Part shown: one piece after another, positions 1-40,221 of the stretch
Layout: each line of letters begins with the position of its first letter
How positions within the stretch are numbered: position 1 is the first letter of the stretch
Origin: Leisingera sp. JC1
Lineage (GTDB): Bacteria > Pseudomonadota > Alphaproteobacteria > Rhodobacterales > Rhodobacteraceae
Assembly: GCF_001679925.1 (NCBI RefSeq)
Contig: NZ_LYUZ01000114.1
Coordinates: forward strand, 50,200-90,420
Direction of reading: 5' to 3'
DNA: 40,221 nucleotides
Notes under the pieces: model-generated
Told to the model about the DNA's origin: nothing
What the model saw: only the letters and a program-made list of their open reading frames with translations
Database searches by the model: none
Translations under genes and position numbers: made by a program

Positions 1-177
1 TTTCGCCGCCACGGCGCGTTCCGCTTCTTCCAAAGCGTTTTCAATGTCTTCCGGGTCCTGGCTGGGCACCGTATAGGCGCCGGTCAGCCATTTTCCCAGG
101 TCGATATCGGCGCAGCGCTTGGAGCAGAACGGGCGGTAGCTCCTTTGCGATTCCCCGCCGCAGACCGGACAGCTCAT
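1..177 (-). CDS. yacG: DNA gyrase inhibitor YacG (3' part cut by window edge)
   Basis: The reading frame starts with ATG at 177 and runs off the left edge, giving 59 visible residues. It opens with MSCPVCGG and has a second pair in [14 protein letters not shown], so the four zinc-binding cysteines (CPxC and CxxxC) of the YacG zinc-ribbon family are present, followed by the usual LGxW segment and an acidic tail. The known family is about 60-65 residues, so only a few residues are missing. YacG binds the GyrB C-terminal domain and blocks DNA binding by gyrase. The start codon overlaps the rng stop as ATGA, so the two are probably translationally coupled. Identity is well supported by motif and by position after rng. 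Confidence 0.9.
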
Positions 178-1196
178 TTCAGCACCTCGCTCAGAGCAAT
201 CCGGCCGCGCTTGCGCTGCAATTCGTAGTGTCCAAGGTTGGTCCAGCCCGCCAGCACAGTTTCCTCGGAATCCGCCCGGAAAGAGGCCCGGAGGGCGGTT
301 TCAAACCCGCGGCGGTCTTTCTTTGGCATAGGGGCCAGGTCCAGCACGATCTGACCGCCCAAGCCACGCACCCGCAGGGCGCGGGGCAGGGCTTTGGCGG
401 CGGCCATGTTGGCCTTGATGCCTGCCGCAAGCGAAGTGTCGGACCCGGTGTTCACATCCACCGCGACCAGGGCGCGGGTCGGTTCGATGAACAGGAAGGC
501 GCCGCCTGGCAGCGGTTCGCGGATGCCCTGCGCGGTGTCCAGCGCATCCAGCACGCCGAGGCGCTCAAATCCGCCCGGCTCGCGCTCAATATCCGCTGGG
601 TCCACCCAGTCCCGCCAGGCCAGCAGGTGCGGCGTGTCGCCCTCGGCCAGAACCTCGGGCTCGGATCCTTCGTCCTGCATCACCTGTGCTGCAAGGGCTT
701 CCATCGCGGCCACGTCTTCGGCGATTTCTTCGCTGTCTGCCCCGGCGCAGGCAGAGCGCAGGATCAGCCCGTAACCAGATGCGTCCATTACTTCATGGGC
801 GATTTCCAGCAGCCGGTCGCGCTCGTCTTCGTCGCGGATGCTGCGCGAGATGTTCAGCCCCGGTGCCTCCGGTGTGACAATGGCGTAGCGGCTTTTGAAC
901 AACAGTTTCTGGGTCACGGGTATAGCCTTGCCCGGCTCGGCGTAGCCGGACACCTGCACCAGTATCATCTGCCCGGGTGCGAGCCCTTTGACCTGGCGCA
1001 GAAAGGCCGGGCCGTCCGGCGTGCTCAGGAACATGCCGCCCTGGCCCTTGACCGGCCGGTCAGCACGGGCGCGGTAGATGGTGCCGGGGGCAGGGGCGTC
1101 GCTTTCTACCAGAAAGTCTTCGAGCTTGCCGTCCACCATCAGAGCAGCGGCTTCGCGGTCCTGGATGTGGTCGAGAATGATGGTGCGGCCCTTCAT
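174..1196 (-). CDS. rng: Ribonuclease E/G family protein, short alphaproteobacterial form
   Basis: 340 residues, against about 490 for E. coli RNase G. The catalytic core is recognisable: VAVDVNTG with Asp247 and [11 protein letters not shown] with Asp286 correspond to the two metal-binding aspartates of RNase E/G. The N-terminal half is short and I see no CPxCxGxG zinc-link, so tetramer formation through a zinc link is unlikely. Predicted role is 5'-end-dependent endonuclease cutting in rRNA maturation or mRNA decay (family knowledge). It sits between maf and yacG with 4-base ATGA overlaps on both sides, so the three genes are one transcriptional unit. The alternative name is ribonuclease G-like; whether it is active is not provable from sequence alone. 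Confidence 0.88.
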
Positions 1197-1774
1197 GCGG
1201 CGGCCTCCTGATAGAGCGGCAGCCCGGCGGCACGCAGCAGGTTTGCAGTTTCGGATAGCGGCAGCCCGACGATGCCGGTGAAGGAGCCGCTGATCCAGGG
1301 AATGAAGGCGCCGGCTGGGCCCTGGATGGCATAGGCGCCGGCCTTGCCTTCCCAGTCGCCGGTGGCGAGATATGCGTTCAGTTCTTCGTCGGAGAGGTTC
1401 TTCATCTTCACCTGGCTGACCACATCCTTTTCCCAGACGCGGCCGCCGTGGCGCACGGCAACAGCGGTGATCACCCGGTGGCGGCGGCCGGAGAGAGCGA
1501 GGAGGAATTCCGCTGCCTCGCCTGCATCGCGCGGCTTGCCCAGGATGCGGCGGCCAAGCGCCACGGTGGTATCCGCGCAGAGAACGACATCATCAGCGCC
1601 GGCCGGCACGGCCTCTGTCTTTTCCCGCGTGACGCGCGCGCAGTAGTCGCGCGGCAGTTCTCCCTTCCGAGGGGTCTCATCGATCTCCGGCGGGCGCACC
1701 TCGTCCGGATGCACGCCCAGCTGCGCCAGCAATTGCAGCCGCCGCGGGCTGCCCGATCCCAGGATAAATGCCAT
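1193..1774 (-). CDS. maf: Maf-like nucleoside triphosphate pyrophosphatase
   Basis: 193 residues, the normal length for Maf/YhdE proteins. The family signature lies at the N terminus ([13 protein letters not shown]), followed by [18 protein letters not shown] and [12 protein letters not shown], which carry the acidic and basic catalytic residues. Members hydrolyse non-canonical or methylated nucleoside triphosphates (dTTP/UTP/m7GTP type), and overexpression inhibits septation in B. subtilis. The [12 protein letters not shown] segment is also conserved. The stop overlaps the rng start by four bases. The gene lies downstream of infA with about 180 bases between, including the infA terminator, so maf-rng-yacG may have its own promoter or depend on read-through. 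Confidence 0.92.
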
Positions 1775-1894
1775 GCCGTGGCCCCTCTTATCTCTTTGCG
1801 CCTGTCATAAGGCGAAATCCGCCAGCAGGAAAGCGGGCTGGGTCCATTCCTCCTGCCCTAAACATCCCTGCCGGGGGCAACGGTCAACAGGCCG

Positions 1895-1925
1895 CCAAAA
1901 ACAAAAGCCCGGCAGAATGCCGGGC
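1895..1925 (-). terminator. Rho-independent terminator of infA
   Basis: Perfect 8-bp stem, GCCCGGCA at 1907-1914 and TGCCGGGC at 1918-1925, with a GAA loop. Read on the minus strand the stem is followed by TTTTGTTTTTGG (1906 down to 1895), a good U-tract. It lies 27 bases after the infA stop. Confidence 0.85.
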
Positions 1926-1951
1926 CTTGATATTTCCTCCAGATCAAACGC

Positions 1952-2170
1952 TTACTTGAAGCGGTAGTTGATCCGGCCCTTGGTCAGGTCGTAGGGGGTC
2001 ATTTCCACCTGAACTTTGTCGCCAGCCAGAACACGGATGCGGTTCTTGCGCATCTTGCCTGCCGTGTGTGCGATGATCTCATGGCCGTTCTCAAGCTCGA
2101 CCCGAAACGTCGCGTTAGGCAGGAGTTCCTTCACGACACCGGGAAATTCGAGCGTATCTTCCTTGGCCAT
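1952..2170 (-). CDS. infA: Translation initiation factor IF-1
   Basis: 72 residues, exactly the bacterial IF-1 length, forming one S1-type OB fold. It begins [13 protein letters not shown] and holds the typical [35 protein letters not shown] region (residues about 18-52) and the [11 protein letters not shown] end. IF-1 binds the 30S A-site with IF-2 and IF-3. The ribosome binding site GGAGA lies six bases before the ATG. The 5' leader holds a short hairpin (CCCGCA/TGCGGG, 2193-2207). In this family infA usually follows the phosphatase gene directly; here four other genes intervene. Confidence 0.97.
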
Positions 2171-2215
2171 GTTGTCTCCATCATTGGGTTAACCCGCAAA
2201 CTGCGGGACGTGCGC

Positions 2216-2245
2216 TTAAATGGGGTCATTTTTCCAATATTTCAA
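2216..2245 (-). promoter_or_regulatory. Possible infA promoter
   Basis: On the minus strand a TTGAAA (2245-2240) is followed after 17-18 bases by CATTTA/ATTTAA (about 2222-2216). This is a weak match to a sigma-70 -35/-10 pair, placed about 50 bases before the infA start in an AT-rich stretch. Position supports it more than sequence does. Confidence 0.3.
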
Positions 2246-2253
2246 GGGCTCAA

Positions 2254-3132
2254 TCAGCAAAGAGCGGCCTTTGTGACCGATTTCACCCGCGGCGTTTGCT
2301 CCTCCCAGTGCAGGCGGTTCAGCACCCCGCCATCTGCCCTTACATGGGCTATCGCCTCCAAGTCCGCTTCGCCGTAGGTCCAGCCTGGTGTGTTCAGCGT
2401 GCCCTCAGACAGCACCCCGGTGCCAGGGAAGCCCTTGTCCGGCGGGCCGAAAATGCCGCCGGTGCCGGTGTTCATGTCCACGGCCTGGGACCATTCATTG
2501 GCCCCGACAATGGAGGCCATGGCGGTCACGCACTGGTTTTCCAGCGCCCGCGACATCGCACCGATGCGCACCCGCCAGTAGCCGGCCAGCGCCTCGGTGC
2601 AGGAGGGAACCAGAATCACATCCGTCTCCGCCAGCGCCCGGCCCAACAGCGGGAACTCGCTGTCATAGCAGATCAGTACCCCGATTCTCCCCAGGGAAGT
2701 GTCGAAGATCTTGAGCGGGCCGCCGCCCGTGATGCCCCAGTCCTCGCGCTCGAACCGGGTCATGATCTGCTTGTCCTGATGGTCCCGCTTGCCAGTGGGC
2801 GTGTACAGTTCGGCGCGGTTCACCGGCCTGTCCAGCCCGCTGTTCACCGGGGCAGAGGCTCCGAGGATATGCACCCTGTGTGCGGCGGCCAGTTTCAAAT
2901 GCAGCGCAGCGGCATCTTCCATTTTCTCCGACACGGAATGAATTGACTGCTCCAGATCGCCGGCAACCGCAGCCCCGTCCAGCGTCGACAGCTCCATCGC
3001 GCCGTACTCGGGAAACACCAGCAGTTCGGCGCCATTGCCGACAGCCTCTGCTACCCAGGCGGCAAGTTTGTCCTCATACTGCGCCCAGCTGTCGAGCCAA
3101 TCGAGCGGATAGGCGGCGGTGGCGATTTTCAT
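2254..3132 (-). CDS. Carbon-nitrogen hydrolase (nitrilase superfamily)
   Basis: 292 residues from the ATG at 3132, which has GGAG nine bases upstream; a longer frame to 3285 has no ribosome site and a non-family N terminus. The Glu-Lys-Cys triad is visible: Glu42 in LLVFPEYGAMEL, Lys121 in DHQDKQIMTRFE and Cys155 in GVLICYDSEFPL. Members cut the C-N bond of amides or nitriles in the cytoplasm; this branch is usually labelled amidohydrolase and the substrate cannot be read from sequence. It lies 83 bases upstream of infA on the same strand and diverges from the coiled-coil gene. It is not part of the infA block in the relatives I know. Confidence 0.85.
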   Translation of the reverse strand: MKIATAAYPLDWLDSWAQYEDKLAAWVAEAVGNGAELLVFPEYGAMELSTLDGAAVAGDLEQSIHSVSEKMEDAAALHLKLAAAHRVHILGASAPVNSGLDRPVNRAELYTPTGKRDHQDKQIMTRFEREDWGITGGGPLKIFDTSLGRIGVLICYDSEFPLLGRALAETDVILVPSCTEALAGYWRVRIGAMSRALENQCVTAMASIVGANEWSQAVDMNTGTGGIFGPPDKGFPGTGVLSEGTLNTPGWTYGEADLEAIAHVRADGGVLNRLHWEEQTPRVKSVTKAALC

Positions 3133-3389
3133 GCGGTTTCTCCGGCAGTCAGCAGCCGCATCCCGGTGCGGTCCTTTTACAGGATTGCCCGGCATAGCGG
3201 CCCTGCGCAAGGCCGCGCGGCAACCGGGATTCAGCTGCCGCCGGATGCGTCGGGAAAATATCAAAGAGATTGCACATTTTTGCAACGGAAGCAGACGCGT
3301 GCTGCGTTACATCTTGGTGCTGTCCGGCAATTTGGCCATTCTGCGCAGGCAGCAGATCATTTGATTTATTGGAAAAGAGGATCACTCCT

Positions 3390-4277
3390 TTGGCAACCAA
3401 ACTTGATGACAAGAACCTGAGCGGCGTTATCGCCAGTATCCCGAAAAAAGGGTTCACCGCAAAGTTCTGGCAGGATCACCGCTCTGTTTTTGTGCAGGGC
3501 AGCGGTGTGGCGAAATGCCTGAAAGCCCTGAATGACCGGGATGTGCCGCCTTCAGGCGATCCGTCCGATGTGCCGCTCAGTTCACTGCAGACTGTTATTG
3601 ATTACTATTACAAGCTCGAAGCCGCGCTGCTGAAGGCTAAAAAGAAATGCACCGGTGCACAAAGCCATACCAAGAAATTCTGCGACGCTTTCATCAAAGC
3701 GGCACTGAAGCGCGCGGAAGAAGCGGAAAAGCGGCTGAAGAGCATCGCCAAAGACGAGGCGGTAAAGGAAAAACAACGCCAGGAGACCGAGAAAGAGTAT
3801 GCTAAGTTTAAGAAGCAGCAGGAAAAAGAGCAGGACCTGATGCTGGACAAGCTGGCTGATCTGGATAAACGCGCACGGAATGTGACCAAGGCCTGCGAGG
3901 ATATGGATCAGGACATCAAGCTGGCCACTGCCGATGTGAACAAACTGATCAAAGGCCTCGACACTCAGCGCGATGGCAACGGCAAGATTGTACCGGAAAT
4001 TGCCAAGCGGTTTGAAAGCGGACTGGAGTCGATCCAGAAGAAACACAAACTGCCGCTGCATGGCCAGAACCTGAAAACCAGCCTGCCCAAGATTTTCAAG
4101 GAAATGACCAAGCAGCTCCTGACCTATGACAAGCTGGACTACGCCAAACAGCAGCGCAAGTCCGCTCGCGCATCCCTGATGGAGGCGTCGGACAGCCTGC
4201 AGGATGCCAAGGATAGCTTCAAGATCTATGCCGAAGCACACAAGAAACTGGCTTTCGCGCTGAAAGAAACCGCTTAA
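3390..4277 (+). CDS. Unrecognised coiled-coil protein, TTG start
   Basis: I do not recognise a family. The best start is TTG at 3390, with AGAGG nine bases upstream, giving 295 residues (MATKLDDKNLSG at the N terminus). A frame opening at 3270 would add a Cys/Trp-rich segment with no ribosome site. The protein is very rich in Lys, Glu, Ala and Gln. Residues about 65-200 and 265-290 look like long amphipathic helices (for example KRAEEAEKRLKSIAKDE), so a cytoplasmic coiled coil is likely. There is no signal peptide or membrane segment. Base composition is visibly lower in GC than the flanking genes, which suggests later acquisition. It is the only plus-strand gene between infA and the phosphatase gene. 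Confidence 0.75.
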   Translation: MATKLDDKNLSGVIASIPKKGFTAKFWQDHRSVFVQGSGVAKCLKALNDRDVPPSGDPSDVPLSSLQTVIDYYYKLEAALLKAKKKCTGAQSHTKKFCDAFIKAALKRAEEAEKRLKSIAKDEAVKEKQRQETEKEYAKFKKQQEKEQDLMLDKLADLDKRARNVTKACEDMDQDIKLATADVNKLIKGLDTQRDGNGKIVPEIAKRFESGLESIQKKHKLPLHGQNLKTSLPKIFKEMTKQLLTYDKLDYAKQQRKSARASLMEASDSLQDAKDSFKIYAEAHKKLAFALKETA

Positions 4278-4319
4278 AGGGCAGGCAGGCGCAGGCGTGT
4301 ATCCACGCGCCGGCGTCCT

Positions 4320-4907
4320 TTACAGATCCCGGATCCAGAACTGCAGCGGCTTCTTGGTCTCTTCCGTTTGGTCCACGTCTTTCCAGGAAAAATGCGCGAC
4401 GGCGCCTTCCAGCGGCGCATAGCCGCGCTTGCGCCAGAACGGATCCAGCGGCGCGTAATCTGCGGGCCTCATCGGGTGGTCCGTCGGGCGCTGCACGCCG
4501 CAAAAGGCGGTTTTCCTGAACCCGTGCTTTCGGGCATGCGCCTCGCGCGCGTCAAAGAACCCATGACCGACGCCATGCCCGCGGTATTCCGGCAGCAGCA
4601 CGGATTCGGCGCAATAGAAGACGTCGTTCAACTCAATTCCCTTACCTTCAAACGCTGCTGCGAAATCATCCGCGTGGTCGTTCAGCGGCGCACCGGTGGA
4701 GGCGCCCACAAGGGTCTCGCCGTCAAAGGCGCCCACGACCACGGCGCGGGTGCTGTCACGGTAGCTTTGCAGATACTCACGCTCATAGGCTAGGTCCCCG
4801 TCGTACAGGTACGGCCAGGCGCGGAACACCTTGATCCGCAGGCGCGCCACATCGTCCAGCGCGGCCTCCAGTGCCGCGCCGGTCATCGCTTCGACCTGGA
4901 TGCTCAT
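4320..4907 (-). CDS. GNAT family N-acetyltransferase
   Basis: 195 residues. The acetyl-CoA binding segment (motif A) reads ESVLLPEYRGHGVGHGFFDAREAHA (residues about 105-129), with the R/Q-x-x-G-x-G/A pattern in RGHGVGHG. The N-terminal half has the usual beta-strand phrases VVVGAFDGETLVGAS. The C terminus (FWRKRGYAPLEGAVAHFSWKD) fits the last strands of the fold. The acceptor substrate is unknown; small amines, amino acids or protein N termini are all possible. The start overlaps the stop of the upstream SnoaL-like gene by four bases (4904-4907), so the two are co-translated. Confidence 0.85.
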   Translation of the reverse strand: MSIQVEAMTGAALEAALDDVARLRIKVFRAWPYLYDGDLAYEREYLQSYRDSTRAVVVGAFDGETLVGASTGAPLNDHADDFAAAFEGKGIELNDVFYCAESVLLPEYRGHGVGHGFFDAREAHARKHGFRKTAFCGVQRPTDHPMRPADYAPLDPFWRKRGYAPLEGAVAHFSWKDVDQTEETKKPLQFWIRDL

Positions 4908-5302
4908 CCGGCTGAGACCTGCGCGATCCAGTCCGCAAGGTTGTAATAGGTGGTGACGCGGGAAATCTTGCCGTCCTTCAGCTCAAAGAACGATCCCGCA
5001 GGCAGGCGGTAGGTCTGGCCCTTGGCCTCGGGCAGGCCCTCATCCGTTTGCAGGTAAGTGCCATTCACGATGAACTCCGCCGCCGCGCGGCTGCCGCCCT
5101 CTGCGGAAAAGATCACCATATCGGTCAGCTCTTCCTTGTAGCAGCGGTCCATGTGGGCGCAGAACTCGGCAAACTTCTCCTTGCCTACCCGGATTTTGCC
5201 CTCGTTCACGTGATGGGCAATCTGCTCATCCAGGCAGTCCAGCATGGTGTCCGTGTCGCCGGCGTTGAAGGCCGCGAAATAGCGCGCGATGGTGTCGGTC
5301 AT
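4904..5302 (-). CDS. SnoaL-like / NTF2-fold protein
   Basis: 132 residues. The N terminus MTDTIARYFAAFNAGDTDTMLDCLDEQIAHHVN and the C-terminal FELKDGKISRVTTYYN segment are typical of the SnoaL/ketosteroid-isomerase-like (NTF2) cone fold. Such proteins act as small isomerases, hydrolases or ligand-binding folds, and the substrate here is unknown. Its ends overlap both neighbours by four bases (ATGA at 4904-4907 and 5299-5302), which places it in one translationally coupled string: UPF0262, phosphatase, SnoaL, GNAT. Confidence 0.82.
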   Translation of the reverse strand: MTDTIARYFAAFNAGDTDTMLDCLDEQIAHHVNEGKIRVGKEKFAEFCAHMDRCYKEELTDMVIFSAEGGSRAAAEFIVNGTYLQTDEGLPEAKGQTYRLPAGSFFELKDGKISRVTTYYNLADWIAQVSAG

Positions 5303-5757
5303 GTTCTCTCCGTCGGTTCACCCCAGCGGTTTTTCAGGTGCTGGATGATTTGATCCCGTGTTTGACGGTAAATATCTAGCTTGGCCTGACGCGTCTCGCC
5401 GAGCCCGGTAGGGTCCATTATCGGCCAATATTCGACATCGAGGTGAAAAAAACGGGTGAGCTCCAGTGCCCGGCGCTGACTGGCGGGCGACAGCGCCACC
5501 ACCAAGTCAAAGGATGACAGGTCGTCGCCCCAGCGTTCCATCTCGTCAAAGGAGCGGGACCGGTGCCGGGACAGTTCGACATCAATCTCCTGGCAAACCG
5601 CGATGGAGAAGCCGTCGATCTCCATGTCGTTCTTGACCCCGGCGGACTGCACATAGGTGCCGGTGCCGTAGAATTTTTTCATGATGCCCTCCGCCATCGG
5701 AGAGCGGACCGAATTGTGGTCGCAACAGAACAGAACGGACTGCGGCAGCTCCTCCAC
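5299..5757 (-). CDS. Low molecular weight phosphotyrosine phosphatase / ArsC-like protein
   Basis: 152 residues. The P-loop CX5R is seen as Cys12-D-H-N-S-V-Arg18-Ser in VLFCCDHNSVRSPMAEG. The general-acid region reads WPIMDPTG near residue 115. This is the LMW-PTP fold shared by protein phosphatases and thioredoxin-type arsenate reductases. ArsC usually has further redox cysteines near residues 80-90, which I do not see, so phosphatase is the safer call. It starts three bases after the UPF0262 stop. The UPF0262-phosphatase pair followed by infA is conserved in Rhodobacteraceae, though no function of the pair is established. Confidence 0.85.
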   Translation of the reverse strand: MEELPQSVLFCCDHNSVRSPMAEGIMKKFYGTGTYVQSAGVKNDMEIDGFSIAVCQEIDVELSRHRSRSFDEMERWGDDLSSFDLVVALSPASQRRALELTRFFHLDVEYWPIMDPTGLGETRQAKLDIYRQTRDQIIQHLKNRWGEPTERT

Positions 5758-5760
5758 GCG

Positions 5761-6240
5761 TCAGCCTCCGAAGTGCAGGACGCAGATCAGGGTGAACAGG
5801 CGGCGGGCGGTGTCGGTGTCAACCTCGGCCTTGCCCTCAAGCCTTTCCTGCAGAACCCGGCTGCCTTCGTTGTGAATACCGCGCCGGGCCATGTCGATGG
5901 TTTCGATCTGGCTAGGCGGCATGGTCTTTACTGCGGTGAAGTAGCTTTCGCAGATCTGGTAGTAGTCCTTGACCACCTGCCGGAAAGGCGACAGCGACAG
6001 GTGAAACTCTGCGGCCTTCTCCCCGGCTTCGGTGTTGATGTCAAAGACCAGCCGCTTGTCGCGGATCGCCAGCCCCAAATGGTAGGGACCGGCTGGAATG
6101 TCGCGGTCTTCCCGTTGCGGCAGGGCAAAGCTGTTGTCCTCGATCAGGTCATAGATCGCCACCTTGCGCTCCTGCTCGATCTCGGGCGTTGGGGGCGGCA
6201 GGTTGCGGTCGTCCAGTTCGATATGGCTGATGCGGCTCAT
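5761..6240 (-). CDS. UPF0262 family protein
   Basis: 159 residues from the ATG at 6240 (MSRISHIELDDRNLPPP). A start 13 codons upstream would add a segment atypical of the family. Recognisable phrases are QERKVAIYDLIEDN, GPYHLGLAIRDKRLVFDI and LSPFRQVVKDYYQICESYF. The family is restricted to alphaproteobacteria and has no known function. No signal peptide or membrane segment is seen. It begins the coupled string that continues with the phosphatase gene. In relatives it follows hisD directly; here an SDR gene on the opposite strand sits between them. Confidence 0.88.
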   Translation of the reverse strand: MSRISHIELDDRNLPPPTPEIEQERKVAIYDLIEDNSFALPQREDRDIPAGPYHLGLAIRDKRLVFDINTEAGEKAAEFHLSLSPFRQVVKDYYQICESYFTAVKTMPPSQIETIDMARRGIHNEGSRVLQERLEGKAEVDTDTARRLFTLICVLHFGG

Positions 6241-6400
6241 TGGTCTTTGTCTCTGATATGCGCAGGGGCGTCCGGCCATGAGTATCGCACCGCTCCGCTT
6301 GGGGCAATGCAGCAGCGGGCGTCAATCTCCTGCCCGTTTGCGGCAGTGCTTGACAGACCACGCCCCCGCGACCAGCCTGCCGCCAGCAGGAGACAGCGAA

Positions 6401-7159
6401 ATGACAGCCCTTGAACCGTTTTCCCTCTATGGCCGCCGCGCGCTGGTGACCGGCTCCACCGATGGTCTTGGCTTCGCCGCGGCCCGCCTTCTGGCAGAGG
6501 CCGGGGCTGAGGTCTGGGTCAACGGACGCAGCCAAGAGCGGGTGGCTGCTGCGCTCGCCCGGATGCCCGGCACCGCCCGCCCGCTGGTGCTGGACATCGC
6601 GGATGAAAGCGCCGCTACGGCAGCAATGGCAGAGATCGCACAGGATGGCGGGATGGACATCCTGGTCAACAACGTCGGCCAGCGCGACCGGCGCAGCCTG
6701 CCCGAATTCACCCGTGCCGATCTGCAATCGCTATGGGAGGTCGACCTGGTCTCGCCCTTCCGCCTGTCCCAGCTTGCCGCCGGGCAAATGGTACCCAAGG
6801 GCTGGGGCCGCATCATCAATATCTCGTCGATTGCTGGCCTCATCGCACAATCCGGCGACGCGGCCTACACCACCGCCAAGGCCGGTATCAACGGCATGAC
6901 CCGCGCACTGGCAGCAGAGCTTGGCCCCAAGGGCATCACCGTCAACGCCATAGCTCCGGGATTTTTCAAGACCGCGCCCAATATGGCCGCAGCAGCGGAT
7001 CCAGCGATTGCGGCGAAGCTCAAGACTGCCACCGCGCTGGGCCGTTGGGGCGATCCGGAAGAGCTTGCGCCAGCGATTTTGTTCCTCGCGTCACCGGCGG
7101 CGTCTTACATCACCGGGCAAGTTCTGGCCGTGGATGGCGGATACACTGCGCACTACTAA
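6401..7159 (+). CDS. SDR family oxidoreductase (gluconate 5-dehydrogenase-like)
   Basis: 252 residues from the ATG at 6401, which has AGGAG eight bases upstream. The classical short-chain dehydrogenase motifs are present: TGSTDGLG (17-24) for the dinucleotide, NNVG (90-93) in place of NNAG, Ser142/143 in NISSIAG, Tyr156 and Lys160 in AAYTTAKAG, and the C-terminal ITGQVLAVDGG. The opening FSLYGRRALVTG resembles gluconate 5-dehydrogenase-type members, but the substrate is an inference. It stands alone on the plus strand between UPF0262 and hisD and converges with hisD; a dispersed repeat lies in the gap after it. Confidence 0.87.
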   Translation: MTALEPFSLYGRRALVTGSTDGLGFAAARLLAEAGAEVWVNGRSQERVAAALARMPGTARPLVLDIADESAATAAMAEIAQDGGMDILVNNVGQRDRRSLPEFTRADLQSLWEVDLVSPFRLSQLAAGQMVPKGWGRIINISSIAGLIAQSGDAAYTTAKAGINGMTRALAAELGPKGITVNAIAPGFFKTAPNMAAAADPAIAAKLKTATALGRWGDPEELAPAILFLASPAASYITGQVLAVDGGYTAHY

Positions 7160-7170
7160 GCGTGCTCAGT

Positions 7171-7233
7171 TCTTCTTCTTGCCCCAAATATCCCGGGGTG
7201 AATGCGCGGCACGCGCAGAGGGGCAGCGCCTCT
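7171..7233 (-). repeat. Dispersed stem-loop/tail element, copy A
   Basis: Read on the minus strand it follows the hisD stop: a GC-rich stretch GGCGCTGCCCCTC, a 6-bp stem TGCGCG/CGCGCA (7217-7212 and 7208-7203), then ATTCACCCCGGGATATTTGG and CAAGAAGAAG. Copy B (8656-8723) shares all the non-stem parts but has a different stem sequence. The element fills the gap between the convergent SDR and hisD genes. Confidence 0.75.
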
Positions 7234-7240
7234 TGCTCCC

Positions 7241-8542
7241 TTACCCGTTCAGCGCATCCAGACGTGCAGTCACGGACAGACCATGCGCTTCCAGGCTTTC
7301 GCTTTTTGCAAGCACCTCGGCTGCCGGGCCGATGGCCCGCAGCGAATCCAGGGTCATCTGGCTCAGCGTGGTACGCTTGAGGAAATCCATCACCGACAGG
7401 CCGGAAGAGAACCGGGCGGAGCGCGCCGTCGGCAGCACGTGGTTCGGGCCGCCAACGTAGTCCCCGATTGCCTCGGGGGTGTACTGGCCCAGGAAGATTG
7501 CGCCGGCATGAACTGTCTTTTCGCTGAGGGCAACCGGATCGGCAACGCACAGTTCCAGGTGCTCCGGTGCAATACGGTTCGACAGCACCGCCGCTTCATC
7601 CATATCCCGCACCGTTATGACGGCACCGAAGTCGCGCCAGGAGGTGCCAGCAATGGCGCGGCGCTCCAGTGTTTCCAGGCGCTTGTCTACGGCCTCAGCC
7701 ACCGCACGGCCAAAGGTTTCGTCATCTGTGATCAGGATCGATTGGGCGCTTTCGTCGTGTTCGGCCTGGCTCATCAGGTCCAATGCGATCCAGTCCGGGT
7801 TGTTGTCCTTGTCCGCGATAACCAGGATTTCCGAAGGCCCTGCAATCATGTCGATCCCGACCTTGCCGAACACCCGCCGCTTGGCTGCGGCGACAAAGGC
7901 GTTGCCGGGGCCGGTGATCTTGTCGACCGGCGCGATGCTCTGGGTGCCATAGGCCAACGCCGCTACCGCCTGCGCGCCGCCGACGCGGTAGATCTCATCC
8001 ACGCCCGCCAGCCGTGCCGCCAGCAGCACCAGTGGATTCACCTGCCCGTCCGGGGTCGGCACCGTGATGGCCAGCCGTTCCACACCGGCAACCTTGGCCG
8101 GGATCGCGTTCATCAGAACCGAGGAGGGGTAGGAGGCCAGCCCGCCCGGCACATAAAGCCCGGCGGCGGAGACCGCCGACCAGCGCCAGCCTAGCGTTGC
8201 GCCGCTCTCGTCCGTCCACTGCGCATCCTCGGGCATCTGGCGCGCGTGGTAGGCCCGGATGCGTTCTGCCGCCAGTTCCAGGGCCTTGCTTTCCTCTTGC
8301 GGAACATCGGCGATGGCTGCATCCACCTCGGCCTCGGTGAAACGCAGCTGCGATGCGTCCAATTCCAGCCGGTCGAACTTTGCCGTCAGCTCCACCAGCG
8401 CCGTATCGCCGCGGGCACGGACATCCGCGATGATCCCGGCCACGATGGCGTCCACATCCGGGCTGTCCTCGCGCTTGGCGCCCAGAAGGGCGGTGAAGGA
8501 CTGTTCAAAACCGGTATCAGAGGTGTTCAGAAACTGCGGCAT
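7241..8542 (-). CDS. hisD: Histidinol dehydrogenase
   Basis: 433 residues, matching the 434 of E. coli HisD. The start at 8542 has AAAGGAG seven bases upstream; an in-frame ATG further out lies within a hairpin and is not needed. Signature phrases are GPGNAFVAAAKRRVFG, IDMIAGPSEILVIAD, SQAEHDESAQSILIT (with the Gln and His of the zinc site) and APEHLEL. The enzyme catalyses the last two steps of histidine synthesis, L-histidinol to L-histidine with two NAD+. No other his gene is in the window, which is usual in this family, where hisD sits with murA and infA. Two copies of a dispersed repeat in inverted orientation lie immediately outside its two ends. Confidence 0.97.
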   Translation of the reverse strand: MPQFLNTSDTGFEQSFTALLGAKREDSPDVDAIVAGIIADVRARGDTALVELTAKFDRLELDASQLRFTEAEVDAAIADVPQEESKALELAAERIRAYHARQMPEDAQWTDESGATLGWRWSAVSAAGLYVPGGLASYPSSVLMNAIPAKVAGVERLAITVPTPDGQVNPLVLLAARLAGVDEIYRVGGAQAVAALAYGTQSIAPVDKITGPGNAFVAAAKRRVFGKVGIDMIAGPSEILVIADKDNNPDWIALDLMSQAEHDESAQSILITDDETFGRAVAEAVDKRLETLERRAIAGTSWRDFGAVITVRDMDEAAVLSNRIAPEHLELCVADPVALSEKTVHAGAIFLGQYTPEAIGDYVGGPNHVLPTARSARFSSGLSVMDFLKRTTLSQMTLDSLRAIGPAAEVLAKSESLEAHGLSVTARLDALNG

Positions 8543-8556
8543 CGGGATCTCCTTTG

Positions 8557-8580
8557 GCCCCCGCATATCCGCAAGGGGGC
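8557..8580 (-). promoter_or_regulatory. Hairpin in the hisD leader
   Basis: GCCCCC (minus strand 8580-8575) pairs with GGGGGC (8562-8557) around a 12-base loop, ending four bases before the hisD ribosome binding site. The sequence just outside, GGCTCTGCCCCC, resembles the head of the dispersed repeat, so this may be a degenerate partial copy. A role in hisD translation is possible but unproven. Confidence 0.4.
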
Positions 8581-8655
8581 AGAGCCTCAAGATTTATGCG
8601 CGGGGCCGGTGCAATTGGACGCAAGCGGCGGGGCACTGCCCTGCAGGTCCGACTG

Positions 8656-8723
8656 AAAAGGGGCGTTGCCCCTCTTGGCCTTACGGCCAATTCACCCCGG
8701 GGGTATTTGGAACCAGAAAGAAG
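8656..8723 (+). repeat. Dispersed stem-loop/tail element, copy B
   Basis: On the plus strand: stem GGGGC/GCCCC (8660-8664, 8668-8672), a second stem TTGGCC/GGCCAA (8675-8680, 8685-8690), then TTCACCCCGGGGGTATTTGG and CAGAAAGAAG. It matches copy A outside the second stem, where both arms have changed together and still pair. It lies between the hisD start and the 3' end of the GNAT gene. Confidence 0.75.
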
Positions 8724-8730
8724 CGGCAGG

Positions 8731-9243
8731 TCAGCGTAAGGACTTGCGCATCGGGATGCAGGGGGTGCCGCAGCATCCGCCGGCCTCTTCGGCCGTCTGC
8801 CAGCCGTGCTTTCGGTAGAATTCCAGCGCTGTCCGGGTGGCATCAAGGCGGCCTTCGATATGGCCATCGCGCAGCAGTTCCGCTTCCAAATGTGCCAGCA
8901 TGGCGGTGCCAGTGCCCCGGCCGGCAGCGGCAGGGTCAACATACAGCAGGGAAATGGAGCCGTCCGGAGACAGCCCGCCCACGGCTCCGGTCTCTCCGCC
9001 GTGGTCTGCCAGCCAGTAGCGCCCGGGTCCAGCAATCCAGCCGCGGATCTGTTCCGGCGTTTTATTGGCGGTCCATTCCGCAATCCGGTCCGCATCGCCG
9101 CCGTGGTCCGCCGTGCACAGGTCCTGGATCGAGGCGATGAGCACCCGGCTCATGGCAAAGACGTCAAAAACCGTGGCGCGGCGAATCTCCAGTGGTGCCG
9201 CTGGGGCGGCAAAGGCCTGGGAAATACCGCGCTTGTTCTGCAT
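8731..9243 (-). CDS. GNAT family N-acetyltransferase
   Basis: 170 residues. The fold is recognised from IRRATVFDVFAMSRVL at the N terminus, GGLSPDGSISLLYVDPAAAGRGTGTAML (the acetyl-CoA loop, AGRGTG near residues 108-113) and the EFYRKHGW element typical of the last helix/strand. The substrate is unknown. It ends with a small Cys/Pro-rich tail (GGCCGTPCIPMRKSLR). It stops close to a dispersed repeat and begins three bases after the DUF2948 stop, so it could be transcribed with murA-DUF2948. It is an addition to the usual murA-DUF2948-hisD order. Confidence 0.85.
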   Translation of the reverse strand: MQNKRGISQAFAAPAAPLEIRRATVFDVFAMSRVLIASIQDLCTADHGGDADRIAEWTANKTPEQIRGWIAGPGRYWLADHGGETGAVGGLSPDGSISLLYVDPAAAGRGTGTAMLAHLEAELLRDGHIEGRLDATRTALEFYRKHGWQTAEEAGGCCGTPCIPMRKSLR

Positions 9244-9246
9244 GGC

Positions 9247-9723
9247 TCAGGCGCCGTGTTCAGGCGCCTTGCCCGAAGGCGCCTGGTAGGGGCGTGTGAC
9301 GTCGCGCAAGGACACCTCCAGCGCCTCAACGGACAGGCGGACAGCACCATCGCCGGCAAGGGTGAGCAGAACATGGCCTGCCCCGTCTTCACCCGGCTCG
9401 AAGGTGACAGAGAGCAGCGACAGAATCAGATCCTTGTCCTTGCGGTCCACACCTTGCGAGGAAACGCCCAGCACATTGTCCACCACCAGCAGCGACTGCA
9501 CCCGCTCAAAAGACCGGCCGCGCCGCTCCGCCGCGTCGCGGTCTTCCCAGCGGAACCGGTTCACCAGAAGCGCAAAGCGGCGTTCAGACGCGCGCCAGCT
9601 CATTTCAGTGACCGGAAACACTGCGTCCTGCAGCAGCGAGGACAGCACCTTGAGGTCATCTTCCTCCAGCGCGCCCAGGTTCAGCGGCGCTTCGCGGCCG
9701 TCCTCAAAGCTGGCATCCGTCAT
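9247..9723 (-). CDS. DUF2948 family protein
   Basis: 158 residues. The family pattern is visible in [40 protein letters not shown] and the C-terminal [24 protein letters not shown]. The function is unknown. There is no signal peptide, membrane segment or metal motif. The start overlaps the murA stop by four bases (9720-9723), and this coupling to murA is a constant feature in Rhodobacteraceae. A role linked to peptidoglycan precursor synthesis is only a context guess. Confidence 0.87.
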
Positions 9724-10991
9724 GACTGCTCCTTGATCCGCTCGATCTTTGCGCCAACACCGGACAGCTTACGCACCACATGTTCATAGCCGCGGTCCAG
9801 GTGATAGACCCGGCTCACCTTGGTTTCGCCTTCTGCCGCCATGCCGGCCAGGATTAGCGAGACAGAGGCTCGCAGGTCGGTGGCCATTACCGGGGCGCCC
9901 TTCAGCTTCTCGACACCGGTCACCGTGGCATGGCCGCCATGCACCTCGATCTCGGCACCCATACGCACCAGTTCCGGCGCATGCATGAAACGGTTCTCAA
10001 AGATCTTCTCTTCCAGAATAGAGGTCCCTTCGGCAGTGCACATCAGCGCCATCATCTGCGCCTGCAGGTCGGTCGGGAAGCCCGGGAAGGGCTCGGTGAC
10101 CACATCCACAGCCCGGACCCGGCCGTTCTTGCGGCTGACGGTCAGGCTGTTCTCGTTTTCGGTAATCTCGATGCCCGCAGCCTCCAGCTTGGTGCAAAAG
10201 CTTTCCAGCAGGCTGCGGCGGCCGCCCAGCAGCTCCACCTCACCGCCGCAGATTGCAGGGGCCAGCATATAGGTGCCCAGTTCAATCCGGTCAGTCACCA
10301 CCTGATGCGTGGCGCCATGCAGGCGGTCGACGCCCTGAATGGTGATGTCGGGGGAGCCGTCACCTTCGATCTGCGCGCCCATCTTGCGCAGGCAGTCGGC
10401 CAGATCGACGATCTCCGGTTCGCGCGCTGCATTCTTGATAACGGTGGTGCCCTTGGCGAGCGTGGCTGCCATCATGATGTTTTCGGTCGCCCCGACAGAG
10501 GCAAAGCTCAGCTCCACCACCGCGCCTTTCAGGCCCCCCGGCGCCTTGGCGTGCAGGTAGCCGTCCTTCAGTTCAATCTCAGCACCCAACGCTTCCAGCC
10601 CATGGATATGCAGGTCCATCGGACGCGCGCCGATCGCACAGCCGCCGGGCAGCGACACCACGGCCTGGCCCAGCCGCGCCAGCATAGGGCCCAGCACCAG
10701 GTTCGACGCGCGCATTTTGCGGACGATGTCATAGTCGGCGACATGGCTGGTCAGGTCATGGCTCGACATCGCCAGCACCTGGCCGTCCTGCAGGCTGGAC
10801 ACTTCGGCGCCCAGCGATTGCAGCAGCAGCGTCATCGTCTTGATGTCGCTGAGGCGCGGCGCATTGGTCAGCGTCAGTGGTTCCTCGCTCAGCAATGTTG
10901 CCGGCATCAGGGTAAGGCAGGCGTTTTTGGCCCCTGCGATCGGAATTTGCCCGTTCAGCGGGCCATTCCCGGTTACCAGAATCGAATCCAT
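9720..10991 (-). CDS. murA: UDP-N-acetylglucosamine 1-carboxyvinyltransferase
   Basis: 423 residues, close to the 419 of E. coli MurA. The inside-out alpha/beta repeats are seen, with the phosphoenolpyruvate-binding cysteine conserved as Cys118 in [16 protein letters not shown] (the target of fosfomycin). Other family phrases are AGAKNACL at the N terminus, [30 protein letters not shown] and [12 protein letters not shown]. The enzyme transfers enolpyruvate to UDP-GlcNAc, the first committed step of peptidoglycan synthesis, in the cytoplasm. It heads the minus-strand block; a small basic protein gene lies six bases upstream. Confidence 0.97.
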
Positions 10992-10997
10992 CTGCTC

Positions 10998-11153
10998 TTA
11001 CTCTCCACTCTTGCCCGTATCCTGGTCCTGCTTGTCTGCCCGCGCCTTGGCCTGTGCCTTGCGCCGGGCCATGTTAGCCTTCAACGCTGCCTTCAGCCGG
11101 TCTTCGCGCGATGCTGCGGAACCGTCGTTTTTAGGTGATTTCTTCTCTGCCAT
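10998..11153 (-). CDS. Small basic conserved hypothetical protein
   Basis: 51 residues from the ATG at 11153 (MAEKKSPKNDGS). It is highly charged, mainly Lys, Arg, Ala and Asp/Glu, with KAALKANMARRKAQAKARADKQ in the middle predicted as one helix. No domain is recognised. A short acidic tail follows. A longer frame reaches 11234, but it runs into the tRNA promoter region and has no ribosome site. A small protein of this kind is often annotated before murA in this family, so I treat it as real. It may bind nucleic acid, judging only from charge. Confidence 0.6.
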   Translation of the reverse strand: MAEKKSPKNDGSAASREDRLKAALKANMARRKAQAKARADKQDQDTGKSGE

Positions 11154-11196
11154 AAGACTTCTGTAACTTAGTGCGAAAAAACCGTCCAGAATGGTC

Positions 11197-11225
11197 TTGC
11201 ACCCCCCAGCGTTTATGCCTAAAAG
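11197..11225 (+). promoter_or_regulatory. Promoter of the tRNA-Thr gene
   Basis: TTGCAC at 11197-11202 and TAAAAG at 11220-11225 are separated by 17 bases. The predicted start near 11232 lies seven bases before the mature tRNA 5' end. It matches five of six and four of six consensus positions. Confidence 0.5.
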
Positions 11226-11238
11226 CCCCCTCACCGGC

Positions 11239-11313
<75 letters not shown>

Positions 11314-11654
11314 TTAATCACTGAAATCGCTGAATTTTTTGCCTGACCCAAGTGTTGGGCCGATTGCGTTTCATGCGCTGGATTTGTGCGTTTCAGGGGC
11401 TCTGCCGGGGCGTTCAGAAGCCCATTTCAGGATTCTGCATCGGACGGGCATTTGCGAATCGGTTTTCATGTCCCTGCAGCACCGCGCCGCCAAGGGGAAC
11501 GGGTAAGCGCCGCCGCCGGATATGTCCTGCCTCGGGCATGGTGCCACAAGCGCGGCAAGAGATTCGGGCGGGGCTGACTTCCGGCTGATGCGGTGATGCC
11601 TCCGGTTCGGCAGCCTGAGCTCTCACCTGGCTGCCCGCACTTCAATTTCATATT

Positions 11655-11677
11655 TTTGAATATTTACGTTTTTCAAA
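11655..11677. promoter_or_regulatory. AT-rich inverted repeat upstream of nap
   Basis: TTTGAA (11655-11660) and TTCAAA (11672-11677) are perfect mirror half-sites 11 bases apart, and a further TTCAA half-site sits at 11641-11645. The spacing does not fit FNR. It could bind a second regulator of the nap promoter or simply be an UP-like AT tract. Confidence 0.35.
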
Positions 11678-11692
11678 TCAGCAGCCGTGGAA

Positions 11693-11706
11693 ATGATTCA
11701 GATCAA
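11693..11706 (+). promoter_or_regulatory. FNR/CRP-family box for the nap operon
   Basis: ATGAT-TCAG-ATCAA matches nine of the ten fixed positions of TTGAT-N4-ATCAA. If it acts as a class II site, the -10 hexamer should be centred 32 bases downstream, where CATGGT (11729-11734) is a poor but possible match. It is the natural site for FnrL or a Dnr/Nnr-type activator of nitrate respiration. Confidence 0.6.
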
Positions 11707-11893
11707 GGTGCCAGCCGCGCCGCTTTTCCATGGTGGCGCTGGCAGCGCTGAAGCCGGACGACTGAAAAGATGGATCTGACATCACTGTTAGAAGGCCATC
11801 GGGCACCGCCGGACCAACCTGCAAAAGCTTGCACAGCAGGCTGCGGTCAGACCGCAAACCGATTGTGTGATTATTTAGCCAAGGAGGACACCT

Positions 11894-12043
11894 ATGTCCG
11901 AACAGCCAACCAAAGCCGAAGAGAGGAACACCTTTCTGTTCCTTGCAGTGGTCCTGGCGCCAGTTCTGGCAGTGGGAATCGTCGGCGGATACGGCCTGAT
12001 CATCTGGATCTCGCAGATCTTCCTGGGACCGCCGACAGGTTAA
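11894..12043 (+). CDS. napE: Periplasmic nitrate reductase, NapE protein
   Basis: 49 residues (MSEQPTKAEERNTFLFLAVV at the start). The ATG at 11894 has AAGGAGG eight bases upstream, a strong site. A charged N terminus of about 13 residues is followed by one membrane helix from about Phe14 to Ile42. That matches NapE, a small membrane protein of unknown function found only in nap operons. It ends 12 bases before napF. It is recognised by its size, its FLxLAVVLxPVLAV-type helix and its place at the head of napFDABC. Confidence 0.88.
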   Translation: MSEQPTKAEERNTFLFLAVVLAPVLAVGIVGGYGLIIWISQIFLGPPTG

Positions 12044-12055
12044 GGGCCCAAGCCA

Positions 12056-12571
12056 ATGCCAGCACATGCCAGCACAGCCCCCTCGCGGCGCGCATTCCTG
12101 ACCGGACGGGTGGCCCGCCCGGCCCCGGAATTCCGCCCGCCCTGGACGGATGAGGCCCGGGTGCAGGCGTATTGCACCAGCTGCAATGCCTGCGTGGAAA
12201 GCTGCCCGGAGAACATTATCGGGTTCGACAGCCGCAACCGCCCGCGGATCAGTTTCCGCGGCGGCGAATGCACCTTCTGCGCGGCTTGCGCCGAAGCCTG
12301 CCCCGAACCTGTGTTCGATCTGGAGCAGCCGGCGGCCTGGCCGGTCACAGTAGAGATCACCGGCAGCTGCCTGAACGCCGCCGGAATTGCCTGCCAGCTG
12401 TGCACGGACATCTGCGACCCGCGCGCCTTGCGGATGGACCTGTCGGTCCGCCCGGTGGGTGCCATTCAGGTGGATACCGGCGCCTGCACCGGTTGCGGTG
12501 CTTGCCTCGCCACCTGCCCGAACCACGCCATCGCCATCCGCGATCCCCGCCAGCAAAGGACGCCCGCGTGA
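12056..12571 (+). CDS. napF: Ferredoxin-type protein NapF
   Basis: 171 residues. It has a SRRAFLTG start and four cysteine clusters: CTSCNACVESCPE, CTFCAACAEACPE, an irregular CLNAAGIACQLCTDIC, and CTGCGACLATCPN. This is the NapF pattern, able to carry several [4Fe-4S] centres. NapF is a cytoplasmic accessory protein thought to help install or load the iron-sulfur centre of NapA before export. There is no good Shine-Dalgarno, but napE ends just upstream. The stop overlaps the napD GTG start by four bases. Confidence 0.94.
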   Translation: MPAHASTAPSRRAFLTGRVARPAPEFRPPWTDEARVQAYCTSCNACVESCPENIIGFDSRNRPRISFRGGECTFCAACAEACPEPVFDLEQPAAWPVTVEITGSCLNAAGIACQLCTDICDPRALRMDLSVRPVGAIQVDTGACTGCGACLATCPNHAIAIRDPRQQRTPA

Positions 12572-12846
12572 CCGAAGAAATCCATATCTCCAGCCTGCTG
12601 GTGCGCAGTGACCCGGCGCAGATGGAGGCCGTTCAGGCCGCCATCCAATCCATGCCGCGCGCCGAGATTTCGCAAACCGCCCCCTCGGGCAAGATCGTGG
12701 TCCTGTTCGAAGCCGACAGCGATCGGGCCATCGGTGATGCGCTCGCCAAAATACAGCTTCTCGACGGCGTCGCCAGCGCGGCGCTTGTCTTCCATCAAAC
12801 CTGCGATGCGCAGGACCTCGTCATTGAAGAAGGAGTCCTCCAATGA
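12568..12846 (+). CDS. napD: Chaperone NapD for NapA maturation
   Basis: 92 residues from the GTG at 12568, which overlaps the napF stop (GTGA). The sequence [20 protein letters not shown] and the later [12 protein letters not shown] and [13 protein letters not shown] fit the ferredoxin-like NapD fold. NapD binds the twin-arginine signal of NapA and holds it back until the cofactor is inserted. The stop overlaps the napA ATG (ATGA), so napF, napD and napA are translationally coupled. Confidence 0.93.
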
Positions 12847-15365
12847 ACGGACCCAAGACTGGCCCCAAAACTGGCCTGACCCGCCGCGACGCCATCAAGG
12901 CGCAGGCAGCCGCTGCCGCGGCGCTTGCCGCCGGCCTGCCGGTTCCCGCGGCCGCGCAGAACCTTGTCACCGACGCCAGCGTGACTGAACTGAAATGGTC
13001 CAAGGCGCCCTGCCGTTTCTGCGGCACCGGCTGCTCGATCATGGTGGCCACCAAGGCCGGCCGCGTGGTTGCCACCCACGGCGACACCCAGGCAGAGGTC
13101 AACCGCGGCCTGAACTGCGTCAAGGGCTACTTCCTGTCCAAGATCATGTATGGCGCCGACCGCCTGACCACGCCTTTGCTGCGCAAGACCAATGGCGAAT
13201 ATGACAAGAACGGCGAGTTCACCCCGGTGTCCTGGGATGAGGCCTTCGACATCATGGCCGAGAAGTGGAAGAAAACCCTGGCCGAGAAAGGCCCCGAGGG
13301 CATCGGCATGTTCGGCTCCGGCCAGTGGACCGTCTGGGAGGGCTACGCCGCTTCCAAGCTGATGAAGGCGGGCTTCCGCTCCAACAACATCGACCCCAAC
13401 GCCCGCCACTGCATGGCTTCAGCCGTGGGCGGCTTCATGCGGACCTTCGGCATCGACGAGCCGATGGGCTGCTATGACGACTTCGAGAACGCCGACGCCT
13501 TCGTGCTGTGGGGCTCGAACATGGCGGAGATGCACCCGATCCTGTGGACCCGCATCACCGACCGCCGGTTCAGCCACCCGCATGTCAAGGTGGCGGTGCT
13601 GTCGACCTTCACCCACCGCAGCTTCGACCTGGCCGACATCCCGGCGGTGTTCACCCCGCACACGGATCTGGTGATGCTGAACTACATCGCCAACTACATC
13701 ATCCAGAACGGCGCGGTGAACGAGGGTTTCGTCTCCAAGCACGTCAACTTCAAGCGCGGCAACCAGGACATCGGCTATGGCCTGCGGCCTGAGCACCCGC
13801 TGGAGCAGATGGCCGAGAACGCGGGCAAGGCCGGCGGTGCGTCGGATATGACGTTCGAGGAATTCGCCGAGTTCGTTTCCGAATACACGCTTGAAAAAGC
13901 GTCGGAAATGTCCGGTGTACCGGCTGAGACGCTGGAAAAAATCGCCAAGCTTTATGCCGATCCGGACACCAAGGTGATGTCGCTCTGGACCATGGGCGTG
14001 AACCAGCACACCCGCGGTGTCTGGGTCAACAACATGATCTACAACATCCACCTGCTGACCGGCAAAATCTCCACCCCCGGCAACTCGCCGTTCTCGCTGA
14101 CCGGCCAGCCGTCGGCCTGCGGCACCGCGCGCGAGGTCGGCACCTTTGCCCACCGCCTGCCTGCCGACATGGTGGTCAAGAACCCCGAGCACCGCGCCAA
14201 GGCAGAGAAGATCTGGAAGCTGCCCGAAGGCACCGTTCCCGGCTGGGTCGGCTCCCACGCGGTGAAACAGAACCGCGACCTGAAGGACGGCAAGATCAAC
14301 TGCTACTGGGTGCAGGTGAACAACAACATGCAGGCCGCCCCCAACATGATGGAGGAAGGGCTGCCGGGCTACCGCAACCCCGACAACTTCATCGTGGTGT
14401 CGGACGCCTACCCGACGGTGACGGCAGAAGCCGCCGACCTGATCCTGCCCGCCGCTATGTGGGTGGAGAAGGAAGGCGCCTATGGCAACGCCGAGCGCCG
14501 CACCCAGTTCTGGTATCAGCTGGTCAACGCGCCGGGTGAATCCAAATCCGACCTGTGGCAGCTGGCGGAATTCTCCAAGCGCTTCACCACCGATGAGGTC
14601 TGGCCTGCCGAAATCCTGGACGCCAATCCCGAATACAAGGGCAAGACCCTGTTCGAGGTGCTGTTCGCCAACGGCAAGGTCGACCAGTACGAGCTGACCG
14701 AGAAGGCAATCGAATACGGCAACCACGAATCCGAGGACTTCGGCTTCTACATCCAGAAGGGCCTGTTCGAGGAATACGCCGAGTTCGGACGCGACCACGG
14801 CCACGATCTGGCACCGTTCGACACCTACCACGAGGTGCGCGGCCTGCGCTGGCCTGTGGTGAACGGCAAGGAAACCCAGTGGCGCTTCAAGGAGGGCTCC
14901 GACCCCTATGTGACTCCGGGCGCGGATTACGAATTCTACGGCAAGCCCGACGGGAAGGCGGTGATCTTTGCGCTGCCTTATGAGCCGCCGGCGGAAAGCC
15001 CGGACGAGGAATACCCGATGTGGCTGGCCACTGGCCGCGTGCTGGAGCACTGGCACTCCGGTTCGATGACCCAGCGGGTGCCCGAGCTGTACCAGGCCGT
15101 CCCGGACGCGCTTTGCTACATGCACCCTGACGATGCCAAGGCCCAGGGTTTCCGGCGCGGTACTGAGGTGCGGGTGATCTCGCGGCGCGGTGAAATCCGC
15201 ACCCGGATTGAAACCCGCGGCCGCAACAAGCCGCCCAAAGGCCTGGTCTTTGTGCCCTGGTTCGATGCGCGTCGGCTGATCAACAAGGTCACGCTGGACG
15301 CCACCGATCCGATCTCGAAACAGACGGACTTCAAAAAATGCGCAGTCCGTATCGAAGCAGTGTGA
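12843..15365 (+). CDS. napA: Periplasmic nitrate reductase catalytic subunit NapA
   Basis: 840 residues, the usual length of about 830. A twin-arginine signal lies at the N terminus ([10 protein letters not shown], then an Ala-rich stretch ending AAAQN near residue 40). The [4Fe-4S] cysteines are Cys57, Cys60, Cys64 ([12 protein letters not shown]) and Cys92. Cys190 in [12 protein letters not shown] is the expected molybdenum ligand. The molybdopterin-binding segments [15 protein letters not shown] and the C-terminal [23 protein letters not shown] are clear. NapA reduces nitrate to nitrite in the periplasm with electrons from NapB. Codon use is highly biased to C/G at the third position, as in a well-expressed gene. 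Confidence 0.98.
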
Positions 15366-15373
15366 GGCCCGTC

Positions 15374-15844
15374 ATGAAACATCTCCGTCTCGCCATCCTG
15401 GCTGTTCCGGTTTTTCTGGCCACCGCAGCCTTCGCCCAGAACCAGGTCGCCACGCTGCGCAACACCGCGCCGCTGGACCAACAGGGCGAAGCCACCCAGA
15501 TCCCCGGCATCGTCAACACCGACATCCGCCAGGTGCGCAACTACCCGGATCAGCCGCCGCTGATCCCGCACAAGACCGACAACTACCAGGTCGATCTGAA
15601 CTCCAACAAATGCCTGACCTGCCACAGCCGCACCGCCGTGGAGGTCAGCCAGGCGCCGATGATCTCGGTCACCCACTTTATGAACCGCGAGGGCCAGACT
15701 CTCGGCGCGGTCAGCCCGCGGCGCTATTTCTGCACCCAGTGCCACGTGGTGCAGACCAACGCCCGGCCGCTGGTTGAGAATGAGTTCGTCGATGTTGACA
15801 AGGTGATCGACTACGTCAAGACACAGCAGGGCGGGGCGGACTGA
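15374..15844 (+). CDS. napB: Periplasmic nitrate reductase diheme cytochrome c subunit NapB
   Basis: 156 residues from the ATG at 15374, eight bases after napA, with GAGG upstream. A Sec signal peptide ([20 protein letters not shown], cleaved after AFA) precedes the mature protein. Two heme c motifs, CLTCH and CTQCH, are present together with the conserved histidines used as distal ligands (VTHFMNREG). NapB passes electrons from NapC to NapA in the periplasm. The stop shares an A with the napC start (TGATG). Confidence 0.96.
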
Positions 15845-16512
15845 TGTGGAATTTCCTCAAACGGCTCTGGTGGATCATCAGGCGTCCCAGCGCCTATTTC
15901 TCGCTCGGCTTCCTGACCATGGGCGGCTTTGTGATGGGGATCATCTTCTGGGGCGGCTTCAACACCGCGCTTGAGGTCACCAACACCGAGGCCTTCTGCA
16001 CCAGCTGCCACGAAATGCGCGACAACGTGTTCGAGGAGCTGAAGCCGACGATTCACTACTCCAACAGCTCCGGTGTCCGCGCGTCCTGCCCGGACTGCCA
16101 CGTCCCGCACAACTGGACCAACAAGATCGCCCGCAAGATGCAGGCCTCCAAGGAGGTCTGGGGCAAGATCTTCGGCACCATCAACACGCGGGAGAAATTC
16201 CTGGAGCACCGGCTGGAACTGGCGCAGCACGAATGGGCGCGGCTTGAGGCGAACGACAGCTTGGAATGCCGCAACTGCCACTCGGACGAGTCGATGGACA
16301 TTACCCGGCAGTCCAAGCGGGCCGCGGATGCGCATGAACGCTTCCTGTTCACCGGTGAGAAGACCTGCATCAGCTGCCACAAGGGCATCGCCCACCAGCT
16401 GCCCGACATGGCTGCGGCCGAAGGCGAGGACCACGCGGGCCTGCTGGCCCCGGCCCACGGTGAGGGTCTGCTGGCCAGCACCCGCAGCTATCTGGGTCTG
16501 AGCAGCGACTGA
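15844..16512 (+). CDS. napC: Tetraheme cytochrome c quinol dehydrogenase NapC
   Basis: 222 residues. One N-terminal membrane anchor (about residues 18-38, [20 protein letters not shown]) is followed by four CxxCH motifs: CTSCH, CPDCH, CRNCH and CISCH. This is the NapC/NirT pattern. It oxidises ubiquinol at the membrane and feeds NapB. There is no napG/napH in the operon, so NapC is the only visible quinol entry. The C-terminal tail after the last heme (about 45 residues) has no known motif. A strong terminator starts 19 bases after the stop. Confidence 0.96.
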
Positions 16513-16530
16513 CGCTGCCAGCCCCGCAAA

Positions 16531-16576
16531 ACACTAAAAAGGCCGCTGCCCATAGGGACAGCGGCCTTTTTAGTGT
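16531..16576. terminator. Bidirectional terminator between napC and trhO
   Basis: A perfect 18-bp inverted repeat (16531-16548 and 16559-16576) has a GC-rich core GGCCGCTG/CAGCGGCC and an outer AAAAA/TTTTT segment, so a U-run follows the core stem in both directions. It serves napC on the plus strand and trhO on the minus strand. Confidence 0.92.
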
Positions 16577-16594
16577 CTGTTTTCAGGCTCAGCC

Positions 16595-17506
16595 TTAAAG
16601 CGGGATGCTGCCCAGATGATCCGCGCCGCGTTCCCGCGCCAGCTTCATCTGCTTCTGCCGCTCGCGGAACCGCGCCTTGTCCTCTTCCGAGGTCTGATCG
16701 ATGCACTGATGGCAGCTGACACCCTGCTCGAACTCGGGGCGCGCCTTGTCCTCTGGCAGGATCGGGCGGCGGCAGCCGTGGCACAGCTCATGCGGGCCTT
16801 CCACCAGCCCGTGGCCGACCGACACCCGGTTGTCGAAGACAAAGCATTCGCCTTCCCAGGTGCTGTTGTCCGCCGGCATTTCTTCCAGATAGCGCAGGAT
16901 GCCGCCCTTCAGGTGATAGACATCCTCCACCCCCTGGCCCAGCAGGTAGTTGGTGGATTTTTCGCAGCGGATGCCGCCGGTGCAGAACATTGCAACCCGC
17001 TTGTTATGAAAGCGGTCCTTGTTCTCTTCCCACCAGGCTGGGAAATCGCGGAAACTCTCGGTCTTGGGGTCGATCGCGCCCTCGAAGGTGCCGATTGCCA
17101 CCTCGTAATCGTTGCGGGTGTCGATCAGGACAACATCGTCCTGCCGGATCAGGTCGTTCCACTCTTCCGGCTCGACGTAATGCCCGACAGAGGCCAGCGG
17201 ATCGACGTCCGGCTGCCCCATGGTCACGATCTCTTTCTTCAGCCGCACCTTCATCTTGCCGAACGGCGGCTCGGCGGCGGTGGCTTCTTTCCACTCCAGC
17301 CCCGCGCAGCCCGGCAGCAACTTGATATGCGCCAGCACCGCGTCGATGCCTGCGCGCGGGCCTGCAATGGTGCCATTGATCCCTTCATGCGCCAGCAGCA
17401 AGGAGCCTTTGACGTCTTGCGCCTGGCACAGGTCCAGCAGCGCCGGCCGGATCGCGGCGGGATCAGGGAAACGGGTGAAGTGATAGAGAGCAGCAATCGT
17501 GTACAT
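16595..17506 (-). CDS. trhO: tRNA uridine(34) hydroxylase TrhO (rhodanese domain)
   Basis: 303 residues. An N-terminal acylphosphatase-like part (GSLLLAHEGINGTIAG, residues 34-49) is followed by a rhodanese domain (about 115-215) with Cys175 in MFCTGGIRCEKS; Cys181 is also conserved. The C-terminal region has CxxC pairs (CHGCRRPI, CHQC) typical of this family. TrhO (YceA) catalyses oxygen-dependent hydroxylation of wobble uridine 34 in tRNA, giving ho5U. It is a single gene that converges on napC and shares its terminator. Confidence 0.93.
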   Translation of the reverse strand: MYTIAALYHFTRFPDPAAIRPALLDLCQAQDVKGSLLLAHEGINGTIAGPRAGIDAVLAHIKLLPGCAGLEWKEATAAEPPFGKMKVRLKKEIVTMGQPDVDPLASVGHYVEPEEWNDLIRQDDVVLIDTRNDYEVAIGTFEGAIDPKTESFRDFPAWWEENKDRFHNKRVAMFCTGGIRCEKSTNYLLGQGVEDVYHLKGGILRYLEEMPADNSTWEGECFVFDNRVSVGHGLVEGPHELCHGCRRPILPEDKARPEFEQGVSCHQCIDQTSEEDKARFRERQKQMKLARERGADHLGSIPL

Positions 17507-17640
17507 GCCCCGCCCTTAGAACCATGCGCCGGGGTTTTCAAGTGAAAGAACCCGCCCCGACGCACCAATAAAACAAGGGCTTTGGATGCATGTTTTTGCC
17601 TTGCGTCTGCGCCGTCCTGCAGCAACAGTTCCCTTGATCC

Positions 17641-17665
17641 GCACACACCGCTAGATGTTGTGTGC
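17641..17665. promoter_or_regulatory. Inverted repeat in the pncA leader
   Basis: GCACACA (17641-17647) and TGTGTGC (17659-17665) are perfect mirror arms around 11 bases, ending five bases before the pncA ribosome binding site. It may be an operator for an NAD-metabolism regulator or an RNA hairpin. No known NrtR or NadQ site is claimed. Confidence 0.4.
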
Positions 17666-17683
17666 ACAGCAAAGGAGATGCCG

Positions 17684-18280
17684 ATGACGCAGGCCTTGAT
17701 CGTTGTCGATGTGCAAAACGATTTCTGCCCCGGCGGCGCGTTGGCGGTGCCCGGCGGGGACCAGGTGGTGGCCCCGATCAACGCAATGATGGACCACTTC
17801 GATGCGGTCATACTGACACAGGACTGGCACCCGGCAGGGCATTCCTCCTTTGCCTCCTCGCACCCGGGCAAAGCGCCGTTTGAAACCACGGACATGCCCT
17901 ATGGCACCCAGGTACTGTGGCCGGACCACTGCGTTCAGGGCACTGAGGGCGCGGCCTTCCACCCGGCATTGCGCACCGATGGCGATCTGATCATCCGCAA
18001 GGGCTTCAGGCCGGCGATCGACAGCTATTCCGGTTTCTTCGAGAACGACCAGACGACGCCCACAGGGCTGGAGGGGTACCTGCGCAGCCGCGGCATCACA
18101 CATCTGACCCTGGCCGGGCTGGCCACCGATTTCTGCGTTGCCTTCACCGCACTGGATGCGGCGCGCCTGGGGTTCGGCGTGACGGTCCAGCTGTCCGCTT
18201 GCCGCGCCATCGATCTGGATGGCTCTCTCAAGTCGGCTTTGACGCAAATGGAGGAGGCAGGGGTGGGGCTTCAATCATGA
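17684..18280 (+). CDS. pncA: Nicotinamidase / pyrazinamidase
   Basis: 198 residues from the ATG at 17684; AAAGGAG lies six bases upstream, whereas the ATG two codons earlier would be too close. The catalytic triad is Asp9 (VVDVQNDF), Lys106 (IIRKGF) and Cys151 (ATDFCVAF). The metal site is Asp47, His49 and His53 (DWHPAGHSSF). It hydrolyses nicotinamide to nicotinate for NAD salvage. The next genes on the same strand are a sensor kinase and pncB, which uses the product, so this is one pathway cluster. Confidence 0.95.
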   Translation: MTQALIVVDVQNDFCPGGALAVPGGDQVVAPINAMMDHFDAVILTQDWHPAGHSSFASSHPGKAPFETTDMPYGTQVLWPDHCVQGTEGAAFHPALRTDGDLIIRKGFRPAIDSYSGFFENDQTTPTGLEGYLRSRGITHLTLAGLATDFCVAFTALDAARLGFGVTVQLSACRAIDLDGSLKSALTQMEEAGVGLQS

Positions 18281-18349
18281 GTTGAGGTTTCCAAATATTA
18301 ACCAGTTACAGTTAACACTGGCAGGGAGTCCGGACAGCAAGGCTGACTG

Positions 18350-20611
18350 ATGAACGTAGAGAAGGGGCCGCATGCCGGCCCATTGGCCAGCTATGAAAGA
18401 AAGTACAGCTCGCTTGAGCTGATGCTGCGCTATGCCAGAGGGCGGTACAAAACTTTCTGGGCACGCCAGGTCTTTGTCTTCGGTGTTTGCCTCTTGCTGG
18501 GCCTTGCGACAGATATAATCATCGGCACTTTCGGCTTCCTTGCTGCATTGATCGGGGATTGCGCCGACAGCTACTGCCTATGGCGGCTGCCGATCCTGGC
18601 GGCCAAGGGTGTCTCCGAACGGAGGCTGCGGCTTCTGTCCACCGTCTCTGCCGCGGTTTATGGGTTGGGGATGAGCATCTGCGCCACCCTGCCTTACTGG
18701 CCCTGGGTGGAGGCCGGGGTCGATACCGATCATCACCTGGACATATTGTTCACCCTCGCCTTCCTTGCCGGCATTGCGATGAACGCCGCAATCACCCTGC
18801 CGTATCACCGCCCGGCCGCAGTCGTCTGGATGGTGCTCTTCTGTGCCGTGCCTGCCGCCATGCTCGCAGTAGACCTGATTGCGGGCGGCGGCTTTACCAC
18901 TGAATGGCAGTTGCATGCTGTCGGTATCGTTACTTTGACCGGTTTCATGTTCTGGCTGGCAGACTATGGGCGCCGGACCTTTGAAAACACCCGCCAGTAC
19001 AATCTTGCCACCGCAACCCAGCAGCAGGAGCTGGAGGCGGCAAATGCTCGTTTGGTGGAACAGCGGAAGGAAGCCCGGCGCCTGGCGCTGATTGCCGAAA
19101 ATGCCAATGATATCGTTCGTCTGCTGGACCGGGATGGCAGAACGCTGTGGGCCAATGGAACCTTCACCCGCGTCACAGGCTTCACTTTGGAGGAGGCCAA
19201 AGGCCGCCCGCTGGGAGAACTGATATTTCATCCGGACATTGACCCGGCCGCGGCCGAAGCTATCGAGAAGGGGCGCGCAGCCGGCGCGTCCTTCCGGGTT
19301 GAAATCCTCAACCAGCGCAAGGATGGAACGCCGTTCTGGCTGGAAACCAACCAGGTGCCAGTGCTGAACGCCCAGGGGGAGGTCGAATCCTTTGTTGCGG
19401 TGGAGCGTGATGTCACTGCCGCCAAGGAGCACGCCGAGCAACTGGAACAGGCGCGCGTTGCGGCAGAAGAAGGCGCCCGCGCCAAGTCGGACTTCCTTGC
19501 CACCATGAGCCACGAGATCCGCACTCCGATGAACGGGGTGATCGGCATGGCACAGCTTTTGCGCGATAGCGGCCTCAGCAAGGAGCAGGCCCTTTATGCC
19601 GATACCATCCTGAATTCAGCCGACATGCTGCTGGGGCTGATCAATGACGTTCTGGACTTCTCCAAGATGGACGCGGAGGAAATCACGCTCAGCCCTGCAA
19701 ACTTCGACCCCCGTGCCTGTTTTGAAACCACAATCCGCCTGCTGCAGGCCCAGGCGGATGCCAAGGCACTGGAACTGGCGCTGGAGATTCAGGAAGACCT
19801 GCCCTTGCGGCTGTGCGGTGATGACCGGCGGATCCGGCAGATCCTGATGAACCTTGCCGGCAATGCGATCAAGTTCACCAAACAGGGCCGGGTTTCGGTG
19901 GCGCTGGGCGGTACCCCGGCGGCGGGCGGGTATGAGCTGACGTTCTCGGTTACAGATAGCGGCATTGGCATCGCCGAGGACAAGCTGGGGGACGTATTCG
20001 AACGGTTTTCGCAGGCCGACGCTGCCATCAGCCGCCGGTTCGGCGGCACCGGCCTGGGGCTGGCCATTTCCCGCCGCCTGGCGGAGGCCATGGGCGGCGG
20101 CATCGCGGTGTCCTCGGAATTGGGCAGGGGGTCCTGTTTTGCGGTGCGGCTGCTCCTGCAGAATGCGCAGGAGGAAGCCGCTGCGCAGCCGGAGCCGGAT
20201 GCCCCTGGCGACACTGCGGCGCTGGACGGCCTGCGGGTGCTGGTCGCCGAAGACAACGCCGTGAACCGGCTGCTGGTGGAGAAATTCCTGAACACCGCGC
20301 CGGTCGAACTGGCCTTTGCCCAGGATGGCCGCGAGGCGGTCGCGCAATTCGAATCTTTCGGTCCGGATGTCGTCCTGATGGACATGTCGATGCCGGAAAT
20401 GGACGGGCTGGAAGCCACCCGAGCAATCCGTGCTTTGGCACGGCCGCAGCCAGTGATCGTGGCGCTGACAGCCAATGCCTTTGACTCCGACCGCAAGGCC
20501 TGCCTGGCCGCCGGCATGGACGACTTCATGAGCAAGCCGATCAGCAAGCCCAGGCTGCTGGCGCTGCTGGCCCGGCTGGCGCCGCAGGCGCAAAGCCGCC
20601 GCGCGGGCTGA
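18350..20611 (+). CDS. Membrane hybrid sensor histidine kinase (PAS-HisKA-HATPase-REC)
   Basis: 753 residues. The N-terminal part (about 30-215) has roughly six hydrophobic segments and no large periplasmic domain. A PAS domain follows (about 246-365, NANDIVRLLDRDG to VAVERDVTAAKE), then HisKA with His388 in MSHEIRTPMNG, HATPase_c with NLAGNAIKFT and GTGLGLAIS, and a receiver domain (about 628-745) with EDN, the phospho-acceptor Asp678 in VVLMDMSMPEMDG, and the KPIS loop. There is no output domain in the window, so a phosphotransfer partner elsewhere is expected. It sits 69 bases after pncA and 62 before pncB. The ligand is unknown; a link to nicotinate/NAD status is inference from context. 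Confidence 0.9.
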   Translation: MNVEKGPHAGPLASYERKYSSLELMLRYARGRYKTFWARQVFVFGVCLLLGLATDIIIGTFGFLAALIGDCADSYCLWRLPILAAKGVSERRLRLLSTVSAAVYGLGMSICATLPYWPWVEAGVDTDHHLDILFTLAFLAGIAMNAAITLPYHRPAAVVWMVLFCAVPAAMLAVDLIAGGGFTTEWQLHAVGIVTLTGFMFWLADYGRRTFENTRQYNLATATQQQELEAANARLVEQRKEARRLALIAENANDIVRLLDRDGRTLWANGTFTRVTGFTLEEAKGRPLGELIFHPDIDPAAAEAIEKGRAAGASFRVEILNQRKDGTPFWLETNQVPVLNAQGEVESFVAVERDVTAAKEHAEQLEQARVAAEEGARAKSDFLATMSHEIRTPMNGVIGMAQLLRDSGLSKEQALYADTILNSADMLLGLINDVLDFSKMDAEEITLSPANFDPRACFETTIRLLQAQADAKALELALEIQEDLPLRLCGDDRRIRQILMNLAGNAIKFTKQGRVSVALGGTPAAGGYELTFSVTDSGIGIAEDKLGDVFERFSQADAAISRRFGGTGLGLAISRRLAEAMGGGIAVSSELGRGSCFAVRLLLQNAQEEAAAQPEPDAPGDTAALDGLRVLVAEDNAVNRLLVEKFLNTAPVELAFAQDGREAVAQFESFGPDVVLMDMSMPEMDGLEATRAIRALARPQPVIVALTANAFDSDRKACLAAGMDDFMSKPISKPRLLALLARLAPQAQSRRAG

Positions 20612-20673
20612 TCTCCTTGCCCCGGCTGCCGCGCTGTCCTATCAATCAGTGACCCTTATGCACGAGGCCGCCG

Positions 20674-21963
20674 GTGGACATTGCAACCCGCGTCTACAAT
20701 CACAAATGGAAAATCGACCCGATCGTCCGGTCGCTGATTGATACTGATTTCTATAAGCTTCTGATGTGCCAGTCGGTGTTTCGCAACAAGCCGGACACCA
20801 CCGTCACCTTCTCGCTGATCAACCGTTCGGCGCATGTGCCGCTGGCCAAGCTGATCGACGAGGGCGAGCTGCGCGAGCAGCTGGATCACATCCGCTCGCT
20901 GTCTCTCAGCCGCGGCGAAAGCACCTGGCTGCGGGGCAACACCTTTTATGGCAAGCGGCAGATGTTCCGCCCCGATTTCATGGAGTGGTTCGAGGGCCTG
21001 CGCCTGCCACCCTATCATCTGGAGCGCAAGGGCGACCAGTATGAGCTGACGTTTGAGGGCAAATGGCATGAAGTGATGCTGTGGGAAATCCCGGCGCTCG
21101 CGGTGCTGATGGAGTTGCGCAGCCGCGCTGTCATCAACAGCATGGGCCGGTTTGAGCTGCAGGTGCTCTATGCCCGCGCCATGACCCGCGTCTGGGAAAA
21201 GATCGAACGCCTGCGCGAGGTGGAGGGCCTGACCATCGCCGATTTCGGCACCCGCCGCCGCCATTCCTTCCTTTGGCAGGACTGGTGCGTGCAAGCGATG
21301 ATCGAGGGGCTGGGCGACAAATTCACCGGCACCTCCAACTGCCTCATTGCCATGCGCCGGGAGGTGGAAGCGATCGGCACCAACGCCCATGAACTGCCGA
21401 TGGTCTATTCCGCGCTTGCCGGCAGCGACGCGGAACTGGCGCAGGCGCCCTATGACGTTCTGTCCGATTGGCATGACGAGCACGAGGGCAACCTGCGCAT
21501 CATCCTTCCGGACACCTATGGAACCCAAGGGTTCCTTGACCGCGCGCCGGACTGGCTGGCCGGCTGGACTGGCATCCGCATCGACAGCGGCGATCCGGCC
21601 AAGGGCGCCGAGGTGGCGATCAACTGGTGGAAGGAGCGCGGCGAGGACCCGGCAGAGAAACGGGTGATCTTCTCCGACGGGCTCGACGTGCAGCAGATCC
21701 AGGATCTGCACGCGCAGTTTGCCGGCCGCACCAAGGTCTCTTTCGGCTGGGGCACGCTGCTGACCAACGACTTCCGCAGGCTGGTGCCGGATGACGCGCT
21801 TGCGCCGTTCTCTCTGGTCTGCAAGGCGGTTGCTGCCAACGGACGGCCCACCGTGAAACTGTCCGATAACCCGGAAAAAGCGATGGGCCCGGCAGAGGAA
21901 ATCGCCCGCTACAAGCGCGTTTTCGGTGTCGGAGATCAGGAGCGGCAGGCGGTAATCGTCTGA
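20674..21963 (+). CDS. pncB: Nicotinate phosphoribosyltransferase
   Basis: 429 residues from a GTG at 20674, with GAGG about eight bases upstream. It matches PncB in length and in phrases such as LIDTDFYKLLMCQSVF, RGNTFYGKRQMF, FGTRRRHSF (the loop with the phosphorylated-histidine region), FTGTSNCL and IRIDSGDPAKGAE. It converts nicotinate and PRPP to nicotinate mononucleotide in an ATP-coupled reaction. With pncA it makes a two-step salvage route from nicotinamide. It converges with the aldehyde dehydrogenase gene; the gap holds a weak terminator and a long palindrome. Confidence 0.95.
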   Translation: MDIATRVYNHKWKIDPIVRSLIDTDFYKLLMCQSVFRNKPDTTVTFSLINRSAHVPLAKLIDEGELREQLDHIRSLSLSRGESTWLRGNTFYGKRQMFRPDFMEWFEGLRLPPYHLERKGDQYELTFEGKWHEVMLWEIPALAVLMELRSRAVINSMGRFELQVLYARAMTRVWEKIERLREVEGLTIADFGTRRRHSFLWQDWCVQAMIEGLGDKFTGTSNCLIAMRREVEAIGTNAHELPMVYSALAGSDAELAQAPYDVLSDWHDEHEGNLRIILPDTYGTQGFLDRAPDWLAGWTGIRIDSGDPAKGAEVAINWWKERGEDPAEKRVIFSDGLDVQQIQDLHAQFAGRTKVSFGWGTLLTNDFRRLVPDDALAPFSLVCKAVAANGRPTVKLSDNPEKAMGPAEEIARYKRVFGVGDQERQAVIV

Positions 21964-21971
21964 TAACACTT

Positions 21972-21994
21972 CGCCGGTCTTGCGGCGGATTTTC
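21972..21994 (+). terminator. Weak terminator after pncB
   Basis: CGCCG (21972-21976) pairs with CGGCG (21983-21987), followed by GATTTTC. The stem is short and the T-run is only four bases, so efficiency is doubtful. Confidence 0.4.
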
Positions 21995-22025
21995 AGTGAC
22001 ACAATACAATTAGTGGCAGAGTCTC

Positions 22026-22059
22026 TGTCCAAATGTTTCGCGCGCGAAACATTTGGACA
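22026..22059. repeat. Perfect 34-bp palindrome between convergent genes
   Basis: Each arm is 17 bases with no loop: TGTCCAAATGTTTCGCG and its exact reverse complement. There is no T-run on either side, so it is not an ordinary intrinsic terminator. The centre contains GTTTCGCGCGCGAAAC, which fits the pattern GTT-N4-GC-N4-AAC that I recall for repABC-plasmid parS sites and resembles chromosomal parS (TGTTTC...GAAACA arms) with a longer centre. Operator, partition site or cruciform are all open. Confidence 0.8.
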
Positions 22060-22083
22060 TAATGGCTGACCTATTTTCAGATA

Positions 22084-23527
22084 CTACCCGTGATGCGCCG
22101 CCACGGTCTTCAGCTGCGAGAACCCATACAGTGCTTCAAAGCCTTTCTCCCGCCCGTGGCCGGATTTCCCGACCCCGCCAAACGGCAGCTCCACCCCGCC
22201 GCCGGCGCCATAGTTGTTGAGGAACACCTGGCCTGCCTTCAGCTTCTTCGCAAGCCGCATCTGCCGCGCCCCGTCGCGTGTCCAGACGCTGGCGACAAGG
22301 CCATAGTCGGTGGCATTGGCAATCCGCAGCGCGTCTTCTTCGGTCTCAAACGGGATCAGCACCTGCACCGGGCCAAAGATTTCCTCCCGCGCCAGCACAT
22401 GGTCCTCAGGCACATCCGCAAACAGGGTGGGGCGAACATAGGCGCCGCTTTCTGGCGCATTGGCAACGATTGCCCCTTGTGCTGCCACCGGCAGGTCCGC
22501 GCCCTGTTTGAGGTAGTCTTCGACAATCTGCTTCTGCCGGGCGGAGATCAGCGGCCCGACCCGCAGGTCCTCCGCCGCAGGCCCCACGGTCAGCGCGCCA
22601 TAGGCCTCTGCCATCCGCGCCTTTACCTCCTCATACACTCCGCGCTGCACCAGGATGCGCGAGGAGGCGGAGCAGGTCTGGCCCGCGTTCTGGATGCCCG
22701 CGTTCACAAGGAAGGGCAGGGCAGCGTCCAGATCAGCATCATCAAACACCAGCTGCGGAGATTTGCCGCCCAGCTCCAGCGTCACCGGCACCACATTGGC
22801 CCCCGCCGCCTGCTGCACCAGCGCGCCCGTGCGCACTGACCCGGTGAAGGAGATATGATGCACGCTGGGATGCCCGGCCAGCGCCGCGCCGGCCTCGGCC
22901 CCCAGTCCCGGCACCACGTTCAGCGCCCCCGCGGGCAATCCTGCTTCCATCGCGATATGGGCAAAGGCCAGGGCGGTCAGGCAGGCCTCCTCCGCCGGTT
23001 TCAGCACGCAGGCATTGCCCATCGCCAGTGCGGCCCCCACGGAACGGCCGATGATCTGCATCGGGTAATTCCAGGGCACGATATGCCCGGTCACCCCATG
23101 CGGCTCCCGCAGGGTATAGACGGTGTAGCCATCGAGATAGGGGATGGTTTCCCCCATCACCTTGTCTGCCGCGCCGCCGTAGAACTCGCAATACCGCGCC
23201 AGCGCCACCGCGTCTGCGCGTGCCTGGGTCAGCGGCTTGCCCACGTCCATCGCCTCAATCACCGCCAGCAACTCTACCCGCTCCAGCACGAACTGGCCGA
23301 TCCGGGTCAGGATGCGGCCCCGCTCCAGCGCGGTCATACGGCCCCAGGCGCCGTCCAGCGCCGCCTCTGCTTCCAGCACCGCGGCCTCGATATCCGCCGC
23401 GCCGCCGCGGGCGATCCGGCAGGTTTCGCTGCCGTCGGAGGGGTTCACCAGCGGCAGCGCGCCGCCGCTTGCCGCGGGCAGCCACTTGCCGCCAATGAGG
23501 CAAAGCGCGGGATTGAACCAGAGGGGA

Positions 23528-23535
<8 letters not shown>
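22084..23535 (-). CDS. Aldehyde dehydrogenase family protein
   Basis: 483 residues. The NAD(P)-dependent ALDH hallmarks are present: Asn156 in PWNYP, the TGS segment at 231-233 (FTGSVRTG), general base Glu254 in LELGGKSP and nucleophile Cys288 in GQTCSASSR. EIFGPVQVLIPF and the C-terminal ELPFGGVGKSGHGREKG are also typical. It oxidises an aldehyde to the acid; members of this group act on betaine aldehyde, aminobutyraldehyde and similar compounds, and the exact substrate is not readable. The start overlaps the end of the upstream ABC ATPase gene by eight bases, so it is co-translated with the transporter and probably acts on a breakdown product of the imported compound. Confidence 0.92.
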
Positions 23536-25131
<1,596 letters not shown>

Positions 25132-25135
<4 letters not shown>

Positions 25136-25947
25136 GCGCGGGCCACCCGCAGCTTCGGGTCCAGATGGTCGCGCAAGCCGTCGCCCAGCAGGTTCAGCCC
25201 CAGAACGGTGATGATGATGGCAAGGCCCGGCACCAGCGCCAGATGCGGGGCAAAGCTGACCATGGTCTGCGCATCGGCCAGCATCCGTCCCCAGCTGGGG
25301 GTGGGCGGCTGGGCGCCGAGGCCGACATAGCTGAGGCCGGCTTCGGCCAGGATACCGAGCGAAAACTGGATGGTGCCCTGCACGATCAAGAGGTTCATCA
25401 CGTTGGGCAGGATATGCTCGGCTGAGATCCTTGCCGCGCCCTTGCCGGCCACCCGTGCGGCCAGGATGAACTCGCGTTCCCACAGGGACAGCGCCGCGCC
25501 GCGGGTGATGCGGGCAAAGACGGGGATGTTGAAGATGCCGATGGCGATGATGGCGTTGACCGCCCCGGCGCCAAGCACGGCGGTGATCAGGATGGCGATC
25601 ACCAGCGACGGGAAGGCGAAGACCAGATCGTTGCCGCGCATGATCCCCTCATCCAGCCAGGATCCCTTGCGCGCCGCCGCCGCCAGCCCCAGCGGCACGC
25701 CGGCGCCCATGCCGATGCCGACGGCCACCAGCGCCACGGCGATGGAGGTGCGGGCGCCCACCATGATCATCGACATCAGGTCGCGCCCGAAGTGATCCGT
25801 GCCCAGCCAGTGCTGCGTATTCGGTGTCTGCAGCTTGGCCGGGATGTTCATCGCGGCGTGGTCAAACGGTGTCCACAGGAACGACACCGCCGCCGCCAGC
25901 AGCACCAGAGAGGACAGAACTCCGCCAAGGATCAGATTGCGGGTCAT
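25132..25947 (-). CDS. ABC transporter permease (DppC type)
   Basis: 271 residues with about six membrane segments, the first at residues 5-25. The N-terminal HWLGTDHFGRDLMSMIMVGARTS is the DppC-family signature, and the EAA loop reads EREFILAARVAGKGAARISAEHILPN (about 160-185). It forms the membrane channel together with the DppB-type partner. It overlaps by four bases with both neighbours, so stoichiometric synthesis is likely. Confidence 0.93.
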
Positions 25948-26891
25948 GTCCGGCTCCTGAGGCGCGGGTCGACCAGTGCATAGGCGAGGTCGACCAGGAA
26001 ATTCACCGTGATGACGGCAAAGACCAGCAGCATCACAACCGACTCAACCACGATCAGATCACGCGACGAAATCGCCTGGAACACCAGCCGCCCCAGCCCA
26101 GGCAGGTAGAACACCTGCTCGATGATGATGGCGCCCGCCAGCAGGAAGGAAAACTGCAGCCCGATGATGGTCAGCACCGGGATCAGGGCGTTCCTGACCC
26201 CGTGCCGCCACAGCGCCTGGCGGCGGCTGAGGCCCTTGGCGCGGGCGGTGCGCATGAAATCCTCGCCCAGGATGTCCAGCAGCGCTGAGCGCATCACCCG
26301 CGTCAGGATCGCCGCCTGCGGCAGCGCCAGCGCGATGGCAGGCAGGGTGAGCGCATGAAGCCCCGCCCACAGCCCTGCCTCCCCGCCCGGAAACCCGCCT
26401 GCACCGAACCAGCGCAGATTGATGGCAAACACCAGCACCAGCATCATCGCAAACCAGAAGTTCGGCACCGCAACCCCTAGCTGGGTGGCCCCCATCACCG
26501 CCATATCGCCGGGCTTGCCGCGGCGGGCGGCGGCGTAGATGCCGGCCGGAAAGGCAATGAGGGTGGAGAGCGTCAGCGCATACAGCGCCAGCGGCAGCGA
26601 CACCCACAGCCGGTCCGCGATCATTCCCGCAACCGGCGTGCGGTAGGTGTAGGAGGTGCCGAAATCACCGCTCAGCATGCCTGCCGCCCAGCTGAGGTAG
26701 CGCGCCAGCTTGCCCTGATCCAGCCCCAGTTCCGTGCGCAGCGCGGCAATTGTATCGGGCTGCGCATTGACCCCCAGCATGAAGGAGGCCGGGTCGCCCG
26801 GCGCCACCTCCACCACGAGGAAGATCACCAGCGAGGCAACGGCCAGGCTGAGGACCAGTGAAATCAGGCGTTTCAGGGCATAACGCAGCAT
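25944..26891 (-). CDS. ABC transporter permease (DppB type)
   Basis: 315 residues from the ATG at 26891 (MLRYALKRLISLVLSLAVAS); a frame extended to 26957 lacks support. It has the DppB-like N-terminal helix, the periplasmic APGDPASFMLGVNAQPDT segment, the EAA loop LGEDFMRTARAKGLSRRQALWRHGVRNALIPV and the end VVMLLVFAVITVNFLVDLAYALVDPRLR. It is the first gene of the permease-permease-ATPase-ALDH unit. No clear Shine-Dalgarno is seen before the start. The 199 bases to the divergent deacetylase gene must hold the promoters of both units. Confidence 0.92.
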   Translation of the reverse strand: MLRYALKRLISLVLSLAVASLVIFLVVEVAPGDPASFMLGVNAQPDTIAALRTELGLDQGKLARYLSWAAGMLSGDFGTSYTYRTPVAGMIADRLWVSLPLALYALTLSTLIAFPAGIYAAARRGKPGDMAVMGATQLGVAVPNFWFAMMLVLVFAINLRWFGAGGFPGGEAGLWAGLHALTLPAIALALPQAAILTRVMRSALLDILGEDFMRTARAKGLSRRQALWRHGVRNALIPVLTIIGLQFSFLLAGAIIIEQVFYLPGLGRLVFQAISSRDLIVVESVVMLLVFAVITVNFLVDLAYALVDPRLRSRT

Positions 26892-27090
26892 GGCTGCCAC
26901 GTTAGGAGGGCCGGGCGTCGCGGTCCAGAGGGGAGAGAGGGGCGGGCCGCGTTGCACGCAAATAAGCGCCCGTTCTCAGCGGGTTGAGCGCCTGGAACCG
27001 GTAAATCGTGCGGCTATCGCACGGTGTCCCGGGCCCGCGCCGGTGCGCAGGGGCTTTCGCCTCGAGCGCCGTGCAGGCTATGACTATGCC

Positions 27091-28212
27091 ATGCTGTCCC
27101 GCCCCCTGTTCATCGGATCGGAAATCTACCGCGCCTCATCTTATGGCCGCACCCATCCCTTGCGGGTGCCGCGGGTTTCGACCGTGATGGACCTGTCCCG
27201 CGCGCTGGGCTGGCTGCCGGACGCGGTCTATGTGAATTCGCCCCGCGCCAAACCGGCGGCGCTGACCATCTGGCACACGCCCGAATACGTCGCGGCGCTG
27301 CTGGCGGCGGAGGCGGCGCAGGAGGTCAGTGCAGAGGTCCGCGCCCGGCATCATCTGGGCACCATTTCCAATCCGGTTTTCCCGGAGATCTTCCGCCGTC
27401 CGGCCACCGCCGCGGGCGGTTCGATCCTGGCGGGCGAGCTGCTGGCGGATGGCGGTATCGTCTACAACCCGGCGGGCGGCACTCATCACGGGATGCCGGA
27501 CCGGGCCAACGGCTTCTGCTATCTGAACGATCCGGTGCTGGCGATGCTGTCGCTGCGCCACCACGGCGCCCGGCGCATCGCCTATGTGGACATCGACGCC
27601 CATCACGCCGACGGGGTGGAGCATGGCTTTGCCGGCGATGCGGATGTGCTGATGATCTCGGTGCATGAGGAAAACCTCTGGCCCAAGACCGGCACGCTGA
27701 CCGATGACGCGGGCGGTTCTGCGCTGAACCTTCCGGTGCCGCGCGGCTTCAATGACGATGAAATGGCGCATATCCGCGACGCGTTGATCCTGCCGGCGGT
27801 GGAGGCCTTTGGCCCGGATGCCATCGTGCTGCAATGCGGTGCGGATGCCGTCACTGAAGACCCGTTGCCGCATCTGGATCTGTCGAACAACGCCCATTGG
27901 GCGGTGGTGCGGGCGCTGATGGGGATGGCACCGCGGTATCTGGTGCTGGGCGGCGGCGGCTATAACCCTTGGTCGGTCGGGCGGCTATGGACCGGGGTGT
28001 GGGCCACGTTGAACGGGTTCGAGGTGCCGGAGAGGCTGCCAGCTGCGGGCGAAACGGTGCTGCGCGGGCTGGAATTCAACGGCAACCGGCTGGGCCGCAA
28101 CCCGCCGGAGCATTGGTTCACAACGCTGCGCGACCAGCCGCGCGGCGGGGAAGTGCGGCAGGAGATCCGAGAGCGGGTGGCGTACCTGCAGGACAGATAT
28201 TTCAAGGGTTAG
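27091..28212 (+). CDS. Histone deacetylase family protein (AcuC-like amidohydrolase)
   Basis: 373 residues from the ATG at 27091 (MLSRPLFIGSEIY), with GCAGG upstream; longer starts would overlap the permease. Class I deacetylase motifs are intact: the His132-His133 pair in GGTHHGMPDRANGFCY, zinc ligands Asp169 and His171 in YVDIDAHHADGVE, Asp257 in TEDPLPHLDLS, and the catalytic Tyr291 in LGGGGYN. This pattern is nearer to AcuC than to acetylpolyamine amidohydrolase, so it could remove acyl groups from protein lysines (for instance acetyl-CoA synthetase) or from a small imported amide. It is divergent from the permease operon and convergent with the ion channel gene. The Zn site predicts a cytoplasmic metalloenzyme. 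Confidence 0.9.
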   Translation: MLSRPLFIGSEIYRASSYGRTHPLRVPRVSTVMDLSRALGWLPDAVYVNSPRAKPAALTIWHTPEYVAALLAAEAAQEVSAEVRARHHLGTISNPVFPEIFRRPATAAGGSILAGELLADGGIVYNPAGGTHHGMPDRANGFCYLNDPVLAMLSLRHHGARRIAYVDIDAHHADGVEHGFAGDADVLMISVHEENLWPKTGTLTDDAGGSALNLPVPRGFNDDEMAHIRDALILPAVEAFGPDAIVLQCGADAVTEDPLPHLDLSNNAHWAVVRALMGMAPRYLVLGGGGYNPWSVGRLWTGVWATLNGFEVPERLPAAGETVLRGLEFNGNRLGRNPPEHWFTTLRDQPRGGEVRQEIRERVAYLQDRYFKG

Positions 28213-28251
28213 CGCAGCATCTGCAGAATGCCAGGCGCAGACTGTGCCTCG

Positions 28252-29334
28252 CTAAGATGTGACCAGAAACTTCAGCACCGCAAAGCCGACGATGGCCGCA
28301 TAGCCGATGGGGTAGATCCACTTCAGCGCGTAATTGTCGAGCTTTCGGGCCAGGGTCTCGCGCCCGGCCAGCTTAAGCCGGCGCAGCACCACGTTGAAGA
28401 CGATGATCGCACCTGTGGCAAGGAACATCCACTGCAGGATGAAATCAAGAAATGTCAGGTATCCCAGCTTGGGCAGATCCGCCGAAATCGCCCAGTTGAA
28501 TGCCACAAAGACCAGCAGGTTAGCACCCGAGATTTCGATCCGCTTGCGGTACTCGTCTAGGAAGAAGACCGACCAGCTGACGGTGATCAGCACAAACATG
28601 GGGAGGAATACCCGGATCAGGTAGTAGGTGATGTGCCTGCTGCCTTCGAACACCAGCGTGATCTGATCGCTGTCATTCCCGGAAATCCCTTCGGTATCGG
28701 TTTTGATCAGGCGTGCGTTCCCAAGAATCCACTCTTCCTCGCCCAGCATGCCGCCCAGCCCGGAGTGTTGGTTCAAGGGATAGTAGCTCACGAATTCCGC
28801 CGGCAGCACTGATGCGATTTCGAACTGGAACCGCTGGGTGTCGAACGGGTACTTGCGGAAATCAAAATACGGCGCCTGCAGCGTCAGCGAGGATTTTTCA
28901 ACATAGACCACATGGCCATCTGAGCGGACACCGGCTGCGGATTGGTGAATCCAGCGGTTGGATTGCTGGTTCTGGATCACAAAGACCGGAATGACTGCAC
29001 CCGCGGATGTGGCGTAATCCGCCAGCGCATCAGGTTGGAATATGCGGTAATTCCGCCCGAACGCGCCGGGATCGAAAGCCAGGGCCGGGTCTGTCCATTC
29101 GGCCCGGATGACCGCGACTGCGCCATAGTTTTCGGCTTTCTGGTCGACGTTGACGATCTGGTCGATCTTGATTCCGATGCCCACTTCCAGCGGAGTTTCG
29201 GGTTTTCCGGTCACCCCTTCCAGTATTCCCGACAGCTCTTGCTGCGCCCAGGCTGGCCAGGCAAGGCAGCCAAAACACACCGCAGCCAGAGCCAGAAGGC
29301 GGATGAGGGGCTGGAAGATACCGGATACGATCAT
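28252..29334 (-). CDS. Prokaryotic pentameric ligand-gated ion channel (Cys-loop receptor homologue)
   Basis: 360 residues from the ATG at 29334 (a TTG two codons earlier is possible). A signal peptide ends at AWA (residue 30). The extracellular domain has IKIDQIVNVDQKAENY, the WTDPALAF strand and a cysteine-free 'Cys-loop' ending in YPFDTQ (162-167). Four membrane helices follow: M1 about 236-258 starting ITYYLIRVFLP, M2 about 263-284, M3 about 293-317, M4 about 338-358. AFNWAISADLPKLGYLTF matches the GLIC segment AFNILVETNLPKTPYMTY, so the family is clear. It should form a pentameric channel in the inner membrane opened by a periplasmic ligand or protons. The gene lies 66 bases downstream of an ABC binding-protein gene, with a hairpin between. 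Confidence 0.93.
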   Translation of the reverse strand: MIVSGIFQPLIRLLALAAVCFGCLAWPAWAQQELSGILEGVTGKPETPLEVGIGIKIDQIVNVDQKAENYGAVAVIRAEWTDPALAFDPGAFGRNYRIFQPDALADYATSAGAVIPVFVIQNQQSNRWIHQSAAGVRSDGHVVYVEKSSLTLQAPYFDFRKYPFDTQRFQFEIASVLPAEFVSYYPLNQHSGLGGMLGEEEWILGNARLIKTDTEGISGNDSDQITLVFEGSRHITYYLIRVFLPMFVLITVSWSVFFLDEYRKRIEISGANLLVFVAFNWAISADLPKLGYLTFLDFILQWMFLATGAIIVFNVVLRRLKLAGRETLARKLDNYALKWIYPIGYAAIVGFAVLKFLVTS

Positions 29335-29361
29335 ACTCAAGCTGCCAATTCACAAGAGAAA

Positions 29362-29392
29362 CCGCGAAGCCCGGCCAGCGAGGGCTTCGCGG
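29362..29392 (-). terminator. Terminator or attenuator between binding-protein and channel genes
   Basis: An 11-bp perfect stem (CCGCGAAGCCC 29362-29372, GGGCTTCGCGG 29382-29392) with a nine-base loop. On the minus strand it is followed by TTTCTCTTGT, a broken U-run. It begins eight bases after the binding-protein stop and could allow partial read-through into the channel gene. Confidence 0.65.
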
Positions 29393-29400
29393 GAGTACTG

Positions 29401-30879
29401 TTACTCCGCCCAGCTGAGCGCGCTGAGGTCGATGGCGGCCGTGGGGGCGTTCTCCCACAGCCCCTGCAGCCCGGCCTTGGCCACCCCCAGCTTGGCCAGC
29501 TGGAACAGGTAGCCGTTCACGTAATCCTTTGCGATCATTTCCTGTGCCTCTTGCAGCAGTGCGGTGCGGAGGTCCGGGGCGGTGGTGGTGTCCAGCTTGG
29601 CCATCAGTTCCTGGAAGGATTTGCTGTCGTACTGGAAATAATACTCGGGCCGGGCATAGATGCCGATGTCCATCGGCTCAGTGTGGCTGACGATGGTCAG
29701 GCCAAAACTCTTGCCGCGGAACACGCTTTCCAGCCATTGCGCCCATTCGACGTTGATGATCTCGGCCCTGATCCCCACTTCCGCCAGCTGCGCCGCAACA
29801 ATCTCGCCGCCGCGGCGGGCGTAGGAGGGAGGCGGCAGGTGCAGCGTGGTCTCGAACCCGTCCGGGAAGCCCGCCTCCGCCAGCAGCGCCTTTGCCTGCT
29901 CCGGGTCGTAAGAGGACGCGCCGGTCAGGTCCTTGTAGGCCGGGTGGTGCGGCGCAAAATGGGTGCCGATCGGGGTGCCATAGCCGAACATGGCACCGTC
30001 GATGATCGCCTGCCGGTCGATGGCATGGGCCAGGGCTTGCCGCACCCGGATGTCATCAAACGGCGGCTGCTTGTTGTTGGTGGACAGGATCGTCTCGCCC
30101 TCGGTCGAGCCGACCAGCACCTGGAACCGCGGATCGGCGTCAAACTGCGGCAGGTTCTCCGGCGCGGGGAAGTTGTCAAAGGCGTCAATGTCTTCGGCCA
30201 TCATCGCGGCAAAGGCAGCGGTGGGGTCGGAGATGAACTTGAAGGTGGCCGAGGCCAGGGCAGGCTGGTCGCCCCAGTAGTCCGGGTTGCGCGCCAGGGT
30301 GATGCGGTCGCCCTGCACCCATTCCTGGAACGTATAGGCGCCTGTGCCGACCGGATTGGTCTTGATGTCTTCAATGCTTTCCGGTGCGACGATCACCGCG
30401 TCGCCCCAGGCCAGGTTGAACAAGAGGCTGCCGTTCGGCGCCTCCAGCGTGACCTGCACAGTCTGCGGGTCCAGTGCCTCCACCGAAACGATCCCCTCGA
30501 ACAGCGCCTTCTGCGCGTTGGTGCTGTCCTCGGCACGGGCGCGGTCGAGCGAGAATTTCACGTCTTCCGCATCCAGCGCGCTGCTGTCGTGAAAGGTCAC
30601 GCCCTCACGCAGCTTGAACGTATAGACGGTGCCGTCCCCGGAGATTTCCCAGCTTTCTGCCAGCCCCGGCACCACCGATCCATCACCCATGAAGCGCGTG
30701 AGCCCCTCGAAGATGTTGCTGTAGACCACCGAGTCGATGGCCTGAGCGGCAGCGCTGGTCGGGTCCAGATGCGGCGGCTCCAGCTGCATGGCGATGGTGA
30801 CGCTGTCCTTGGCCCAGGCGCCGCCCGCCATCAGCGCCAGCGTGGAACTGGCGGCAAGAACAAAGGATCTGAAGGCCAT
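29401..30879 (-). CDS. ABC transporter substrate-binding protein (family 5, peptide/nickel type)
   Basis: 492 residues from the ATG at 30879, with GGGAG nine bases upstream. A signal peptide (MAFRSFVLAASSTLALMAGG, cleaved after AWA at 23) gives a periplasmic protein with no lipobox. Family 5 phrases are LEPPHLDPT, VYSNIFEGLTRF, YTFKLREGVTFHDSSALDAEDVKFSLDRA, GTGAYTFQEWVQGDRITL and IRVRQALAHAIDRQAI. Such proteins deliver oligopeptides, nickel complexes, opines or other solutes to DppBCDF-type permeases. It is the only binding protein in the window and most likely serves the permeases at 25132-26891, although the channel and the deacetylase genes lie between. Confidence 0.92.
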   Translation of the reverse strand: MAFRSFVLAASSTLALMAGGAWAKDSVTIAMQLEPPHLDPTSAAAQAIDSVVYSNIFEGLTRFMGDGSVVPGLAESWEISGDGTVYTFKLREGVTFHDSSALDAEDVKFSLDRARAEDSTNAQKALFEGIVSVEALDPQTVQVTLEAPNGSLLFNLAWGDAVIVAPESIEDIKTNPVGTGAYTFQEWVQGDRITLARNPDYWGDQPALASATFKFISDPTAAFAAMMAEDIDAFDNFPAPENLPQFDADPRFQVLVGSTEGETILSTNNKQPPFDDIRVRQALAHAIDRQAIIDGAMFGYGTPIGTHFAPHHPAYKDLTGASSYDPEQAKALLAEAGFPDGFETTLHLPPPSYARRGGEIVAAQLAEVGIRAEIINVEWAQWLESVFRGKSFGLTIVSHTEPMDIGIYARPEYYFQYDSKSFQELMAKLDTTTAPDLRTALLQEAQEMIAKDYVNGYLFQLAKLGVAKAGLQGLWENAPTAAIDLSALSWAE

Positions 30880-30927
30880 TGGAAATCTCCCTGTTTGCAA
30901 TCTGCGGGCCTCAAAATGGCGCCCATT

Positions 30928-30941
30928 GGAAACGAGTTTCC
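30928..30941. promoter_or_regulatory. Palindromic operator-like site upstream of the binding-protein gene
   Basis: GGAAACGAGTTTCC is a perfect palindrome around GA, followed by a third half-site GTTTCC (30944-30949). It lies about 50 bases upstream of the binding-protein start and about 100 before panB. A repressor site for the transporter is plausible; no regulator gene is nearby. Confidence 0.4.
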
Positions 30942-31043
30942 CTGTTTCCCGAACGTAATCAAGGGCGCGGGACATTTCGCGCACTGGAAGCACGCCGCGT
31001 TAATTGGTAATCCGGGCGCTATTCGAACAGCGGACAGGAAGCC

Positions 31044-31874
31044 ATGAGCGCGACAGCCAAGAAACAGGCGCCCAACGCCGAAGACATCCGGGCCCGAAAG
31101 GGCGGCACCCCTTTGGTGAGCCTGACGGCTTATACCACGCCGATGGCCCGGCTGATGGACAAGCACTGCGACTTTGTGCTGGTCGGCGACAGTGTCGGCA
31201 TGGTGCTGCACGGGCTGACCTCCACCCTGGGCGTCACGATGGAAATGATGATCCTGCATGGCCAGGCGGTCGCCCGCGGGCTGGAAAAGGCGATGCTGGT
31301 TATCGACATGCCCTTCGGCTCCTATGAGGAAGGCCCGCAGCAGGCGTTCCGCAATGCCGCCCGGCTGATGGCGGAGACCGGCTGCGCCGCGGTCAAGCTG
31401 GAAGGCGGCGTCGAGATGGCCGAGACCATCCGTTTCCTGGTCAAGCGCGGCATTCCGGTGATGGCGCATATCGGGCTGACGCCGCAGTCGATCAATACCC
31501 TGGGCGGTTACAAGGTGCAGGGCCGCGATGCGCAGGCCGAGGCGGTTCTGGCAGATGCCCGCGCGGTGGCGGATGCCGGGGCGTTCTCCGTCGTGCTGGA
31601 GAAGGTGCCGCAGAATCTGGCTGACCAGATCACCGCAGAGGTGGCTATTCCCACCATCGGCATCGGCGCCAGCGCAGGCTGTGACGGGCAGATCCTGGTG
31701 GTCGATGACATGCTGGGCTTCTTCACCGCCTTCAAGCCGAAATTCGTTAAACGCTACGCCGACCTTGGCCCGCTGGCGGAGGCCGGCATTGCCGAATACG
31801 CCGCCGAAGTGCGGGCGCGTTCCTTCCCCGCAGCGGAGCATGTGTTCGCTGACCAAGCGCCCTCCAAAGGATGA
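31044..31874 (+). CDS. panB: 3-methyl-2-oxobutanoate hydroxymethyltransferase
   Basis: 276 residues, close to the 264 of E. coli PanB. AGGAAG precedes the ATG by five bases. The TIM-barrel family phrases are present: [28 protein letters not shown] (magnesium-binding Asp in GDS), [46 protein letters not shown] and the [23 protein letters not shown] end. It makes ketopantoate from 2-oxoisovalerate and methylene-tetrahydrofolate, the first step of pantothenate (CoA) synthesis. panC follows within ten bases. Confidence 0.96.
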
Positions 31875-31882
31875 GTGCTGGC

Positions 31883-32743
31883 ATGACTGCTCCGATCCTG
31901 CGCCGCTTGTCTGAGTTGCGCGCCCAGACAGGTGACTGGCGCCGCAATGGTGAAACCATCGGCCTGGTGCCGACCATGGGTGCGCTGCATGCAGGCCATC
32001 TGTCGCTGGTGGAGGCCGCCAAACAGGCCTGCGACCGCGTGATCGTGACCATCTTCGTGAACCCCAAGCAGTTCAACAACCCGGAGGATCTGGCGAACTA
32101 CCCGCGCACCGAACTTGAGGATGCCGACAAGCTCGCCCCCTACGGTGTTGACCTGATCTATGTCCCGGACCCGGATCAGATCTACCCCGACGGCTATGCC
32201 ACCAACGTCTCTGTCGGCGGCAGCATCACCGCGGTGATGGAAGGCCCGTTCCGACCCGGCCATTTTGATGGCGTCGCCACAGTGGTTGCCAAGCTGTTCC
32301 TGCAGACCAGCGCGGACAAGGCGTTTTTTGGCCAGAAAGACTACCAGCAGCTGATGGTGGTGACCCGCATGGCCCGCGATCTGGATATCCCGATTGAGGT
32401 GATCGGCTGCGAGACCGTGCGCGAGCCTTCTGGCCTTGCCATGTCTTCCCGCAACCTGCGCCTGTCGGAGGAGGCTTTGGCCAAGGCCGCGGCCCTTAAT
32501 GCCGCGATGCGCGAAGCTGCCGCCAAGGCGTCCGAGGGCGATTCCTGGGCGCCACTGGAGGCCGCCGCGCGGCAGGCACTGGCAGAGGCCGGTTTCGGTG
32601 ATGTGGAATACTTCGACCTGCGCTGCGCCGAAACGCTGGAGGCGCTGGAGACTCCAACCCGTCCCGCCCGCCTGCTGGCCGCGGCCTGGATGGATGGCAT
32701 CCGCTTGATCGACAATATCGCAGTTCATCAACTAAATTTTTAG
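31883..32743 (+). CDS. panC: Pantothenate synthetase
   Basis: 286 residues from the ATG at 31883. An in-frame ATG at 31871 overlaps the panB stop, but its AAAGG would touch the start codon, while the same site suits 31883. The HxGH nucleotidyltransferase motif is in VPTMGALHAGHLSLV; IFVNPKQFNNPEDLANYPRT, FRPGHFDGVATVVAKLF, FFGQKDYQQL and the KMSKS-like SSRNLRLS are all present. It joins pantoate and beta-alanine using ATP. Together with panB it gives the two enzymes on either side of ketopantoate reduction; panE/ilvC is not here. Confidence 0.96.
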   Translation: MTAPILRRLSELRAQTGDWRRNGETIGLVPTMGALHAGHLSLVEAAKQACDRVIVTIFVNPKQFNNPEDLANYPRTELEDADKLAPYGVDLIYVPDPDQIYPDGYATNVSVGGSITAVMEGPFRPGHFDGVATVVAKLFLQTSADKAFFGQKDYQQLMVVTRMARDLDIPIEVIGCETVREPSGLAMSSRNLRLSEEALAKAAALNAAMREAAAKASEGDSWAPLEAAARQALAEAGFGDVEYFDLRCAETLEALETPTRPARLLAAAWMDGIRLIDNIAVHQLNF

Positions 32744-32810
32744 TAGGGGCTGGTAGCGGTAGCACTTTTACGTTTATTGTCCCCGGTCAGAGGAGACTGG
32801 AGGGCAGCCG

Positions 32811-34301
32811 ATGACCTATATTCTGGCAATTGATCAGGGCACCACGTCGACCCGGGCAATCCTGTTTGATGCAGGGATGCAGGTCGCGGGCACCGCGCAG
32901 CAGGAGTTCACCCAGCATTACCCGCAAGCGGGCTGGGTGGAACATGACCCGGAGGAGATCTGGGAAACCACCGTCGCGGTCTGCCGCAAGGTGATGGCGG
33001 ACTTAGATGTCGCCGCTTCGGATATCGCGGGCATCGGCATCACCAACCAGCGCGAAACCACCGTGGTCTGGGACAAGGCCAGCGGCAAGGCGATCCACAA
33101 TGCCATTGTCTGGCAGGACCGCCGCACCGCCACGATCTGTGAAGAACTGCGGGAGGCCGGTCATGCAGAGATGGTGGCCGACCGTACCGGGTTGCTGCTC
33201 GATCCCTATTTCTCTGGCACCAAGGTGAAATGGATTCTCGACACCGTTCCGGGTGCGCGCGATCGTGCTGCGGCAGGCGATCTGCTGTTCGGCACGGTGG
33301 ACAGCTTCCTGATCTGGCGTCTGACCGTCGGCGCATCGCATGTGACCGACGCCACCAACGCGGCGCGCACACTGATGTACGACATCCGCAAGGGCCGCTG
33401 GAGCCGCACCATCAGCGATCTGCTGGACGTGCCGCAGCAGATGCTGCCGGAGGTCAAGGACAGCGCCGCTGATTTCGGGACCACCGATCCGGAGATCCTG
33501 GGCGGTGCAATCCCGATCCTGGGTGTGGCCGGCGACCAGCAGGCGGCGACCATCGGCCAGGCCTGTTTCCAGCCGGGGATGATGAAATCGACCTACGGGA
33601 CGGGCTGCTTTGCGCTCTTGAACACCGGGGATGAGCCGGTTGTCTCCAAGAACCGGATGCTGACCACCATTGCCTATCAGCTGGACGGCAAGCCGACCTA
33701 TGCGCTGGAAGGCTCGATCTTCATCGCTGGCGCCGCGGTGCAATGGCTGCGCGACGGGCTGGGGATCATCGAACAGGCATCGGAGTCGGGCGAGCTCGCC
33801 CTGCGCGCTGATCCCGGTCAGGATGTGATCCTGGTGCCCGCCTTCACCGGCCTCGGCGCGCCCTATTGGGAGCCGGAATGCCGCGGCGGCATGTTCGGCC
33901 TCACCCGCAACTCCGGCCCGGCGGAGTTTGCCCGTGCCGCGCTGCAAAGCGTCGCCTACCAGACCCGCGACCTCTATGAGGCGATGCGCGCCGACTGGGA
34001 GGACGACAGCCACCACACCGTGACCCTGCGCGTCGACGGCGGCATGAGTGCCAGCGACTGGACCATGCAGAGCCTGTCGGACATCCTGGGCGCCGCCGTC
34101 GACCGCCCGGTGATGCAGGAAACCACCGCGCTTGGCGCCGCCTGGCTGGCGGGTATGCGGGCCGGGATCTATCCGGATCAGACAGGTTTTGCCGACACCT
34201 GGAAGCTCGACCGCCAGTTCTCGCCGCTGATGCAGCCCGCCGCGCGGCAGGCCGCTTATGCCCGCTGGCAGCGCGCGGTGCAGGCGGTGATCGGGGTCTG
34301 A
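32811..34301 (+). CDS. glpK: Glycerol kinase
   Basis: 496 residues, close to the 502 of E. coli GlpK. GGAGG lies eight bases before the ATG. FGGY kinase motifs are clear: [15 protein letters not shown] (phosphate 1), [30 protein letters not shown] (glycerol contact), [41 protein letters not shown] and [12 protein letters not shown]. It phosphorylates glycerol to glycerol 3-phosphate. No glpF or glpD is adjacent, so it stands alone; a good terminator follows. Confidence 0.97.
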
Positions 34302-34379
34302 CCGCTGCGGAACGGGCAGGGCGGGGTGCTCCCGCCTGTTCCGCCGCATTCATGGAATGCGCCTCACAGTTGGGCGTGG

Positions 34380-34410
34380 CGCCGCGCTTTGCGCGGCGTT
34401 TTCTTTTTTT
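34380..34410 (+). terminator. Rho-independent terminator of glpK
   Basis: CGCCGCGC (34380-34387) pairs with GCGCGGCG (34391-34398) around TTT and is followed by TTTTCTTTTTTT. It is 79 bases after the glpK stop. Confidence 0.9.
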
Positions 34411-34421
34411 GCTGAGAAGCG

Positions 34422-34447
34422 ATGGAAGGGCAGGTCTGCCCTTCCAT
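34422..34447. other. Second hairpin between glpK and the monooxygenase gene
   Basis: ATGGAAGGGCA (34422-34432) pairs perfectly with TGCCCTTCCAT (34437-34447) around GGTC. No T-run follows in either direction. It lies 23 bases after the minus-strand monooxygenase stop and may protect the mRNA end. Confidence 0.45.
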
Positions 34448-34470
34448 GCGCCTAGCCAAGTGTTTGCAGC

Positions 34471-35727
34471 CTAGCTGACGCGAGCGCCTGCAGGGATGGT
34501 GGCCGGGCGGGCGTTCAGCTCCTCGATGGAGAAACCCGCAATGGATTTGTACTTGGCAGCATGGGCGGCCAGTTCCGCATGCGGGATCACCTCGGTGATG
34601 TCCGCAAAGCCGCCGCCGCACAGGTCCTCGACCCGCTGCAACACGCCGTCTGGCCCGCCGCCTGCGCGGTTGGCCAGACCCACCGCAGTCGTCACCGGGC
34701 GTACCTCTGCCTCGTAGGCCTCAAGCGCTGCGGCAGTCACCCCTTGCGCCAGCAGTTTCGCGCCAATCACACGCGCGTCCACGATTGCCTGGCTGGCGCC
34801 GTTCGATCCCACCGGGTAGGTCGGATGCGCGGCATCGCCCATCAGGGTGACGTGGCCATATGTCCAGCGCGCCAGCGGGTTGCGGTCCACCATCGGGTAT
34901 TCATAGACCGCCTCCGCCCCGCGGATCAGGGCCGGCACGTCGATCCAGTCGAACCGCCAGTCCTCGAAATCCGGCAGGAACTCAGTGATGTCCGCAGGCC
35001 GGTTCCAGTCTTCCTTGCGCCAGGGGGCGGAGGGATCAAAGCTCTTTTCCGCAATCCAGTTCATGGTGACACGGCCATCAGCATCCGGGGATGAGATCGG
35101 ATAAGCCACCAGGCGCAGATGGTCATGGCCGATCATCGCCATGGCTGCGCCGCCCTTGAAGGCAGGGGCCCGGGTTGTCGCACGCCACAGGATGCGGCCG
35201 TTCCAGATGGGGGCGCCCTCATCCGGCACCATCTGAGCGCGCAGGGCGGAATGGATTCCGTCCGCTGCAACCACCAGAGATCCGCCGATCCGACGCCCAT
35301 CCGCCAGCAGCAGCGCCGCACCGTCTTCGGTATTTTCAAACCCCGCGGCCCGCGCACCGGTCTCAACGCAGCCCGGTCCGGCGCGTTGCACCAATGTACG
35401 ATGCAGCATCATCTGCAGCTCTCCCCGGTGCACCGAATACTGCGGCCAGGCATAACCCGCGCCCAGGCCGCGCGGCTCCTCCCAGATCGTCTTGCCCAGC
35501 TTGCTGTAAAACCCCAGCTGCCGGGTCCGGACACCGATGGCGTCCAGTTCCGCCTCCAGCCCCAGGTCGAACAGCTCCCGCACCGCGTTGGGCTGCAGGT
35601 TGATGCCAACCCCCATCGGTTTCAGCTCCCGCGCCGCCTCGAAGATGCGGAACGGCACTCCGATCTGATGCAGCGTCAGCCCCAGGGTCAGCCCGGCAAT
35701 GCCGCCGCCGGCGATCAGGATGGACAT
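34471..35727 (-). CDS. FAD-dependent monooxygenase (aromatic hydroxylase type)
   Basis: 418 residues. It has the Rossmann GxGxxG as GGGIAGL (7-13), the DG motif VVAADGIHSALR (about 150-161) and the GD motif LMGDAAHPTYPVGSNGASQAI (about 290-310), which define class A flavoprotein hydroxylases such as 3- or 4-hydroxybenzoate and PhzS-like enzymes. The phrase MGVGINLQPNAVREL is common in these. It uses NADPH/NADH and oxygen to hydroxylate a ring or similar substrate, not identifiable here. It stands alone, with neighbours unrelated to aromatic catabolism. Confidence 0.88.
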   Translation of the reverse strand: MSILIAGGGIAGLTLGLTLHQIGVPFRIFEAARELKPMGVGINLQPNAVRELFDLGLEAELDAIGVRTRQLGFYSKLGKTIWEEPRGLGAGYAWPQYSVHRGELQMMLHRTLVQRAGPGCVETGARAAGFENTEDGAALLLADGRRIGGSLVVAADGIHSALRAQMVPDEGAPIWNGRILWRATTRAPAFKGGAAMAMIGHDHLRLVAYPISSPDADGRVTMNWIAEKSFDPSAPWRKEDWNRPADITEFLPDFEDWRFDWIDVPALIRGAEAVYEYPMVDRNPLARWTYGHVTLMGDAAHPTYPVGSNGASQAIVDARVIGAKLLAQGVTAAALEAYEAEVRPVTTAVGLANRAGGGPDGVLQRVEDLCGGGFADITEVIPHAELAAHAAKYKSIAGFSIEELNARPATIPAGARVS

Positions 35728-35804
35728 GGTAAGTATACTCCCTATTTGCGGCGCAGATAATCACGGCGCGCAGGGCGGGGCAAGCCGTCAGGCAGGGAAA
35801 GAGG

Positions 35805-36347
35805 TCAGCGCCGTCCGCCGATAATCAGGTCGGGGCCAAAGATCACGTCGGCGTAATTGTGCAGGTAGATTTTCAGCCAAGGGGTGAAACGCTCAGGATG
35901 GCGGCTCACTTCGGCCAAGAGGTCGTGATAGTCGACCCAGCGGGTTTCCATCACCTCATCCGGGTTGGCGGCAATCCGCAGCGGCCGGTGGGCATGGGCC
36001 AGGAACACATCCACCGCCTCATGCTCGACCAGCCCGTTGCCGACATCGGCGCGGTATTCCAGGTGATGGCGGAATTCAGGGTAAAGGCCAGAGAGCCCCA
36101 GCTCCTCGTTCATCCGCCGCACCGCACAGGCAGAAGGCTGCTCGTCCCACATCGGGTGGGTGCAGCAGGTGTTCGCCCAGAGGCCGGGGGTGTGGTATTT
36201 CCCCATCGCCCGGCGCTGCATCAGGATTTCCACGCCTTTCACCACAAAGACGGAGACCGCCTTGTGCTTCAGACCGCGCTCGTGCGCGGCCAGCTTGTCG
36301 ACCGGGGTCAGTTCACCGTTCACCCAGGCGGGGATCATGTGGCTCAT
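35805..36347 (-). CDS. idi: Isopentenyl-diphosphate delta-isomerase, type I
   Basis: 180 residues from the ATG at 36347, the E. coli Idi length of about 182; longer frames add a non-family N terminus. The Nudix-like fold has HERGLKHKAVSVFVV, the catalytic Cys62 in LWANTCCTHP and the acidic MNEELGLSG helix with the second catalytic region around EHEAVDVFLA. It interconverts IPP and DMAPP for isoprenoids (quinones, carotenoids, bacteriochlorophyll tails). In photosynthetic relatives idi sits in the photosynthesis cluster; no such genes are visible here. Confidence 0.94.
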   Translation of the reverse strand: MSHMIPAWVNGELTPVDKLAAHERGLKHKAVSVFVVKGVEILMQRRAMGKYHTPGLWANTCCTHPMWDEQPSACAVRRMNEELGLSGLYPEFRHHLEYRADVGNGLVEHEAVDVFLAHAHRPLRIAANPDEVMETRWVDYHDLLAEVSRHPERFTPWLKIYLHNYADVIFGPDLIIGGRR

Positions 36348-36442
36348 GCTGTGTCCGTGACGGTTTCTTGTTCTGCGGCCTGCCGCATTTCGACAGCTTT
36401 GAAAACTACCGCTAACGTCTGCAGGCACGGAAAGCAATTACG

Positions 36443-36472
36443 CGAAAAGCCGCGGCCAAAATGCCGCGGCTT
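36443..36472 (-). terminator. Terminator of the cytochrome c gene
   Basis: AAGCCGCGGC (plus strand 36447-36456) pairs with GCCGCGGCTT (36463-36472) around a six-base loop; on the minus strand the stem ends in TTTTCGCG. It lies 28 bases after the cytochrome stop. Confidence 0.75.
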
Positions 36473-36500
36473 CACAGCCGTCAATGACGGTTTCGAAGGC

Positions 36501-36977
36501 TTATTCGGTGGCGGCTTCTGCGCCTTCCTCAGCAGCGGCTTTCGCTGCCGGGGCCTCTTCGGCCGGGGCCGGGCTGTGGCTGGCCAGGAAGGCAAAGATG
36601 TCCTCGCCGCCCTTCTTCAGGCGGAACGACATTTTCGACTTGGCCTTGGCATTGCCGGTTTCAGCCTGCAGGAACTTCTTGGGGTCCGCGGCAAAGGCGA
36701 TGAACTTCTCCTCGTCCCACACCAGGCCGGCTTCGCCTGCCGCGACCAGGTCATCGCTGTAATTGAAGCCCTCGGCGGTGCCTGCCTGACGGCCTGCCAG
36801 GCCCCACAGGTTCGGGCCGGTCTTGCCGCCTTTGACGATCACGTCGCCTGCGTCCGACACCACCATGTGGCACGACTTGCACTTGTTGAACCCCTTCTCG
36901 CCCTTGGCCGGATCGCCTTCGGCAAAGGCAGGGGCTGCGAGGAGGCCGAAAATGACGGCGGTCATGAGAGGTTTCAT
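36501..36977 (-). CDS. Soluble cytochrome c (c2 / c550 type)
   Basis: 158 residues from the ATG at 36977 (GGAG nine bases upstream). A signal peptide ends AFA (residue 19). Heme is bound at CKSCH (Cys33, Cys36, His37), and the sixth ligand is probably Met116 in SKMSFRLKKG. The class I fold phrases GKTGPNLWGLAGRQAG and FNYSDDL are present. After about residue 134 comes an Ala/Glu-rich tail (PAPAEEAPAAKAAAEEGA) like that of Paracoccus c550. It shuttles electrons between bc1 complex and terminal reductases or oxidases in the periplasm. An FNR-type promoter lies directly upstream. Confidence 0.92.
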   Translation of the reverse strand: MKPLMTAVIFGLLAAPAFAEGDPAKGEKGFNKCKSCHMVVSDAGDVIVKGGKTGPNLWGLAGRQAGTAEGFNYSDDLVAAGEAGLVWDEEKFIAFAADPKKFLQAETGNAKAKSKMSFRLKKGGEDIFAFLASHSPAPAEEAPAAKAAAEEGAEAATE

Positions 36978-37019
36978 ATTGCTTGCTCCAGTTCTGAGTT
37001 GGCAGGTGTGACTCATGGT

Positions 37020-37061
37020 TTATTACCCGGCAGTGTCAACCGGCAGTTTGACGCGCATCAA
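37020..37061 (-). promoter_or_regulatory. Class II FNR-type promoter of the cytochrome c gene
   Basis: On the minus strand TTGATGCGCGTCAA (37061-37048) matches nine of ten positions of TTGAT-N4-ATCAA. A -10 TAATAA (37025-37020) is centred 32 bases from the box centre, exactly the class II geometry (box at -41.5). The predicted start near 37013 leaves a 36-base leader. Confidence 0.72.
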
Positions 37062-37086
37062 AGTCCCGGCAGGAAGCTGCGGTAAT

Positions 37087-38109
37087 TCAGGGGGCTGACC
37101 AGCAGGGCAGCAGATCATCCGGTTCAGGCCGGGCGTGATAGACCGCGCGGGCGATGGCACGGCTCAGGCACAGCGCGGCAGCGTGGCAGAGCGGCCCCAG
37201 CTCTGCGTCTGGTGCCTCCAGCTCTCTGGCGCCGGTGCTGGCGGCAAAGACCAGATCGCCGTCGCCGGGGGAATGGGCAGGCACGATGGCACGCCCGATG
37301 CCATCATGGGCGGCGGTTGCCAGCCGCTGGCATTGCGCCTTGGAGAGTGCGGCATCACTGGCGACGATGGCGATGGTGGTATTGGCGCGTTCCGGCGGCA
37401 GCGGGGCACCGCCCAGTTTCTGGATCGCCTCGATCTTGCGGCTCTGCAGGCTGCGGCCGAGGCCGCCAGCGGTGTCTGGGCCGATCCCGCCGAACTCATC
37501 GCCGATTTCGAACGGCGCGGCCCAGAAATGCCGCTCTCCCGGGGTGGTGACGGCGCCCAGCGGATTGGCGGCCACCAATGCGCCCACCGTGACACCGTTG
37601 TCCAGAACCAGCGAAGCAGAGCCCAGACCGCCCTTCAGCATCGCGGTCAGCGCACCAGTGCCGGCGCCTGCAGTGCCAAGCTCAAAATCCTCAGCCGCGG
37701 CTTCAAACGCTGCACGGCCCAAGGCGCGGTAGGGGTTCTGCTCCCAGTCCTTGTCCCCGCCATTCAGCAGGTCAAAAAGGATGGCCCCCGGCACCAGCGG
37801 CACCCGAACAGGACCCACCGGAAAGCCGCGGTCTGCCTCATGCAGCGCATCCATCACACCGGAGCAGGCGTCGAGCCCGAAGGCAGAGCCGCCAGACAGC
37901 ACCAGCGCGTCGATCCTGGCGACCGATTTGTCGGGCGCCAGCAGATCGGTCTCCCGTGTGCCCGGCGCGCCGCCCATCACATGCACCGAGGCAGTGAAAG
38001 GTTTGTCCGCGGTCAGCACCGTGGTGCCGGATTTCAGCGCTGCATCCTGGGCGTTGCCGACCCGCAGGCCGGGCACGTCGGTGATCAGGTTCTTGGGGCC
38101 GGGGAGCAT
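37087..38109 (-). CDS. P1 family (DmpA/NylC-like) self-processing peptidase
   Basis: 340 residues. The family is recognised from ITDVPGLRVGNAQD, the LSGGSAFGLDACSGVM segment, GTAGAGTGALTAMLKGGLGSAS and ANTTIAIVASDAALSKAQ. In this N-terminal-nucleophile family the precursor is cut before the nucleophile, here expected between Asn243 and Thr244. Members are aminopeptidases (DmpA), beta-peptidyl aminopeptidases or nylon-oligomer hydrolases; the substrate here is unknown. No signal peptide is seen. A dispersed repeat lies between its start and the next minus-strand gene. Confidence 0.9.
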   Translation of the reverse strand: MLPGPKNLITDVPGLRVGNAQDAALKSGTTVLTADKPFTASVHVMGGAPGTRETDLLAPDKSVARIDALVLSGGSAFGLDACSGVMDALHEADRGFPVGPVRVPLVPGAILFDLLNGGDKDWEQNPYRALGRAAFEAAAEDFELGTAGAGTGALTAMLKGGLGSASLVLDNGVTVGALVAANPLGAVTTPGERHFWAAPFEIGDEFGGIGPDTAGGLGRSLQSRKIEAIQKLGGAPLPPERANTTIAIVASDAALSKAQCQRLATAAHDGIGRAIVPAHSPGDGDLVFAASTGARELEAPDAELGPLCHAAALCLSRAIARAVYHARPEPDDLLPCWSAP

Positions 38110-38133
38110 GGCGGGATGTCCTTATTCCTGGGG

Positions 38134-38190
38134 AGCACGCTGGCGCGTGCTGCCTCCGGCGGGAGTATTTGCCTCAAAGAAGAAATGAAG
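38134..38190 (+). repeat. Dispersed stem-loop/tail element, copy C (shorter)
   Basis: The stem AGCACGC/GCGTGCT (38134-38140, 38145-38151) with loop TGGC is followed by GCCTCCGGCGGGAGTATTTG and AAAGAAGAAATGAAG. The tail matches copies A and B in the CCGG...TATTTG...AAGAAG pattern, while the stem sequence is unrelated. The GCCCC head of A and B is missing. Confidence 0.65.
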
Positions 38191-38193
38191 CGT

Positions 38194-38424
38194 TCATTTT
38201 GACCCAAGCCTCAACTTGGCGGCAACCAATTCGTCTGCATAGTTTTTCGACAGAACTGCTGGCAGGCTCTTCTCTAGCTGTGCTTCAAGATCAAAGAGAC
38301 TTTGCTGTTCGCATTCGTCCAGCTTGGCGGCCAATAATTCAGCTTCATTAAGTTTCGCGGCAGCTTCAAAAAGGACAAGTGCCTCATCCAATGTAAAAGC
38401 TATGGATATCTTGTCAGTCGGCAT
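38194..38424 (-). CDS. Small hypothetical protein
   Basis: 76 residues, MPTDKISIAFTLDEALVLFE at the start. It is acidic and helical in look, with Leu/Glu/Ala-rich heptad-like stretches (LNEAELLAAKLDECEQQSLFDLEAQ), and no signal or membrane segment. I do not recognise a family. GC content is clearly lower than in the genes on both sides, which suggests a recent arrival. It lies 29 bases after the SDR stop on the same strand, but its own promoter cannot be shown. Confidence 0.6.
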   Translation of the reverse strand: MPTDKISIAFTLDEALVLFEAAAKLNEAELLAAKLDECEQQSLFDLEAQLEKSLPAVLSKNYADELVAAKLRLGSK

Positions 38425-38453
38425 CGCGTGACCTCAGCGTAAAACAAAAAGCG

Positions 38454-39200
38454 TTAAATGCAGCGCCCTCCGTCCACTTCCATGGCGACGCCGGTGACCA
38501 TGCTGGCCTCATCCGAGCACAGGAAGCAGGCTGCATTGCCCATGTCCTCCGGCGTTGAAAACCGGCCGATCGGAATGGTGGACAGGAACTTGGCGCGCAT
38601 TTCCGGGGTGTCCTCGCCCATGAAGGATTTCAGCAGCGGCGTTTCCCCTGCCACCGGGTTGATCGCGTTGACCCGCACCCCATACGGGGCCAGTTCCACC
38701 GCCATGGTCTTGGTGGCGGTGATCATCCAGCCCTTGGAGGCATTGTACCAGTTGAGGTTGGGGCGCGGCGACACGCCGGCGGTGGAGGCCACGTTCAGGA
38801 TTGCGCCACGCCGGTTGGCCTTCATATGCGGCACCAGGGCGCGGGCGGTCAGGTAGACCGATTTCACGTTGACGCCCAGCACCCGGTCGAAATCCGCCTC
38901 GCTGATCTCCTCCAGGGGGCTGGGCAGATGGGTGACGCCGGCATTGTTCACCAGGATATCCAGCTGCCCGAAGGCTGCGAGTGCTGCCTCTGCCATCGCG
39001 TTTACCGAAGTGCTGTCCGAAACATCCACGGTTTGCGCGATGGCATTGCCGCCATGCTCAGCGGCCATCGCTTCCGCGGCTGCCCCGTTGATATCGGCAA
39101 TCATCACCCGGGCGCCTTCAGACAGGAATTTGCGCACAATGCCTGCACCAAAGCCCGAAGCGCCGCCCGTCACGATGGCGGTTTTACCAGCAAGCCGCAT
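38454..39200 (-). CDS. SDR family oxidoreductase (3-oxoacyl-ACP reductase-like)
   Basis: 248 residues with GGGAGG upstream of the ATG. Motifs: TGGASGFG (11-18), NNAG (85-88), Ser139 in NVAST, Tyr152 and Lys156 in WYNASKGW, and TGVAMEVDGGRCI at the end. This is a classical NAD(P)-dependent SDR, often labelled FabG-like or glucose 1-dehydrogenase; the substrate is unknown. Asp36 in MIADIN suggests NAD rather than NADP. It is not in an operon with recognisable pathway genes. Confidence 0.9.
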   Translation of the reverse strand: MRLAGKTAIVTGGASGFGAGIVRKFLSEGARVMIADINGAAAEAMAAEHGGNAIAQTVDVSDSTSVNAMAEAALAAFGQLDILVNNAGVTHLPSPLEEISEADFDRVLGVNVKSVYLTARALVPHMKANRRGAILNVASTAGVSPRPNLNWYNASKGWMITATKTMAVELAPYGVRVNAINPVAGETPLLKSFMGEDTPEMRAKFLSTIPIGRFSTPEDMGNAACFLCSDEASMVTGVAMEVDGGRCI

Positions 39201-39275
39201 GATCTGATCCTCCCGGTTGTTTGCGTCAGCATGGGCCGCGCGCGCACCGGGTGCAATCCCCGGAAAGGGGCCGGA

Positions 39276-39695
39276 TCAATCCGGGTCGATCTTACCGCGC
39301 GTCGCTTTCAGTTCGCCGCGCTGCTTCTTGGCGTCCAGCCGCCGCCGGACAGAACCGCGGGTGGGTTTGGTGGCAATCCGCCGCTTCGGCGCCACCAGCG
39401 CCTTGCGCACCAGCTCTGCCAGCCGCTCGCGCACGATCTCGCGGTTTCTTTGCTGCGAGCGGGTCTCGTCGCATTGCAGGATGATCGCGCCTTCCTTGGT
39501 CCAGCGGCGGCCTGCCAGCCGCTTCAGCCGCGATTTGACCGCGGGCGCCAGCGCGGGTGAGCGCTCGGCCTCGAACCGCAGCTCCACCGCGGTGGCCACC
39601 TTGTTCACATTCTGCCCGCCGGGCCCCGAGGCGCGGATGAAGCTCTCGGTCATTTCCCAGTCCTGCAGGGTGATTTTCTCGTTGATGCGGATCAT
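39276..39695 (-). CDS. arfB: Alternative ribosome-rescue factor ArfB
   Basis: 139 residues. The GGQ motif is at 26-28 in RASGPGGQNVNKVATAVELRF, there is no codon-recognition domain, and the C terminus is a long basic tail (KRRIATKPTRGSVRRRLDAKKQ) that enters the empty mRNA channel. This is the YaeJ/ICT1 arrangement. ArfB releases peptides from ribosomes stalled without a stop codon, as a backup to tmRNA. It is a single gene downstream of a hairpin at 39741. Confidence 0.94.
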   Translation of the reverse strand: MIRINEKITLQDWEMTESFIRASGPGGQNVNKVATAVELRFEAERSPALAPAVKSRLKRLAGRRWTKEGAIILQCDETRSQQRNREIVRERLAELVRKALVAPKRRIATKPTRGSVRRRLDAKKQRGELKATRGKIDPD

Positions 39696-39740
39696 GGTTT
39701 CGATGGTTTGCGGCCGGGGTACTTAAATGGGATCTTAAAA

Positions 39741-39779
39741 TCGAAAGGGCTGTTCCACACGCGGGGAACAGCCCTTCGA
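39741..39779 (-). terminator. Strong hairpin with minus-strand U-run
   Basis: AAGGGCTGTTCC (39745-39756) pairs with GGAACAGCCCTT (39765-39776); three further pairs form outside a one-base bulge. On the minus strand it is followed by TCGATTTTAAG. It would end transcripts coming from 39780-40221. Confidence 0.7.
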
Positions 39780-39957
39780 GATGATAGGAGGTGCACCGGT
39801 TAGGTCAGCACCAATTCAGTGATCTATACGTACCAAGGGCTGCCTCGGCCGCACTCCTTCTGAACTGTTCCGGCACTGCTCTCCATAGCTTCTCTAGACA
39901 ATGGGCACCTCCTTTCTGATGTTTCGTGTAAGCCCAGCCTGCCACAGATTCGGCAGA
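39780..39957 (-). ncRNA. Candidate structured small RNA (identity unknown)
   Basis: Between the transporter stop and the hairpin at 39741 the minus strand can fold into a long rod: GCACCTCCT (plus 39905-39913) with AGGAGGTGC (39786-39794), TGCT (39877-39880) with AGCA (39807-39810), and CTGAACTG (39860-39867) with CAATTCAG (39812-39819, one G-U). A perfect TTGACA (39963-39958) stands just upstream, but no good -10 was found. The outer stem hides a strong AAAGGAGGTG ribosome site that would serve a 25-codon frame with a TTG start (39901-39824). It could therefore be an sRNA or a small peptide gene. It is clearly lower in GC than its surroundings. Confidence 0.35.
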
Positions 39958-39970
39958 TGTCAAAACAAAA

Positions 39971-40221
39971 TCATGTGGTCTTTGCGGAGAGCTTACGCAC
40001 GATGATGCGGAAGGGCACAAGCGCGAGCAATGCCAGCGACAGTTTCACCAGCCAGTCGGCGAAGGCCAGCGAGACCCAGTAGGGCACCACCGGCCCCTGT
40101 CCGATCAGGGGCAGCATGTCGCCCGCCCAGGACACATCATTGGCGGGTTCGATCCACACCAGCGAGACGGAGAAGGCGACGGTGAAGAAGATCGCAGTAT
40201 CCACGGTTGAGCCGATCAGGG
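39971..40221 (-). CDS. yhhQ: Queuosine precursor transporter, C-terminal part (window edge)
   Basis: 83 codons are visible, with the 5' part beyond the right edge. The segment LIGSTVDTAIFFTVAFS fits the GSxxDTxxF phrase near the end of the YhhQ (COG1738, DUF165) family, followed by a last membrane helix (WLVKLSLALLALVPFRIIV) and a short basic tail ending KLSAKTT. The family imports preQ0/preQ1 for queuosine synthesis. An internal GTG at 40204 is in frame but is not the true start. The call rests on a short C-terminal region, so it is good but not certain. Confidence 0.75.
   Translation of the reverse strand, partial: LIGSTVDTAIFFTVAFSVSLVWIEPANDVSWAGDMLPLIGQGPVVPYWVSLAFADWLVKLSLALLALVPFRIIVRKLSAKTT

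Follow-up and report, generated by a model that had tools for sequence, protein, structure and literature searches.

A pentameric ligand-gated ion channel gene lies within a family-5 ABC importer operon of Leisingera and related Rhodobacteraceae

A relative of the nerve-cell receptor channels is encoded inside a nutrient importer operon of the marine bacterium Leisingera sp. JC1, and dozens of related species have their channel gene at the same place. The gene lies in a stretch of 40,221 nucleotides (contig NZ_LYUZ01000114.1, positions 50,200 to 90,420 of the forward strand; hereafter the window), next to the gene for a family-5 solute-binding protein (SBP5). We consider the chances about even that its product is a cation channel serving as an accessory of the family-5 uptake system. 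To our knowledge, the natural stimuli of the bacterial relatives of these receptor channels are mostly unknown. Retention of a pentameric ligand-gated ion channel (pLGIC) in one defined importer operon makes the question of its stimulus easier to test; many of the species have been cultured, and close relatives with the same operon and no channel provide natural controls. The genes and the intergenic element of the operon in the window were as follows:

29401..30879, minus strand: family-5 ABC solute-binding protein SBP_bac_5 (SBP5), 492 aa, upstream of the channel gene (Pfam 5.6e-95)
29354..29392, minus strand: attenuator- or terminator-like hairpin between the SBP5 stop and the channel start, with an 11-bp perfect stem at 29362-29392 and a T-rich tail, TTTCTCTT, at 29354-29361
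28252..29334 (stop codon included), minus strand: pLGIC of the Pro-loop type, 360 aa (Pfam, PDB matches, AlphaFold2 model)
27091..28212, plus strand: HDAC/HDLP-like deacetylase, between the channel and PermB genes
25944..26891, minus strand: ABC permease PermB (BPD_transp_1; Pfam, scanned from the longer ORF start at 26957)
25132..25947, minus strand: ABC permease PermC (BPD_transp_1; Pfam)
23528..25135, minus strand: ABC ATPase with two ABC_tran stretches (Pfam, scanned from the longer ORF start at 25483)
22084..23535, minus strand: aldehyde dehydrogenase (ALDH), the last gene of the conserved block (Pfam 6.1e-151), syntenic in most operon-bearing relatives

The channel ORF is genuine; it is read on the minus strand, and the plus-strand reading of 28252-29334 has stops. 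Its product matched the Pfam family Neur_chan_LBD (PF02931; E 2.6e-12, 47.1 bits versus a cut-off of 26) and was the only channel match in the source genome. Two NCBIfam models scored below their curated cut-offs (LGIC_1, 106 versus 500 bits; TIGR00860, 94.7 versus 280.2 bits). An AlphaFold2 monomer model (pLDDT 77.5) placed a beta ectodomain ahead of four helices, and the predicted fold is that of the solved pLGICs, in which a beta-sandwich ectodomain leads into four transmembrane helices. The preliminary description, made from the letters of the window, had called the product a Cys-loop-type ligand-gated channel with a YPFD-bearing beta ectodomain and an M2-M3 region closely matching GLIC. 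The ectodomain was borne out by the model and by the Pro-loop YPFD at residues 162-165, of which P163, F164, and D165 were invariant across 29 rows. Membership in the pLGIC family also held (Pfam, PDB), but the Cys-loop in its literal sense did not, as the eukaryotic disulfide was not found in the channel, whose only cysteines are residues 20 and 23. Because both of these sit within the presumed signal peptide, as judged by eye at the N-terminus, we regard the channel as a Pro-loop receptor and not a literal Cys-loop receptor; bacterial family members lacking the disulfide are described in part of PMC549065. The M2-M3 motif (AFN...LPK.GY.T) was present, but GLIC proved not to be the closest kin. 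The closest PDB sequences were sTeLIC (6fl9, 2e-72) and DeCLIC (9ftg, 1.5e-67; 6v4a, 1.7e-67), and the GLIC match was far weaker (2.8e-22), so that a plain GLIC-type channel was ruled out as the nearest relative.

Comparison with the solved channels placed the following residues, by alignment and, for M2, with the AlphaFold2 model as well:

29131..29133, minus strand: codon of E68, aligned with DeCLIC calcium-site E347 and GLIC E35
28732..28740, minus strand: codons of E199-E200-E201, aligned with DeCLIC calcium-site E479-E481 on loop F
28471..28551, minus strand: M2 pore helix, residues 262-288, with acidic E267 within it and E261 just ahead of it

DeCLIC (6v4a) has an extracellular site at which E347 of one subunit and the loop-F acids E479-E481 of the adjoining subunit hold calcium between them, and it is activated by calcium depletion (PMC9897478); its authors state that their own data leave undecided whether the site is functional or mainly structural. 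The Leisingera channel, at 33-36% identity, resembles DeCLIC in these four glutamates: E68, E199, E200, and E201 were each present in 100% of the 51 in-operon rows. It differs in lacking the two extra N-terminal domains of DeCLIC (360 aa, with the alignment beginning at DeCLIC residue 330). The other close relative, sTeLIC (6fl9), is a tubeworm endosymbiont channel gated by alkaline pH (PDB entry titles; PMC7336382, in part) and potentiated by 4-bromocinnamate. Its vestibular residues W75 and L93 (named in PMC11988449) correspond to I115 and A133 in the Leisingera channel. As none of the four glutamates of the DeCLIC calcium site varies in the in-operon rows, calcium or pH would be the best-supported input of the channel, as judged by homology. 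Proton-gated GLIC shares the fold at 20-23% identity. Of the GLIC carboxylate-site residues R77, R105, and E181 (PMC7336382, in part), R77 is replaced by V119 and R105 by K147, a position that is K in 98% of the operon clade.

The acids near the pore were also retained. Among the 51 in-operon rows E261 was found in 92% and E267 in 94%; they align with D221 and D227 of sTeLIC and with acids of DeCLIC, a pattern consistent with cation selectivity. Two acidic rings are described for DeCLIC in part of PMC9897478, and in our reading of the alignment these would be the residues matching E261 and E267. Conservation of M2 (0.93) was the highest among the stretches measured, and the lowest values in the ectodomain were those of the N-terminal residues 33-50 (0.59) and of residues 91-113 (0.62). 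Loop C, which in pLGICs usually contacts the ligand, was weakly conserved (0.67) and had no conserved aromatic residue. At W281 (28492-28494, minus strand), which we take to be M2 position 16', the residue was W in all 51 in-operon channels and F in 10 of 10 outside relatives; sTeLIC likewise has F.

All the parts of a family-5 importer are present in the window, namely SBP_bac_5, two BPD_transp_1 permeases, and two ABC ATPase stretches (Pfam). The claim that the channel gene follows the binding-protein gene by 66 bases on the same strand was exact (29335-29400, both genes on the minus strand). What the preliminary description had not included was the continuation of the transporter on the channel strand, with PermB, PermC, the ATPase, and ALDH (26891..22084). 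In the window the HDAC gene, on the opposite strand and likewise absent from the preliminary description, parts the channel from PermB; identification of its product as an acetylpolyamine hydrolase was not borne out, the nearest solved relative being HDLP. The solved protein nearest to SBP5 was YliB (1uqw, 3e-50), the others being of the DppA, AgaA, heme-binding protein A, and NikA types, and all 11 NCBIfam models listed scored below their own cut-offs, so that assignment of a substrate class from homology failed. A promoter scan gave one site versus 0.9 expected and was thus uninformative. No plasmid-borne copy of the channel was found at E 1e-5 among 72,556 plasmid records, a set from which very close kin of the source genome were possibly left out.

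To place the operon in relatives, 52 named relatives and further genome stretches were searched by tblastn with the proteins of the window. The conserved order was SBP5, channel, PermB, PermC, ATPase, and usually aldehyde dehydrogenase. In 51 of the 51 contigs of relatives holding all three genes, the channel lay on the SBP5 strand between SBP5 and PermB, which rules out a chance neighbor for the in-operon clade. The gap from SBP5 to the channel was 25-112 nt with a median of 50 (51 contigs; start extrapolated from query residue 1). That from the channel to PermB was at most 71 nt in 46 of the 51 and exactly 40 nt in 32. Ruegeria sp. THAF57 (L034) has the 40-nt gap, and in R. lacuscaerulensis ITI-1157 (L074) the gap is 49 nt. 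The five wider gaps contained HDAC (L032 and L033, the two Leisingera contigs, L033 being from strain ANG-M7, and the only ones of the 51 with HDAC at this place), a 6.6-kb insertion (L051), or a cupin gene (L088), or followed a broken channel (L081). The flanking genes are syntenic as well (panB, panC, and glpK, identified by eye, and from Pfam an FAD monooxygenase, S58 peptidase, SDR, and NAPRT), and synteny by itself therefore carries little weight; in L067, L068, and L069, panBC or more was missing on that side and the SBP5-channel-permease arrangement was retained.

Frequency was determined in 394 genomes of the family. A channel match was present in 29 and SBP5 (E 1e-150 or better) in 241, and the channel adjoined SBP5 in 13 of these 241, including two with apparently broken copies (G110 and G296, contigs L081 and L096); a third apparently broken copy (L095/G007) was outside the operon. 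The stretches surrounding the remaining channel matches had no SBP5 beside the channel. In G220 the channel, 4.8 kb ahead of PermB, lay at the edge of a contig. In a sample of 398 Pseudomonadota genomes the Pfam domain was found in 7, the source genome included. The preliminary description had proposed that the channel senses the imported solute or its liganded binding protein, and had looked to a repeated link with family-5 binding proteins in relatives for support. The link in 51 of 51 contigs was stronger than had been looked for, but it comes from one clade, and 13 of the 241 SBP5-bearing family genomes have it. The sensing idea is limited further by the unrelated genes in 11 of 16 channel-less operons and by the one binding protein listed among 55 neighbors of other pLGICs, both described below. 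That interpretation is thus partly supported: the link to the operon is genuine and of long standing, and sensing of the solute or of liganded SBP5 would be a further, hypothetical step.

In Ruegeria pomeroyi, locus tag SPO0098 denotes an ATP-binding gene of the peptide/opine/nickel type (PMC4809877, in part) and SPO0102 denotes panB (PMC10041152, in part). The three tags between them leave room for two permeases and SBP5, and strain DSS-3 therefore probably lacks the channel, going by the tag numbering.

Phylogenetic analysis indicated that the in-operon channels form one clade. In a tree of 63 rows (51 in-operon, with the window included and broken copies left out; 11 outside, two of which are one gene; and sTeLIC) the clade had SH-aLRT 98, and in a careful 30-row tree its support was 99/98. 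The 51 contigs are therefore not independent, and the channel-SBP5 link goes back to one single entry. The nearest outside channels were those of L090 (next to class-I tRNA synthetase and NYN genes), L092 (next to DUF502 and response-regulator-like genes), and L075 and L093 (after bipA). Channel and SBP5 tree distances were correlated over 51 rows (Mantel r 0.79, a value reached in none of 2000 permutations). When presence of the channel was traced on a 77-row SBP5 tree in which 53 rows carry it, 11 changes were needed, at least five of them forced by well-supported branches. With row sets thinned to 30 and groups chosen for the AU tests after quick trees had been seen, the Leisingera SBP5 grouped with L089 and the channel-less L142 (100/96; grouping with Ruegeria rejected, AU p 1.7e-5), and the Leisingera channel grouped with Ruegeria (98/96; grouping with L089 rejected, AU p 1.1e-4). 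Leisingera thus departs from the correlation between the two trees. These tests on the two proteins rule out purely vertical inheritance in Leisingera. In the simplest reading, the channel apparently came later into the same Leisingera slot, separately from SBP5; such slot-to-slot transfer could occur without selection, by recombination through the conserved flanks. The median pairwise dN/dS of the channel was 0.18 (335 pairs), that of SBP5 0.105, and that of PermB 0.067; the channel is thus under purifying selection that is looser than on SBP5 or PermB. Purifying selection, the tight spacing, and the apparent separate arrival in the Leisingera operon argue against mere hitch-hiking.

The site between SBP5 and PermB was then considered in operons without the channel. 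PermB was within 2.7 kb in 16 of 20 stretches around channel-less SBP5 genes. Five of these 16 slots were empty (41-193 nt) and 11 were filled by unrelated genes: HDAC, an ECF sigma factor, and cupin (two each), and a GMC oxidoreductase, an Na/Ca exchanger, a TetR regulator, a hydrolase with LysR, and a tannase (one each). Because the slot is filled by such varied genes, it is a frequent insertion place, and this is the main argument against inferring function from position. The channel-less slots with an HDLP-like deacetylase were those of L152 and L155.

Downstream of SBP5, perfect stems of at least 7 were found in 46 of 72 3' flanks, versus 2.1 on average after shuffling that preserves single letters only; a T-rich tail was present in 15. 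Behind the other genes such stems were near background, at 1 of 52 flanks for the channel and 2 of 67 each for PermB and PermC, the PermB and PermC flanks being largely coding. Folding of the 91-nt stretch in the window was modestly better than that of shuffles (z -1.77; 10 of the 200 folded as well). The terminator scan permits loops of 3-8 and reported only part of the window hairpin, whose loop is 9. The channel thus lies beyond this attenuator-like element, together with the permeases, and its expression is therefore predicted to be lower than that of SBP5.

Neighbors of pLGIC genes elsewhere were also counted. With 25 of 79 families listed, and with L094, L095, and L101 left out beforehand and L082, L083, and L110 never included, the 55 immediate neighbors of 29 outside-operon pLGIC loci contained at least one binding protein, one TRAP permease, and two dCache_3 sensors; single-member families with weaker E-values may be hidden among those outside the list. 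With one binding protein listed among these 55 neighbors, a general link between pLGICs and binding proteins is unsupported. More distant were an SBP_bac_3 gene in L169, three genes off on the other strand, and a weak SBP5 match (27%) in L092, more than 8 kb away.

We propose that the product would be a periplasm-facing, probably cation-selective pentamer of the sTeLIC/DeCLIC branch. Its gene would have entered the SBP5-permease slot once in Rhodobacteraceae; thereafter some lineages would have retained it and others lost it, with one or more moves from slot to slot. It would be co-transcribed with the operon, in relatives from the permease side of the 3' SBP5 hairpin, and the channel would work as an importer accessory, passing cations when calcium or pH conditions allow. 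It may also be opened by binding of the imported solute, or of a metabolite related to it, to the ectodomain, and the presence of nutrient would then produce a change in membrane potential or ion flux. What the computation shows is the family and fold of the protein, where its gene lies, on which strand and at what spacing, that the in-operon channels are one clade under purifying selection, and that the calcium-site acids are conserved. Against an accessory role are the 13 of 241 genomes, the 11 changes, the broken copies, the unrelated slot genes, and evolution faster than that of PermB and SBP5, as well as the weak loop C, the HDAC separation from the permeases in the window, the selection-free recombination route, and the DeCLIC authors' reservation about the function of the calcium site.

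It is quite possible, though on balance we doubt it, that the protein is a calcium- and pH-gated cation channel like DeCLIC and sTeLIC, and that its place in the operon is a permissive slot irrelevant to sensing. Such a channel would fit the four invariant calcium-site acids, the control of its nearest solved relatives by pH or calcium, the unrelated genes in 11 of 16 channel-less slots, and the single binding protein and single TRAP permease among the 55 neighbors of outside pLGICs (25 of 79 families listed). It fits less well with co-direction in 51 of 51 contigs, the near-constant 40-nt spacer, and a channel that many lineages have retained and that Leisingera apparently gained anew in the same slot; moreover, the calcium-site function in DeCLIC is left undecided by its authors (PMC9897478, in part). 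A response to calcium and pH only would still be informative, because the four acids are invariant in the in-operon clade. The accessory role might also take the form of a closer pairing, in which the channel would have the SBP5 solute or its first metabolite as its natural agonist or potentiator and calcium would act as a veto. We think this unlikely; if true, it would be the first bacterial pLGIC with a physiological ligand given by its operon, and nutrient detection would be coupled to membrane potential.

Two further explanations give the operon a different part. Liganded SBP5 might dock on the channel ectodomain and gate it, much as some chemoreceptors are engaged by binding proteins; the genes are adjacent, both products are expected in the periplasm, and both pLGIC-PBP-I fusions and PBP-II operons are described in part of PMC549065. 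This seems very improbable, however, in view of residues 33-50 and 91-113, the least conserved ectodomain stretches measured, and of the occurrence of SBP5 without an adjoining channel in most of the 241 family genomes. The channel might instead be a bioenergetic partner that dissipates or balances the cation or proton gradients of solute uptake or catabolism without sensing the solute. The channel-less slot of L153 holds another cation-flux protein on the operon strand, the Na/Ca exchanger (L153:8292-9506, Pfam 4.6e-25), but it is a single case among many unrelated cargoes, and ABC import is ATP-driven and needs no ion coupling; we regard such a partnership as rather improbable.

Family-5 binding proteins presumably belong to the PBP-II superfamily. 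Tasneem et al. (2004) described pLGICs in predicted operons with stand-alone PBP-II genes, and with Cache neighbors, and proposed a chemoreceptor role (PMC549065, in part); the Leisingera case thus adds a variant to an idea already published. It shares with those operons a channel beside a binding-protein gene and a conserved neighborhood (51 of 51 contigs). It goes beyond them in that the importer operon is complete and that gain, loss, and transfer were followed over 51 contigs. Among the matches listed in a literature search, from which subscription journals were mostly missing, there was no paper on a pLGIC inside an importer operon.

Two outside loci had transport-related neighbors. In L172 (4505-8497) a Phosphonate-bd binding protein comes about 27 bp after a pLGIC, along with a hybrid histidine kinase, and in L103 (5335-9863) a divergent pLGIC lies beside a TAXI-type TRAP transporter, DctM, with an NMT1_3 binding protein one gene further. 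Finally, the tannase/feruloyl esterase gene in the slot of a channel-less relative (L148:8079-9503) is a possible clue to the importer substrate; together with the potentiation of sTeLIC by cinnamate (PMC7336382, in part) it may give a faint hint of aromatic acids, too weak to use.
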